From an uncultured Clostridia bacterium (GTDB taxonomy: Bacteria > Bacillota > Clostridia > Oscillospirales > Ruminococcaceae): a stretch of 36,202 nucleotides of DNA. The stretch lies in assembly GCA_947363605.1 (NCBI GenBank), contig CANAQK010000015.1, positions 1 to 36,202 on the forward strand. The letters are read 5' to 3'. Positions within the stretch are counted from its first letter, which is position 1; each line of letters begins with the position of its first letter. Position numbers and translations under genes: made by a program. The notes beneath the pieces are model-generated. The model saw only the letters and a program-made list of their open reading frames with translations, was not told where the DNA came from and did no database searches. Positions 1 to 36,202 of the stretch are shown in pieces.

Positions 1-10
1 TGCCGCAGTA

Positions 11-38
11 TTGAAAAGAAGCCAATGCTTCTTTTCAA
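11..38. repeat. Perfect 12-bp inverted repeat hairpin
   Basis: Arms 11-22 and 27-38 are perfect reverse complements around a four-base loop (CAAT). No T-run follows on either strand, so it is not a classic terminator. It lies beyond the secF terminator and may belong to the unseen gene to the left. Function unknown. Confidence 0.5.
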
Positions 39-79
39 GTGCGTTGACTATAAAAAAGGCCCCATAAACATGAAAAGGC

Positions 80-125
80 AAAAATAAGCGATACCCGGCT
101 CTGGAGCCAAGTATCGCTTATTTTT
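80..125 (-). terminator. Bidirectional terminator downstream of secF
   Basis: A 15-bp perfect stem (80-94 with 111-125) encloses a second small stem (GGCTC 97-101 with GAGCC 104-108). The outer arms are A-rich on one side and T-rich on the other, so it can end transcription on either strand. It lies about 75 bp past the secF stop and is the likely end of the secD-secF transcript. Confidence 0.85.
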
Positions 126-201
126 GTTTGTATCAAGCCCAACTGACAGGTAACTACAGTTTAGCAAGTTTCATCAGTAAAACCCAAATACACGCCGGGC
201 C

Positions 202-1137
202 TTATTTCGATTTATTTTTCTTTTCTTTATGATCCTGCCAAGTTACCCATAAGGGACCTGCCAGACAGATCGTCGTATACGTACCCGAAATCAAACCGAT
301 GGTCATCGGGAACGCAAAGCTCATAATCGAATCCACATGCATAACCAATGCAACCACCGTAATCGTAACCATTGCAATCAATGTAGAAATTGTTGTGCTG
401 ATGGTACGGCTCAGTGTTTCATTGATACTATTGTTGACCAATTCTGCACGGGAAAGGGACTTCCCATATAAGCGATTATTTTCACGAATACGGTCATAAA
501 TAACAATCGTATCATTGATCGAATAACCCAAAATCGTAAGCAAAACCGCAATGAAGTTGTAATCCAAGGGAATACGGAAAATAACAAATACACCAAAAAC
601 CGTAATCAGGTCATTTAATAAGGCAGCAACCGCCATCACGCCAGCCGACCAGCCACTGATTTTCTTGAAACGGAAAGCGATGTAGATAACCAAGACCAGT
701 GCGGCGAAGCCGACTGCAACCATACTTTTGGCGAAGAACTCTTTACCGATAATCGGGTTGACACTCGAGTTGGAAAGCAGCGCGACTTTTTGATTCGCAT
801 AAGCGCTTTCCAGCATCGTAGTCAACTCAGACTGCTTTTCAGCCGAAAGGCCCTCATCTTCGGTCAGGACGATTTCGAAGCTGTTCATCCCCTGTAGGCC
901 GTCCTTCATGTTGACCGAAACCCGCTTATCAATCACCCTTTCGGTCAATTCCTTAATCGAAGCGGAATCCAGCGTGCCTTCATAAGAATAGGTGACCAAG
1001 GTGCCGCCTTTAAATTGGATGTCCAATTTAACACCCATAATAAAGGAACAAGCTAAAATCACTGCAATTAAAACAGAAGAAAAAATGAAAAAATATTTTT
1101 TCTTACCGATAAAATCAAATTGTCTTTTATTAGCCAT
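202..1137 (-). CDS. secF: Protein translocase subunit SecF
   Basis: SecF is a membrane subunit of the SecDF complex, which uses the proton gradient to help pull exported proteins through SecYEG. The product is about 311 residues, with an N-terminal membrane helix (about 15-35), a small extracytoplasmic domain after it, and a C-terminal bundle of five helices. The conserved motif YSINDTIVIYDRIREN sits at about 205-220. I chose the ATG at 1137 over the in-frame ATG at 1155 because GGAGGTG stands 9 bases before it. Its start overlaps the secD stop by 8 bp, so the two are probably translationally coupled. It is the last gene of the secD-secF unit and is followed by a strong terminator. Confidence 0.96.
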   Translation of the reverse strand: MANKRQFDFIGKKKYFFIFSSVLIAVILACSFIMGVKLDIQFKGGTLVTYSYEGTLDSASIKELTERVIDKRVSVNMKDGLQGMNSFEIVLTEDEGLSAEKQSELTTMLESAYANQKVALLSNSSVNPIIGKEFFAKSMVAVGFAALVLVIYIAFRFKKISGWSAGVMAVAALLNDLITVFGVFVIFRIPLDYNFIAVLLTILGYSINDTIVIYDRIRENNRLYGKSLSRAELVNNSINETLSRTISTTISTLIAMVTITVVALVMHVDSIMSFAFPMTIGLISGTYTTICLAGPLWVTWQDHKEKKNKSK

Positions 1138-2542
1138 TTTTCTTGACACCTCCATAAAGCCATGGATTCCGGAAGCACTGGAATCTGGACAGAGATTTTG
1201 TCATCAGACGGGTTGAAAAGACACTGAAGATAAAATTCAGTACAACGCCGACCAATAATGTATAGCCAAAGGAATAGATGGAACCTTGAGTAGAAGGGCC
1301 GAACATAAAGAACAGGAAGGATAACAAATCAGCAAAAAGCGTGTTCGGCGCGCCAAAAGCACCCATCAAAATAATAGCTACAATAATAACGGTAACATTG
1401 CCGTCGAAAATTGCAGAAAAGCCCCGTTTAAAACCGGATTCAATAGAACCGTCTACTGATTTGCCCGCACGGATCTCTTCTTTAATCCGCTCTGCGGTGA
1501 TAACGTTTGCATCCACGCCCATACCAATCGACAGAATAATACCTGCAATACCCGGGATCGTTAAGGTAAAACTATTGATTCCAGGAATAAATCCGGAAAT
1601 TGCCGCAATCATGCCGCCCACATGGCCGGCAAGCGCAATGCAGGCAACCAAACCCGGCAAACGGTAGATCACGATCATATACAGGCAAACCAGCACAAAC
1701 GCAATAACCCCTGAAATAAGCATCGCTTCCAATGCCCCCATCCCTAAGGTGGGAGTAATCGTACTATAGGTTTCTGTTTCCAATTTAAACGGCAAAGCGC
1801 CGGCATTGATCTTGTTCGCCAGTGCAGTCGCACTGTCATAGTTAAAATTACCTGAAATAATCGCGTTCCCATCCGTGATCGCCGCATTGACAGAAGCGTA
1901 GGAAATCATATCGTTATCCATCCAGATCGAGATATAACCGTCTTCCTGGTATAAACGGGTAGTTGCATCTCCAAACGCCTTTGCACCCTGCTCGTCCAGC
2001 TTCAGCAGAACATAGTATTGGTTAGCGCCGTTCTGGCTGACCGGCCCATATTGCGCGGCTGCTTCTACAACATTTTTACCTTCTACTAAAACTTCAGCAG
2101 TTTCATCAATGAAATTCCCATCTTCATCCACTGAATTCCCTTCACGGAAAGTTAGGATTGCCGTATCTCCCAGTTCTTTAATTGCTGCCTCCGGATCAAA
2201 TTCAGCTTCTCCCTCTTTCCAAGGAAAGCGCACGATAACCCGGCCTTTATTCGTATCGGTATAAACTTCATAATCCGTGATGTTTAACGACACCAAACGC
2301 TGCTTCATAACCTCTGCTGCTGCGTTCATCTGCGTTTCTGTTGGCTCGATATCGGCTGGAGGAGTAAACGTGACATCAACGCCGCCCCGGATATCAATAC
2401 CCCAACGAATACTGTTTGCACCCTTGATAAAGTCGGTTGTTTTATCACCATACGTGGTGCTGATACCGGTGAAAGACAAAGCAGTAAACGCCAAAATGAC
2501 GATCGCTGCAATGAAAAACATCGGTTTTCCAATACGTTTCAT
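1130..2542 (-). CDS. secD: Protein translocase subunit SecD
   Basis: SecD partners SecF in the proton-driven export accessory complex. The 470-residue product has an N-terminal helix (about 8-28), the D1 motif RWGIDIRGGVDVTF at 46-59, a periplasmic-type region of about 210 residues, and five C-terminal helices from about 272. The D4-type motif GMGVDANVITAERI at 340-353 contains the conserved Asp thought to carry protons. The extracytoplasmic region is shorter than in E. coli SecD (615 residues), as is usual in Firmicutes. The start is preceded by AGAAGGAG at 8 bases spacing and by a near-consensus promoter. secD and secF are separate genes here, not fused as in Bacillus. Confidence 0.97.
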   Translation of the reverse strand: MKRIGKPMFFIAAIVILAFTALSFTGISTTYGDKTTDFIKGANSIRWGIDIRGGVDVTFTPPADIEPTETQMNAAAEVMKQRLVSLNITDYEVYTDTNKGRVIVRFPWKEGEAEFDPEAAIKELGDTAILTFREGNSVDEDGNFIDETAEVLVEGKNVVEAAAQYGPVSQNGANQYYVLLKLDEQGAKAFGDATTRLYQEDGYISIWMDNDMISYASVNAAITDGNAIISGNFNYDSATALANKINAGALPFKLETETYSTITPTLGMGALEAMLISGVIAFVLVCLYMIVIYRLPGLVACIALAGHVGGMIAAISGFIPGINSFTLTIPGIAGIILSIGMGVDANVITAERIKEEIRAGKSVDGSIESGFKRGFSAIFDGNVTVIIVAIILMGAFGAPNTLFADLLSFLFFMFGPSTQGSIYSFGYTLLVGVVLNFIFSVFSTRLMTKSLSRFQCFRNPWLYGGVKKNG

Positions 2543-2616
2543 GGATCGAACTCCTTCTGTTTATTTTGTGGAAATTGGGAAAATTAAACATCTCTCCAAC
2601 TACACTCATACGACTT

Positions 2617-2645
2617 ATTATAGGCTACTATCCGACAAAAGTCAA
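2617..2645 (-). promoter_or_regulatory. Sigma-A promoter for secD-secF
   Basis: TTGACT (2645-2640), a 17-base spacer and TATAAT (2622-2617) match the consensus apart from one base. They lie about 75 bp upstream of the secD start on the same strand. Confidence 0.85.
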
Positions 2646-2754
2646 TCTTTTCTAAAGTTATTTGAACAGCGCTTTCGCAGCAGCCTTTATACTTTCTGTG
2701 ATGTATTTTTATTGATATGATTTCCGGATCATAATCAAGGTGATAAGCCATCAA

Positions 2755-3006
2755 TCATAATTGCTTAAAATAGGATTTTAATTCTGCTTTGCAAGTATCT
2801 TCAAGCTGTTTCATTTCAACTCCACGAACAGCGGCTTCTAAATGGTAAAAAATAACAGAAAAAGTGCCTGGATACTTCTCTTTGAGTCGAAAAACCGCTT
2901 ATTTACTTCCTATTTCCATTAATTCTTCGGCAGAGTGAATCGAATCCCAACTGAATGAAGCTTTTTCCATTGTCTTTCCTAATCCTAAAGAAGCAACCGA
3001 CTCCAT
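2755..3006 (-). pseudogene. Small gene interrupted by an in-frame TAA
   Basis: An ATG at 3006 is preceded by GGGGAAG at good spacing and opens a frame of 84 codons ending in TGA at 2757-2755. Codon 36 is TAA (2901-2899). The frame continues cleanly on both sides. The first part begins MESVASLGLGKTMEKASF and the second contains FRLKEKYPGTFSVIFYHLE, which looks like ordinary soluble protein with coding-like composition. I do not recognise the family. The simplest reading is a single nonsense mutation in a short gene or in the remnant of a longer one. A 35-residue peptide made from the first half cannot be excluded. Confidence 0.5.
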
Positions 3007-3142
3007 ATTTTTTCTTCCCCATGATGATTATAAAAATACAAGTTTTTCCCAAGTCTCCTCTTAACAATATGACTGGTATTATTGTACTGCAAAGGCGAAA
3101 AAGAAGATAAACGGCAGTAACCTTCCTATTGTTTTACAAATT

Positions 3143-4036
3143 TTACACAAGCCTCAGGTCAGCCTCTAAAACCTCTTTCATAGTCGGAATGGAATTCGAA
3201 GCCCCTTTCCTGCCTATTGCTAAAGAAGAAGCTTTGGAGGCCAACCCCAGGCATTCCTGCATGGGCATCCCCTGCATCAGGCCGGTTAATAAGAATCCCG
3301 TGAAAGTATCCCCCGCCGCCGTTGTATCGATCACAGGAACGTCATAAATCCCATGGGAACAAATCTTTTTCCCATCAAAAGCGATCACGCCTGATTTCCC
3401 CAAGGTCAAAACGATTTTCGCCGAAGGATAGCGCTCCCGCAGCACAGCCATCATTCGTTCCGGTTCTTTTTCTCCGGAAAGCTCCTCTCCCTCAATCTCA
3501 TTTAAAAGGAAGCAGGAGATTTTTTGCAAGTCCAGCGCTGCAATACTGCTGTCAAAGGGAGACGGGTTTAATACCAAATTCATCCCCATTGCGTAAGACT
3601 CTTCTACAATCCAGGGGTTAGCGTTAATCTCATTCTGCAAAAGAAGATAATCCCCTTTTTCAAAATGGGAAAGGGTTTTCCGCACAACCTCTAAAGAAAT
3701 TGCACGGTTAGCTCCGCCATATAGGATAATGCAATTTTGCCCATTTTGTTCCACCTGGATAATCGCATGCCCCGTTCTCGTATCAGACACCTGCACAAAA
3801 TCCGTATGAACGCCCTTTTCCTGCAAAAGTTCTTTTAAAAAAAGCCCATCTTTTCCAATCGCTCCAGCGTGATAAACCTCTGCGCCCGCATTGGCCAGCG
3901 CAATGGACTGGTTCAAGCCTTTTCCACCGGCATAATACGCAAAGTCCAGGGAAGAAGCCGTTTCACCTGGCCGGACAAAATGCTCCATCGTATAAACATC
4001 GTCAATGTTCAATGAACCAAAATTTAAGATTTTCAT
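3143..4036 (-). CDS. Ribokinase-like PfkB family sugar kinase
   Basis: The 297-residue protein is a cytoplasmic PfkB-family kinase that would phosphorylate a sugar or nucleoside with ATP. The N-terminal signature GGKGLNQS (37-44) is typical of ribokinases. The C-terminal signature DTTAAGDTF (237-245) holds the presumed catalytic base Asp243. D-ribose is the most likely substrate, but no ribose transporter, RbsD or regulator is nearby, so substrate identity is inference. The start has GGGAGG upstream at good spacing. A terminator-like hairpin ends only about 20 bp before the start codon, which leaves no room for a promoter between them. Expression must come by read-through or from a promoter inside the small upstream gene. 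Confidence 0.85.
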   Translation of the reverse strand: MKILNFGSLNIDDVYTMEHFVRPGETASSLDFAYYAGGKGLNQSIALANAGAEVYHAGAIGKDGLFLKELLQEKGVHTDFVQVSDTRTGHAIIQVEQNGQNCIILYGGANRAISLEVVRKTLSHFEKGDYLLLQNEINANPWIVEESYAMGMNLVLNPSPFDSSIAALDLQKISCFLLNEIEGEELSGEKEPERMMAVLRERYPSAKIVLTLGKSGVIAFDGKKICSHGIYDVPVIDTTAAGDTFTGFLLTGLMQGMPMQECLGLASKASSLAIGRKGASNSIPTMKEVLEADLRLV

Positions 4037-4056
4037 CTTTTCCCTCCCAAAAGCGC

Positions 4057-4088
4057 AAAAACCACCGCCCTGAAAAGCAGTGGTTTTT
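4057..4088 (-). terminator. Hairpin between small ORF and sugar kinase
   Basis: Nine-base-pair perfect arms (57-65 and 80-88 of the 4000 block) have A-rich and T-rich ends. On the - strand the hairpin is followed by GCGC and then TTTT. It lies just after the stop of the 45-residue peptide gene and just before the kinase ribosome binding site. It could be a terminator or a leaky attenuator. Confidence 0.6.
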
Positions 4089-4096
4089 CATCCTAT

Positions 4097-4234
4097 TCAG
4101 CACTCTTCCGAATGTTCTGTGGTAATATAGTTTTTTCCATAGTTGTCATACAAAATATTGATTGTCACTTGTGCAAGCTTCATCAAAGCAAACAATCCGC
4201 CGATCAAACAAATCAGTTTTAAAAAGCCCTTCAT
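4097..4234 (-). CDS. 45-residue putative membrane peptide
   Basis: This short gene begins with ATG at 4234, with AAGGAG 8 bases upstream, and ends with TGA at 4099-4097. The product starts MKGFLKLICLIGGLFALMKL, so residues 4-20 or so form a hydrophobic helix with a Lys at each end. A polar, acidic tail follows (DNYGKNYITTEHSEEC) ending in Cys. It probably inserts in the membrane as a single-span peptide. It has its own promoter-like sequence (4266-4294) and a hairpin after its stop, so it looks like an independent gene between queT and the sugar kinase. I do not recognise a family and assign no function. Confidence 0.6.
   Translation of the reverse strand: MKGFLKLICLIGGLFALMKLAQVTINILYDNYGKNYITTEHSEEC
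4124..4153 (-). promoter_or_regulatory. Possible internal promoter for the sugar kinase
   Basis: TTGTAT (4153-4148), an 18-base spacer and TATATT (4129-4124) lie inside the 45-residue gene. They would give a kinase transcript whose leader contains the hairpin at 4057-4088. The match is moderate. Confidence 0.3.
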
Positions 4235-4265
4235 GTACAACACTCCTTCATTCTCTTATAAATAC

Positions 4266-4294
4266 ATATTAACAAAAAACACCAGATAATGCAA
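4266..4294 (-). promoter_or_regulatory. Promoter for the 45-residue peptide gene
   Basis: TTGCAT (4294-4289), a 17-base spacer and TAATAT (4271-4266) sit between the queT stop and the small gene, giving a leader of about 25 bases. Confidence 0.5.
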
Positions 4295-4310
4295 GGAATA
4301 ATTTGGAGGA

Positions 4311-4826
4311 TTAAAAAAGTCTTTTTGCCAAGTCTTTCCGCTCCAGCGCCAGCATCAGCGGGATTCCTAAGATATAACAAACTACCGCTTGACCAAGTCC
4401 TACCGTAAACATATTTACCAGAAAAATATTCCAATCAAAAGGCCCCATCATCCAAGTGATTTCTGCCCCAACAATAAGCGCATTGAATAATACAGGCGGC
4501 AGAGGAACGAAAACATACCGAATCCATTTCCGGGAAGACTTACCGATAAAATAGCTACATACCGCAGCTAAAAAGGTAGCGAATGTTCCAAAAATCGCGT
4601 CTATCCAACCGACTGGATTCACCCCAATAAAAAAGCCGACCAGATTTGCCAAAGCGCACCCCAAGGAAAGCCCGGGAATTGCAGCACTTGTAAAGGCTGG
4701 AAGTACCGTAAGCATCTCACTAACCCGATACTGGATCGCGCCAAACGACATAAAAAAGGTCGCAAAGGTAATTGCTGCATACAATCCTGCAATCATTGCA
4801 GTCCGTGTCATTTTTCGTGTGTTCAT
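4311..4826 (-). CDS. queT: QueT family queuosine precursor transporter
   Basis: The 171-residue protein is a very hydrophobic integral membrane protein with about five or six helices. It resembles QueT (COG4708), the substrate-binding S component of an ECF-type vitamin transporter that imports queuosine precursors such as preQ1. The N-terminus (MTRTAMIAGLYAAITFATFF) and the segment around GAIQYRVSEMLTVLPAF match the family pattern. The leader carries a preQ1-I riboswitch whose 3' part includes the ribosome binding site, which independently supports the substrate. No queuosine biosynthesis genes lie nearby, so the cell may rely on salvage. The EcfA/A'/T partners must be encoded elsewhere. Confidence 0.92.
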   Translation of the reverse strand: MNTRKMTRTAMIAGLYAAITFATFFMSFGAIQYRVSEMLTVLPAFTSAAIPGLSLGCALANLVGFFIGVNPVGWIDAIFGTFATFLAAVCSYFIGKSSRKWIRYVFVPLPPVLFNALIVGAEITWMMGPFDWNIFLVNMFTVGLGQAVVCYILGIPLMLALERKDLAKRLF

Positions 4827-4836
4827 TTTTAAAGTT

Positions 4837-4877
4837 CCTCTCGTAGTTTTATTTTAAGTCAGGAGCTTGCGACTGAC
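4837..4877 (-). ncRNA. preQ1-I riboswitch upstream of queT
   Basis: Reading the - strand, stem P1 is GTCAG (4877-4873) with CTGAC. A ten-base loop beginning TCGCA and ending in C closes it, and an A-rich tail (TTAAAATAAAAC) runs into GAGAGG. Loop length, the loop start and the terminal C match the known Thermoanaerobacter tengcongensis preQ1-I aptamer, in which that C pairs with the ligand. The loop bases GCTC can pair with the tail GAG, part of the queT ribosome binding site, so preQ1 would be expected to block translation. A separate 5-bp hairpin (4881-4893, CGGCA/TGCCG) precedes it. Confidence 0.8.
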
Positions 4878-4900
4878 GTACGGCATACTGCCGCGTAGAT

Positions 4901-4929
4901 AGTATAACACTTTTGGGAAATTACGTCAA
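4901..4929 (-). promoter_or_regulatory. Sigma-A promoter for queT
   Basis: TTGACG (4929-4924), a 17-base spacer and TATACT (4906-4901) lie immediately before the preQ1 riboswitch. Confidence 0.8.
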
Positions 4930-4959
4930 GGAATCACCAGACTGAATTCTTCCAAAAGT

Positions 4960-4988
4960 AAAAGCCTGTGAAATTTTCACAGGCTTTT
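4960..4988 (-). terminator. Terminator downstream of secA
   Basis: Arms 4960-4973 and 4975-4988 are perfect complements (core AAAAGCCTGTGA/TCACAGGCTTTT), followed on the - strand by a T-rich run. It lies 11 bp past the secA stop and just upstream of the queT promoter. Confidence 0.85.
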
Positions 4989-4998
4989 ATCAAAATGC

Positions 4999-7758
4999 TC
5001 AGGACGTTGGAGCAGAGGTGTCCTTCATTTTGCAGCATTTTTTATATTTTTTTCCGCTTCCGCAGGGACAGAGGTCATTATCGCCGATATGCTCTTTACG
5101 GACCGGCTGTTTCCGAACGACCTTCTCCTGCTCGTCACCATGGAATGCCATCGTCGGATTTGCCACCTGTTCCCGCTTCATTTCTACATTTTGGCGCAGA
5201 CGGATAGATAGCAGGACACGGACTGTGTCTTCCCGGATCGAATCGATCATGGCATCGAACATATCAAAGCCCTCTTCACGATAGGCATAGATCGGATCCT
5301 TCTGGGCGTATGCACGCAGGCCGATTCCCTTTTTCAGCTCATCCATCGCGTCAATATGGTCGATCCACTTCGTGTCAACGTGCTTCAGCAAAACAATACG
5401 TTCCAGTTCACGCATCATCTCGCTTCCGAGTTCTTTTTCTTTTTCTTCATAAAGCGTTTTAGCTTTCTGAGTCAAATCAGAAATAATGTCTTTTTTCTCC
5501 AGTTTGGCACGTTCCTCGATGGTATAGTTCAGATCCTCTTCCGTGGTCAGCAACCCTAAATAATGGTCACGCAATCCTTCCAGATTCCAGTCATCATGCA
5601 CATCACCATCCGCTAAATAAAGGTTAACATCGTTTGCGATCATGCCTTCAATCATTTTCTGAATAACATCCTGCAAATTATCGTCATTCAATACCTTCAA
5701 ACGCTGCCCATAGATAATCGACCGCTGGGTGTTCATTACATCGTCATATTTCAGGACATTTTTCCGAATCGAGAAGTTCCGGCCTTCGACTTTGCGTTGC
5801 GCGGATTCAATCGTAGAAGTCAGCATCTTCATTTCAATTGGTTCATTTTCATCAAGATTGAACCGATCCATCATGGTCTGGATCCGTTCCCCGCCGAACA
5901 GGCGCATCAAGTCGTCCTCCAAGGAAAGAAAGAAGCGGCTTTCACCTGGGTCGCCTTGGCGGCCGGCACGGCCCCGCAGCTGATTGTCGATCCGGCGGGA
6001 TTCATGCCGTTCCGTGCCAATGATAAACAGCCCTCCAGCTTCACGCACCTCATCGGCTTCCGGCTTAATCTGCTCCCTGAATTTCTCCTCCAGCGCATGA
6101 TATTCTTCCCGCAGGCGAAGGATTTCCTCATCTTCCGTTTCACTATAACTGGTTGCCTGGCCAATCTGTTCGTCGTCATAACCCTTTTTACGCATTTGAG
6201 CAACAGCTAAAAATTCTTCATTGCCCCCAAGCATAATATCTGTACCACGGCCCGCCATATTCGTGGCAATGGTCACAGCGCCCTTCTTCCCCGCCTGTGC
6301 AACGATCTCTGCTTCCTTTTCGTGCTGCTTTGCGTTTAAGACTTCATGCTTAATCCCCCGCCGCTTCAGCATGGAACTCAGTAGCTCAGATTTATCAATG
6401 GAAACCGTACCAACCAGCACAGGCTGTCCCTTTTCATGGCACTTTACAACCTGGTCAACTACGGCATTATACTTCCCCTTTACCGTCTTATACACCACAT
6501 CGTCATGGTCAATCCGGATATTGGGCCGGTTCGTCGGAATCTCCACAATATCCAGCTTATAAATTTCGCTGAATTCTTCTTCCTCCGTCATTGCGGTACC
6601 CGTCATACCAGAAAGCTTATTATACAAACGGAAATAATTCTGAAAGGTGATTGTTGCCAGCGTCTTAGATTCACGCGCAACCTGAACCCCTTCTTTTGCC
6701 TCAATAGCCTGATGAAGGCCCTCACTGTACCGCCGGCCGATCATCAGTCGCCCGGTAAACTCGTCTACAATCAGGATCTCCCCATCCTTAACCACATAAT
6801 CTACATCGCGCTGCATAATCCCATGTGCGCGGATGGCCTGATTGATATGATGCTGGATGGACAGGTTTTCCGGATCCGTCAGGTTTTCAATATGGAAGTA
6901 CTCCTCCGCCTTTTTGACACCTGCCGGGGTCAATGAAACCGTTTTCGCCTTTTCATCCACGATATAGTCTGCATCGACATCCTCGTACAGTTCCTTGGAA
7001 TCTTCCTCCACAATGCGGAAAACCTTCAGATGCTTGGCAAAATTATCCGTCAAATGATACAGCTCTGTCGATTTATCCCCCGGGCCGGAAATGATCAAAG
7101 GTGTCCGTGCCTCGTCGATCAAAATCGAGTCCACCTCGTCCACAATGGCGTAATTGAATTCCCGCTGCACCATGTCCTTTTTATACGTAACCATGTTATC
7201 CCGCAGATAATCAAAGCCCATTTCATTATTCGTTCCGTAGGTAACATCAGCCGCATAAGCCGCGCGCTTTTCGTCCGAGCTCATGTCATGGATGATCAGG
7301 CCCACGGTCATACCCAGGTATTTAAAAATACGCCCCATCCATTCCGACTGATACTGGGCCAAATATTCGTTTACCGTAACAATATGCACGCCTTTTCCGG
7401 TAAGCGCATTCAAATAAGCAGCCAGAGGCGCGGTCAGCGTTTTACCCTCACCGGTTTTCATCTCAGCAATCCGGCCTTGATGCAGAACAGTAGCGCCAAT
7501 AATCTGAACCGGGAATGGCTTTTTCCCGATTGTTCTCCAAGACGCCTCGCGGAATACCGCAAATGCATCCGGCAAAATATCATCCAGCGTTTCGCCGCCA
7601 GCTAGTCTCTCTTTTAATACGCCGGTCTGAGCGCGCAGCTCTTTCCCGCGCATCGCCTCATACTTCGGCTCTAAATCCAGCACCTTTTGTTTGATCGGCT
7701 CAATTCGGGCAAGTTCCTTCTTGCTATAAGAGCCGAAGATTTTTTCCAATAATGACAT
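4999..7758 (-). CDS. secA: Preprotein translocase ATPase SecA
   Basis: SecA is the cytoplasmic motor that drives secretory proteins through SecYEG using ATP. The 919-residue product has the full architecture. The Walker A motif MKTGEGKT is at 100-107, the DEVD Walker B at 207-210, the preprotein cross-linking domain follows, the second nucleotide-binding fold includes [10 protein letters not shown], and helical wing/scaffold domains come next. The C-terminal SEC-C zinc motif [13 protein letters not shown] lies at 897-909. AGGTGAAGGA directly precedes the ATG. It is monocistronic, with its own promoter and terminator. Together with secD-secF it makes this a small secretion locus, though queT and the sugar kinase lie between. 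Confidence 0.99.
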
Positions 7759-7815
7759 TCCTTCACCTCATGTATTGTAATTGTAACTGAAACATATCAT
7801 AATTTTCCATTTCTC

Positions 7816-7844
7816 ATTATATCCGCAAAACCAGAATCTTTCAA
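7816..7844 (-). promoter_or_regulatory. Sigma-A promoter for secA
   Basis: TTGAAA (7844-7839), a 17-base spacer and TATAAT (7821-7816) lie about 58 bp upstream of the secA start. Confidence 0.8.
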
Positions 7845-7930
7845 GCTTTTTTCTAAAAGAAAATAAATTCTTCTTTTCTATCTTGTGGAAAAACGTCTTC
7901 CTTATTCCCGAATCCATCCTTGAATATACG

Positions 7931-7966
7931 CAAAAAAGGAGCTGTCCGAAAAAATGTACGGACTGG
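7931..7966 (-). terminator. Minus-strand terminator-like hairpin upstream of secA
   Basis: On the - strand, GAGC...TCCG pairs with CGGA...GCTC around a T-rich loop and is followed by CCTTTTTTG. No recognised - strand gene ends here. It may shield the secA promoter from transcription coming from the right, or mark the end of an unrecognised transcript. Confidence 0.45.
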
Positions 7967-7969
7967 CTC

Positions 7970-7998
7970 TTGCTTTCAAGGAAAATATTGTTTATAAT
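7970..7998 (+). promoter_or_regulatory. Promoter for the NifU-like/GGGtGRT operon
   Basis: TTGCTT (7970-7975), a 17-base spacer and a perfect TATAAT (7993-7998) precede a long leader of about 130 bases before the first gene. Confidence 0.75.
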
Positions 7999-8004
7999 AA
8001 AGTA

Positions 8005-8120
8005 GACACAGATTCCAGGCCGCTTTCCGGCTTGTTCTGTCCCGAAGCTGACCCTTCGGCGGTACGCGTCAAGGCGTACAGGAACCAAAATTGTAATTTA
8101 GCCCGGATGGGTTAAAATGA
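8005..8120 (+). ncRNA. Structured leader, candidate cis-regulatory RNA
   Basis: The leader contains four consecutive stems. ACAGA/TCTGT (8008-8012 with 8036-8040) encloses GCCG/CGGC (8019-8022 with 8028-8031). Then come CCGAAG/CTTCGG (8042-8047 with 8054-8059), GTACGC/GCGTAC (8062-8067 with 8074-8079), and TTAGCCC/GGGTTAA (8098-8104 with 8109-8115). The last ends just before the AAAGGAG ribosome binding site. I do not match it to a known riboswitch class. It could be a ligand- or protein-sensing element controlling translation of the two downstream genes, or simply a stable 5' UTR. Confidence 0.45.
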
Positions 8121-8133
8121 AAGGAGCAGAAAT

Positions 8134-8835
8134 ATGAACTATTCTCATGAAGTCGAGAGGATGTGTACTCTCACAAAAGGCCCCAAGCATGGTCCTGCCC
8201 CCATTCCTGAAGAAGGACGCTGGGTAAAAGCCTATAATGTTACGGACATTTCCGGTCTTTCTCACGGTGTGGGCTGGTGTGCGCCCCAGCAGGGTACCTG
8301 CAAACTCACCTTAAACGTAAAAGAAGGCATCATTGAGGAGGCATTGGTTGAAACTCTGGGCTGCTCGGGTATGACCCACTCTGCTGCAATGGCTGGTGAA
8401 ATCCTTCCGGGTAAAACTATCCTGGAAGCGCTCAATACTGACCTGGTCTGTGACGCGATCAATGTGGCTATGAGAGAAATTTTCCTTCAGCTGGTATACG
8501 GCAGAACCCAGACCGCTTTCTCCGAAGACGGCCTGCCGGTAGGCGCAAGCCTGGAAGATCTGGGCAAGGGCCTGCGTTCCCAGATCGGCACCATTTTTTC
8601 CACCACTAAAAAAGGTGTCCGCTATATGGAAATGGCCGAAGGCTATATCCAGAAAGTAGCTGTTGACGAAAACGGTGAGGCAATCGGCTATCAGTTTGTA
8701 AGACTGGGCAAAATGATGGAGGATATCCGTCACGGCGTAGACCCGAAAGAAGCTTATGAGAAAAATGTCGGCACTTACGGCCGTTTCTCTGAGGCAGACG
8801 GCGCTGTCAAATTCATTGATCCTCGCGAAGAATAA
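8134..8835 (+). CDS. NifU-like iron-sulfur scaffold family protein
   Basis: The 233-residue protein carries a NifU/IscU N-terminal-like domain in its first half. Cysteines that could ligate iron-sulfur clusters are C49 and C56 (WCAPQQGTC), C77 (LGCSGMTH) and C106 (LVCDAIN). The spacing differs from canonical IscU. The C-terminal half (about 125-233) is an extra domain absent from IscU, so this is probably a specialised relative rather than the general scaffold. It is translated from AAAGGAG 7 bases before the ATG. The GGGtGRT gene begins 32 bp after its stop, and this pair is a recurrent arrangement in Clostridia. Its biochemical role is not established as far as I know. Confidence 0.85.
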   Translation: MNYSHEVERMCTLTKGPKHGPAPIPEEGRWVKAYNVTDISGLSHGVGWCAPQQGTCKLTLNVKEGIIEEALVETLGCSGMTHSAAMAGEILPGKTILEALNTDLVCDAINVAMREIFLQLVYGRTQTAFSEDGLPVGASLEDLGKGLRSQIGTIFSTTKKGVRYMEMAEGYIQKVAVDENGEAIGYQFVRLGKMMEDIRHGVDPKEAYEKNVGTYGRFSEADGAVKFIDPREE

Positions 8836-8867
8836 AATCAGTCCCAATTAAAGGAGGTAAACCTATC

Positions 8868-9866
8868 ATGGCTAAATTTGAAGGTCAAGAGAGAAGAATG
8901 CCAAAAATCGAGAAATGTCTGGCTGAATACGGTTTCGCTACGATTGATGAAGCCAAAGATTTCTGCGAGTCCAAAGGCATCAAGGTAGAAGAAATTGTAA
9001 AAGGCGTACAGCCGATCGCATTTGAAAATGCTGTTTGGGCTTACACACTGGGTACTGCAATCGCTCTGAAAAAAGGGATTACAAAGGCTGCTGAAGCGGC
9101 TGAAGCTATCGGTATCGGTCTGCAGGCATTCTGTATCCCTGGTTCTGTAGCAGAACAGCGTGCCGTTGGCCTGGGTCACGGCAACCTCGGCGCCATGCTG
9201 CTCCGGGAAGAAACCGACTGCTTCTGCTTCCTGGCAGGCCACGAATCCTTTGCTGCTGCAGAAGGTGCAATCGGTATTGCCAGAACCGCAAATAAAGCAA
9301 GAAAAGCCCCGCTCCGTGTCATCCTGAACGGTTTGGGTAAGGACGCTGCTTACATTATTTCCAGAATCAACGGCTTTACCTATGTGGAAACCGATTTTGA
9401 TTTCGCTACGGGCGAACTGAAAGTCGTACGTGAAGTTCCGTTCTCCAAAGGCGAAAAAGCTGCTGTAAAATGCTATGGTTCCAATGACGTTCTGGAAGGC
9501 GTTGCTGTCATGAAGAAGGAAAAAGTAGACGTTTCCATCACCGGTAACTCCACCAACCCGACCCGTTTCCAGCATCTCGTTGCAGGCACCTATAAAAAAT
9601 GGGCAATGGAAAACGATAAGAAATATTTCTCCGTTGCTTCCGGCGGCGGTACAGGCCGTACCCTCCATCCGGACAACGTAGCTGCTGGCCCTGCTTCTTA
9701 CGGTTTGACTGACTCCATGGGCCGTATGCATGGGGACGCACAGTTTGCTGGTTCTTCCTCTGTTCCTGCCCATGTCGAAATGATGGGCTTAATCGGTATG
9801 GGCAACAACCCGATGGTTGGCGCTACAGTTGCCTGCGCTGTTGCAGTTGAAGAAGCAAACAAATAA
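8868..9866 (+). CDS. GGGtGRT family protein
   Basis: The 332-residue protein carries the diagnostic glycine-rich GGGTGRT at 259-265, for which the family is named. It also has conserved-looking motifs GLGHGNLGAML (about 101-111), GHESFAAAEG (124-133) and GRMHGD (about 285-290). No signal peptide or membrane helix is evident, so it should be cytoplasmic. Cysteines at about 17, 33, 89, 118, 120, 202 and 323 could bind metal but form no classic cluster motif. AAAGGAGG precedes the ATG. It shares a transcript with the upstream NifU-like gene, which suggests a role linked to iron-sulfur or metal chemistry. The actual reaction is unknown to me. A strong terminator follows. Confidence 0.9.
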   Translation: MAKFEGQERRMPKIEKCLAEYGFATIDEAKDFCESKGIKVEEIVKGVQPIAFENAVWAYTLGTAIALKKGITKAAEAAEAIGIGLQAFCIPGSVAEQRAVGLGHGNLGAMLLREETDCFCFLAGHESFAAAEGAIGIARTANKARKAPLRVILNGLGKDAAYIISRINGFTYVETDFDFATGELKVVREVPFSKGEKAAVKCYGSNDVLEGVAVMKKEKVDVSITGNSTNPTRFQHLVAGTYKKWAMENDKKYFSVASGGGTGRTLHPDNVAAGPASYGLTDSMGRMHGDAQFAGSSSVPAHVEMMGLIGMGNNPMVGATVACAVAVEEANK

Positions 9867-9896
9867 TTTTCCGAAATGATCCGGTTAAAAGCCGTC

Positions 9897-9931
9897 AAAA
9901 GAGGGCCTCTGTTTACCAGAGGCCCTCTTTT
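9897..9931 (+). terminator. Bidirectional terminator between GGGtGRT gene and nadE
   Basis: Fifteen-base perfect arms (9897-9911 and 9917-9931), GC-rich in the middle (GAGGGCCTCTG) with A- and T-runs at the ends, form a hairpin with a five-base loop. It can serve both convergent genes. Confidence 0.93.
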
Positions 9932-9956
9932 TATCAGTATTACAGGCGGGAAAACC

Positions 9957-10685
9957 TTATAAGCCATAGTTCAGCGGAAGTTCCCTTTTATGCTGAGTGC
10001 GCATATATACGGACTGAACTTTAGAACGGGTTTCCTCACTCCCCTCCCCTGTCAGAATGAATCGGTCTAAATCCGCATAGAGAATCCCCATCTCCTGCTC
10101 GTCAGTCTGACCGTCAAACAATCCGGCAGACGGCGCTTTTACGACGATATGCTCCGGGGCATTTAAATAGCGCAGAAATTCCAATACCTCGGTAGCAGTT
10201 AAATCGGCAATCGGGTTCAAATCATATCCACCGTCGCCGTATTTGGTAAAATAGCCCATCGTGCGTTCACTGCGATTTCCCGTACCGGCTACCAGATAAT
10301 TTTTGCTTTGTCCAATTGCATACAGTACCGTCATCCGAAGCCGGGGATTGATATTATTACCCGCCATTGGGGAAAGTTCACAGACCGGAGAAATCGCATT
10401 CAGCAGCATATCCTTCGCTTCAGATACATCTACTGTAACTGTATCAATCCCGAACTGCTCGGCCAGCTTTACCGCATCGTCTGTATCCTCCCCATAGTTT
10501 CGTTTGGAATGGCAGGGCATAATTACCCCCACGACGGAATCTACTGCCTTTTTGCAGAGAATGCCAACTAATGCCGAATCCTTCCCACCGCTGTTCCCAA
10601 AAACAACTCCATCCGCATGAGCATTTCGCAGCGCATTTTGAATAAAGTCAACTCGCTTCGCTATCTCCTCTTCATAATTTCTCAT
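9957..10685 (-). CDS. nadE: Ammonia-dependent NAD synthetase
   Basis: NadE converts nicotinic acid adenine dinucleotide to NAD with ATP and ammonia, the last step of NAD synthesis. The 242-residue protein is the short form without the glutaminase domain, so free ammonia is the expected nitrogen donor. The PP-loop ATP-pyrophosphatase motif SGGKDS is at 32-37. The later segment AGTGNRSERTMGYFTKYGDGG is typical of the family's deamido-NAD binding region. GAGGAGG precedes the ATG. It stands alone with its own promoter (10713-10741) and shares a terminator with the convergent GGGtGRT gene. NadK, which uses its product, is encoded at about 30 kb in the same window. Confidence 0.96.
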   Translation of the reverse strand: MRNYEEEIAKRVDFIQNALRNAHADGVVFGNSGGKDSALVGILCKKAVDSVVGVIMPCHSKRNYGEDTDDAVKLAEQFGIDTVTVDVSEAKDMLLNAISPVCELSPMAGNNINPRLRMTVLYAIGQSKNYLVAGTGNRSERTMGYFTKYGDGGYDLNPIADLTATEVLEFLRYLNAPEHIVVKAPSAGLFDGQTDEQEMGILYADLDRFILTGEGSEETRSKVQSVYMRTQHKRELPLNYGL

Positions 10686-10712
10686 ATCAATTCCTCCTCT
10701 AATTTTTCTTCT

Positions 10713-10741
10713 ATTATAAATGCTTTTTCAATTCTGTGCAA
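10713..10741 (-). promoter_or_regulatory. Sigma-A promoter for nadE
   Basis: TTGCAC (10741-10736), a 17-base spacer and TATAAT (10718-10713) give a leader of only about 20 bases that contains the ribosome binding site. Confidence 0.8.
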
Positions 10742-10766
10742 GAAAGACCTAATTATAAAAATGAAA

Positions 10767-10807
10767 AAGTAATAACACCAACGTCAAAAACGTTGGTGTT
10801 ATTACTT
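10767..10807 (-). terminator. Terminator of the hydrolase-to-anti-sigma operon
   Basis: Seventeen-base perfect arms (10767-10783 and 10791-10807) surround a seven-base loop and are followed on the - strand by a T-rich tract. It lies directly after the putative anti-sigma gene. Confidence 0.92.
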
Positions 10808-10810
10808 GAC

Positions 10811-12250
10811 TCATGAATGAAGGAATTCATGATGTACGGCTGGCACATAGTAAGTACCATAACATTTTAAAGTATCTGCAAATTCCTGGATTTCGTTTTC
10901 CTCCAGATCTGAGATTTCTACCAAAATGCGATACATGGGCTGGCAATAGTTCAAATCAGCATCTTTCAAATAAATCAATTCTACTCGTTTTATCGTATTT
11001 GTAGAAAGTTCCGTCTCAAAAGGTACATTGGTCGTATAGTTGCCATCCAGCAATTCCTTTTCTGCTTCTTTTACAGAAATGATCGGATAATCCCCAATCT
11101 TCTCACCAAGATCAAAGATTCGATAGCGAATGGTTTCCAGCATTGTCAAAGATTCATCAAATTCAAAAGACATATAAGACAGATTATAAGAAAGGATCTG
11201 CTGGGCAAGATCACCCGAAGCATCATACATCCGAACCTGATACGTCTTTGAACCATCAAAATCCCACACACTGTTTACAGAACAAACAGGCGTCTGCATC
11301 GGAAACAGCGTCCGATAGCGGTCATAAAAATAATCCGCCATATTTTGGATTTTCTCCAAATCAGCAACTCCCTGGAGGTCCTCCTCCGGTTCTTCTGAAA
11401 CCGCAATTTCTACTTCTCCATTCCGGCTGACCGTAACGTTACCCACGGAATAAGACAGCAATTCTTTTTCTATATCGCTGTCCCCATTCCCGTTACCGGC
11501 ATCCGCGTAAGAAGCTTCCACTTCAAGTTCCGAAACCTGATCTTCCGTCCATCCAAAATCAATTGCTGTTTGTACAGCAAGTGCTTTCATTCCCTCGTTA
11601 TCCAAAACAGCAGAACCCGTTTCTTTTCCGCTCTGACTCCAATCTGTTTGGTAGACCGGGAGCTTTTCAGCCTGCATACCAGAAAACCAAGGATTTTTGC
11701 TTCCCACAATTTCTTCCGGGTGTTCTGCAAAAATCAAACCTTGATCTGCCGCTTCCTGTAAAGAAGAAATTTTCGGCAAGCCGGCAACGTACCCATTAGG
11801 CTTTAGAAAGCCGTTCATATTCAAAACGAATTCCTCTTTGCCTGTTCCCGACTGCGGATCACTCTTTACCTGTACTTCAGATGGCGTTGTACTTTCCGGA
11901 ACAGGAAAGTACTGCTCTACAGCAGAAGCTGTCGTTTCCTTCGCTTTATCCGGAGAAGTCAGTGCAGGCTGCTCAGTCGGCAACGGTTCAATCGGTGCAG
12001 CATCTTCTCCAACCATCATGGTAGAAGGATTCGCGGTAAGATCATTCTTCTGGTAAGCATAAACTCCGGTTGCTGTCATAGCGAACAGGCAGATGACAGA
12101 AATAACAGCAACAAGTCTGCGAGGTGCGAAAGTTCTTTGTACGACTTGACGGCCGGCACGCTTGCGCTCCATCTTGCGGGCAGTAGCTCGGATGAGCTCT
12201 TCTCGCACAGGAAGCTGCTTTAATTCAATTTTATATTTCTCTTTCAACAT
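10811..12250 (-). CDS. Membrane-anchored putative anti-sigma factor
   Basis: The product is about 479 residues. A basic cytoplasmic N-terminus of about 45 residues is followed by one membrane helix (about 46-66), a Pro/Thr/Ser-rich linker, and an extracellular region of about 380 residues that I cannot assign to a family. This layout (short inside, long outside) and its place directly after an ECF sigma gene fit an anti-sigma or sensor protein. The N-terminal part lacks an obvious zinc-binding HxxxCxxC motif, so it would be a non-ZAS type. I chose the ATG at 12250, with AGGAAAG upstream, over the TTG at 12271. The gene lies 7 bp after the sigma stop. The function is inferred from context. Confidence 0.7.
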   Translation of the reverse strand: MLKEKYKIELKQLPVREELIRATARKMERKRAGRQVVQRTFAPRRLVAVISVICLFAMTATGVYAYQKNDLTANPSTMMVGEDAAPIEPLPTEQPALTSPDKAKETTASAVEQYFPVPESTTPSEVQVKSDPQSGTGKEEFVLNMNGFLKPNGYVAGLPKISSLQEAADQGLIFAEHPEEIVGSKNPWFSGMQAEKLPVYQTDWSQSGKETGSAVLDNEGMKALAVQTAIDFGWTEDQVSELEVEASYADAGNGNGDSDIEKELLSYSVGNVTVSRNGEVEIAVSEEPEEDLQGVADLEKIQNMADYFYDRYRTLFPMQTPVCSVNSVWDFDGSKTYQVRMYDASGDLAQQILSYNLSYMSFEFDESLTMLETIRYRIFDLGEKIGDYPIISVKEAEKELLDGNYTTNVPFETELSTNTIKRVELIYLKDADLNYCQPMYRILVEISDLEENEIQEFADTLKCYGTYYVPAVHHEFLHS

Positions 12251-12257
12251 ATCTTTC

Positions 12258-12836
12258 CTATGTTCCCCCAAGCTCCTTTTTCAGCAAAGCGCGTGCACGG
12301 TTCAATTGACTTTTGACGGTTCCCTCTTTTTTATTCAGAATACCGCTGATTTGCTTTAGCGAAAGATCTTCATAATAAAAAAGATGAATAACCAGCCTGT
12401 ATGCAGCCGGAAGTTTCAATACAGCAGCCGCAACCCCTTCTTCATCTGCCAGTTGAAGAGGCGGCACCGCTTGCTCAGCCGCATCGGCAAGGGAGGCCCG
12501 ATGCCGAATCCAAGCAGAGGAAAACAGTTTTTTGCTTTGGTTGATCGTAACGGTTATCAGCCAAGCCTTTTTGTGTTCTTCACTTTCAAAGGAAGTGCCG
12601 GAGCTTATATATTTTAAAAACACTTCCTGAAAGATATCCTCTGCATCAGATTGATTTTTGGTTCGAGCGAAAGCCAGTTTGTACACCATATCGGAATATC
12701 TTTGCAGGGTTTCATTGATATCGTCATCCCTGCTGTAAACCGGCCGGTTTTCAAACGGCTCATTTCCCTTTTCACTATCAATATCCCGCATGGCGCCAAA
12801 AGGTTGCATAAAAAATAAAAATTTTTTCAAAATCAT
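12258..12836 (-). CDS. ECF RNA polymerase sigma factor
   Basis: The product is about 192 residues with the two domains of an extracytoplasmic-function sigma factor. Region 2 includes YSDMVYKLAFARTKNQSDAE and DIFQEVFLKY. Region 4 is a helix-turn-helix including LSLKQISGILNKKEGTVKS and LNRARALLKK. The open frame extends to 13043, but that part overlaps the pentapeptide gene in another frame, so I place the start at 12836 (or at ATGs 12809 or 12791). The ribosome binding site for 12836 is not ideal because GGAG lies about 17 bases upstream. The next gene encodes its likely membrane anti-sigma partner. The target promoters are unknown. Confidence 0.88.
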   Translation of the reverse strand: MILKKFLFFMQPFGAMRDIDSEKGNEPFENRPVYSRDDDINETLQRYSDMVYKLAFARTKNQSDAEDIFQEVFLKYISSGTSFESEEHKKAWLITVTINQSKKLFSSAWIRHRASLADAAEQAVPPLQLADEEGVAAAVLKLPAAYRLVIHLFYYEDLSLKQISGILNKKEGTVKSQLNRARALLKKELGGT

Positions 12837-12883
12837 AGCAACTATTTTTACTTCTCCGTTTTCGATTCCATTCTCTGCCTGTG

Positions 12884-13486
12884 CTAAGGCTGGTATTCCG
12901 CCCCCAGCGCTGCTGCAATCTGAACAGTCTGTTCCAGGTCTATTTTGGTTCTCTTCCAAATAATTCCCAAAATATCCACTGCCTGAATGCTGCTCCCTCT
13001 CAAATCCGATCCAGTAAAGCTCAGGTTTGTCGTCTGTGCCCAATCGAAATTGCTGTTATTGATTTTGCATTTTTCCATTTTAGCCTGCATCAGATCTGCA
13101 TTGCGGAAATTCACTCCACTGAGGTCCATTTTATAAAACTCAATCCCGCGCAGATCCGTATAAGACCAATCCCCGCCCCGAAGCTCGAAGCAGGAGGATT
13201 CCGAATCCACTAAAGAACTGCCCGTCATCTTGCAATGATCAAACAACGTATTAAACAGGCTCGCATAGCGGAACTGGCAATTCAAAAAGAAGCAGTGTTT
13301 CAGTTCCGCACCATTCAGCTTAGCGGTACTGAACAGGCAATGGTCAAAGCAGCAGTTCTCCAGTAAACTGTTGGACCAGAGGCTGCCAGAAAAATTGCAG
13401 CGTACAAAATGAGTTTTTTCGAAACGGCTGTCGGCAAAATCCATCGAAGAAAAGTCTTCCTCTTCATAATAGTCATTTTCAAACAT
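12884..13486 (-). CDS. Pentapeptide-repeat protein
   Basis: The 200-residue protein consists almost wholly of pentapeptide repeats with a central F or L every five residues, for example in FEKTHFVRCNFSGSLWSNSL and LSGVNFRNADLMQAKMEKCK. Such proteins fold into a right-handed square beta-helix. There are many Cys and acidic residues. Some relatives mimic DNA and protect gyrase, but most have no known role, and this one has no feature that separates the two. No signal peptide is visible. AGGAG lies 9 bases before the ATG. It begins 13 bp after the DUF6320 stop, in the same operon. Confidence 0.85.
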   Translation of the reverse strand: MFENDYYEEEDFSSMDFADSRFEKTHFVRCNFSGSLWSNSLLENCCFDHCLFSTAKLNGAELKHCFFLNCQFRYASLFNTLFDHCKMTGSSLVDSESSCFELRGGDWSYTDLRGIEFYKMDLSGVNFRNADLMQAKMEKCKINNSNFDWAQTTNLSFTGSDLRGSSIQAVDILGIIWKRTKIDLEQTVQIAAALGAEYQP

Positions 13487-13499
13487 GAAACTTTTCTCC

Positions 13500-14168
13500 T
13501 TACAAATGAAGCCTGCGCTTTAGCTCTGTATACATCCGATCCCCTGCAAATACAACCAAACCGATGATGGAAAGCAGGCTTCCTGCTACACAAATCAAGG
13601 ATGGCAGAGTAATCGTAACAGCCCCGTTCAGCAGGAAAATAAGGGGAATAATGCCGAATATCATGGATACAATCAGGTGGATCAGATAATCCTCTAATTG
13701 AATACTCAAAACCCGGGAAATAATCGCCAGTGTAAACATGGCCGCTAAACAGAGGATCGGCAGAACAAAATTGATCGACCAGCCTCTCCATCCGGTAAAA
13801 TAGTCCCACCATATGCAAAGCAAGGAGAGGACGACCACCTGATACACGACATTTTTAGGAATATTCCGGCGTTTATTAATCGCCACCGCAACGCTGATCC
13901 AAGTGCATACCAAGCCGGCTACGACAAAAACGGACCACCAGATCTCTGTAGAAATAACCAAATTCAAAAAAACAGAAAGGACAGCGGCAAATATCGAAGC
14001 AAAAATCAAAATCCGGAAAAATAAACTGTGTTTTTTATAAAGAAGAGGAACCTCCGGGAAGACCTCTTGAACAGAAAGCCCTTCCTCAACAGTCATTTTC
14101 TGCTGACAAAGCGGGCAGAATTCCCGTTCCCCTGCAACAAAAACCTTGCATTTTTGGCAGTACTTCAC
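13500..14168 (-). CDS. DUF6320 zinc-ribbon membrane protein
   Basis: The 222-residue protein starts with a zinc ribbon made by C4, C7, C18 and C21 (YCQKC and FCPLC). About six membrane helices follow from residue 50 to the end. This matches the DUF6320 family of Clostridia, whose function is unknown. The start is GTG at 14168, preceded by GAGGAGGGG, and it overlaps the acyltransferase stop as GTGA, so the two are translationally coupled. Coupling suggests that the membrane protein and the acyltransferase act together. Confidence 0.82.
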   Translation of the reverse strand: MKYCQKCKVFVAGEREFCPLCQQKMTVEEGLSVQEVFPEVPLLYKKHSLFFRILIFASIFAAVLSVFLNLVISTEIWWSVFVVAGLVCTWISVAVAINKRRNIPKNVVYQVVVLSLLCIWWDYFTGWRGWSINFVLPILCLAAMFTLAIISRVLSIQLEDYLIHLIVSMIFGIIPLIFLLNGAVTITLPSLICVAGSLLSIIGLVVFAGDRMYTELKRRLHL

Positions 14169-15442
14169 AGCGGCCCCTCCTCTTTGATCCGGTTCGAAAC
14201 AATCGTTACCTGCACTCCCATTTGCGTTAAAAAACGGAAAAAATTTTTCTGCACTTCCGTGCTTTTAAATCCAGAAGTAAAAGTAATTGTCAGCGTGTCC
14301 TGATAGGAACACATACAAATCTGTGTACGGCGAGTACTGACAAAAATATCAAAAAGCCGGATATGTTCCTTCATCTCGTCCGGCATCACAACGACCCCTA
14401 CATTGGAAAGTGCTGCCGTAACCCCTTGGTCCGCATACCGGTTAGCCGCCCAAAGCACATAGTCTTTAAAAAAGCGAGGAGTCGCACGAGCGAAAATATT
14501 ATGCTCCAGCGATGCCAGTGTGTTCATCCGCTGTTGGAGTTTTTCCTGGGTTAATTCTGTTTTAAAATAGGAATGAACGGCGTTGATAACCTCTTTAAAA
14601 TCCCCGGAATTATTCTTAAAATCATACGGGACATTAAATACGCTGAAGAAGTTCCTGGCCGTTTCCGAAGAAAAATATTTCCGCAAGTTGACGGGGACGG
14701 TCAATACCACTGGCCGCTGTTTTTCCCGGACCGGCATGGTTTCCGCAATCGCACAAAGAAACAATGCCGCCACAAAGGCGGTTAAGGTTGTATCATATTC
14801 ATGCGCCTTTTCCAGCATCTGCTGAACCGGAATCTGCCCTTCAATGATTTGGATCCTGTTTTCAGCTACCCGCGCCCCCTTCAAACGATAGGCTGGCAAT
14901 ACTTTTATTTTGGAAGATTTATTTTTTTTCGTATAGTATTTTTGAAAACTGTCATCCATTTTCTGCGTCATAGAAGCATCGTATTCAATAGAAGGAAGTT
15001 CCTGATACTGCTCCGGATAACGAAGTAAAAGATAGTTATAGGTTAACAAACGAAGAAACTGAAGTGCGCCTGTCCCATCTGAAAGAGCATGATAAATTTC
15101 AAAATTGATCCGTTTGCGATAATAAGTGACCTCAAAAAGCAGCGTATGAGCATTTTTATCGTAGATACTGCTGCAGGGAGGGGAGAATTCTTCATGAACA
15201 ACAGGCTTCAATTTCGTATCTTCCAGATAGTACCAAAACAAGCCTCGCTTCAATACGGTTTGATAAAACGGAAAAGCCTCCATGGTTTGATCTAAAGCCA
15301 TCTGCAACAGTTCGGGAAGGATATCCTCGGTTAGTTCACAAGCAAAACGAAATACTTTGGTATCCTGCTTGCTGCTTGTAGGAGGAAAAATTTTCGCCGC
15401 ATTGTCCAAACGATTCCATCCAACAAATTTTTTGGGCTGCAT
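14165..15442 (-). CDS. Condensation-fold acyltransferase (alcohol acetyltransferase-like)
   Basis: The product of about 425 residues resembles the chloramphenicol-acetyltransferase/condensation superfamily. The active-site motif HxxxDG appears as HALSDGTG, with His118 as presumed base and Asp122 structural. Relatives are annotated as alcohol acetyltransferases. The C-terminal half contains the segment NVGVVVMPDEMKEHI, reminiscent of the family's second motif region. It would transfer an acyl group from an activated donor to an alcohol or amine, but the substrate is unknown. No membrane helix is visible. It begins a few bases after the hydrolase stop (AGGGAGG overlaps that stop; TTG at 15445 is an alternative start) and overlaps DUF6320. 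Confidence 0.78.
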   Translation of the reverse strand: MQPKKFVGWNRLDNAAKIFPPTSSKQDTKVFRFACELTEDILPELLQMALDQTMEAFPFYQTVLKRGLFWYYLEDTKLKPVVHEEFSPPCSSIYDKNAHTLLFEVTYYRKRINFEIYHALSDGTGALQFLRLLTYNYLLLRYPEQYQELPSIEYDASMTQKMDDSFQKYYTKKNKSSKIKVLPAYRLKGARVAENRIQIIEGQIPVQQMLEKAHEYDTTLTAFVAALFLCAIAETMPVREKQRPVVLTVPVNLRKYFSSETARNFFSVFNVPYDFKNNSGDFKEVINAVHSYFKTELTQEKLQQRMNTLASLEHNIFARATPRFFKDYVLWAANRYADQGVTAALSNVGVVVMPDEMKEHIRLFDIFVSTRRTQICMCSYQDTLTITFTSGFKSTEVQKNFFRFLTQMGVQVTIVSNRIKEEGPL

Positions 15443-15447
15443 CAAGA

Positions 15448-16395
15448 CTAAACCTCCCTACAAAATCGGTTTATCAATTCATAGCTTTTTTTCACATGGC
15501 TGAAATTAGGGGGCAGGGATAAAAAACCATGCAATGCGTCCTCCATACGATGTAATTCCACTGAAACCCCCGCCTCCTTTAACCGCAGCGCATAAGCTTC
15601 CCCTTCATCCCGAAGCGGATCATAAGCCGCTGTAATAACCAGTGTACGAGGCTGTCCCGAAAGATCTTCTGCAAGCAACGGAGCAAAATAAGGGTTTTCC
15701 CGATCCGAAGCATCCTTCTGATACAATTCCATATAGCCACAGATGCGCTTAGAGGTCAGTAAATAATCTGTCCCGTTTTCTTTAACGGATGGGTAGGGTG
15801 ATGATTCCGGGTGATGGTCATTCCATAAAACCGGATAAAACAAAATTTGGCGCTGAAAGGAAAATTCTCCCCGGTCATGCGCCATCAAAGACAGTGCAGC
15901 AGCTAAATTCCCGCCCGCACTATCCCCAATTAAGGTAATTTGATCTGTCTCTGCCTCCACCAAACCTGGATTGTGAAACAATGCCTTAGCCACTTGGTAG
16001 CAATCCTCCAGGCCATCCGGGAAAGGATGCTCCGGGGCCAGACGATAATCCACAGAAACCACTGTATGCCCGGTGGCCATTGCCAAGTTCACACATACTT
16101 GATTGTAGCTGTCCAGACTGCCGGTTACCCAACCTCCGCCATGAAAAAACAGCAAAACCGGCCTTTTCACCCGGAGATAGCGCTCGGTAATATTCTGATT
16201 AGAAGCATAAATCCGGACAGGAATAATATGTCCGTCTGTACTGACGCGGTAATCCCATGTGCGATAAAGCGGCTTCAAAATATGAACATGAGAAGCATTA
16301 TAAAAAGTCCGCACTAAACGATAATTCTTTTTTACATCAATATCCGGATAAGACAACGCCCGCAGCGCTGCCATCATAACTTTATTGATCGCCAT
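15448..16395 (-). CDS. HSL-type alpha/beta hydrolase (esterase/lipase)
   Basis: The product of about 315 residues belongs to the hormone-sensitive lipase branch of alpha/beta hydrolases. The oxyanion-hole motif HGGGW is at 85-89, the nucleophile elbow GDSAGG at 157-162 with Ser159, an Asp lies in AYDPLRDEG, and the His in ALHGF. All triad members are present, so it should be an active carboxylesterase. No signal peptide is seen. I chose the ATG at 16395 (GAGAGG upstream) over the TTG at 16419. It is the first gene of the operon with the acyltransferase, so the pair could make and break the same ester. Confidence 0.88.
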   Translation of the reverse strand: MAINKVMMAALRALSYPDIDVKKNYRLVRTFYNASHVHILKPLYRTWDYRVSTDGHIIPVRIYASNQNITERYLRVKRPVLLFFHGGGWVTGSLDSYNQVCVNLAMATGHTVVSVDYRLAPEHPFPDGLEDCYQVAKALFHNPGLVEAETDQITLIGDSAGGNLAAALSLMAHDRGEFSFQRQILFYPVLWNDHHPESSPYPSVKENGTDYLLTSKRICGYMELYQKDASDRENPYFAPLLAEDLSGQPRTLVITAAYDPLRDEGEAYALRLKEAGVSVELHRMEDALHGFLSLPPNFSHVKKSYELINRFCREV

Positions 16396-16459
16396 ATTCT
16401 CCCTCTCATACCAATTCAACGGAAGCTGAACCGGAACACTCCCCGTACAAACCAGCCTG

Positions 16460-16503
16460 TATTCCTTTGGAGGAATATTTCATTATTTTAATCCAGTATA
16501 GCA
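16460..16503 (-). promoter_or_regulatory. Possible extended -10 promoter and leader hairpin of the hydrolase operon
   Basis: On the - strand TGCTATACT (16503-16495) looks like an extended -10 element with no good -35. A 7-bp hairpin (TATTCCT/AGGAATA, 16460-16477) follows in the leader. The match is moderate. Confidence 0.4.
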
Positions 16504-16546
16504 TATCTCCTTCCTTATTTGTAGGGATTTTATGAATTGTTTACAA

Positions 16547-16575
16547 TTGATTTTTCGGCTTCCGCGATTTACAAT
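16547..16575 (+). promoter_or_regulatory. Promoter for the PPC-domain gene
   Basis: TTGATT (16547-16552), a 17-base spacer and TACAAT (16570-16575) lie 26 bases before the start codon. Confidence 0.65.
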
Positions 16576-16601
16576 AAAAGAAAAAGGAAAGGCGGGATTT
16601 G

Positions 16602-17036
16602 ATGATTTATCAACGCGTGGAAAATATCTTTATTGTTCGCCTGGATGTGGGAGAGGAAATTCTATCTTCCCTCACAGAGCTTTGCAGCCAAGAAAAAATC
16701 ACAGCGGGGACAATCAGCGGTATTGGGGCAGCCAACTACGCAGATATCGGATTGTATGAGGTTGCCAAGCGGAAATATCACGGAACTATCCTGGAAGAAG
16801 AAATGGAAATTGCCAGCCTGAACGGGAATATCTCCCGCAAAGACGGGAAGGTATATCTGCATCTTCACGCGGCATTTGCGAACAAACAAGGGCAGATCTT
16901 CGGCGGTCATCTCCGCAGCGCCCGGATCAGCGCAACGGCTGAGATTTACATCCATACAGTTCCGGCCAAAATCGAGCGGGTTTTCGATGAAGAAACCACG
17001 GGGCTCAATCTTATCCAGTTTGACCCTACGAATTAA
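16602..17036 (+). CDS. PPC/DUF296 domain protein
   Basis: The protein of 144 residues is a single PPC (plants and prokaryotes conserved, DUF296) domain. The family signature appears as YLHLHAAFANKQG and FGGHL, with His residues that bind metal in solved bacterial structures. Plant members are AT-hook DNA-binding proteins, but this one has no AT hook and the role of bacterial single-domain forms is unclear. The ATG at 16602 has GGCGGG and AAGGAAAGG upstream; an adjacent TTG at 16599 is less likely. It is followed 15 bp later by the aldo/keto reductase on the same transcript. Confidence 0.85.
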   Translation: MIYQRVENIFIVRLDVGEEILSSLTELCSQEKITAGTISGIGAANYADIGLYEVAKRKYHGTILEEEMEIASLNGNISRKDGKVYLHLHAAFANKQGQIFGGHLRSARISATAEIYIHTVPAKIERVFDEETTGLNLIQFDPTN

Positions 17037-17051
17037 CGAAAGGAGTTCCTG

Positions 17052-17885
17052 ATGTCTGTCATTCCAACAATTTCATTAGATGAGAACATCCAGCTTCCAC
17101 AATTGGGATTAGGCTGCTATAAATCGCTTGGTATGGAAGCTTACCAAGCAGTTCTCTGGGCTATCGAGGCGGGCTATCGGCATATTGACACCGCCGCCCT
17201 TTACCATAACGAAGAAGCAGTTGGCCGTGCTCTTCAGGATTGCGGGCGGCCACGAGAGGAATTCTTCGTTGTCAGCAAGCTTTGGCCCACCCATTTCTCC
17301 AACCCGGAAAAAGCATTTGAAAACACCCTGCGCCAATTAAAGCTGGATTATCTGGATGGATATCTCCTGCACTGGCCCGGAACCGACCCCTATCTGCGAA
17401 ATAAGGCTTGGGAAGCACTCCTGAACTGCAAAGAAAGAGGGCTGATCCGATGCCCGGGCGTTTCCAACTTCATGCCGGAACATCTGGAAGAATTAAAATC
17501 AAGCGGCATACTCCCGCTCCTGAATCAAATTCAGTTAAATCCATGGTATCCTCAAAAACGCGTGACCCACTATTGTAAAGCAAATAACATTTACATCTCA
17601 GCATGGGGGCCGATTTTCCGCGGAAGAATCCACGAAGTGCCACTGCTCCAGGAATTAGCCGAAAAATATCAAAAAACGCCTGCGCAGATTACCCTCCGAT
17701 GGCATATGCAAAAAGGCTGGATTGCTATTCCCAAATCCATCCACCAGGAACGGATCCGGCAAAATGCGGATATTTTTGATTTTATTCTTTCAGAAGAAGA
17801 CTCTGCCAAAATTGACCGTTTGGAAACGGGACAGCCAATCGGCGGAAACGATCCCTATACTTATGACGGCGCGGGAGCACTTTAA
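17052..17885 (+). CDS. Aldo/keto reductase
   Basis: The 277-residue protein is an NADPH-dependent aldo/keto reductase of the small bacterial type (2,5-diketo-gluconate reductase-like). It is a single TIM barrel with the catalytic tetrad Asp46, Tyr51, Lys76 and His107 seen in HIDTAALY, VVSKLWP and LLHWPG. The C-terminal segment IPKSIHQERIRQN binds the NADP phosphate in relatives. The physiological aldehyde or ketone substrate cannot be told from sequence. AAAGGAG lies 6 bases before the ATG. It converges on mutY, and the two share a terminator. Confidence 0.92.
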   Translation: MSVIPTISLDENIQLPQLGLGCYKSLGMEAYQAVLWAIEAGYRHIDTAALYHNEEAVGRALQDCGRPREEFFVVSKLWPTHFSNPEKAFENTLRQLKLDYLDGYLLHWPGTDPYLRNKAWEALLNCKERGLIRCPGVSNFMPEHLEELKSSGILPLLNQIQLNPWYPQKRVTHYCKANNIYISAWGPIFRGRIHEVPLLQELAEKYQKTPAQITLRWHMQKGWIAIPKSIHQERIRQNADIFDFILSEEDSAKIDRLETGQPIGGNDPYTYDGAGAL

Positions 17886-17896
17886 AATCCAGCGTT

Positions 17897-17926
17897 AATC
17901 AGTAAAGTTATATCCCTTTACTGATT
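17897..17926. terminator. Bidirectional terminator between aldo/keto reductase and mutY
   Basis: Eleven-base arms (17897-17907 and 17916-17926) with an eight-base loop are followed by GTTTTTT on the + strand. The mutY stop codon lies inside the right arm. Confidence 0.85.
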
Positions 17927-19033
17927 GTTTTTTAAAATCTGGATGCAGTCCTGATAGAAAGATTTAAAAGCAGAAGGGACCGCATACTCCTTTTCCAATT
18001 GGGAAGCATCTGCCCAGACTCCATCTGCTTCCTTCCATCCTTCTTTTAGATGAACCAAATAACCACTCATCCGCCATTCAATATGGGAAAAAATATGCTT
18101 GGCCGATTTGAAGGTCTGCACCTTCGTAAAAGAGATTCCTTCCTGCTGCAAAAATTCCCTTGCCTCAGAAACTTTCAGCTTCCCTTCTACTGACGGAAAC
18201 TCCCATAAACCTGCTAATAATCCCTGTGATTTCCTTTTTCGAAGCAGTGTTTTTCCCTGTGAAATCAGAATGAAAACTGTGCGTTCTTCTATCCTCCTGT
18301 CGGGCTTTGCGGCTTTGACAGGGATATCATGCACACTCCCTTCCGCATAAGCCCGGCAAAGGGTCTTTACCGGGCAGACCGTACAGCAGGGGTCACCGTT
18401 CGGCAAGCAGACCACCGCACCCAGTTCCATCAAAGACTGATTAAAATCCCCTACCCGCTCCGGAAGAACAGCCTGAATAGCCGCGGATATTTCTTTTTTT
18501 ACCACTGGTTTGGCGATATCCTCTTTGTTCTCCACAATTCTGGATATCACCCGGAGCACATTTCCATCTACCGCAGGTACACGGAGCTGAAACGCAATAG
18601 AACCTACTGCCCCAGCGGTATACTCCCCAAATCCAGGCAAAGATTTTAATCGTTCAAATTCACCGGGGAACTGCCCGCCATACTCCGATTGGATTTTTTG
18701 TGCCGCCTTTTGCATATTGCGCACCCGGTTATAATAGCCCAAGCCTTCCCACAATTTCAAAAGCTGTTCTTCTGATATATGGGCCAATGTGAGCAGGTCC
18801 GGGCATTCCTGCAAGAACCGCGTATAGTAAGGGATTACCGTATCCACCCGCGTTTGCTGAAGCATGATTTCCGAAACCCAAACACGATAAGGGTCGGTAT
18901 TTTCCCTCCAGGGAAGTTTCCTTTTATTTTGATCGTACCATTCCAGTAAAAGGGGCACCATACTGCTCAGCAGCTCCCTGTTCGTAAGAAATCCCCTGCC
19001 CTCTTTTTCATTACTTGGAACGCACATAGACAT
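17918..19033 (-). CDS. mutY: A/G-specific adenine glycosylase MutY
   Basis: MutY removes adenine mispaired with 8-oxoguanine. The product of about 371 residues has the catalytic Glu region (WVSEIMLQQTRVDTVIPYY), the helix-hairpin-helix LPGFGEYTAGAV, and a [4Fe-4S] cysteine loop (CLPNGDPCCTVCPVKTLC, four or five Cys). A C-terminal NUDIX-like domain for 8-oxoG recognition contains KTLLRKRKSQGLLAGLWEFP. The start is uncertain: ATG 19033 has GGAATGGAA upstream and overlaps the NYN gene end by 23 bp, while 19027 and 18961 are alternatives. A further upstream in-frame ATG at 19078 would enlarge the overlap to 68 bp. It follows the NYN gene, so the two are probably co-transcribed. Confidence 0.94.
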   Translation of the reverse strand: MSMCVPSNEKEGRGFLTNRELLSSMVPLLLEWYDQNKRKLPWRENTDPYRVWVSEIMLQQTRVDTVIPYYTRFLQECPDLLTLAHISEEQLLKLWEGLGYYNRVRNMQKAAQKIQSEYGGQFPGEFERLKSLPGFGEYTAGAVGSIAFQLRVPAVDGNVLRVISRIVENKEDIAKPVVKKEISAAIQAVLPERVGDFNQSLMELGAVVCLPNGDPCCTVCPVKTLCRAYAEGSVHDIPVKAAKPDRRIEERTVFILISQGKTLLRKRKSQGLLAGLWEFPSVEGKLKVSEAREFLQQEGISFTKVQTFKSAKHIFSHIEWRMSGYLVHLKEGWKEADGVWADASQLEKEYAVPSAFKSFYQDCIQILKNNQ

Positions 19034-19748
19034 TTTTTCCATTCCCATCACTGCTCGGATTCGACCGGATATCAACAATATTTAGCGACTTCAAAAAAGG
19101 GGTCAATTTTTTAAATCCATAATTCCGGACATCAAAATCAGGATAACGCTTTAGCAGCAGGTTCCCGATTTCACCAATATTAACCCACTGATCCTCATCA
19201 GAAATCTCGTCCATAATGGTAAGGATGGTCTGCTTAATGGTTTTGATATTCGTCATTTTGGTAATCTCCGTAACTGCTGGTACGGTAGACGCAGAAGAGG
19301 AAGGCACATTATTTTTGGTTAGAATTTCCAAATACTTAAATTTATTGCAGGCCGCAATAAAAGCAGTCGGCGTTTTCTTTTCTCCCATTCCAACCACATA
19401 CATCCCAGACTCCCTCAGCCGAGAAGCCAAACGTGTAAAATCACTGTCACTGGACACAATACAGAACCCTTCCACATTGCCGGAATATAAAATATCCATT
19501 GCATCAATAATCATAGCGGAATCGGTTGCATTTTTCCCAGTGGTATAACCATATTGCTGAATTGGTGTAATGGAATGATCCAACAGCACATTTTTCCAGG
19601 AGGCTAAGGAAGGTTTTGTCCAATCCCCATAAATACGCTTATAGGTTGTAATCCCCTCATTGGAAATTTCATCTAATATGTTTTTTATATACTTATCCGA
19701 CACATTATCCGCGTCGATTAAAACTGCAAAACGGTGATCTTTTGCCAT
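19011..19748 (-). CDS. NYN (PIN-like) domain protein with C-terminal LOTUS/OST-HTH domain
   Basis: The product of 245 residues combines a LabA-like NYN domain with a C-terminal OST-HTH/LOTUS domain. The NYN domain shows the acidic metal-binding residues in VLIDADN (Asp12, Asp14) and SSDSDF. The LOTUS domain, from about 165 to the end, includes DQWVNIGEIGNLLLKRYP. NYN proteins are PIN-fold nucleases, and LOTUS domains bind RNA in other systems, so an RNA-processing role is plausible but unproved. I chose the ATG at 19748 because AGGAAAGAGGG precedes it, and the 43 upstream residues look non-coding. mutY overlaps its 3' end. Confidence 0.9.
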   Translation of the reverse strand: MAKDHRFAVLIDADNVSDKYIKNILDEISNEGITTYKRIYGDWTKPSLASWKNVLLDHSITPIQQYGYTTGKNATDSAMIIDAMDILYSGNVEGFCIVSSDSDFTRLASRLRESGMYVVGMGEKKTPTAFIAACNKFKYLEILTKNNVPSSSASTVPAVTEITKMTNIKTIKQTILTIMDEISDEDQWVNIGEIGNLLLKRYPDFDVRNYGFKKLTPFLKSLNIVDIRSNPSSDGNGKNVYVRSK

Positions 19749-19796
19749 TTCATCCCTCTTTCCTTTATTGATGCTATAATCAGTATCCCAGCATTT

Positions 19797-19825
19797 ATTA
19801 TACCATTTCTTTCCTAAATAAACAA
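19797..19825 (-). promoter_or_regulatory. Promoter for the NYN-mutY unit
   Basis: TTGTTT (19825-19820), a 17-base spacer and TATAAT (19802-19797) lie about 50 bp upstream of the NYN start. Confidence 0.65.
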
Positions 19826-19913
19826 TGAAAAAAGAGGAAACTCCGAGAAACCCAACAGCAGGCTGTTCTCCAAGCAAAGCTACTATTTGACGGAACCTCC
19901 TATCATTTGCGCC

Positions 19914-19954
19914 AAAAACCGGGGCAAATGAAATTCCCCCTTGCCCCGGTTTTT
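19914..19954 (-). terminator. Terminator of the deoxyhexose operon
   Basis: Fourteen-base perfect arms (19914-19927 and 19941-19954) contain CCGGGGCAA/TTGCCCCGG flanked by A5 and T5. It lies 16 bp past the stop of the rhamnosidase-like gene. Confidence 0.92.
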
Positions 19955-19969
19955 AATACAAATCCCAAT

Positions 19970-22900
19970 TTACTCCTCTGGGAAAAAGGCCATCTCTGGG
20001 CTTTTCAGAATCCCATAATCCCTAGTATTATACTCGTAACAAAAACTGTCGCCTGTCGTCCGCCAAGCCCCTGGGCCGTTCCAAGTCAATGTAGGATCAC
20101 AGCAATGTAATGCACCAAAAGTATTGTGCCGCGTCCCTAGCACACGTAGCAGGATCTCATGCTTCCCTTGGGAGAGTCCCTCAACCCGGCAGGTATAGGG
20201 CGGTATGATAATCAGGCCGCGCCGGATACCGTCCACCTCCACCGCAACGGCGGCCCCAGCGTAACGGCTGACCCGGATTTCCAGGCTGCCGCAGCTCTCC
20301 AGCTCAATTTCAAACCGATATTCCAAATTTCCGCTATAGAACGGCCTTCCCTGTGGTACGACAGAGCCGAACCCCAACCAATCACGGCAGGGCATCAGCG
20401 TTTGCTCCACACCCTCCAGACGGACATCGAACTCACCCAGCAGATAAACGCTTTCCAAATCACGATGTTCGGCAAAAGGCAGTGTTACCTGGATATTATT
20501 CTCCCCCTTTGCCAACGGCGGAAGCGGAACCGTTTGAATCACCTTATCCACAAAATAGCCGTTAATCTCGACTGGCACTGCCTGCCCGTTCAGGATAATT
20601 TTTGCATCAGCAGCATCCTCCAGTGCGAGCAGGGTCCCTGCCAATTCCATTTCGCTGTACAGGGTATATTCTAAAGTAACCCAGTGCTCAATCGGCTTTT
20701 TCCGGACTGTCCAAGGCTGTGGGATTGCGTCGGTACGGCAGGGATATCCAAGCTGTTCCCGGCAGAGGTTATCAATCCGGAGAATTTCCTCCAATCCGCT
20801 GAACTCCCCATCATCCAGCCGAAAACGGGCCAGATCCAACAGGCAGACATTCGGCTCCATCCGGCGGCACTCCACCTTATGCCGGAGGGAAAAGACCCGG
20901 GCCGGCTTTGGCTCCGGCTGCGGCAGGACTTCGCTGCCGTTATATGCGGACAAGCAAAGTAGCAGGGAATCCAACTGGTAGAGCGCCGCTTGGATTTCCG
21001 TCCTTCCATTTCTCACCCGGTAGGAAATCGGGTGAATCTCCCCGGTCAGCGTGTCATACACAGAGGGAGTATATTCCCCTTGCACCCCTATTTTCAGTTC
21101 CTGCCGACGGGCCACATCGTAGGAGGCCTCCTTTTTGGCATGGGCTAAGAAAAGCCAGCGACATTCCTGATCCTGCCGATACTGGTAAATCAGGTTTTCT
21201 GCTGGGAATCCGTCGGAATCCAGAATCCGGATTTCCGCATCATCCGCCAGGGCCGACAGCAGCGGTTCCTTCTCAAAGGGCAGGCAAAGGCTTTTCTCAT
21301 ACAATCCGCGCAGCTCCTGACTGGGCTGGGCATCCAGATAGCCCGGACATCCTCCCAGGAAAATTAGCCGTCCGCCTCCTTCCTGAAAAGCACGCAGGCG
21401 TTCAAACGTGGTACGCCGAAGAGTATGGCACCCAGGTACGATCAGGATATCATAATCCATCCGTCCTACCGAAAGTGGGAATCCTCCCACAGGGCACTGC
21501 TCCGAAAGAAGGGATTCACAGATAAAGTCGAAATCCTGCTGGCCGAACAGAAGCCACTCGGTCAGCCGCTCGAAGTTCTCATCCAGCTGTTCCCGCAGCC
21601 GGTGGGAACTGTCCTGCGGCCCCCAGTAGAGCCAATAGCTCTCCACCGGATGGATCACCCCAATCCGTACAATGGGTTTGCCCCGGGTCAGCGCGGTATT
21701 CAAGCGGGCAAAATGATTTTCGACCGCTGGATATTCCGGATACCAGGGCACCTGATAATTCATCGAAGCCGGATAGTCCCGTTTTGCCTCCCCGGCCATC
21801 GATACCCATGACAGATGATGCACCCGGACAGTTACCCCCAGTGCTGCCTGCCAATCCCCCTGGAATTTGTGTCCCCGGAAGTCAAAATGCCAGCCGGTTA
21901 CGCCGTACAGCTCTGAAAGCATTCCTTCACGGCCATACTGCCGGACAGCGGACTGCGCCTGCTTCGCCGTCGTCAATTCGACAGCATTACAAAGCATATC
22001 GATCCCTGGTAAGCCGAATGCCCGATAGGAGCGCATTGCGTCCCCCAACGCCGCCGTCTGACTTTTCAAGGTGGGTTCTTCCATCATATGTCCTGTCAGC
22101 AAAAGCCCGTTTTCCTCACACCACCGCCCACAGTTATCCGCAAATGCCTCCGCAAACCGCTCGGAAATATGGTCGTGATACCGGTAACGCAACAGCGAAA
22201 CCTGCCCATCCGGAAGATCCCAGATCAATTCCGGCAGCTGTTCCAGCAGATCGCTTTGGTAAGCCGCCCGGAAGGTTTCTGTCAGGTCATCCGACCAGGG
22301 CAGCATCACATCAGTTTGGTCCTCTGCAAAGCCTAGGGCTGTCTTACGGGTAAACTGGGGTTCATCGGTAAAAATCGCCGGGATCACCTGGGAAAACCGA
22401 TCTCCTACCGCTTCTTTATACCGCTCGTAGGTACAGCGGATAAATTCGTCAATCGCCTTTTTGTCCAGCGTATTGACATAGGTCTGGTTATTGAACCATT
22501 TGCTGGGCAAGGAAACTTCTAAGTAAGCGTACCATTTGCGGCCCCGGGCCTCTTCCTCCGGTGAAATCCTACGGTAGGAAGCCAGCGTCCCTTCGCTGTC
22601 CAACTCGATATCATAGCAGGCGAGCATCCGCCCATTGTTCGCACGGGCTGCCACGGATGCGGCAATGTTGGCCGAGCCCTGCTCGACCTCCTTATTCAGG
22701 CGGGGAGTAAAACAGAGGTAACGCGCACGGTATTCCTCATTTTTCGTAACAAGCCCGCCGGCGAATCCACTGGGCCAGCGATCCTCATCATAGAGCCAAG
22801 CCAGCATTCCCTCCTGTTCAGCCCGGTCAGTGCAGGCTTTTACTAAATCCATAAATTCGTCCGACAGATATTCCGTTGCCAATCCGGTTCGGGAGTGCAT

Positions 22901-23068
22901 ATGGAATCCACCCATTCCCATTTCTTTCAGGCAGCCAATCTGGCGCATCAATTCCTCTTTTTCCAGTTTGGTATTCCAGGACCAGAAGGGCGCACCACGA
23001 TATTCGGAGGTCGGGTTCCGAAACAGCTCCGGATCTAAAGAAGGCGCGGTATTTTTTTTATATAACAT
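19970..23068 (-). CDS. GH106-like alpha-L-rhamnosidase
   Basis: The 1032-residue protein resembles glycoside hydrolase family 106, which removes terminal L-rhamnose with inversion. The N-terminal barrel contains APFWSWN (about 26-32), GGFHMHSRTGL, DEDRWPSGFAGG, IFTDEPQF and VRIGVIHPVESYW, all typical of the family. The C-terminal part is beta-sandwich-like, ending with a carbohydrate-binding-type jelly-roll. There is no signal peptide, so it probably works on imported rhamnosides in the cytoplasm. AGGGGAG precedes the ATG. It is the last gene of the deoxyhexose set and is separated from fucI by an A7/T7 hairpin. The exact substrate is unknown, and a related specificity is possible. Confidence 0.82.
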   Translation of the reverse strand: MLYKKNTAPSLDPELFRNPTSEYRGAPFWSWNTKLEKEELMRQIGCLKEMGMGGFHMHSRTGLATEYLSDEFMDLVKACTDRAEQEGMLAWLYDEDRWPSGFAGGLVTKNEEYRARYLCFTPRLNKEVEQGSANIAASVAARANNGRMLACYDIELDSEGTLASYRRISPEEEARGRKWYAYLEVSLPSKWFNNQTYVNTLDKKAIDEFIRCTYERYKEAVGDRFSQVIPAIFTDEPQFTRKTALGFAEDQTDVMLPWSDDLTETFRAAYQSDLLEQLPELIWDLPDGQVSLLRYRYHDHISERFAEAFADNCGRWCEENGLLLTGHMMEEPTLKSQTAALGDAMRSYRAFGLPGIDMLCNAVELTTAKQAQSAVRQYGREGMLSELYGVTGWHFDFRGHKFQGDWQAALGVTVRVHHLSWVSMAGEAKRDYPASMNYQVPWYPEYPAVENHFARLNTALTRGKPIVRIGVIHPVESYWLYWGPQDSSHRLREQLDENFERLTEWLLFGQQDFDFICESLLSEQCPVGGFPLSVGRMDYDILIVPGCHTLRRTTFERLRAFQEGGGRLIFLGGCPGYLDAQPSQELRGLYEKSLCLPFEKEPLLSALADDAEIRILDSDGFPAENLIYQYRQDQECRWLFLAHAKKEASYDVARRQELKIGVQGEYTPSVYDTLTGEIHPISYRVRNGRTEIQAALYQLDSLLLCLSAYNGSEVLPQPEPKPARVFSLRHKVECRRMEPNVCLLDLARFRLDDGEFSGLEEILRIDNLCREQLGYPCRTDAIPQPWTVRKKPIEHWVTLEYTLYSEMELAGTLLALEDAADAKIILNGQAVPVEINGYFVDKVIQTVPLPPLAKGENNIQVTLPFAEHRDLESVYLLGEFDVRLEGVEQTLMPCRDWLGFGSVVPQGRPFYSGNLEYRFEIELESCGSLEIRVSRYAGAAVAVEVDGIRRGLIIIPPYTCRVEGLSQGKHEILLRVLGTRHNTFGALHCCDPTLTWNGPGAWRTTGDSFCYEYNTRDYGILKSPEMAFFPEE

Positions 23069-23155
23069 AGTTTTTCTCCCCTATTGTGGATATTTTAATC
23101 CAAAATAACTTATTTTATGAAAAACTTCCGTTTATTTGCTCCATCATAGCAGGAA

Positions 23156-23186
23156 GGCGGAAAAAAATCAAGGATTTTTTTCCGCC
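23156..23186 (-). repeat. A7/T7 stem hairpin between fucI and the rhamnosidase gene
   Basis: Arms 23156-23169 and 23173-23186 are perfect 14-base complements with loop AAG. The stem contains seven A:T pairs in a row closed by GGCGG/CCGCC. No separate T-run follows on the - strand, so it is not a standard terminator. It may stabilise the fucI transcript end or reduce read-through into the rhamnosidase gene. Confidence 0.6.
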
Positions 23187-23204
23187 CGAAAGAATCAATT
23201 TTAT

Positions 23205-24989
23205 TTAACGGTAAAGAGGTCCATAATGCTGGCAGGCTGCGAAATCCGCCGCTTCCAGATCCTTCGTGCCAAACGCCGCCCACGCATGCGGACGATAGAT
23301 GTCCTCCTCCGGAACATTGTGCATCGAAACCGGGATCCGAAGCATACTTGCCAGGGTAATCAGGTCAGCCCCCACATGCCCATAGACGGTTACACCATGG
23401 TTGGCACCCCAATTCGCCATTACGCTGTATACATCCCGGAACGCACCTTCTCCCGTCAGCCGGGGAGCAAACCAAGTGGTCGGCCAGGTACGGTCGGTAC
23501 GCTTATCAATGATATCATGCGCTTTTTCATCCAGGACAACGGTTTGACCCTCGGCGATCTGCAAAACCGGACCGATCCCCTCAACAATATTGACCCGGAG
23601 CAGGGTAACCGGCATTTCTGCGCCGGTTTTGAAGTGGCTTGAAAATCCGCCTCCCCGGAAATACTCGCAGTTAGCGGGCTCCCAGTCGGTCGCTTGAACA
23701 CAAGCCTGGATATCAGAGTCTGTCATCTCCCAGAACGGTTTCATGCAACCCTGCCCCTCTGCATTTTTTGAAGCGCCCGAGCCATCCAGCGCGGTAGCCC
23801 CCGAGTTGATCAAATGGATAAACCCTTCCGCTGCACCGCCCTGCGGCTTCCAGCCTGTAACACGCTCACAAGCTTTCGGGCTCCAGTAGGTACGGACATC
23901 ATGGAAGCAAGGAGCGGTATGCGTGACCAGGGTTCCCAGCAGCATCGCCACACCGTTCAGGGTATCGTTTTCCGTTGCAAACGGGGTGGGCATCCGCGCA
24001 CCGTTCCAGTCGAAGGTGCTGGCCATCAATGCTTCGGTAAAATCCCCGTTCGGCAGCCAATCCGTCCAGTTACGCTGTCCCTGGAATCCGCCAGCCACAG
24101 CATTTTTGCCCAGCGCTTCCTCATGCCAGCCCATCTCGTCCAGCTTTTTATTTCCGTATAAAATATCCCGTACTACCAGGGTCATCTTAGTCAAGAATTC
24201 AAAGGATTGATCCTCCGGCACCACTCTGGATTTCGTGATGATTTCCGGGAAGTCCTTCCCGGCGTTACAGTCGAAGCCTTTACGGCAATTTTCCTGAACC
24301 CAGGCAATCGCATGGCGATACTCCTCCCCGTCATAGATCCCCAGAGTGATCCGGCGGAGGATTTCGGTCATATCTACCCATTCCGGACGGATACCGAAAT
24401 ATTTTTGGAACACCGAAGCATCACAGTAGCTCCCGGCGATCCCCATCGCTACGCCGCCAATATTCACATAAGATTTATTTTTCATCCAGCCCACAGCGAC
24501 TGAACACCGGGCAAAACGCAGGATCTTTTCAGCCACATCCGCCGGAATTTCGGTATTGTCCGCATCCTGTACATCATGCCCATAGATAGAAAAAGCAGGA
24601 AGTCCACGCTGTGCGTGCGCCGCTAATACTGCCGCCAGATAGACCGCGCCCGGACGTTCAGTGCCATTGAAGCCCCACACCGCTTTGATGGTATTCGGAT
24701 CCATGTCAAAAGTTTCCGTCCCGTAGCACCAGCAGGGGGTTACAGTCAGGGTAGCCGTAACGTTCTGGGTACTGAACTGCTCGGCACAGGCGGCGGCTTC
24801 AGCCCCGCCGCCGATCGTCGTATCGGAAATGACGCACTGCACCGGAGTGCCGTCCGGATACCGCAGGCTGCCGCTGATCAGGGCCGACGCTTTCTCTGCC
24901 ATTGTCCGAGTTTGTTTTTCCAGTGATTCCCGTACTCCGCCCCAACGGCCGTCGATCGTGGGACGAATGCCAATTTTCGGATAAATCAT
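23205..24989 (-). CDS. fucI: L-fucose isomerase
   Basis: FucI interconverts L-fucose and L-fuculose using Mn2+. The 594-residue product aligns with E. coli FucI from end to end by eye, with shared blocks such as [90 protein letters not shown] and the HAWAAFG region. Metal ligands Glu, Asp and His lie within these blocks. I chose ATG 24989 (GGGAG upstream) because it forms an ATGA overlap with the kinase stop, so the two are translationally coupled. Some FucI enzymes also act on D-arabinose. With a rhamnulokinase-like kinase and an aldolase next to it, the real substrate could be L-fucose or L-rhamnose. Confidence 0.96.
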
Positions 24990-26419
24990 GCTTGTTCTCC
25001 CTTTCTGTCCAATTGGATTTGAGTATAACGTGAATAAGCCTGATCCCATTCAGGCAAATCCTTGGGTTCAAAACGCCGGAGCAGCTCTGTCCGTGCCAAC
25101 AGCTCGCGGCCTGCTGCAATATCCGAAAGCTCCTCCAGCGCACAAAGCTGGATCAGGATATTTCCCAATGCGGTCGCTTCCACCGGACCGGCCTCCACCG
25201 GGATGCCGCAGGCGTCTGCCGCCATCTGGCAGAGCAGCCCGTCTTTCGCTCCTCCGCCCAAAATATGAAGAACGGAAAAATGCCGTCCTGCCGACTGCCC
25301 CAGCTGCCGGAGCGCAAAACGATATTTCATCGCCAGGCTTTCATAGATACACCGCACTATACTGCCGACCGTTTCCGGGACAGGCTGCCCCATCCTCCGG
25401 CAAAACTCCTGAATTCGCCCGGGAATGTCCCCAGGCGGCGCAAATTCAGGCGCATCCGGGTCGATGAAGCAGTGGAAAGGCTCAGCCTCCAGCGCTAGCC
25501 GTTCCAATTCCGCGTAGGAGTATTCCTGGCCCTGCCGCCTCCATTCCCGGCGGCTTTCCTGAATCAGCCAAAGACCAATGATGTTTTTGAGATAATTGAA
25601 TCTCCCGTTTGCACCCCATTCGTTGGAGAGGGAGGGGTCCGTCAGCAACGGCGCTTCTAATTCACAGCCCAGGAGGCTCCAGGTCCCACAGGAAAGGAAG
25701 GCCCTGTTCGGATCATTCGACGGCAGCGCCGCTACGGCACATTGAGTATCATGCCCGGCCACGGAGATGATCTTCCGACCCTGGAATTCCCCTAAAACTG
25801 AGCCGCTTGATACGAGGGGGGCAAAAATTTCTTGGGAAATCCCAAACTGTTCCAGTACCTCCGCCGCCCATTTTCCGCTCGCCGGATCCAGAAGCTGGCT
25901 GGTAGAGGCAATGGACTGCTCACAAGCCATTTTCCCGCAGAGCGCCCAGCCGAAAAGATCCGGCATAAAAAGCAGGCGTTCCGCCTGTTCCAGCAGTTTC
26001 GGCTCCTGCCGTTTGATGGCGACCAGTTGGAACAGGGTATTGATGGCTAAAATCTGATTCCCTGTACGGGCGTAAAGCTCCTCTGCTGAAAAGGTTTCTA
26101 ATACCGTTTCAACACAGCCCTCTGTACGGCGGTCGCGGTAATGCACCGGGAAACCGATCAGCCGCCCTTCCGCATCCAGCAAACCAAAATCCACGCCCCA
26201 GGTATCAAACCCCAGGCTGTCAAATTCGCCGGCCTTCGCAATGCCTTCCCGGATTTCCCTCAAAAGCGTGTCAAAATCCCAGCAAAGATGCCCATCCCGC
26301 TCCACCGGACAATTTTCAAACCGATGGATTTCGCGGTAATGGAGCTGGCCAGCCTGATAATCCGCAAGGATCGCCCGTCCCGAGGAAGCGCCAAAGTCAA
26401 AAGCAAGTACTCGTTTCAT
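24986..26419 (-). CDS. rhaB: Rhamnulokinase-like FGGY family kinase
   Basis: The 477-residue protein is a FGGY carbohydrate kinase of the rhamnulokinase type. The ATP phosphate-binding start [17 protein letters not shown], the [12 protein letters not shown] block, [15 protein letters not shown], and the C-terminal [20 protein letters not shown] are family features. It would phosphorylate L-rhamnulose or L-fuculose at C1. It lies between the class II aldolase (17 bp upstream) and fucI (ATGA overlap). AGGAGG lies 8 bases before the ATG. RhaB-like kinases in Clostridia often serve fucose pathways, so the symbol describes sequence type and not proven substrate. Confidence 0.85.
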
Positions 26420-26436
26420 CCCGCGTTCCTCCTGTT

Positions 26437-27135
26437 TTAAAAGGGATTTTCCCCCTCCGGATTGTATTTTTTATAGCCGGGATGCCGCCCGGTAACCCGG
26501 TAAAAGCCCCGCAGGTCAATCAATTTCTGAATATTTTCCCGGCTGATGTCCCGGCTCCCGCCCAAAATCACCGCATTAATGGTGATCTTCGCCCAAAGCT
26601 CCAGGCTCTCCATCCGGTAAAAGGCGGTAATCACATCCGAGCCTACGGCCAACGCGCCATGATTTTCCAACAGCATGACATCGTGTTCCTCCAGATAAGG
26701 CTCGATCGCGTCAGGCACCTCCGAGGTGCTCGGGGTACCGTAAGGGGTCAGTGGGACGCTGCCCAGCACAGCCACATCTTCAATCATATTATACATATCC
26801 ATCGCTTTATGCGCGACGGCGAATCCGGTCGCACCCGGCGGATGTGCATGGAGCACGCTGAATACGTCCTCCCGCTTTTCGTAACAGCGCAGGTGCATTT
26901 TGATTTCGCTGGACGGGCGAAGCCCTTCCGCCGCTTCCAAGATGTTGCCTTGCCGGTCGATCCGGATCAGCTTATCCGGCGTAATAAAGCTTTTGCTCAT
27001 ACCGGTTGGCGTACAGAGGATGCTCCCATCCTCCAACCGGACAGACACATTGCCATCGTTCGCCGCGACCCATCCCAACTGCCATGTCTTATGGCAGACA
27101 TCGCAAATCTGATTTTTGATGATTTCCAATTCCAT
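26437..27135 (-). CDS. Class II aldolase (L-fuculose/L-rhamnulose 1-phosphate aldolase type)
   Basis: The 232-residue protein is a zinc-dependent class II aldolase/epimerase of the FucA-RhaD-AraD family. The likely zinc ligands are His96 and His98 (VLHAHPPG) and His159 (LLENHGALAVG), and Glu77 (SSEIKMHL) is the likely catalytic acid. The phosphate-binding start AANDGNVSVRL (25-35) is also present. It would split the ketose 1-phosphate made by the adjacent kinase into dihydroxyacetone phosphate and L-lactaldehyde. Length and spacing resemble FucA more than the longer RhaD. I chose ATG 27135 (GAAAGGGG upstream) over 27177. It is the first of the sugar genes. Confidence 0.9.
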   Translation of the reverse strand: MELEIIKNQICDVCHKTWQLGWVAANDGNVSVRLEDGSILCTPTGMSKSFITPDKLIRIDRQGNILEAAEGLRPSSEIKMHLRCYEKREDVFSVLHAHPPGATGFAVAHKAMDMYNMIEDVAVLGSVPLTPYGTPSTSEVPDAIEPYLEEHDVMLLENHGALAVGSDVITAFYRMESLELWAKITINAVILGGSRDISRENIQKLIDLRGFYRVTGRHPGYKKYNPEGENPF

Positions 27136-27185
27136 AAAAACGCCCCTTTCTATAAAAATACAAAATCCTAACAGCAAGCCTTCCT

Positions 27186-27641
27186 TTATAAAAGGCTCGC
27201 GGATCTTTTTTTATACAGAACCAGTTCGGGATCACTGCCATTTTCGGAATAAGTACAAACCAGCAGGAATTCCGGCGCGGCGATAATCCCATAGCACCGG
27301 CCGCCGTCCAGGGTCGATTCCAGCTGATTCCCAAGATAGACCGCGCGGTCGTCCAGCAGACGGACCCGTTCCCCGCCGGGCAGCGGGTAAGCCAAGTTGA
27401 CATAGCCGCCCTGCAGGGCATTCAGGCTCTCTACCCGGGGCAGTCCCGGAATCCCCAGCGAATTGAATTCTTCCATCAGCGTCCGCTTGAGCGATTGAAA
27501 GCCCTCTTTCCCACCTTTCCGGAATAATTCGGCGATAAAGCAGGCTGTTCCAAAGGGGCAGCCATTGGTTTCGGCGCATCCCTTGCAGTTCTCCCGCATC
27601 TCGCATACGGCGCACTCCGCCCCGCAGATTGATTGAGTCAT
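27186..27641 (-). CDS. DUF3795-like cysteine-rich protein
   Basis: The 151-residue protein has seven Cys in its first 34 residues (C6, C10, C13, C19, C22, C28, C34), as in the DUF3795 family of anaerobes. It therefore likely binds metal or an iron-sulfur cluster. The C-terminal half is unremarkable. Its start overlaps the recN stop as ATGA, so it is translationally coupled to recN. The aldolase follows 50 bp later with no convincing terminator between. Function unknown. Confidence 0.72.
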   Translation of the reverse strand: MTQSICGAECAVCEMRENCKGCAETNGCPFGTACFIAELFRKGGKEGFQSLKRTLMEEFNSLGIPGLPRVESLNALQGGYVNLAYPLPGGERVRLLDDRAVYLGNQLESTLDGGRCYGIIAAPEFLLVCTYSENGSDPELVLYKKRSASLL

Positions 27642-29335
27642 CCAAGATCCCTTCTTTCTGGTTGATTTTTCCGACGGCCGTTTTGGATCATTTCAGCGGC
27701 ATTTTTCAGGGTTAGGCTGGTAATCTGGTCTGTCCCCATAATCCGCGCCACCTCGGCTGTCCGCCCTTCCAAATCCAATGGGAGGACTTCTGTAAATGTC
27801 CGTTCCTCATCGCTTTCCTTCTGAATCAGGTAATGGGCATCCGCCAACGCCGCGATCTGGGCCAGATGGGTCACCACCAGAATCTGGCGGTGTTCCGCCG
27901 CCTGCTGAAGCTTGAGCCCGATCTTCTGGGCTGCACGGCCAGACACCCCGGTATCCACCTCGTCAAAAATAAGGGTCGGTATCTCGTCCCGATCCGCCAG
28001 CGTATTCTTAATCGCCAGCATAATCCGGGAAAGCTCACCGCCCGACGCAATTTTCGCCACCGGCTTAGGCGGTTCCCCGCGATTAGTCGAGATCAAAAAC
28101 TCCACCGCATCCCGGCCGCGCGGGTTCGGCTTACCCTGCTGCATGGACACTTCCAACCGTACATTCGGCATATCCAGAAAAGCCAGTTCCTTGGTCACGC
28201 TGGCTGTCAGCCGCTCCGCCGCCTGCCGCCGCAAAGCCGTAATCTCCTCCGCCAGTCTCAGCAGCCGCTGATATTCCCGCTGGCCTGCCTGGTTTAATTC
28301 CTGAATCCGCTGGCCGGAAAGCTCCAATGAGGAAAGCTCCTCCTGCGCCGCTTCCCCATATTTCAGCACGGCTTCAATATTGCCGCCGTATTTCCGCTTC
28401 AGTTGGTTCAATTCGTCCAGACGGTTTTCCAGCCGTTCCAATTCGGTGGGACTGAAATGCAGGCTCTCCATCAATTCGGCAATACCTTCCGAGAGGGATT
28501 CCAGCTCCGCGCCGACCCCATCCAGCTTTGAATACAATTCTCCCGCGTTTTCACAAACGTCGGCAGCACGCTCCAAGCTCTGGATTGCCTGCCGGGTCAG
28601 GTCGAGGCTTCCACCCTCCCCGCTGTCCCCGTCCAATGCAGCCTGTGCCTGCCGTAAAAATCCTAAAATTCGGGAAGCGCTGCGGTATTCCGTCCGCTTG
28701 GCTTCCAAGGCTTCATCCTCTCCCGGACGCAGTTCCGCCGTCCGGATCTCATTGACCTGATAGGTCAGCAAATCGATCCGCTCCGCCTTTCCCTGTTCAT
28801 TCTGAGCAGCTTTTTTCATCTCCCGCTTGATCCGGACGACATTGCGATAGCAGTCGGTATATTCCTCCAGGGGGACAGAAAGATCACCGTAGCGGTCCAA
28901 AATCTCCATATGGCGTTCCGGCGCCAGCAACACCTGGTTGTCATGCTGTCCATGAATATTAATCAACTCCGTCCCAATCTCCCGCAGGATCCCCACGGTG
29001 ACAGGACGACCGCTGATCCGCGCAGAGGATTTCGCATCCGCGAAAATCTCCCGCATGATGGTGATCTCGCCTTCCTCCGGCTCATAACCATATTCAGCTA
29101 GCTTAGCCACCGCACGAGGAGGGAGTTCTCGGAAGCTGGCGGTAATCCGCGCCTTGGCTGCCCCATGGCGCACTACCTCCCGAGAAACCCGGTGCCCCAG
29201 AATCGCGTTGATCGCGTCAATCACAATCGACTTCCCGGCGCCGGTTTCCCCAGTAAACACATTCAGGCCCTCCCGCAGGGAAATCCCTGCTTTTTCAATG
29301 ACGGCCAGGTTTTCAATATAAAGCTCACACAGCAT
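27638..29335 (-). CDS. recN: DNA repair protein RecN
   Basis: RecN is an SMC-like ATPase that acts early in double-strand break repair. The 565-residue product has the Walker A motif GETGAGKS at 29-36, a long coiled-coil middle from about 150 to 360, the ABC signature IASGGELSRIMLAIK and Walker B LIFDEVDTGVSG, then a conserved His switch in VVTHLAQIAA. GGAGGAAGGGAG precedes the ATG. It sits directly after argR and before the DUF3795 gene, as is usual downstream of nadK-argR in Firmicutes. Confidence 0.98.
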   Translation of the reverse strand: MLCELYIENLAVIEKAGISLREGLNVFTGETGAGKSIVIDAINAILGHRVSREVVRHGAAKARITASFRELPPRAVAKLAEYGYEPEEGEITIMREIFADAKSSARISGRPVTVGILREIGTELINIHGQHDNQVLLAPERHMEILDRYGDLSVPLEEYTDCYRNVVRIKREMKKAAQNEQGKAERIDLLTYQVNEIRTAELRPGEDEALEAKRTEYRSASRILGFLRQAQAALDGDSGEGGSLDLTRQAIQSLERAADVCENAGELYSKLDGVGAELESLSEGIAELMESLHFSPTELERLENRLDELNQLKRKYGGNIEAVLKYGEAAQEELSSLELSGQRIQELNQAGQREYQRLLRLAEEITALRRQAAERLTASVTKELAFLDMPNVRLEVSMQQGKPNPRGRDAVEFLISTNRGEPPKPVAKIASGGELSRIMLAIKNTLADRDEIPTLIFDEVDTGVSGRAAQKIGLKLQQAAEHRQILVVTHLAQIAALADAHYLIQKESDEERTFTEVLPLDLEGRTAEVARIMGTDQITSLTLKNAAEMIQNGRRKNQPERRDLG

Positions 29336-29359
29336 GGAAATCTCCCTTCCTCCAGCGGT

Positions 29360-29812
29360 TCAGCCCAGCATCCCACGAATCCGCTCGGTCAGCCCAGCGG
29401 CCTGCTCCGTATTCCGCATCAGAATAAAGACAGTATCATCCCCGGCGAGTGTCCCTACAATATCCGGAAGAGCCATCAGGTCAATAGCCGCACAGGCCGC
29501 ATTTCCCATTCCGACATGGCACTTCACCGCGACAATATTCTGTCCGTAATCGACGCTGATGACAGCCTCCATAAAAATGGATCGATAACGAAGGCTTCGT
29601 TTGCGATCCTGCTCTGAAAATTTCTGGGCATAGCAGTATTTTCCATCCTCGGACAAAACTTTTACCAGGTCCAGGCTTTTGATATCCCGTGAAACGGTCG
29701 CCTGCGTCACCTCAAAGCCATAACCGCGCAGGGCTTCCTGAAGCCCCTCCTGCGTAGTAACCGCATTTTTTGAAATGATCTCCAAAATCGCTTCATGTCG
29801 TTTTGTCTTCAT
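29360..29812 (-). CDS. argR: Arginine repressor ArgR
   Basis: The 150-residue protein has the N-terminal winged helix-turn-helix (RHEAILEIISKNAVTTQEGL and ATVSRDIKSLDLVKV) and the C-terminal arginine-binding, trimer-forming domain (AACAAIDLMALPDIVGTLAGD, read without its last residue). Its length is normal. It should repress arginine biosynthesis or activate catabolism when arginine is high. Its start overlaps the nadK stop as ATGA with GGAGG upstream. No arginine genes occur in the window, so its targets are elsewhere. Its place here reflects the conserved Firmicutes cluster. Confidence 0.96.
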   Translation of the reverse strand: MKTKRHEAILEIISKNAVTTQEGLQEALRGYGFEVTQATVSRDIKSLDLVKVLSEDGKYCYAQKFSEQDRKRSLRYRSIFMEAVISVDYGQNIVAVKCHVGMGNAACAAIDLMALPDIVGTLAGDDTVFILMRNTEQAAGLTERIRGMLG

Positions 29813-30675
29813 AATCGTCCTCCAGACGGGGTATCAAATTTTTGATGAATAGTCATATAAAAGCTTTTTTCCTTCAGGCAAATAAACCGTGCGCTTTTCT
29901 CGCTCCGGCAGATCTCTACTTTATCATTCAAGCATATAGGCTCCCCCACTTCACCGTCTACCGTCAAAAAGACCTCGCAGCGGCTGAGAGGAGAGAGGGT
30001 CAAAGTCAGCACGCGTTCGTCCGATATAATCACCGGCCGGGTCGAAAGGGAATGAGGGCAGATCGGTGTCAAACCGATGCAGCGAATCGACGGCTCGATA
30101 ATCGGCCCTCCAGCCGACAGCGCATAGGCCGTCGATCCGGTAGGAGTGGACACAATCACTCCATTGGCGCGATAGGACATCATCATCTGTCCGCCACAGA
30201 GAATATCTAAATCCACCATCCGGGAGAGGGCCCCATTGGAAAGCACCACATCGTTCAAAGCTAGATAGCGCTTTTCGCTGTCCCCCTGCCGGAGAGTGCA
30301 TTCCAGCATCATCCGATCCTCGAGAGTATATTCCCCGTTGGTCAGCCGCGCCAACAAGTCCAGTTCGTCCGCTTCTATTTCTGCCATAAATCCCAAACGT
30401 CCCAGATTAATCCCCAGTAAAGGTAAATCCCATTCCACTGCCCGTTTGGCTTCATGCAGCATGGTGCCATCTCCCCCGATTGCAATCAGGAAATCGGCTT
30501 TCCGGAACGCTTCACGGGAATTCAGGCAGTACTCCGCTTCCGGCAAATGGAGCAGCAAACGATAAGATTCCTGCATCATAGGCCGGATACCGACCTCCAG
30601 CAGCTTCTGCACTACCGCCCGGGTACATTCCGGCGCATTCCGTTTTTCCAAATTGGGTACAATCAGCGCCCGCAT
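29809..30675 (-). CDS. nadK: NAD kinase
   Basis: NadK phosphorylates NAD to NADP. The 288-residue product contains the diagnostic GGDGT at 67-71 (AIGGDGTMLHEA), the NE/D-type ALNDVVLSNG and the glycine-rich VSTPTGSTAYALSAGGP. I chose ATG 30675 because AAAGGGG lies 7 bases before it, rather than the upstream ATG at 30696, which overlaps tlyA. The gene begins 17 bp after the tlyA stop and overlaps argR by 4 bp. Confidence 0.97.
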   Translation of the reverse strand: MRALIVPNLEKRNAPECTRAVVQKLLEVGIRPMMQESYRLLLHLPEAEYCLNSREAFRKADFLIAIGGDGTMLHEAKRAVEWDLPLLGINLGRLGFMAEIEADELDLLARLTNGEYTLEDRMMLECTLRQGDSEKRYLALNDVVLSNGALSRMVDLDILCGGQMMMSYRANGVIVSTPTGSTAYALSAGGPIIEPSIRCIGLTPICPHSLSTRPVIISDERVLTLTLSPLSRCEVFLTVDGEVGEPICLNDKVEICRSEKSARFICLKEKSFYMTIHQKFDTPSGGRL

Positions 30676-30692
30676 CCCTGTTCCCCTTTCTG

Positions 30693-31496
30693 TCATGCCG
30701 GATCCAATACCTCATGCGACCGCCGCACCATTTCCTCCACTGTGGAAAAGGGCAGGATATCCGAATCCGGCCGGTTTTGAATGTAATAAAGATACTCAAT
30801 ATTCCCCTGAGGGCCTTTAATCGGTGAAAAGGTTGCTCCCTTTACCGAAAAATCCCGCTCCAGCAGAAAATCGTAAATTTTCCGACAAACTTCCAAATGT
30901 ACTTCCGGATCCCGGACGACCCCTTTTTTTCCGACTTTGCTCTTGCCTGCTTCAAACTGCGGCTTCACCAAGCAAAGAGCATAACCATCCGGTTTCAACA
31001 GGGTTTGCAGGACAGGGAGCACCAATGTCAGCGAAATAAAGGATACATCAATCGATGCAAAATCCAGCTCCTCCGGCACCTGCTCCCGGGTAATGTACCG
31101 AATATTCGTTCGTTCGAGGTTCACCACACGGTCATCCGTCCGCAGCTTCCAGGCCAGCTGGCCATAGCCTACATCCACCGCATAAACCCGCTCTGCCCCA
31201 TTCTGGAGCATACAATCGGTAAAACCTCCGGTCGATGCCCCAATATCCATACAGATACAGCCCTCCAGCCGCAGGCCGTAAAGCTCCATCGCTTTCTCTA
31301 GTTTTAGTCCGCCCCGGCTGACATACCGCAGTCCGCCACGGACTTCCAGCGGGCTTCCCTCCTCCACCAGCATTCCGGCTTTTTCACACCGCTCCGTTCC
31401 GAGAAATACCTCGCCCGCCATGATCAGTGCTTTTGCCTTTTCCCGGCTTTCTGCTTTTCCCTGCTCTACTAAAGCTAGATCCAGCCTGATTTTCAA
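30693..31496 (-). CDS. tlyA: TlyA family rRNA methyltransferase
   Basis: TlyA proteins 2'-O-methylate cytidines in 16S and 23S rRNA. The 267-residue product has an N-terminal S4 RNA-binding domain (RLDLALVEQGKAESREKAKA and GGLRYVSRGGLKLEKAM) and an FtsJ-like Rossmann methyltransferase domain. The latter has the SAM motif DIGASTGGFTDCML, a DVGYG segment, and KxDK-type catalytic residues such as Lys in LVKPQFEAGK. The start is TTG at 31496: it overlaps the dxs stop as TTGA, and AGGAG stands 11 bases before it. Any start further upstream lies inside dxs in another frame. Family length is about 268 residues, which fits. Confidence 0.93.
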   Translation of the reverse strand: MKIRLDLALVEQGKAESREKAKALIMAGEVFLGTERCEKAGMLVEEGSPLEVRGGLRYVSRGGLKLEKAMELYGLRLEGCICMDIGASTGGFTDCMLQNGAERVYAVDVGYGQLAWKLRTDDRVVNLERTNIRYITREQVPEELDFASIDVSFISLTLVLPVLQTLLKPDGYALCLVKPQFEAGKSKVGKKGVVRDPEVHLEVCRKIYDFLLERDFSVKGATFSPIKGPQGNIEYLYYIQNRPDSDILPFSTVEEMVRRSHEVLDPA

Positions 31497-33352
31497 CTCC
31501 GCTTCATCTCCTGTCTGATTATTTCCGCAATCGAGTTGCTGTCCAATCCCAGTTTCCGCATTAAATCGGGAACATCCCCTTGCGGAACGAACTGATCCCG
31601 TACGGCCTGGATCCGATAACGCCCCTTCCAGCCGCGCTCCAGCAACCGGGCAGCAAACTGCTCGCCAATCCCTCCGGATGCCATCCCCTCCTCCGCAAAG
31701 AGGATCACCGGATAAGCGGACGCCGCCGCAATTACTGCTTCCTCCAGCGGCGCAATACGGGTCAGTTTCAGCAGAGAGGGGGCAAAGCCTTCCTGCTCGA
31801 TTTGCTTCCGGGCATCCCAGCAATGGGAAAACAGCCGGCCATACGATACAACCAGCATTTCCGGAGAGCCGGGACAGAGCGTATAATCCAGCGAAGTCGG
31901 CAGAGAATGGGTATGCTTGTCCGCACCGCGGGGATAGCGCACCGCTACCACGCCGGTTTCCCGTTTCAATGCCTGTTCCAGGCAAAGCCGCAATTCACCA
32001 TAGCCCTCAGGCGAATAGACCGTCACATGAGGAATACTGCTTAAAAATCCGGCATCAAACAAGCCCTGATGGGTTTCTCCATCTTCTCCCACCAAGCCAG
32101 CCCGATCCACACAAAGCAGCACCGGCTTTTGGTCGATGGCCAGGTCGTGGATCACCTGGTCATAGCCCCGCTGCAAAAAGCTGGAATACACACAAAAGAC
32201 CGGCCGCATTCCACGCGCCGCCAAACCGCCTGCAAAAGTTACCGCGTGTTCCTCCGCAATCCCGACATCGAAAAAACGCTCCCGATGCGCTGCATTGAAC
32301 AGATGCAGCCCCGTCCCATATTTCATCGCTGCCGTAATCGCACAGATCCGCTTGTCCTCCTCCGCCAGCCGGGTCAATTCCATGCCTGCCTGGTTGGAAT
32401 AACAGTCAGACATTGTCACATTATCCCCGCCGTTCAGGATATCGAAACCAGCCGTTGCATGATAGGCGCCAGGATTTTCCTCTGCAAAGGGATATCCCTT
32501 GCCCTTAACCGTTTCCACCTGGATAACCACCGGAGCTTCCAATTCTTTTGCCCGTGAAAGCGCGCGCGTCAGCTCAGAAAGGTCATGACCATTGATCGGG
32601 CCCAGATAGTAAAAGCCCATTTCTTCAAAATAAGTCGAGGGATATAAGATCGACTTCATCAGCGATTTGGAACGTTCCAGCCAGCTTTTCATCATCTTCC
32701 CCAACACTGGGATATGCTTCAGCAGGATATCTACCCCTCGTTTGAAACGGAGATACGCAGGCCTGGAACGCATAGAGGAAAGATAGCGTGCAAAGGCTCC
32801 CACATTCTTGGAAATCGACATATCGTTATGGTTGAGGATTACCACCAGCCGAGTCTTGCTCCGCCCGGCGTTATTCATCGCCTCATAGGCTTCCCCGCCG
32901 GTCAGCGCGCCATCCCCAATCAAGGCGATCGTGTAGTCCTTGCACCCCTGAAGCCGGTTGGCACAGGCAATCCCATACGCCGCCGAAATCGAGGTGGAAG
33001 CATGACCTGCCAAAAAAGCATCGTGCGGGCTTTCATGGGGCTTAGGAAAGCCCGAAATCCCACCCGTTTTCCGCAGCCGGGCAAAATCCTTTTTCCGTCC
33101 GGTCAACAGCTTATGGGTATAGCACTGATGCCCGACATCGAATACCAGCTGATCCTCCGGAGAATGGAACACCCGATGCAGAGCAACCGTCAGTTCCACT
33201 ACGCCCAGATTGGAGGCCAAATGCCCTCCGGTCTGGGAAATAGATTCGATCAAAAAAGCACGGATTTCTTCACAAAGCGGCCCGAGCTCCGACTCCGGCA
33301 GGCGCTTGAGGTCAGCCGGAGTCTGGATCTGATCCAGAAGCGGTGTATTCAT
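31493..33352 (-). CDS. dxs: 1-deoxy-D-xylulose-5-phosphate synthase
   Basis: Dxs condenses pyruvate with glyceraldehyde 3-phosphate, using thiamine diphosphate, as the first step of the MEP isoprenoid pathway. The 619-residue product has the TPP motif GDGALTGGEAYEAMNNAG (146-163) with a following NHND segment, His44 (GGHLASNLGVVEL), the transketolase pyrimidine-domain block GIAEEHAVTFAGGLAARGM, and ETHQGLFDAG. The ATG is preceded by a weak GGAAAGG 13 bases away, next to a GGCCCT/AGGGCC hairpin, so its initiation may be controlled. The downstream product of ispA (farnesyl-type diphosphate) is encoded two genes upstream in the same operon. Confidence 0.97.
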   Translation of the reverse strand: MNTPLLDQIQTPADLKRLPESELGPLCEEIRAFLIESISQTGGHLASNLGVVELTVALHRVFHSPEDQLVFDVGHQCYTHKLLTGRKKDFARLRKTGGISGFPKPHESPHDAFLAGHASTSISAAYGIACANRLQGCKDYTIALIGDGALTGGEAYEAMNNAGRSKTRLVVILNHNDMSISKNVGAFARYLSSMRSRPAYLRFKRGVDILLKHIPVLGKMMKSWLERSKSLMKSILYPSTYFEEMGFYYLGPINGHDLSELTRALSRAKELEAPVVIQVETVKGKGYPFAEENPGAYHATAGFDILNGGDNVTMSDCYSNQAGMELTRLAEEDKRICAITAAMKYGTGLHLFNAAHRERFFDVGIAEEHAVTFAGGLAARGMRPVFCVYSSFLQRGYDQVIHDLAIDQKPVLLCVDRAGLVGEDGETHQGLFDAGFLSSIPHVTVYSPEGYGELRLCLEQALKRETGVVAVRYPRGADKHTHSLPTSLDYTLCPGSPEMLVVSYGRLFSHCWDARKQIEQEGFAPSLLKLTRIAPLEEAVIAAASAYPVILFAEEGMASGGIGEQFAARLLERGWKGRYRIQAVRDQFVPQGDVPDLMRKLGLDSNSIAEIIRQEMKRS

Positions 33353-33372
33353 ATGCGAAATTCTGCCTTTCC

Positions 33373-33388
33373 GGCCCTTGCGAGGGCC
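33373..33388 (-). repeat. Short GC hairpin in the dxs leader
   Basis: GGCCCT (33373-33378) pairs with AGGGCC (33383-33388) across a four-base loop. It sits immediately before the weak dxs ribosome binding site and is not followed by a T-run. It may influence dxs translation. Confidence 0.35.
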
Positions 33389-33409
33389 TGTTCTCTTTAA
33401 TGCGGAAAA

Positions 33410-33871
33410 TCATCCGTGCATCGGCACCAGCATCGCAATTAAGATTCCCAGCAGTGCTCCGCCCAAAACCTCCAGTGGAGTATGGCCGAGGAATTCCTTC
33501 AGCTCCCCTTTATTCCGCGGAATATAGCTGATGTCGTTTTTATTTTTCTTCACGATCATATTGATCACCTTGGCGTGTTCTCCCGCCGCCCTCCGGACAC
33601 CCATCGCATCGTACATGACAATGCTGGCCAACAGAAAACTCATCGCGAACAGCGGTGACTGGAACCCCACGCTTCGTGCGATCGCAATAGTCATGGAACA
33701 AACCGAAGCGGAATGCGCACTGGGCATTCCTCCCGCACCGATCATCCGCTCCATCTTGAGCTTTTTCGTTTTGAACAGATTCAGCAGGGTCTTGATTACC
33801 TGTGCCGAAAACCATGAAAGAAGGGCAACATTCAGCACATAATTTGAAAATAAATCCTGGATTTTTGACAT
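33410..33871 (-). CDS. Divergent PAP2 family membrane protein
   Basis: The 153-residue protein belongs to the divergent PAP2 (DUF212) family. It has three or four membrane helices and the motifs GAGGMPSAHSA (45-55), MYDAMGVRRAAGEHA and LGHTPLEVLGGALLG, which recall the acid phosphatase active site. Such proteins may dephosphorylate lipid or isoprenoid diphosphates, and its place between ispA and dxs would suit that, but the activity is unproved. GGGGAGG precedes the ATG. Confidence 0.9.
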   Translation of the reverse strand: MSKIQDLFSNYVLNVALLSWFSAQVIKTLLNLFKTKKLKMERMIGAGGMPSAHSASVCSMTIAIARSVGFQSPLFAMSFLLASIVMYDAMGVRRAAGEHAKVINMIVKKNKNDISYIPRNKGELKEFLGHTPLEVLGGALLGILIAMLVPMHG

Positions 33872-33907
33872 CCTGTTCCCTCCCCGGGCTGCAAATTCTC
33901 ATTCATT

Positions 33908-34801
33908 TCAGGAACGACGGCTGAGCAGCTGCTCCGTCAATTCCAGTAAGAAACCCTGCTCTGGAAGCAGCGCCAGCGTTTCTGCCGCCGCACGAGTCGT
34001 CTGTTCCGCCAGCTCCTTGGCTTTTTCCAGTCCATAAAGGGAAACAAAAGTCACCTTCTGATTTTCCGCATCACTGCCGACCGGTTTCCCTAATTCTTCC
34101 GATGTACTGGTCACATCCAGGATATCATCCACCGTTTGGAAGGCCAGCCCCAGATTGCGGGCATATTTCTCCGCACACTGGCAACCTGCTTCATCGGCTC
34201 CTGCCATCACCGCCCCGCAAAGGCAGGCGGCCTCCAGCAACGCCGACGTTTTCAGACGATGAATCTCTGTCAAGGTTTGAGCATCCAGGCTGGTTCCTTC
34301 GGTTTCCAGATCCATCACCTGGCCGCCAACCATTCCCAAAACCCCCGCTTTTTCCGCCAGGATCCTTGAAGCCTTCAGGCAGCGCAGGGGGTCTGCACTG
34401 GTACGCTCCGGCGCGGAAGCGATCAATTCAAAAGCAAAGGTCAGCAGGGCGTCACCCGCCAGCAAGGCTTCCGCCTCCCCGAATTCCTTATGGCAGGAAG
34501 GCCGTCCCCGACGGAAATCATCGTCATCCATACAGGGGAGATCGTCATGGATCAGGCTGTAGGTATGCAGGCATTCTACCGCGCAGGCCACCGGAAGCGC
34601 AGAAACTGGATCCCCACCGAAAATCCGGCAGAACTCCAGCGTCAGGGTCGGACGGATCCGCTTGCCTCCCGCCGAAACGGAATAGCGCATCGCTCTCCGA
34701 ATCGCGTTAAACGAACCGCCTTCCGCCGGAAGATACTCCTCCAGCGCGGCGTTGATCTGGGCAAGATAAGCCTCCTGCCAAGCTTGAAACTCATTCCTCA
34801 T
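33908..34801 (-). CDS. ispA: Polyprenyl (farnesyl/geranyl) diphosphate synthase
   Basis: The 297-residue protein is a short-chain trans-prenyl transferase, making farnesyl or related diphosphate from isopentenyl and dimethylallyl diphosphate. It has GGKRIRP (45-51), the first Asp-rich motif HDDLPCMDDDDFRRGRPSC, GGQVMDLETEG, and the second Asp-rich motif TVDDILD followed by LGKPVGSDAENQKVTFVSL. Product chain length is set by residues before the first motif and cannot be read with confidence, but the operon and length fit FPP. It overlaps xseB by 11 bp. Confidence 0.95.
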   Translation of the reverse strand: MRNEFQAWQEAYLAQINAALEEYLPAEGGSFNAIRRAMRYSVSAGGKRIRPTLTLEFCRIFGGDPVSALPVACAVECLHTYSLIHDDLPCMDDDDFRRGRPSCHKEFGEAEALLAGDALLTFAFELIASAPERTSADPLRCLKASRILAEKAGVLGMVGGQVMDLETEGTSLDAQTLTEIHRLKTSALLEAACLCGAVMAGADEAGCQCAEKYARNLGLAFQTVDDILDVTSTSEELGKPVGSDAENQKVTFVSLYGLEKAKELAEQTTRAAAETLALLPEQGFLLELTEQLLSRRS

Positions 34802-35003
34802 GCTGCGTTTTTTTCAACTCCTCCATTTTCAGCTTGGCTGATTTCAGCCGTCCGTTGCAAAGGGATGTCAGCTGCACGCCCTGTTCGTAAAGCTTCATGG
34901 CTTCTTCCAAGGGCAGTTCGCCGGTTTCCAGTTTCTGAACCAACTCCTCCAACTGAAGCAACGCTTCTTCAAAAGAAGGTTCTTGTACAGTTTTCTTGGG
35001 CAT
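34791..35003 (-). CDS. xseB: Exodeoxyribonuclease VII small subunit
   Basis: The 70-residue protein is the small subunit of exonuclease VII. It has the typical FEEALLQLEELVQKLETGEL and PLEEAMKLYEQGVQL segments, a helical hairpin that binds the large subunit. AGAAAGGAT precedes the ATG; the start lies 5 bp after the xseA stop, and the end overlaps ispA. The complex degrades single-stranded DNA. Confidence 0.96.
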   Translation of the reverse strand: MPKKTVQEPSFEEALLQLEELVQKLETGELPLEEAMKLYEQGVQLTSLCNGRLKSAKLKMEELKKTQHEE

Positions 35004-35008
35004 AATGC

Positions 35009-36202
35009 TTATCCTTTCTGTTGAATCGCGTTTTCCTCTGCGGGAAGCACCCGCTCTACCCGGCTTTCCAGCAGGCCGTCCGGCAGCCGCGTCGTCAGCA
35101 AGGAGCCGGGAACAGCTTCAGAAACCGAACGCAGGATCCCTTGTTCCCCACGGGTGACTGAATAGCCCCGGGTCAATACCTTCAGTGGGCTGACACTTTC
35201 CAGCACCGCCGCCAATCGGAATAAACGCTCCTCTTTTTCCCGGAATAACCGTCCCGCTGCCAGGTGAAGCCGCACCTCCCGCTCGTTCAGCAAACGTTCC
35301 GACTGCCCAACCCGGTTCATGGGAGAGGCCGTCATAAGCCGCCCGTAATCTGCTTTTAAACGCTCATAATGCTGGCGGAGAAGCTGACGGATCTGACCCT
35401 CCAAGCGCAGGAGGCTCCCAGCCAGCCGGCTTTCCAGCTCGGCGGCACTGGGCGCACAGAGCTCGGCTGCTGCGGAGGGGGTTGGCGCACGAACATCCGC
35501 GGCAAAATCTGCAATGGTGAAATCGATCTCATGCCCGACTGCTGAAATAATTGGAATTGAACAATGGTAAATAGCACGGGCAACCCCTTCGTCATTAAAG
35601 CACCAAAGGTCTTCCATCGAACCGCCGCCCCGGCCTACGATCAGCACATCAATCCCGCCGGCTTCCTCCGCCGCACGGATCCCCTCGATAATAGAAGCCG
35701 GGGCATTCTCCCCCTGCACCAAGGCCGGAATCACAACCAACCTGGCCAGCGGATACCGCCGACTTAAAATATTGACAATATCCTGGAGTGCAGCGCCGGT
35801 TTTAGCCGTTACCACGCCGATCGTCTTAGGCAGCGGAGGAAGCGGGCGCTTATGCGCCGGATCGAACAGCCCTTCTTTCGCCAGCTTCTCCTTAAGCTGT
35901 TCGAAGGCCAGCGCCAATGCACCAATCCCATCCGGCTCCATGCTTTCGCAGTAAAGCTGGTACACGCCGTCCCGCTCAAAGACCTGCACGCTGCCGGTCA
36001 GGATGACATTCATCCCATTTTCCGGATTAAAACGTACCCGGGATGCATTCTGCCGGAACATCACCGCTTTGACCGAAGCGGACACATCCTTCAAGGTAAA
36101 ATAGAAATGCCCCGTCTTCTGATGGTTGGTAAAATTCGAAAGCTCCCCTTTTACCGTCAGAGAACGGAGATTCTCATCCGCAGCCAAACAATTTTTCAAA
36201 TA
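35009..36202 (-). CDS. xseA: Exodeoxyribonuclease VII large subunit (5' end outside window)
   Basis: The visible 397 codons cover all but the first 15-25 residues expected of XseA; the frame runs off the right edge. The OB-fold region is KGELSNFTNHQKTGHFYFTL, followed by the VVTAKTGAALQDI and VIGRGGGSMEDLWCFNDE-like blocks (here LIVGRGGGSMEDLW) and SAVGHEIDFTIADFAADVRA. A C-terminal coiled coil follows. Together with xseB it forms the single-strand-specific exonuclease VII. It is the most upstream visible gene of the long leftward block, so the operon promoter is probably outside the window. Confidence 0.96.
   Translation of the reverse strand, partial: YLKNCLAADENLRSLTVKGELSNFTNHQKTGHFYFTLKDVSASVKAVMFRQNASRVRFNPENGMNVILTGSVQVFERDGVYQLYCESMEPDGIGALALAFEQLKEKLAKEGLFDPAHKRPLPPLPKTIGVVTAKTGAALQDIVNILSRRYPLARLVVIPALVQGENAPASIIEGIRAAEEAGGIDVLIVGRGGGSMEDLWCFNDEGVARAIYHCSIPIISAVGHEIDFTIADFAADVRAPTPSAAAELCAPSAAELESRLAGSLLRLEGQIRQLLRQHYERLKADYGRLMTASPMNRVGQSERLLNEREVRLHLAAGRLFREKEERLFRLAAVLESVSPLKVLTRGYSVTRGEQGILRSVSEAVPGSLLTTRLPDGLLESRVERVLPAEENAIQQKG

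What the first reader, a model, noticed from the sequence alone, without database searches (positions are those of the whole stretch)
8005..9866. NifU-like scaffold and GGGtGRT protein pair with a promoter of its own
The NifU-like protein has scaffold-type cysteines plus an unassigned C-terminal half of about 110 residues. The GGGtGRT protein has a strict glycine motif but, to my knowledge, no defined activity. Their tandem layout, strong ribosome binding sites and private promoter suggest a dedicated two-protein system, perhaps an iron-sulfur or metallocofactor enzyme with its own assembly partner.
Basis: partly seen in the sequence, partly recalled or inferred. Interest (0 to 1): 0.75.

Follow-up and report, generated by a model that had tools for sequence, protein, structure and literature searches.

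The report
Iron-linked protein pair tied to fluoride
Two neighbouring bacterial genes of unknown function travel together, rise with iron in published data, and in several unrelated bacteria sit behind a known fluoride-sensing RNA switch, which points to a testable role in coping with fluoride.

Summary
Window 8134-8835 encodes a 233-aa NifU-like protein and 8868-9866 a 332-aa GGGtGRT protein (PF14057), each with a good ribosome-binding site, behind their own promoter and before a hairpin terminator. The pairing is real: 126 of 126 loci with upstream sequence keep NifU-like directly before GGGtGRT, and in samples of 149 and 249 genomes the same 8 and 6 carry both. The NifU-like protein has an IscU fold at residues 38-128 but lacks the CGD and LPPVK-type motifs and misses the curated IscU/NifU cut-offs; the host has a separate IscU. 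Published data show iron induction in Bacteroides thetaiotaomicron and Clostridium pasteurianum. New here: a fluoride riboswitch (RF01734) lies directly before the pair in 9 genomes of three phyla, and one or two genes upstream in 3 more, with crcB-crcB-DUF190, mutS or a CLC channel nearby in some. The window's own genome shows none. Best reading: a stoichiometric, iron-dependent metalloprotein pair, drafted into the fluoride response in several lineages. Complex, metal and reaction are inferred. In passing: the 3' end of the GGGtGRT gene is a repeated phage attachment site.

The parts
7970..7998 (+). private promoter, TTGCTT-17-TATAAT
   Evidence: 9 of 12; in 75 upstream regions 57 have at least 10 of 12 against 4.5 in shuffles
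8120..8126 (+). ribosome-binding site AAAGGAG of the NifU-like gene
   Evidence: read
8134..8835 (+). NifU-like gene, 233 aa; residues 38-128 IscU-like fold, 129-233 unassigned
8850..8858 (+). ribosome-binding site AAAGGAGGT of the GGGtGRT gene
   Evidence: read
8868..9866 (+). GGGtGRT gene (PF14057), 332 aa
   Evidence: (640.9 bits)
9900..9933 (+). intrinsic terminator, 12-bp perfect stem plus T-run, before the convergent gene at 9957-10685
   Evidence: read by eye; not listed by the scan

Best explanation
The two genes encode a stoichiometric, two-subunit, iron-dependent metalloprotein. The NifU-like subunit holds iron or an Fe-S unit on a rearranged IscU-type site (Cys49, Cys77, Cys106, with His44, Asp103 and Asp107 conserved) rather than shuttling it. 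GGGtGRT supplies a Rossmann-like body whose near-invariant Gly/His/Asp loops form the substrate site. It is made when iron is plentiful. In some lineages the same operon stands under a fluoride riboswitch, either because the enzyme is poisoned by fluoride and more of it is needed (as reported for enolase and pyrophosphatase) or because it relieves a fluoride-blocked step. Shown here: obligate pairing, conserved order, IscU-like fold of the N-terminal part (on a model), riboswitch placement. Published by others: iron induction. Inferred: a physical complex, metal content, a role in fluoride stress, catalysis.
Against: No fluoride riboswitch was found in the window's genome, in 78 of the 80 close loci tested, or near the pair in Parabacteroides distasonis and Bacteroides finegoldii, so fluoride control is the exception and iron may be the only signal in gut members. 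No catalysis or metal was shown. The most conserved GGGtGRT loops have pLDDT under 50, so the proposed site is not seen. In one genome (G598, L139) the NifU-like gene is cut at about residue 143 beside a GGGtGRT frame lacking its usual start, so the pair may be decaying there. The two distance matrices correlate only moderately (r 0.64, no control run).
Confidence: 0.5

Rival explanations
1. One reading: the NifU-like protein is a transient scaffold that builds and hands an Fe-S or other metal cluster to the GGGtGRT enzyme.
For: IscU fold, obligate adjacency, iron-linked expression.
Against: CGD and LPPVK-type motifs absent; GGGtGRT has no invariant Cys (Cys118 in 120 of 123). No cysteine desulfurase was recognised by eye among the neighbour clusters printed (no profile search of neighbours was made).
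Confidence: 0.25
2. Iron or Fe-S storage or buffering pair made when iron is in excess.
For: Iron induction in two phyla; high in vivo expression of GGGtGRT reported.
Against: Fluoride-riboswitch leaders in 9 genomes are not expected of a store; the conserved residues look like one site (inference).
Confidence: 0.12
3. The fluoride link is hitchhiking: the pair merely sits beside fluoride genes.
For: Most members, the window included, lack it; in Persicobacter psychrovividus a CLC gene and a 470-nt gap with a terminator-like hairpin (by eye) lie between.
Against: In 9 genomes no gene lies between riboswitch and pair; in 5 of these it is the only match reported in the genome. Riboswitch-led members lie in four separate parts of the tree.
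Confidence: 0.1

Closest known systems
IscU / NifU N-terminal scaffold (PF01592, TIGR01999, TIGR03419)
   Different: 20.4 bits against 22 (Pfam); 25.1 and 20.7 against 187.9 and 192.4 (NCBIfam); no CGD, no LPPVK-HC segment, extra C-terminal half of about 105 residues
GGGtGRT protein (PF14057)
   Same: Full-length match, 640.9 bits
   Different: No activity is given in the model's description; the fixed partner and the fluoride link are added here
Fluoride-riboswitch regulons (crcB, CLC-type, eno, ppaC, mutS)
   Same: Some relatives of the pair lie behind RF01734 and beside crcB, DUF190, MutS-domain or CLC genes
   Different: The pair is neither an exporter nor a known fluoride-inhibited enzyme; the window's own copy lacks the riboswitch
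Protein-coding phage attachment sites (such as icd; recalled)
   Same: Elements carry a replacement 3' end of the gene next to a tyrosine integrase
   Different: The host gene is GGGtGRT; apparently three integrase types use it

Membership tests
GGGtGRT (PF14057) | profile score above curated cut-off over full length | tested here: met
   640.9 bits against 27, profile 1-327
IscU/NifU_N scaffold | profile score above curated cut-off | tested here: not met
   window 20.4 against 22; NCBIfam 25.1 or less against 92.5-273.3. Two relatives just pass Pfam's 22 (26.6 and 23.8)
IscU/NifU_N scaffold | IscU fold | tested here: met
IscU/NifU_N scaffold | CGD first-ligand motif (recalled) | tested here: not met
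   CAPQQG in the NifU-like protein; the own-genome IscU has AKCGD
IscU/NifU_N scaffold | LPPVK-type segment before the third Cys (recalled) | tested here: not met
   own-genome IscU has LPPAKLHC; the NifU-like protein runs NTDLVCDA
IscU/NifU_N scaffold | binds and transfers an Fe-S cluster | not testable with these tools
   needs purified protein
NifU proper | C-terminal Nfu domain | tested here: not met
   no Pfam or NCBIfam match in residues 129-233 at E up to 1
Fluoride-riboswitch regulon | RF01734 in the leader | tested here: not met
   window: none at E up to 1 in 7700-10000, none at E up to 0.001 in the own genome (150 of 323 candidates scored); met in 9 relatives
Rossmann-like enzymes | clear structural match of GGGtGRT | tested here: inconclusive

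The most novel reading that the evidence does not exclude
The pair is a fluoride-tolerance module that does not work by export: an iron-dependent two-subunit metalloprotein that replaces or protects a fluoride-poisoned metabolic step, kept as an abundant housekeeping enzyme in gut anaerobes and switched on by fluoride in marine and other bacteria.
Probability: 0.35. Interest if true: 0.85.

Novelty: new variant of a known kind. Interest (0 to 1): 0.66.

Why it matters
A protein family with no assigned activity, reported as highly expressed in gut bacteria, gains a fixed partner, an iron link and a fluoride link. That makes its function directly testable: fluoride induction, fluoride sensitivity of a deletion, metal content of the complex. 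If true it adds a non-export arm to bacterial fluoride resistance and explains an abundant unknown pair of the gut.

Tried and rejected
Rfam on the window's leader: three matches at E up to 1, all far under their cut-offs. The leader's fold is only mildly stable (z -1.6) and leaders of close relatives looked unrelated by eye, so no leader RNA is claimed for the window. PDB sequence search with GGGtGRT gave only chance-level hits. Foldseek for GGGtGRT led with DHX36 and trypanosome phosphofructokinase at E about 0.01: not trusted. A threonine-synthase-like hit (G235, L115; 19.9 bits, under the cut-off of 27) was set aside as chance. Neighbour clustering over 94 loci gave mainly frames overlapping the pair and local synteny on the secA side; no partner at a fixed place was recognised by eye. 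A joint structure of the two proteins could not be run. Leaders were not searched for iron boxes.

Literature: GGGtGRT occurs in 9 papers. Passages read in five, section 11 of PMC5395762 in full, abstract and outline of PMC10434189; the other four seen as a listing only. No held paper has fluoride and GGGtGRT, or fluoride riboswitch and NifU. Fluoride riboswitch plus iron-sulfur gave 2 papers, and fluoride plus riboswitch plus IscU gave 2, all seen as listing only. GGGtGRT plus prophage gave 2, each with one mention of prophage, not followed. The 2012 Science paper that catalogued fluoride-riboswitch genes is not held, so the pair may already stand in its tables. Passages read of PMC2864571, PMC11139923 and PMC5533749, PMC6043501 and PMC7671984.

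Full report
What is in the window. Two ORFs on the + strand, 8134-8835 (233 aa) and 8868-9866 (332 aa), are separated by 32 nt. Each has a strong ribosome-binding site (read). The unit begins with TTGCTT-17-TATAAT at 7970-7998 and ends with a perfect 12-bp hairpin and T-run at 9900-9933 (read by eye). It lies between a minus-strand gene at 4999-7758 (SecA by eye, recalled) and a minus-strand gene at 9957-10685 (NAD synthetase by eye, recalled). So it looks like its own transcription unit. Over 75 upstream regions (the window and 74 of the 80 loci), 57 have a promoter-like site of at least 10 of 12 against a mean of 4.5 (maximum 12) in 20 sets of shuffles; the window's own site has 9. In 63 of 75 a Shine-Dalgarno match of at least 5 of 6 is present; start codons had been chosen partly by that match, so this number leans high.

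The pair is obligate in the samples. In 128 loci (window, L002-L091, L109-L114, L126-L156), 126 have the NifU-like gene directly upstream on the same strand; the other two (L057, L070) start at a contig edge a few bases before GGGtGRT. The median gap is about 21 nt; one locus (L150) has 420 nt; in L017 the NifU-like gene is split between two frames; in L139 it is truncated. Three of these loci repeat a genome seen under another id (L109, L148, L155) and three are IMG/VR contigs. In a draw of 149 genomes of the own phylum, GGGtGRT is in 8 and full-length NifU-like in the same 8, at 420-458 bits against 30.1 or less for the other matches. In 249 genomes of the phylum of a Succinivibrio record (Pseudomonadota, recalled) the same 6 carry both; a seventh GGGtGRT match is under the cut-off and looks like threonine synthase. 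Each sample includes one genome chosen because it has the pair, so the free counts are 7 of 148 and 5 of 248. Other draws gave GGGtGRT in 29 of 398 (own phylum, containing the first sample's positives), 3 of 149 (phylum of a planctomycete record) and 6 of 149 (phylum of a Collinsella record), each again including its centre.

Iron. In B. thetaiotaomicron BT0173-0174, annotated GGGtGRT and NifU, fall 11- to 12.8-fold under iron depletion (PMC10434189, passages). In C. pasteurianum the GGGtGRT protein is 7.1-fold higher with iron in early phase and 2.2-fold late; the NifU-related protein 2.4- and 3.7-fold early and 1.6- and 2.9-fold late in its two spots (PMC5395762, section 11). High in vivo expression of GGGtGRT in chicken caecal bacteria is reported (PMC11204068, passages). 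A Parabacteroides neighbour of GGGtGRT is named 'nitrogen-fixing protein NifU', a name also listed in a rumen metaproteome (PMC6043501, passages); that they are the same family there is an inference.

Fluoride. Rfam's fluoride riboswitch RF01734 (cut-off 34 bits) lies directly before the pair in L116, L117, L118, L119 and L120 (Pseudomonadota sample), in L125 and L146 (own-phylum sample), in Vibrio sp. THAF191d (L163, 60.7 bits) and in Persicobacter sp. JZB09 (L168, 49.9 bits, about 57 nt upstream): nine genomes. Distances to the NifU-like start are 56 to 200 nt in the six computed. In three more genomes it lies further up the same strand: L124 with a TauE-type gene between (843 nt), G598 with two MutS-domain genes between, and Persicobacter psychrovividus with a CLC channel and a 470-nt gap between. 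In L124, L125 and L158, crcB, crcB and DUF190 follow the pair (the second crcB of L124 by eye). In L125 and L158 a terminator hairpin overlaps the aptamer's 3' strand, as expected of a switch that fluoride turns on.

Controls for the fluoride link. A covariance model built from six of these sequences was run over 94 sources: the window, L002-L008, 78 of the 80 loci (not L057, L070), L089, L091 and L120-L125. It found only L007, L120, L124 and L125, no case among the 78; it later recovered the Rfam sites of L157, L158, L163, L164 and L168, so it is reasonably sensitive. Rfam over L126-L156 and L002-L008 added only L146; those loci reach 1.5 kb to each side of GGGtGRT, so a riboswitch farther up, as in L124, would be missed (L006, the short locus of the same genome, shows none). 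Parabacteroides distasonis (L165) and Bacteroides finegoldii (L166) show none. In 28 pair-bearing genomes searched whole, 12 have a match over cut-off; in 9 of the 12 one is in the pair's leader or run of genes; in 6 of those (G089, G125, G400, G255, G339, G223; 3.1-5.4 Mb) it is the only match reported; in the other 3 (G612, G635, G505) it lies elsewhere. The 28 were hand-picked and include the 8 already known, and 126 first-look candidates were scored in each, so 9 of 12 is not a random rate; the single-copy placement is the stronger point. On the trees riboswitch-led members form two deep clades (support 1.0 and 0.996-0.998), plus L110 and Persicobacter psychrovividus in a small clade with two members in which none was found, and G598 apart. 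Rooting is by midpoint, so whether fluoride control is old or repeatedly gained is open. The window's genome shows none.

Interpretation. The two signals fit one idea: an iron-dependent metalloprotein complex. Cells make it when iron allows; fluoride binds hard metal ions (recalled), and cells overproduce fluoride-inhibited enzymes through this riboswitch (enolase, pyrophosphatase; PMC5533749 and PMC11139923, passages). The complex, its metal and its reaction are inferred.

In passing: the GGGtGRT gene as phage attachment site. Of 20 IMG/VR loci matched by GGGtGRT, 14 hold only a C-terminal stretch of 17-64 residues; 8 of the 14 abut a contig end, so their truncation may be the contig's, and 6 (L097-L102) are internal. 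A tyrosine integrase lies beside the fragment or gene in 15 of the 20 by BLASTP, in two more by Pfam (L089, L090) and in one more by eye (L092); L095 is too short and L107 ends at the fragment. All eight sent to Pfam match PF00589. Two bacterial genome loci (L017, L069) have a Pfam-confirmed integrase 127 and 193 nt downstream. In L094/L101, one contig, two 3' copies are 91% identical over 292 nt, and in L084 an element of about 3.6 kb is flanked by copies of the gene's end, 90% identical over 172 nt. The window's own gene shows no such insert.

Noticed in passing
L089-L108 (IMG/VR), L017, L069, L084: The 3' end of the GGGtGRT gene is a repeated attachment site for tyrosine-integrase phages and elements that carry a replacement C-terminal end (14 of 20 viral hits are C-terminal fragments, 6 of them inside a contig; apparently three integrase types).
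   Followed up: yes
L139/L157 (G598), 7954-9344 of L157: NifU-like gene cut at about residue 143, keeping its three cysteines, and run into a GGGtGRT frame lacking its usual start, in a single-contig genome; five fluoride-riboswitch matches (four over cut-off) within about 5 kb.
   Followed up: partly
L147/L159 (G464): A second, divergent copy of the pair (GGGtGRT 526 bits) beside a gene that looks like PrpF (by eye), in a genome with a normal pair elsewhere.
   Followed up: partly
L165:4800-4991: Parabacteroides distasonis has a 63-aa ORF without Pfam match between the two genes.
   Followed up: no
L125:6087-6425 and L158:5578-5913: DUF190 proteins downstream of crcB also match the P-II family weakly (E 2e-5 and 5e-5, at or under its cut-off).
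   Followed up: no
L084:6215-9559: The element between the two GGGtGRT 3' ends holds a glycosyltransferase-like and membrane-protein set and no integrase seen by eye, perhaps a prophage remnant.
   Followed up: partly
window 8838-9773, - strand: A 311-aa antisense ORF covers the GGGtGRT gene; similar antisense frames recur in relatives and are probably a codon-usage artefact.
   Followed up: no
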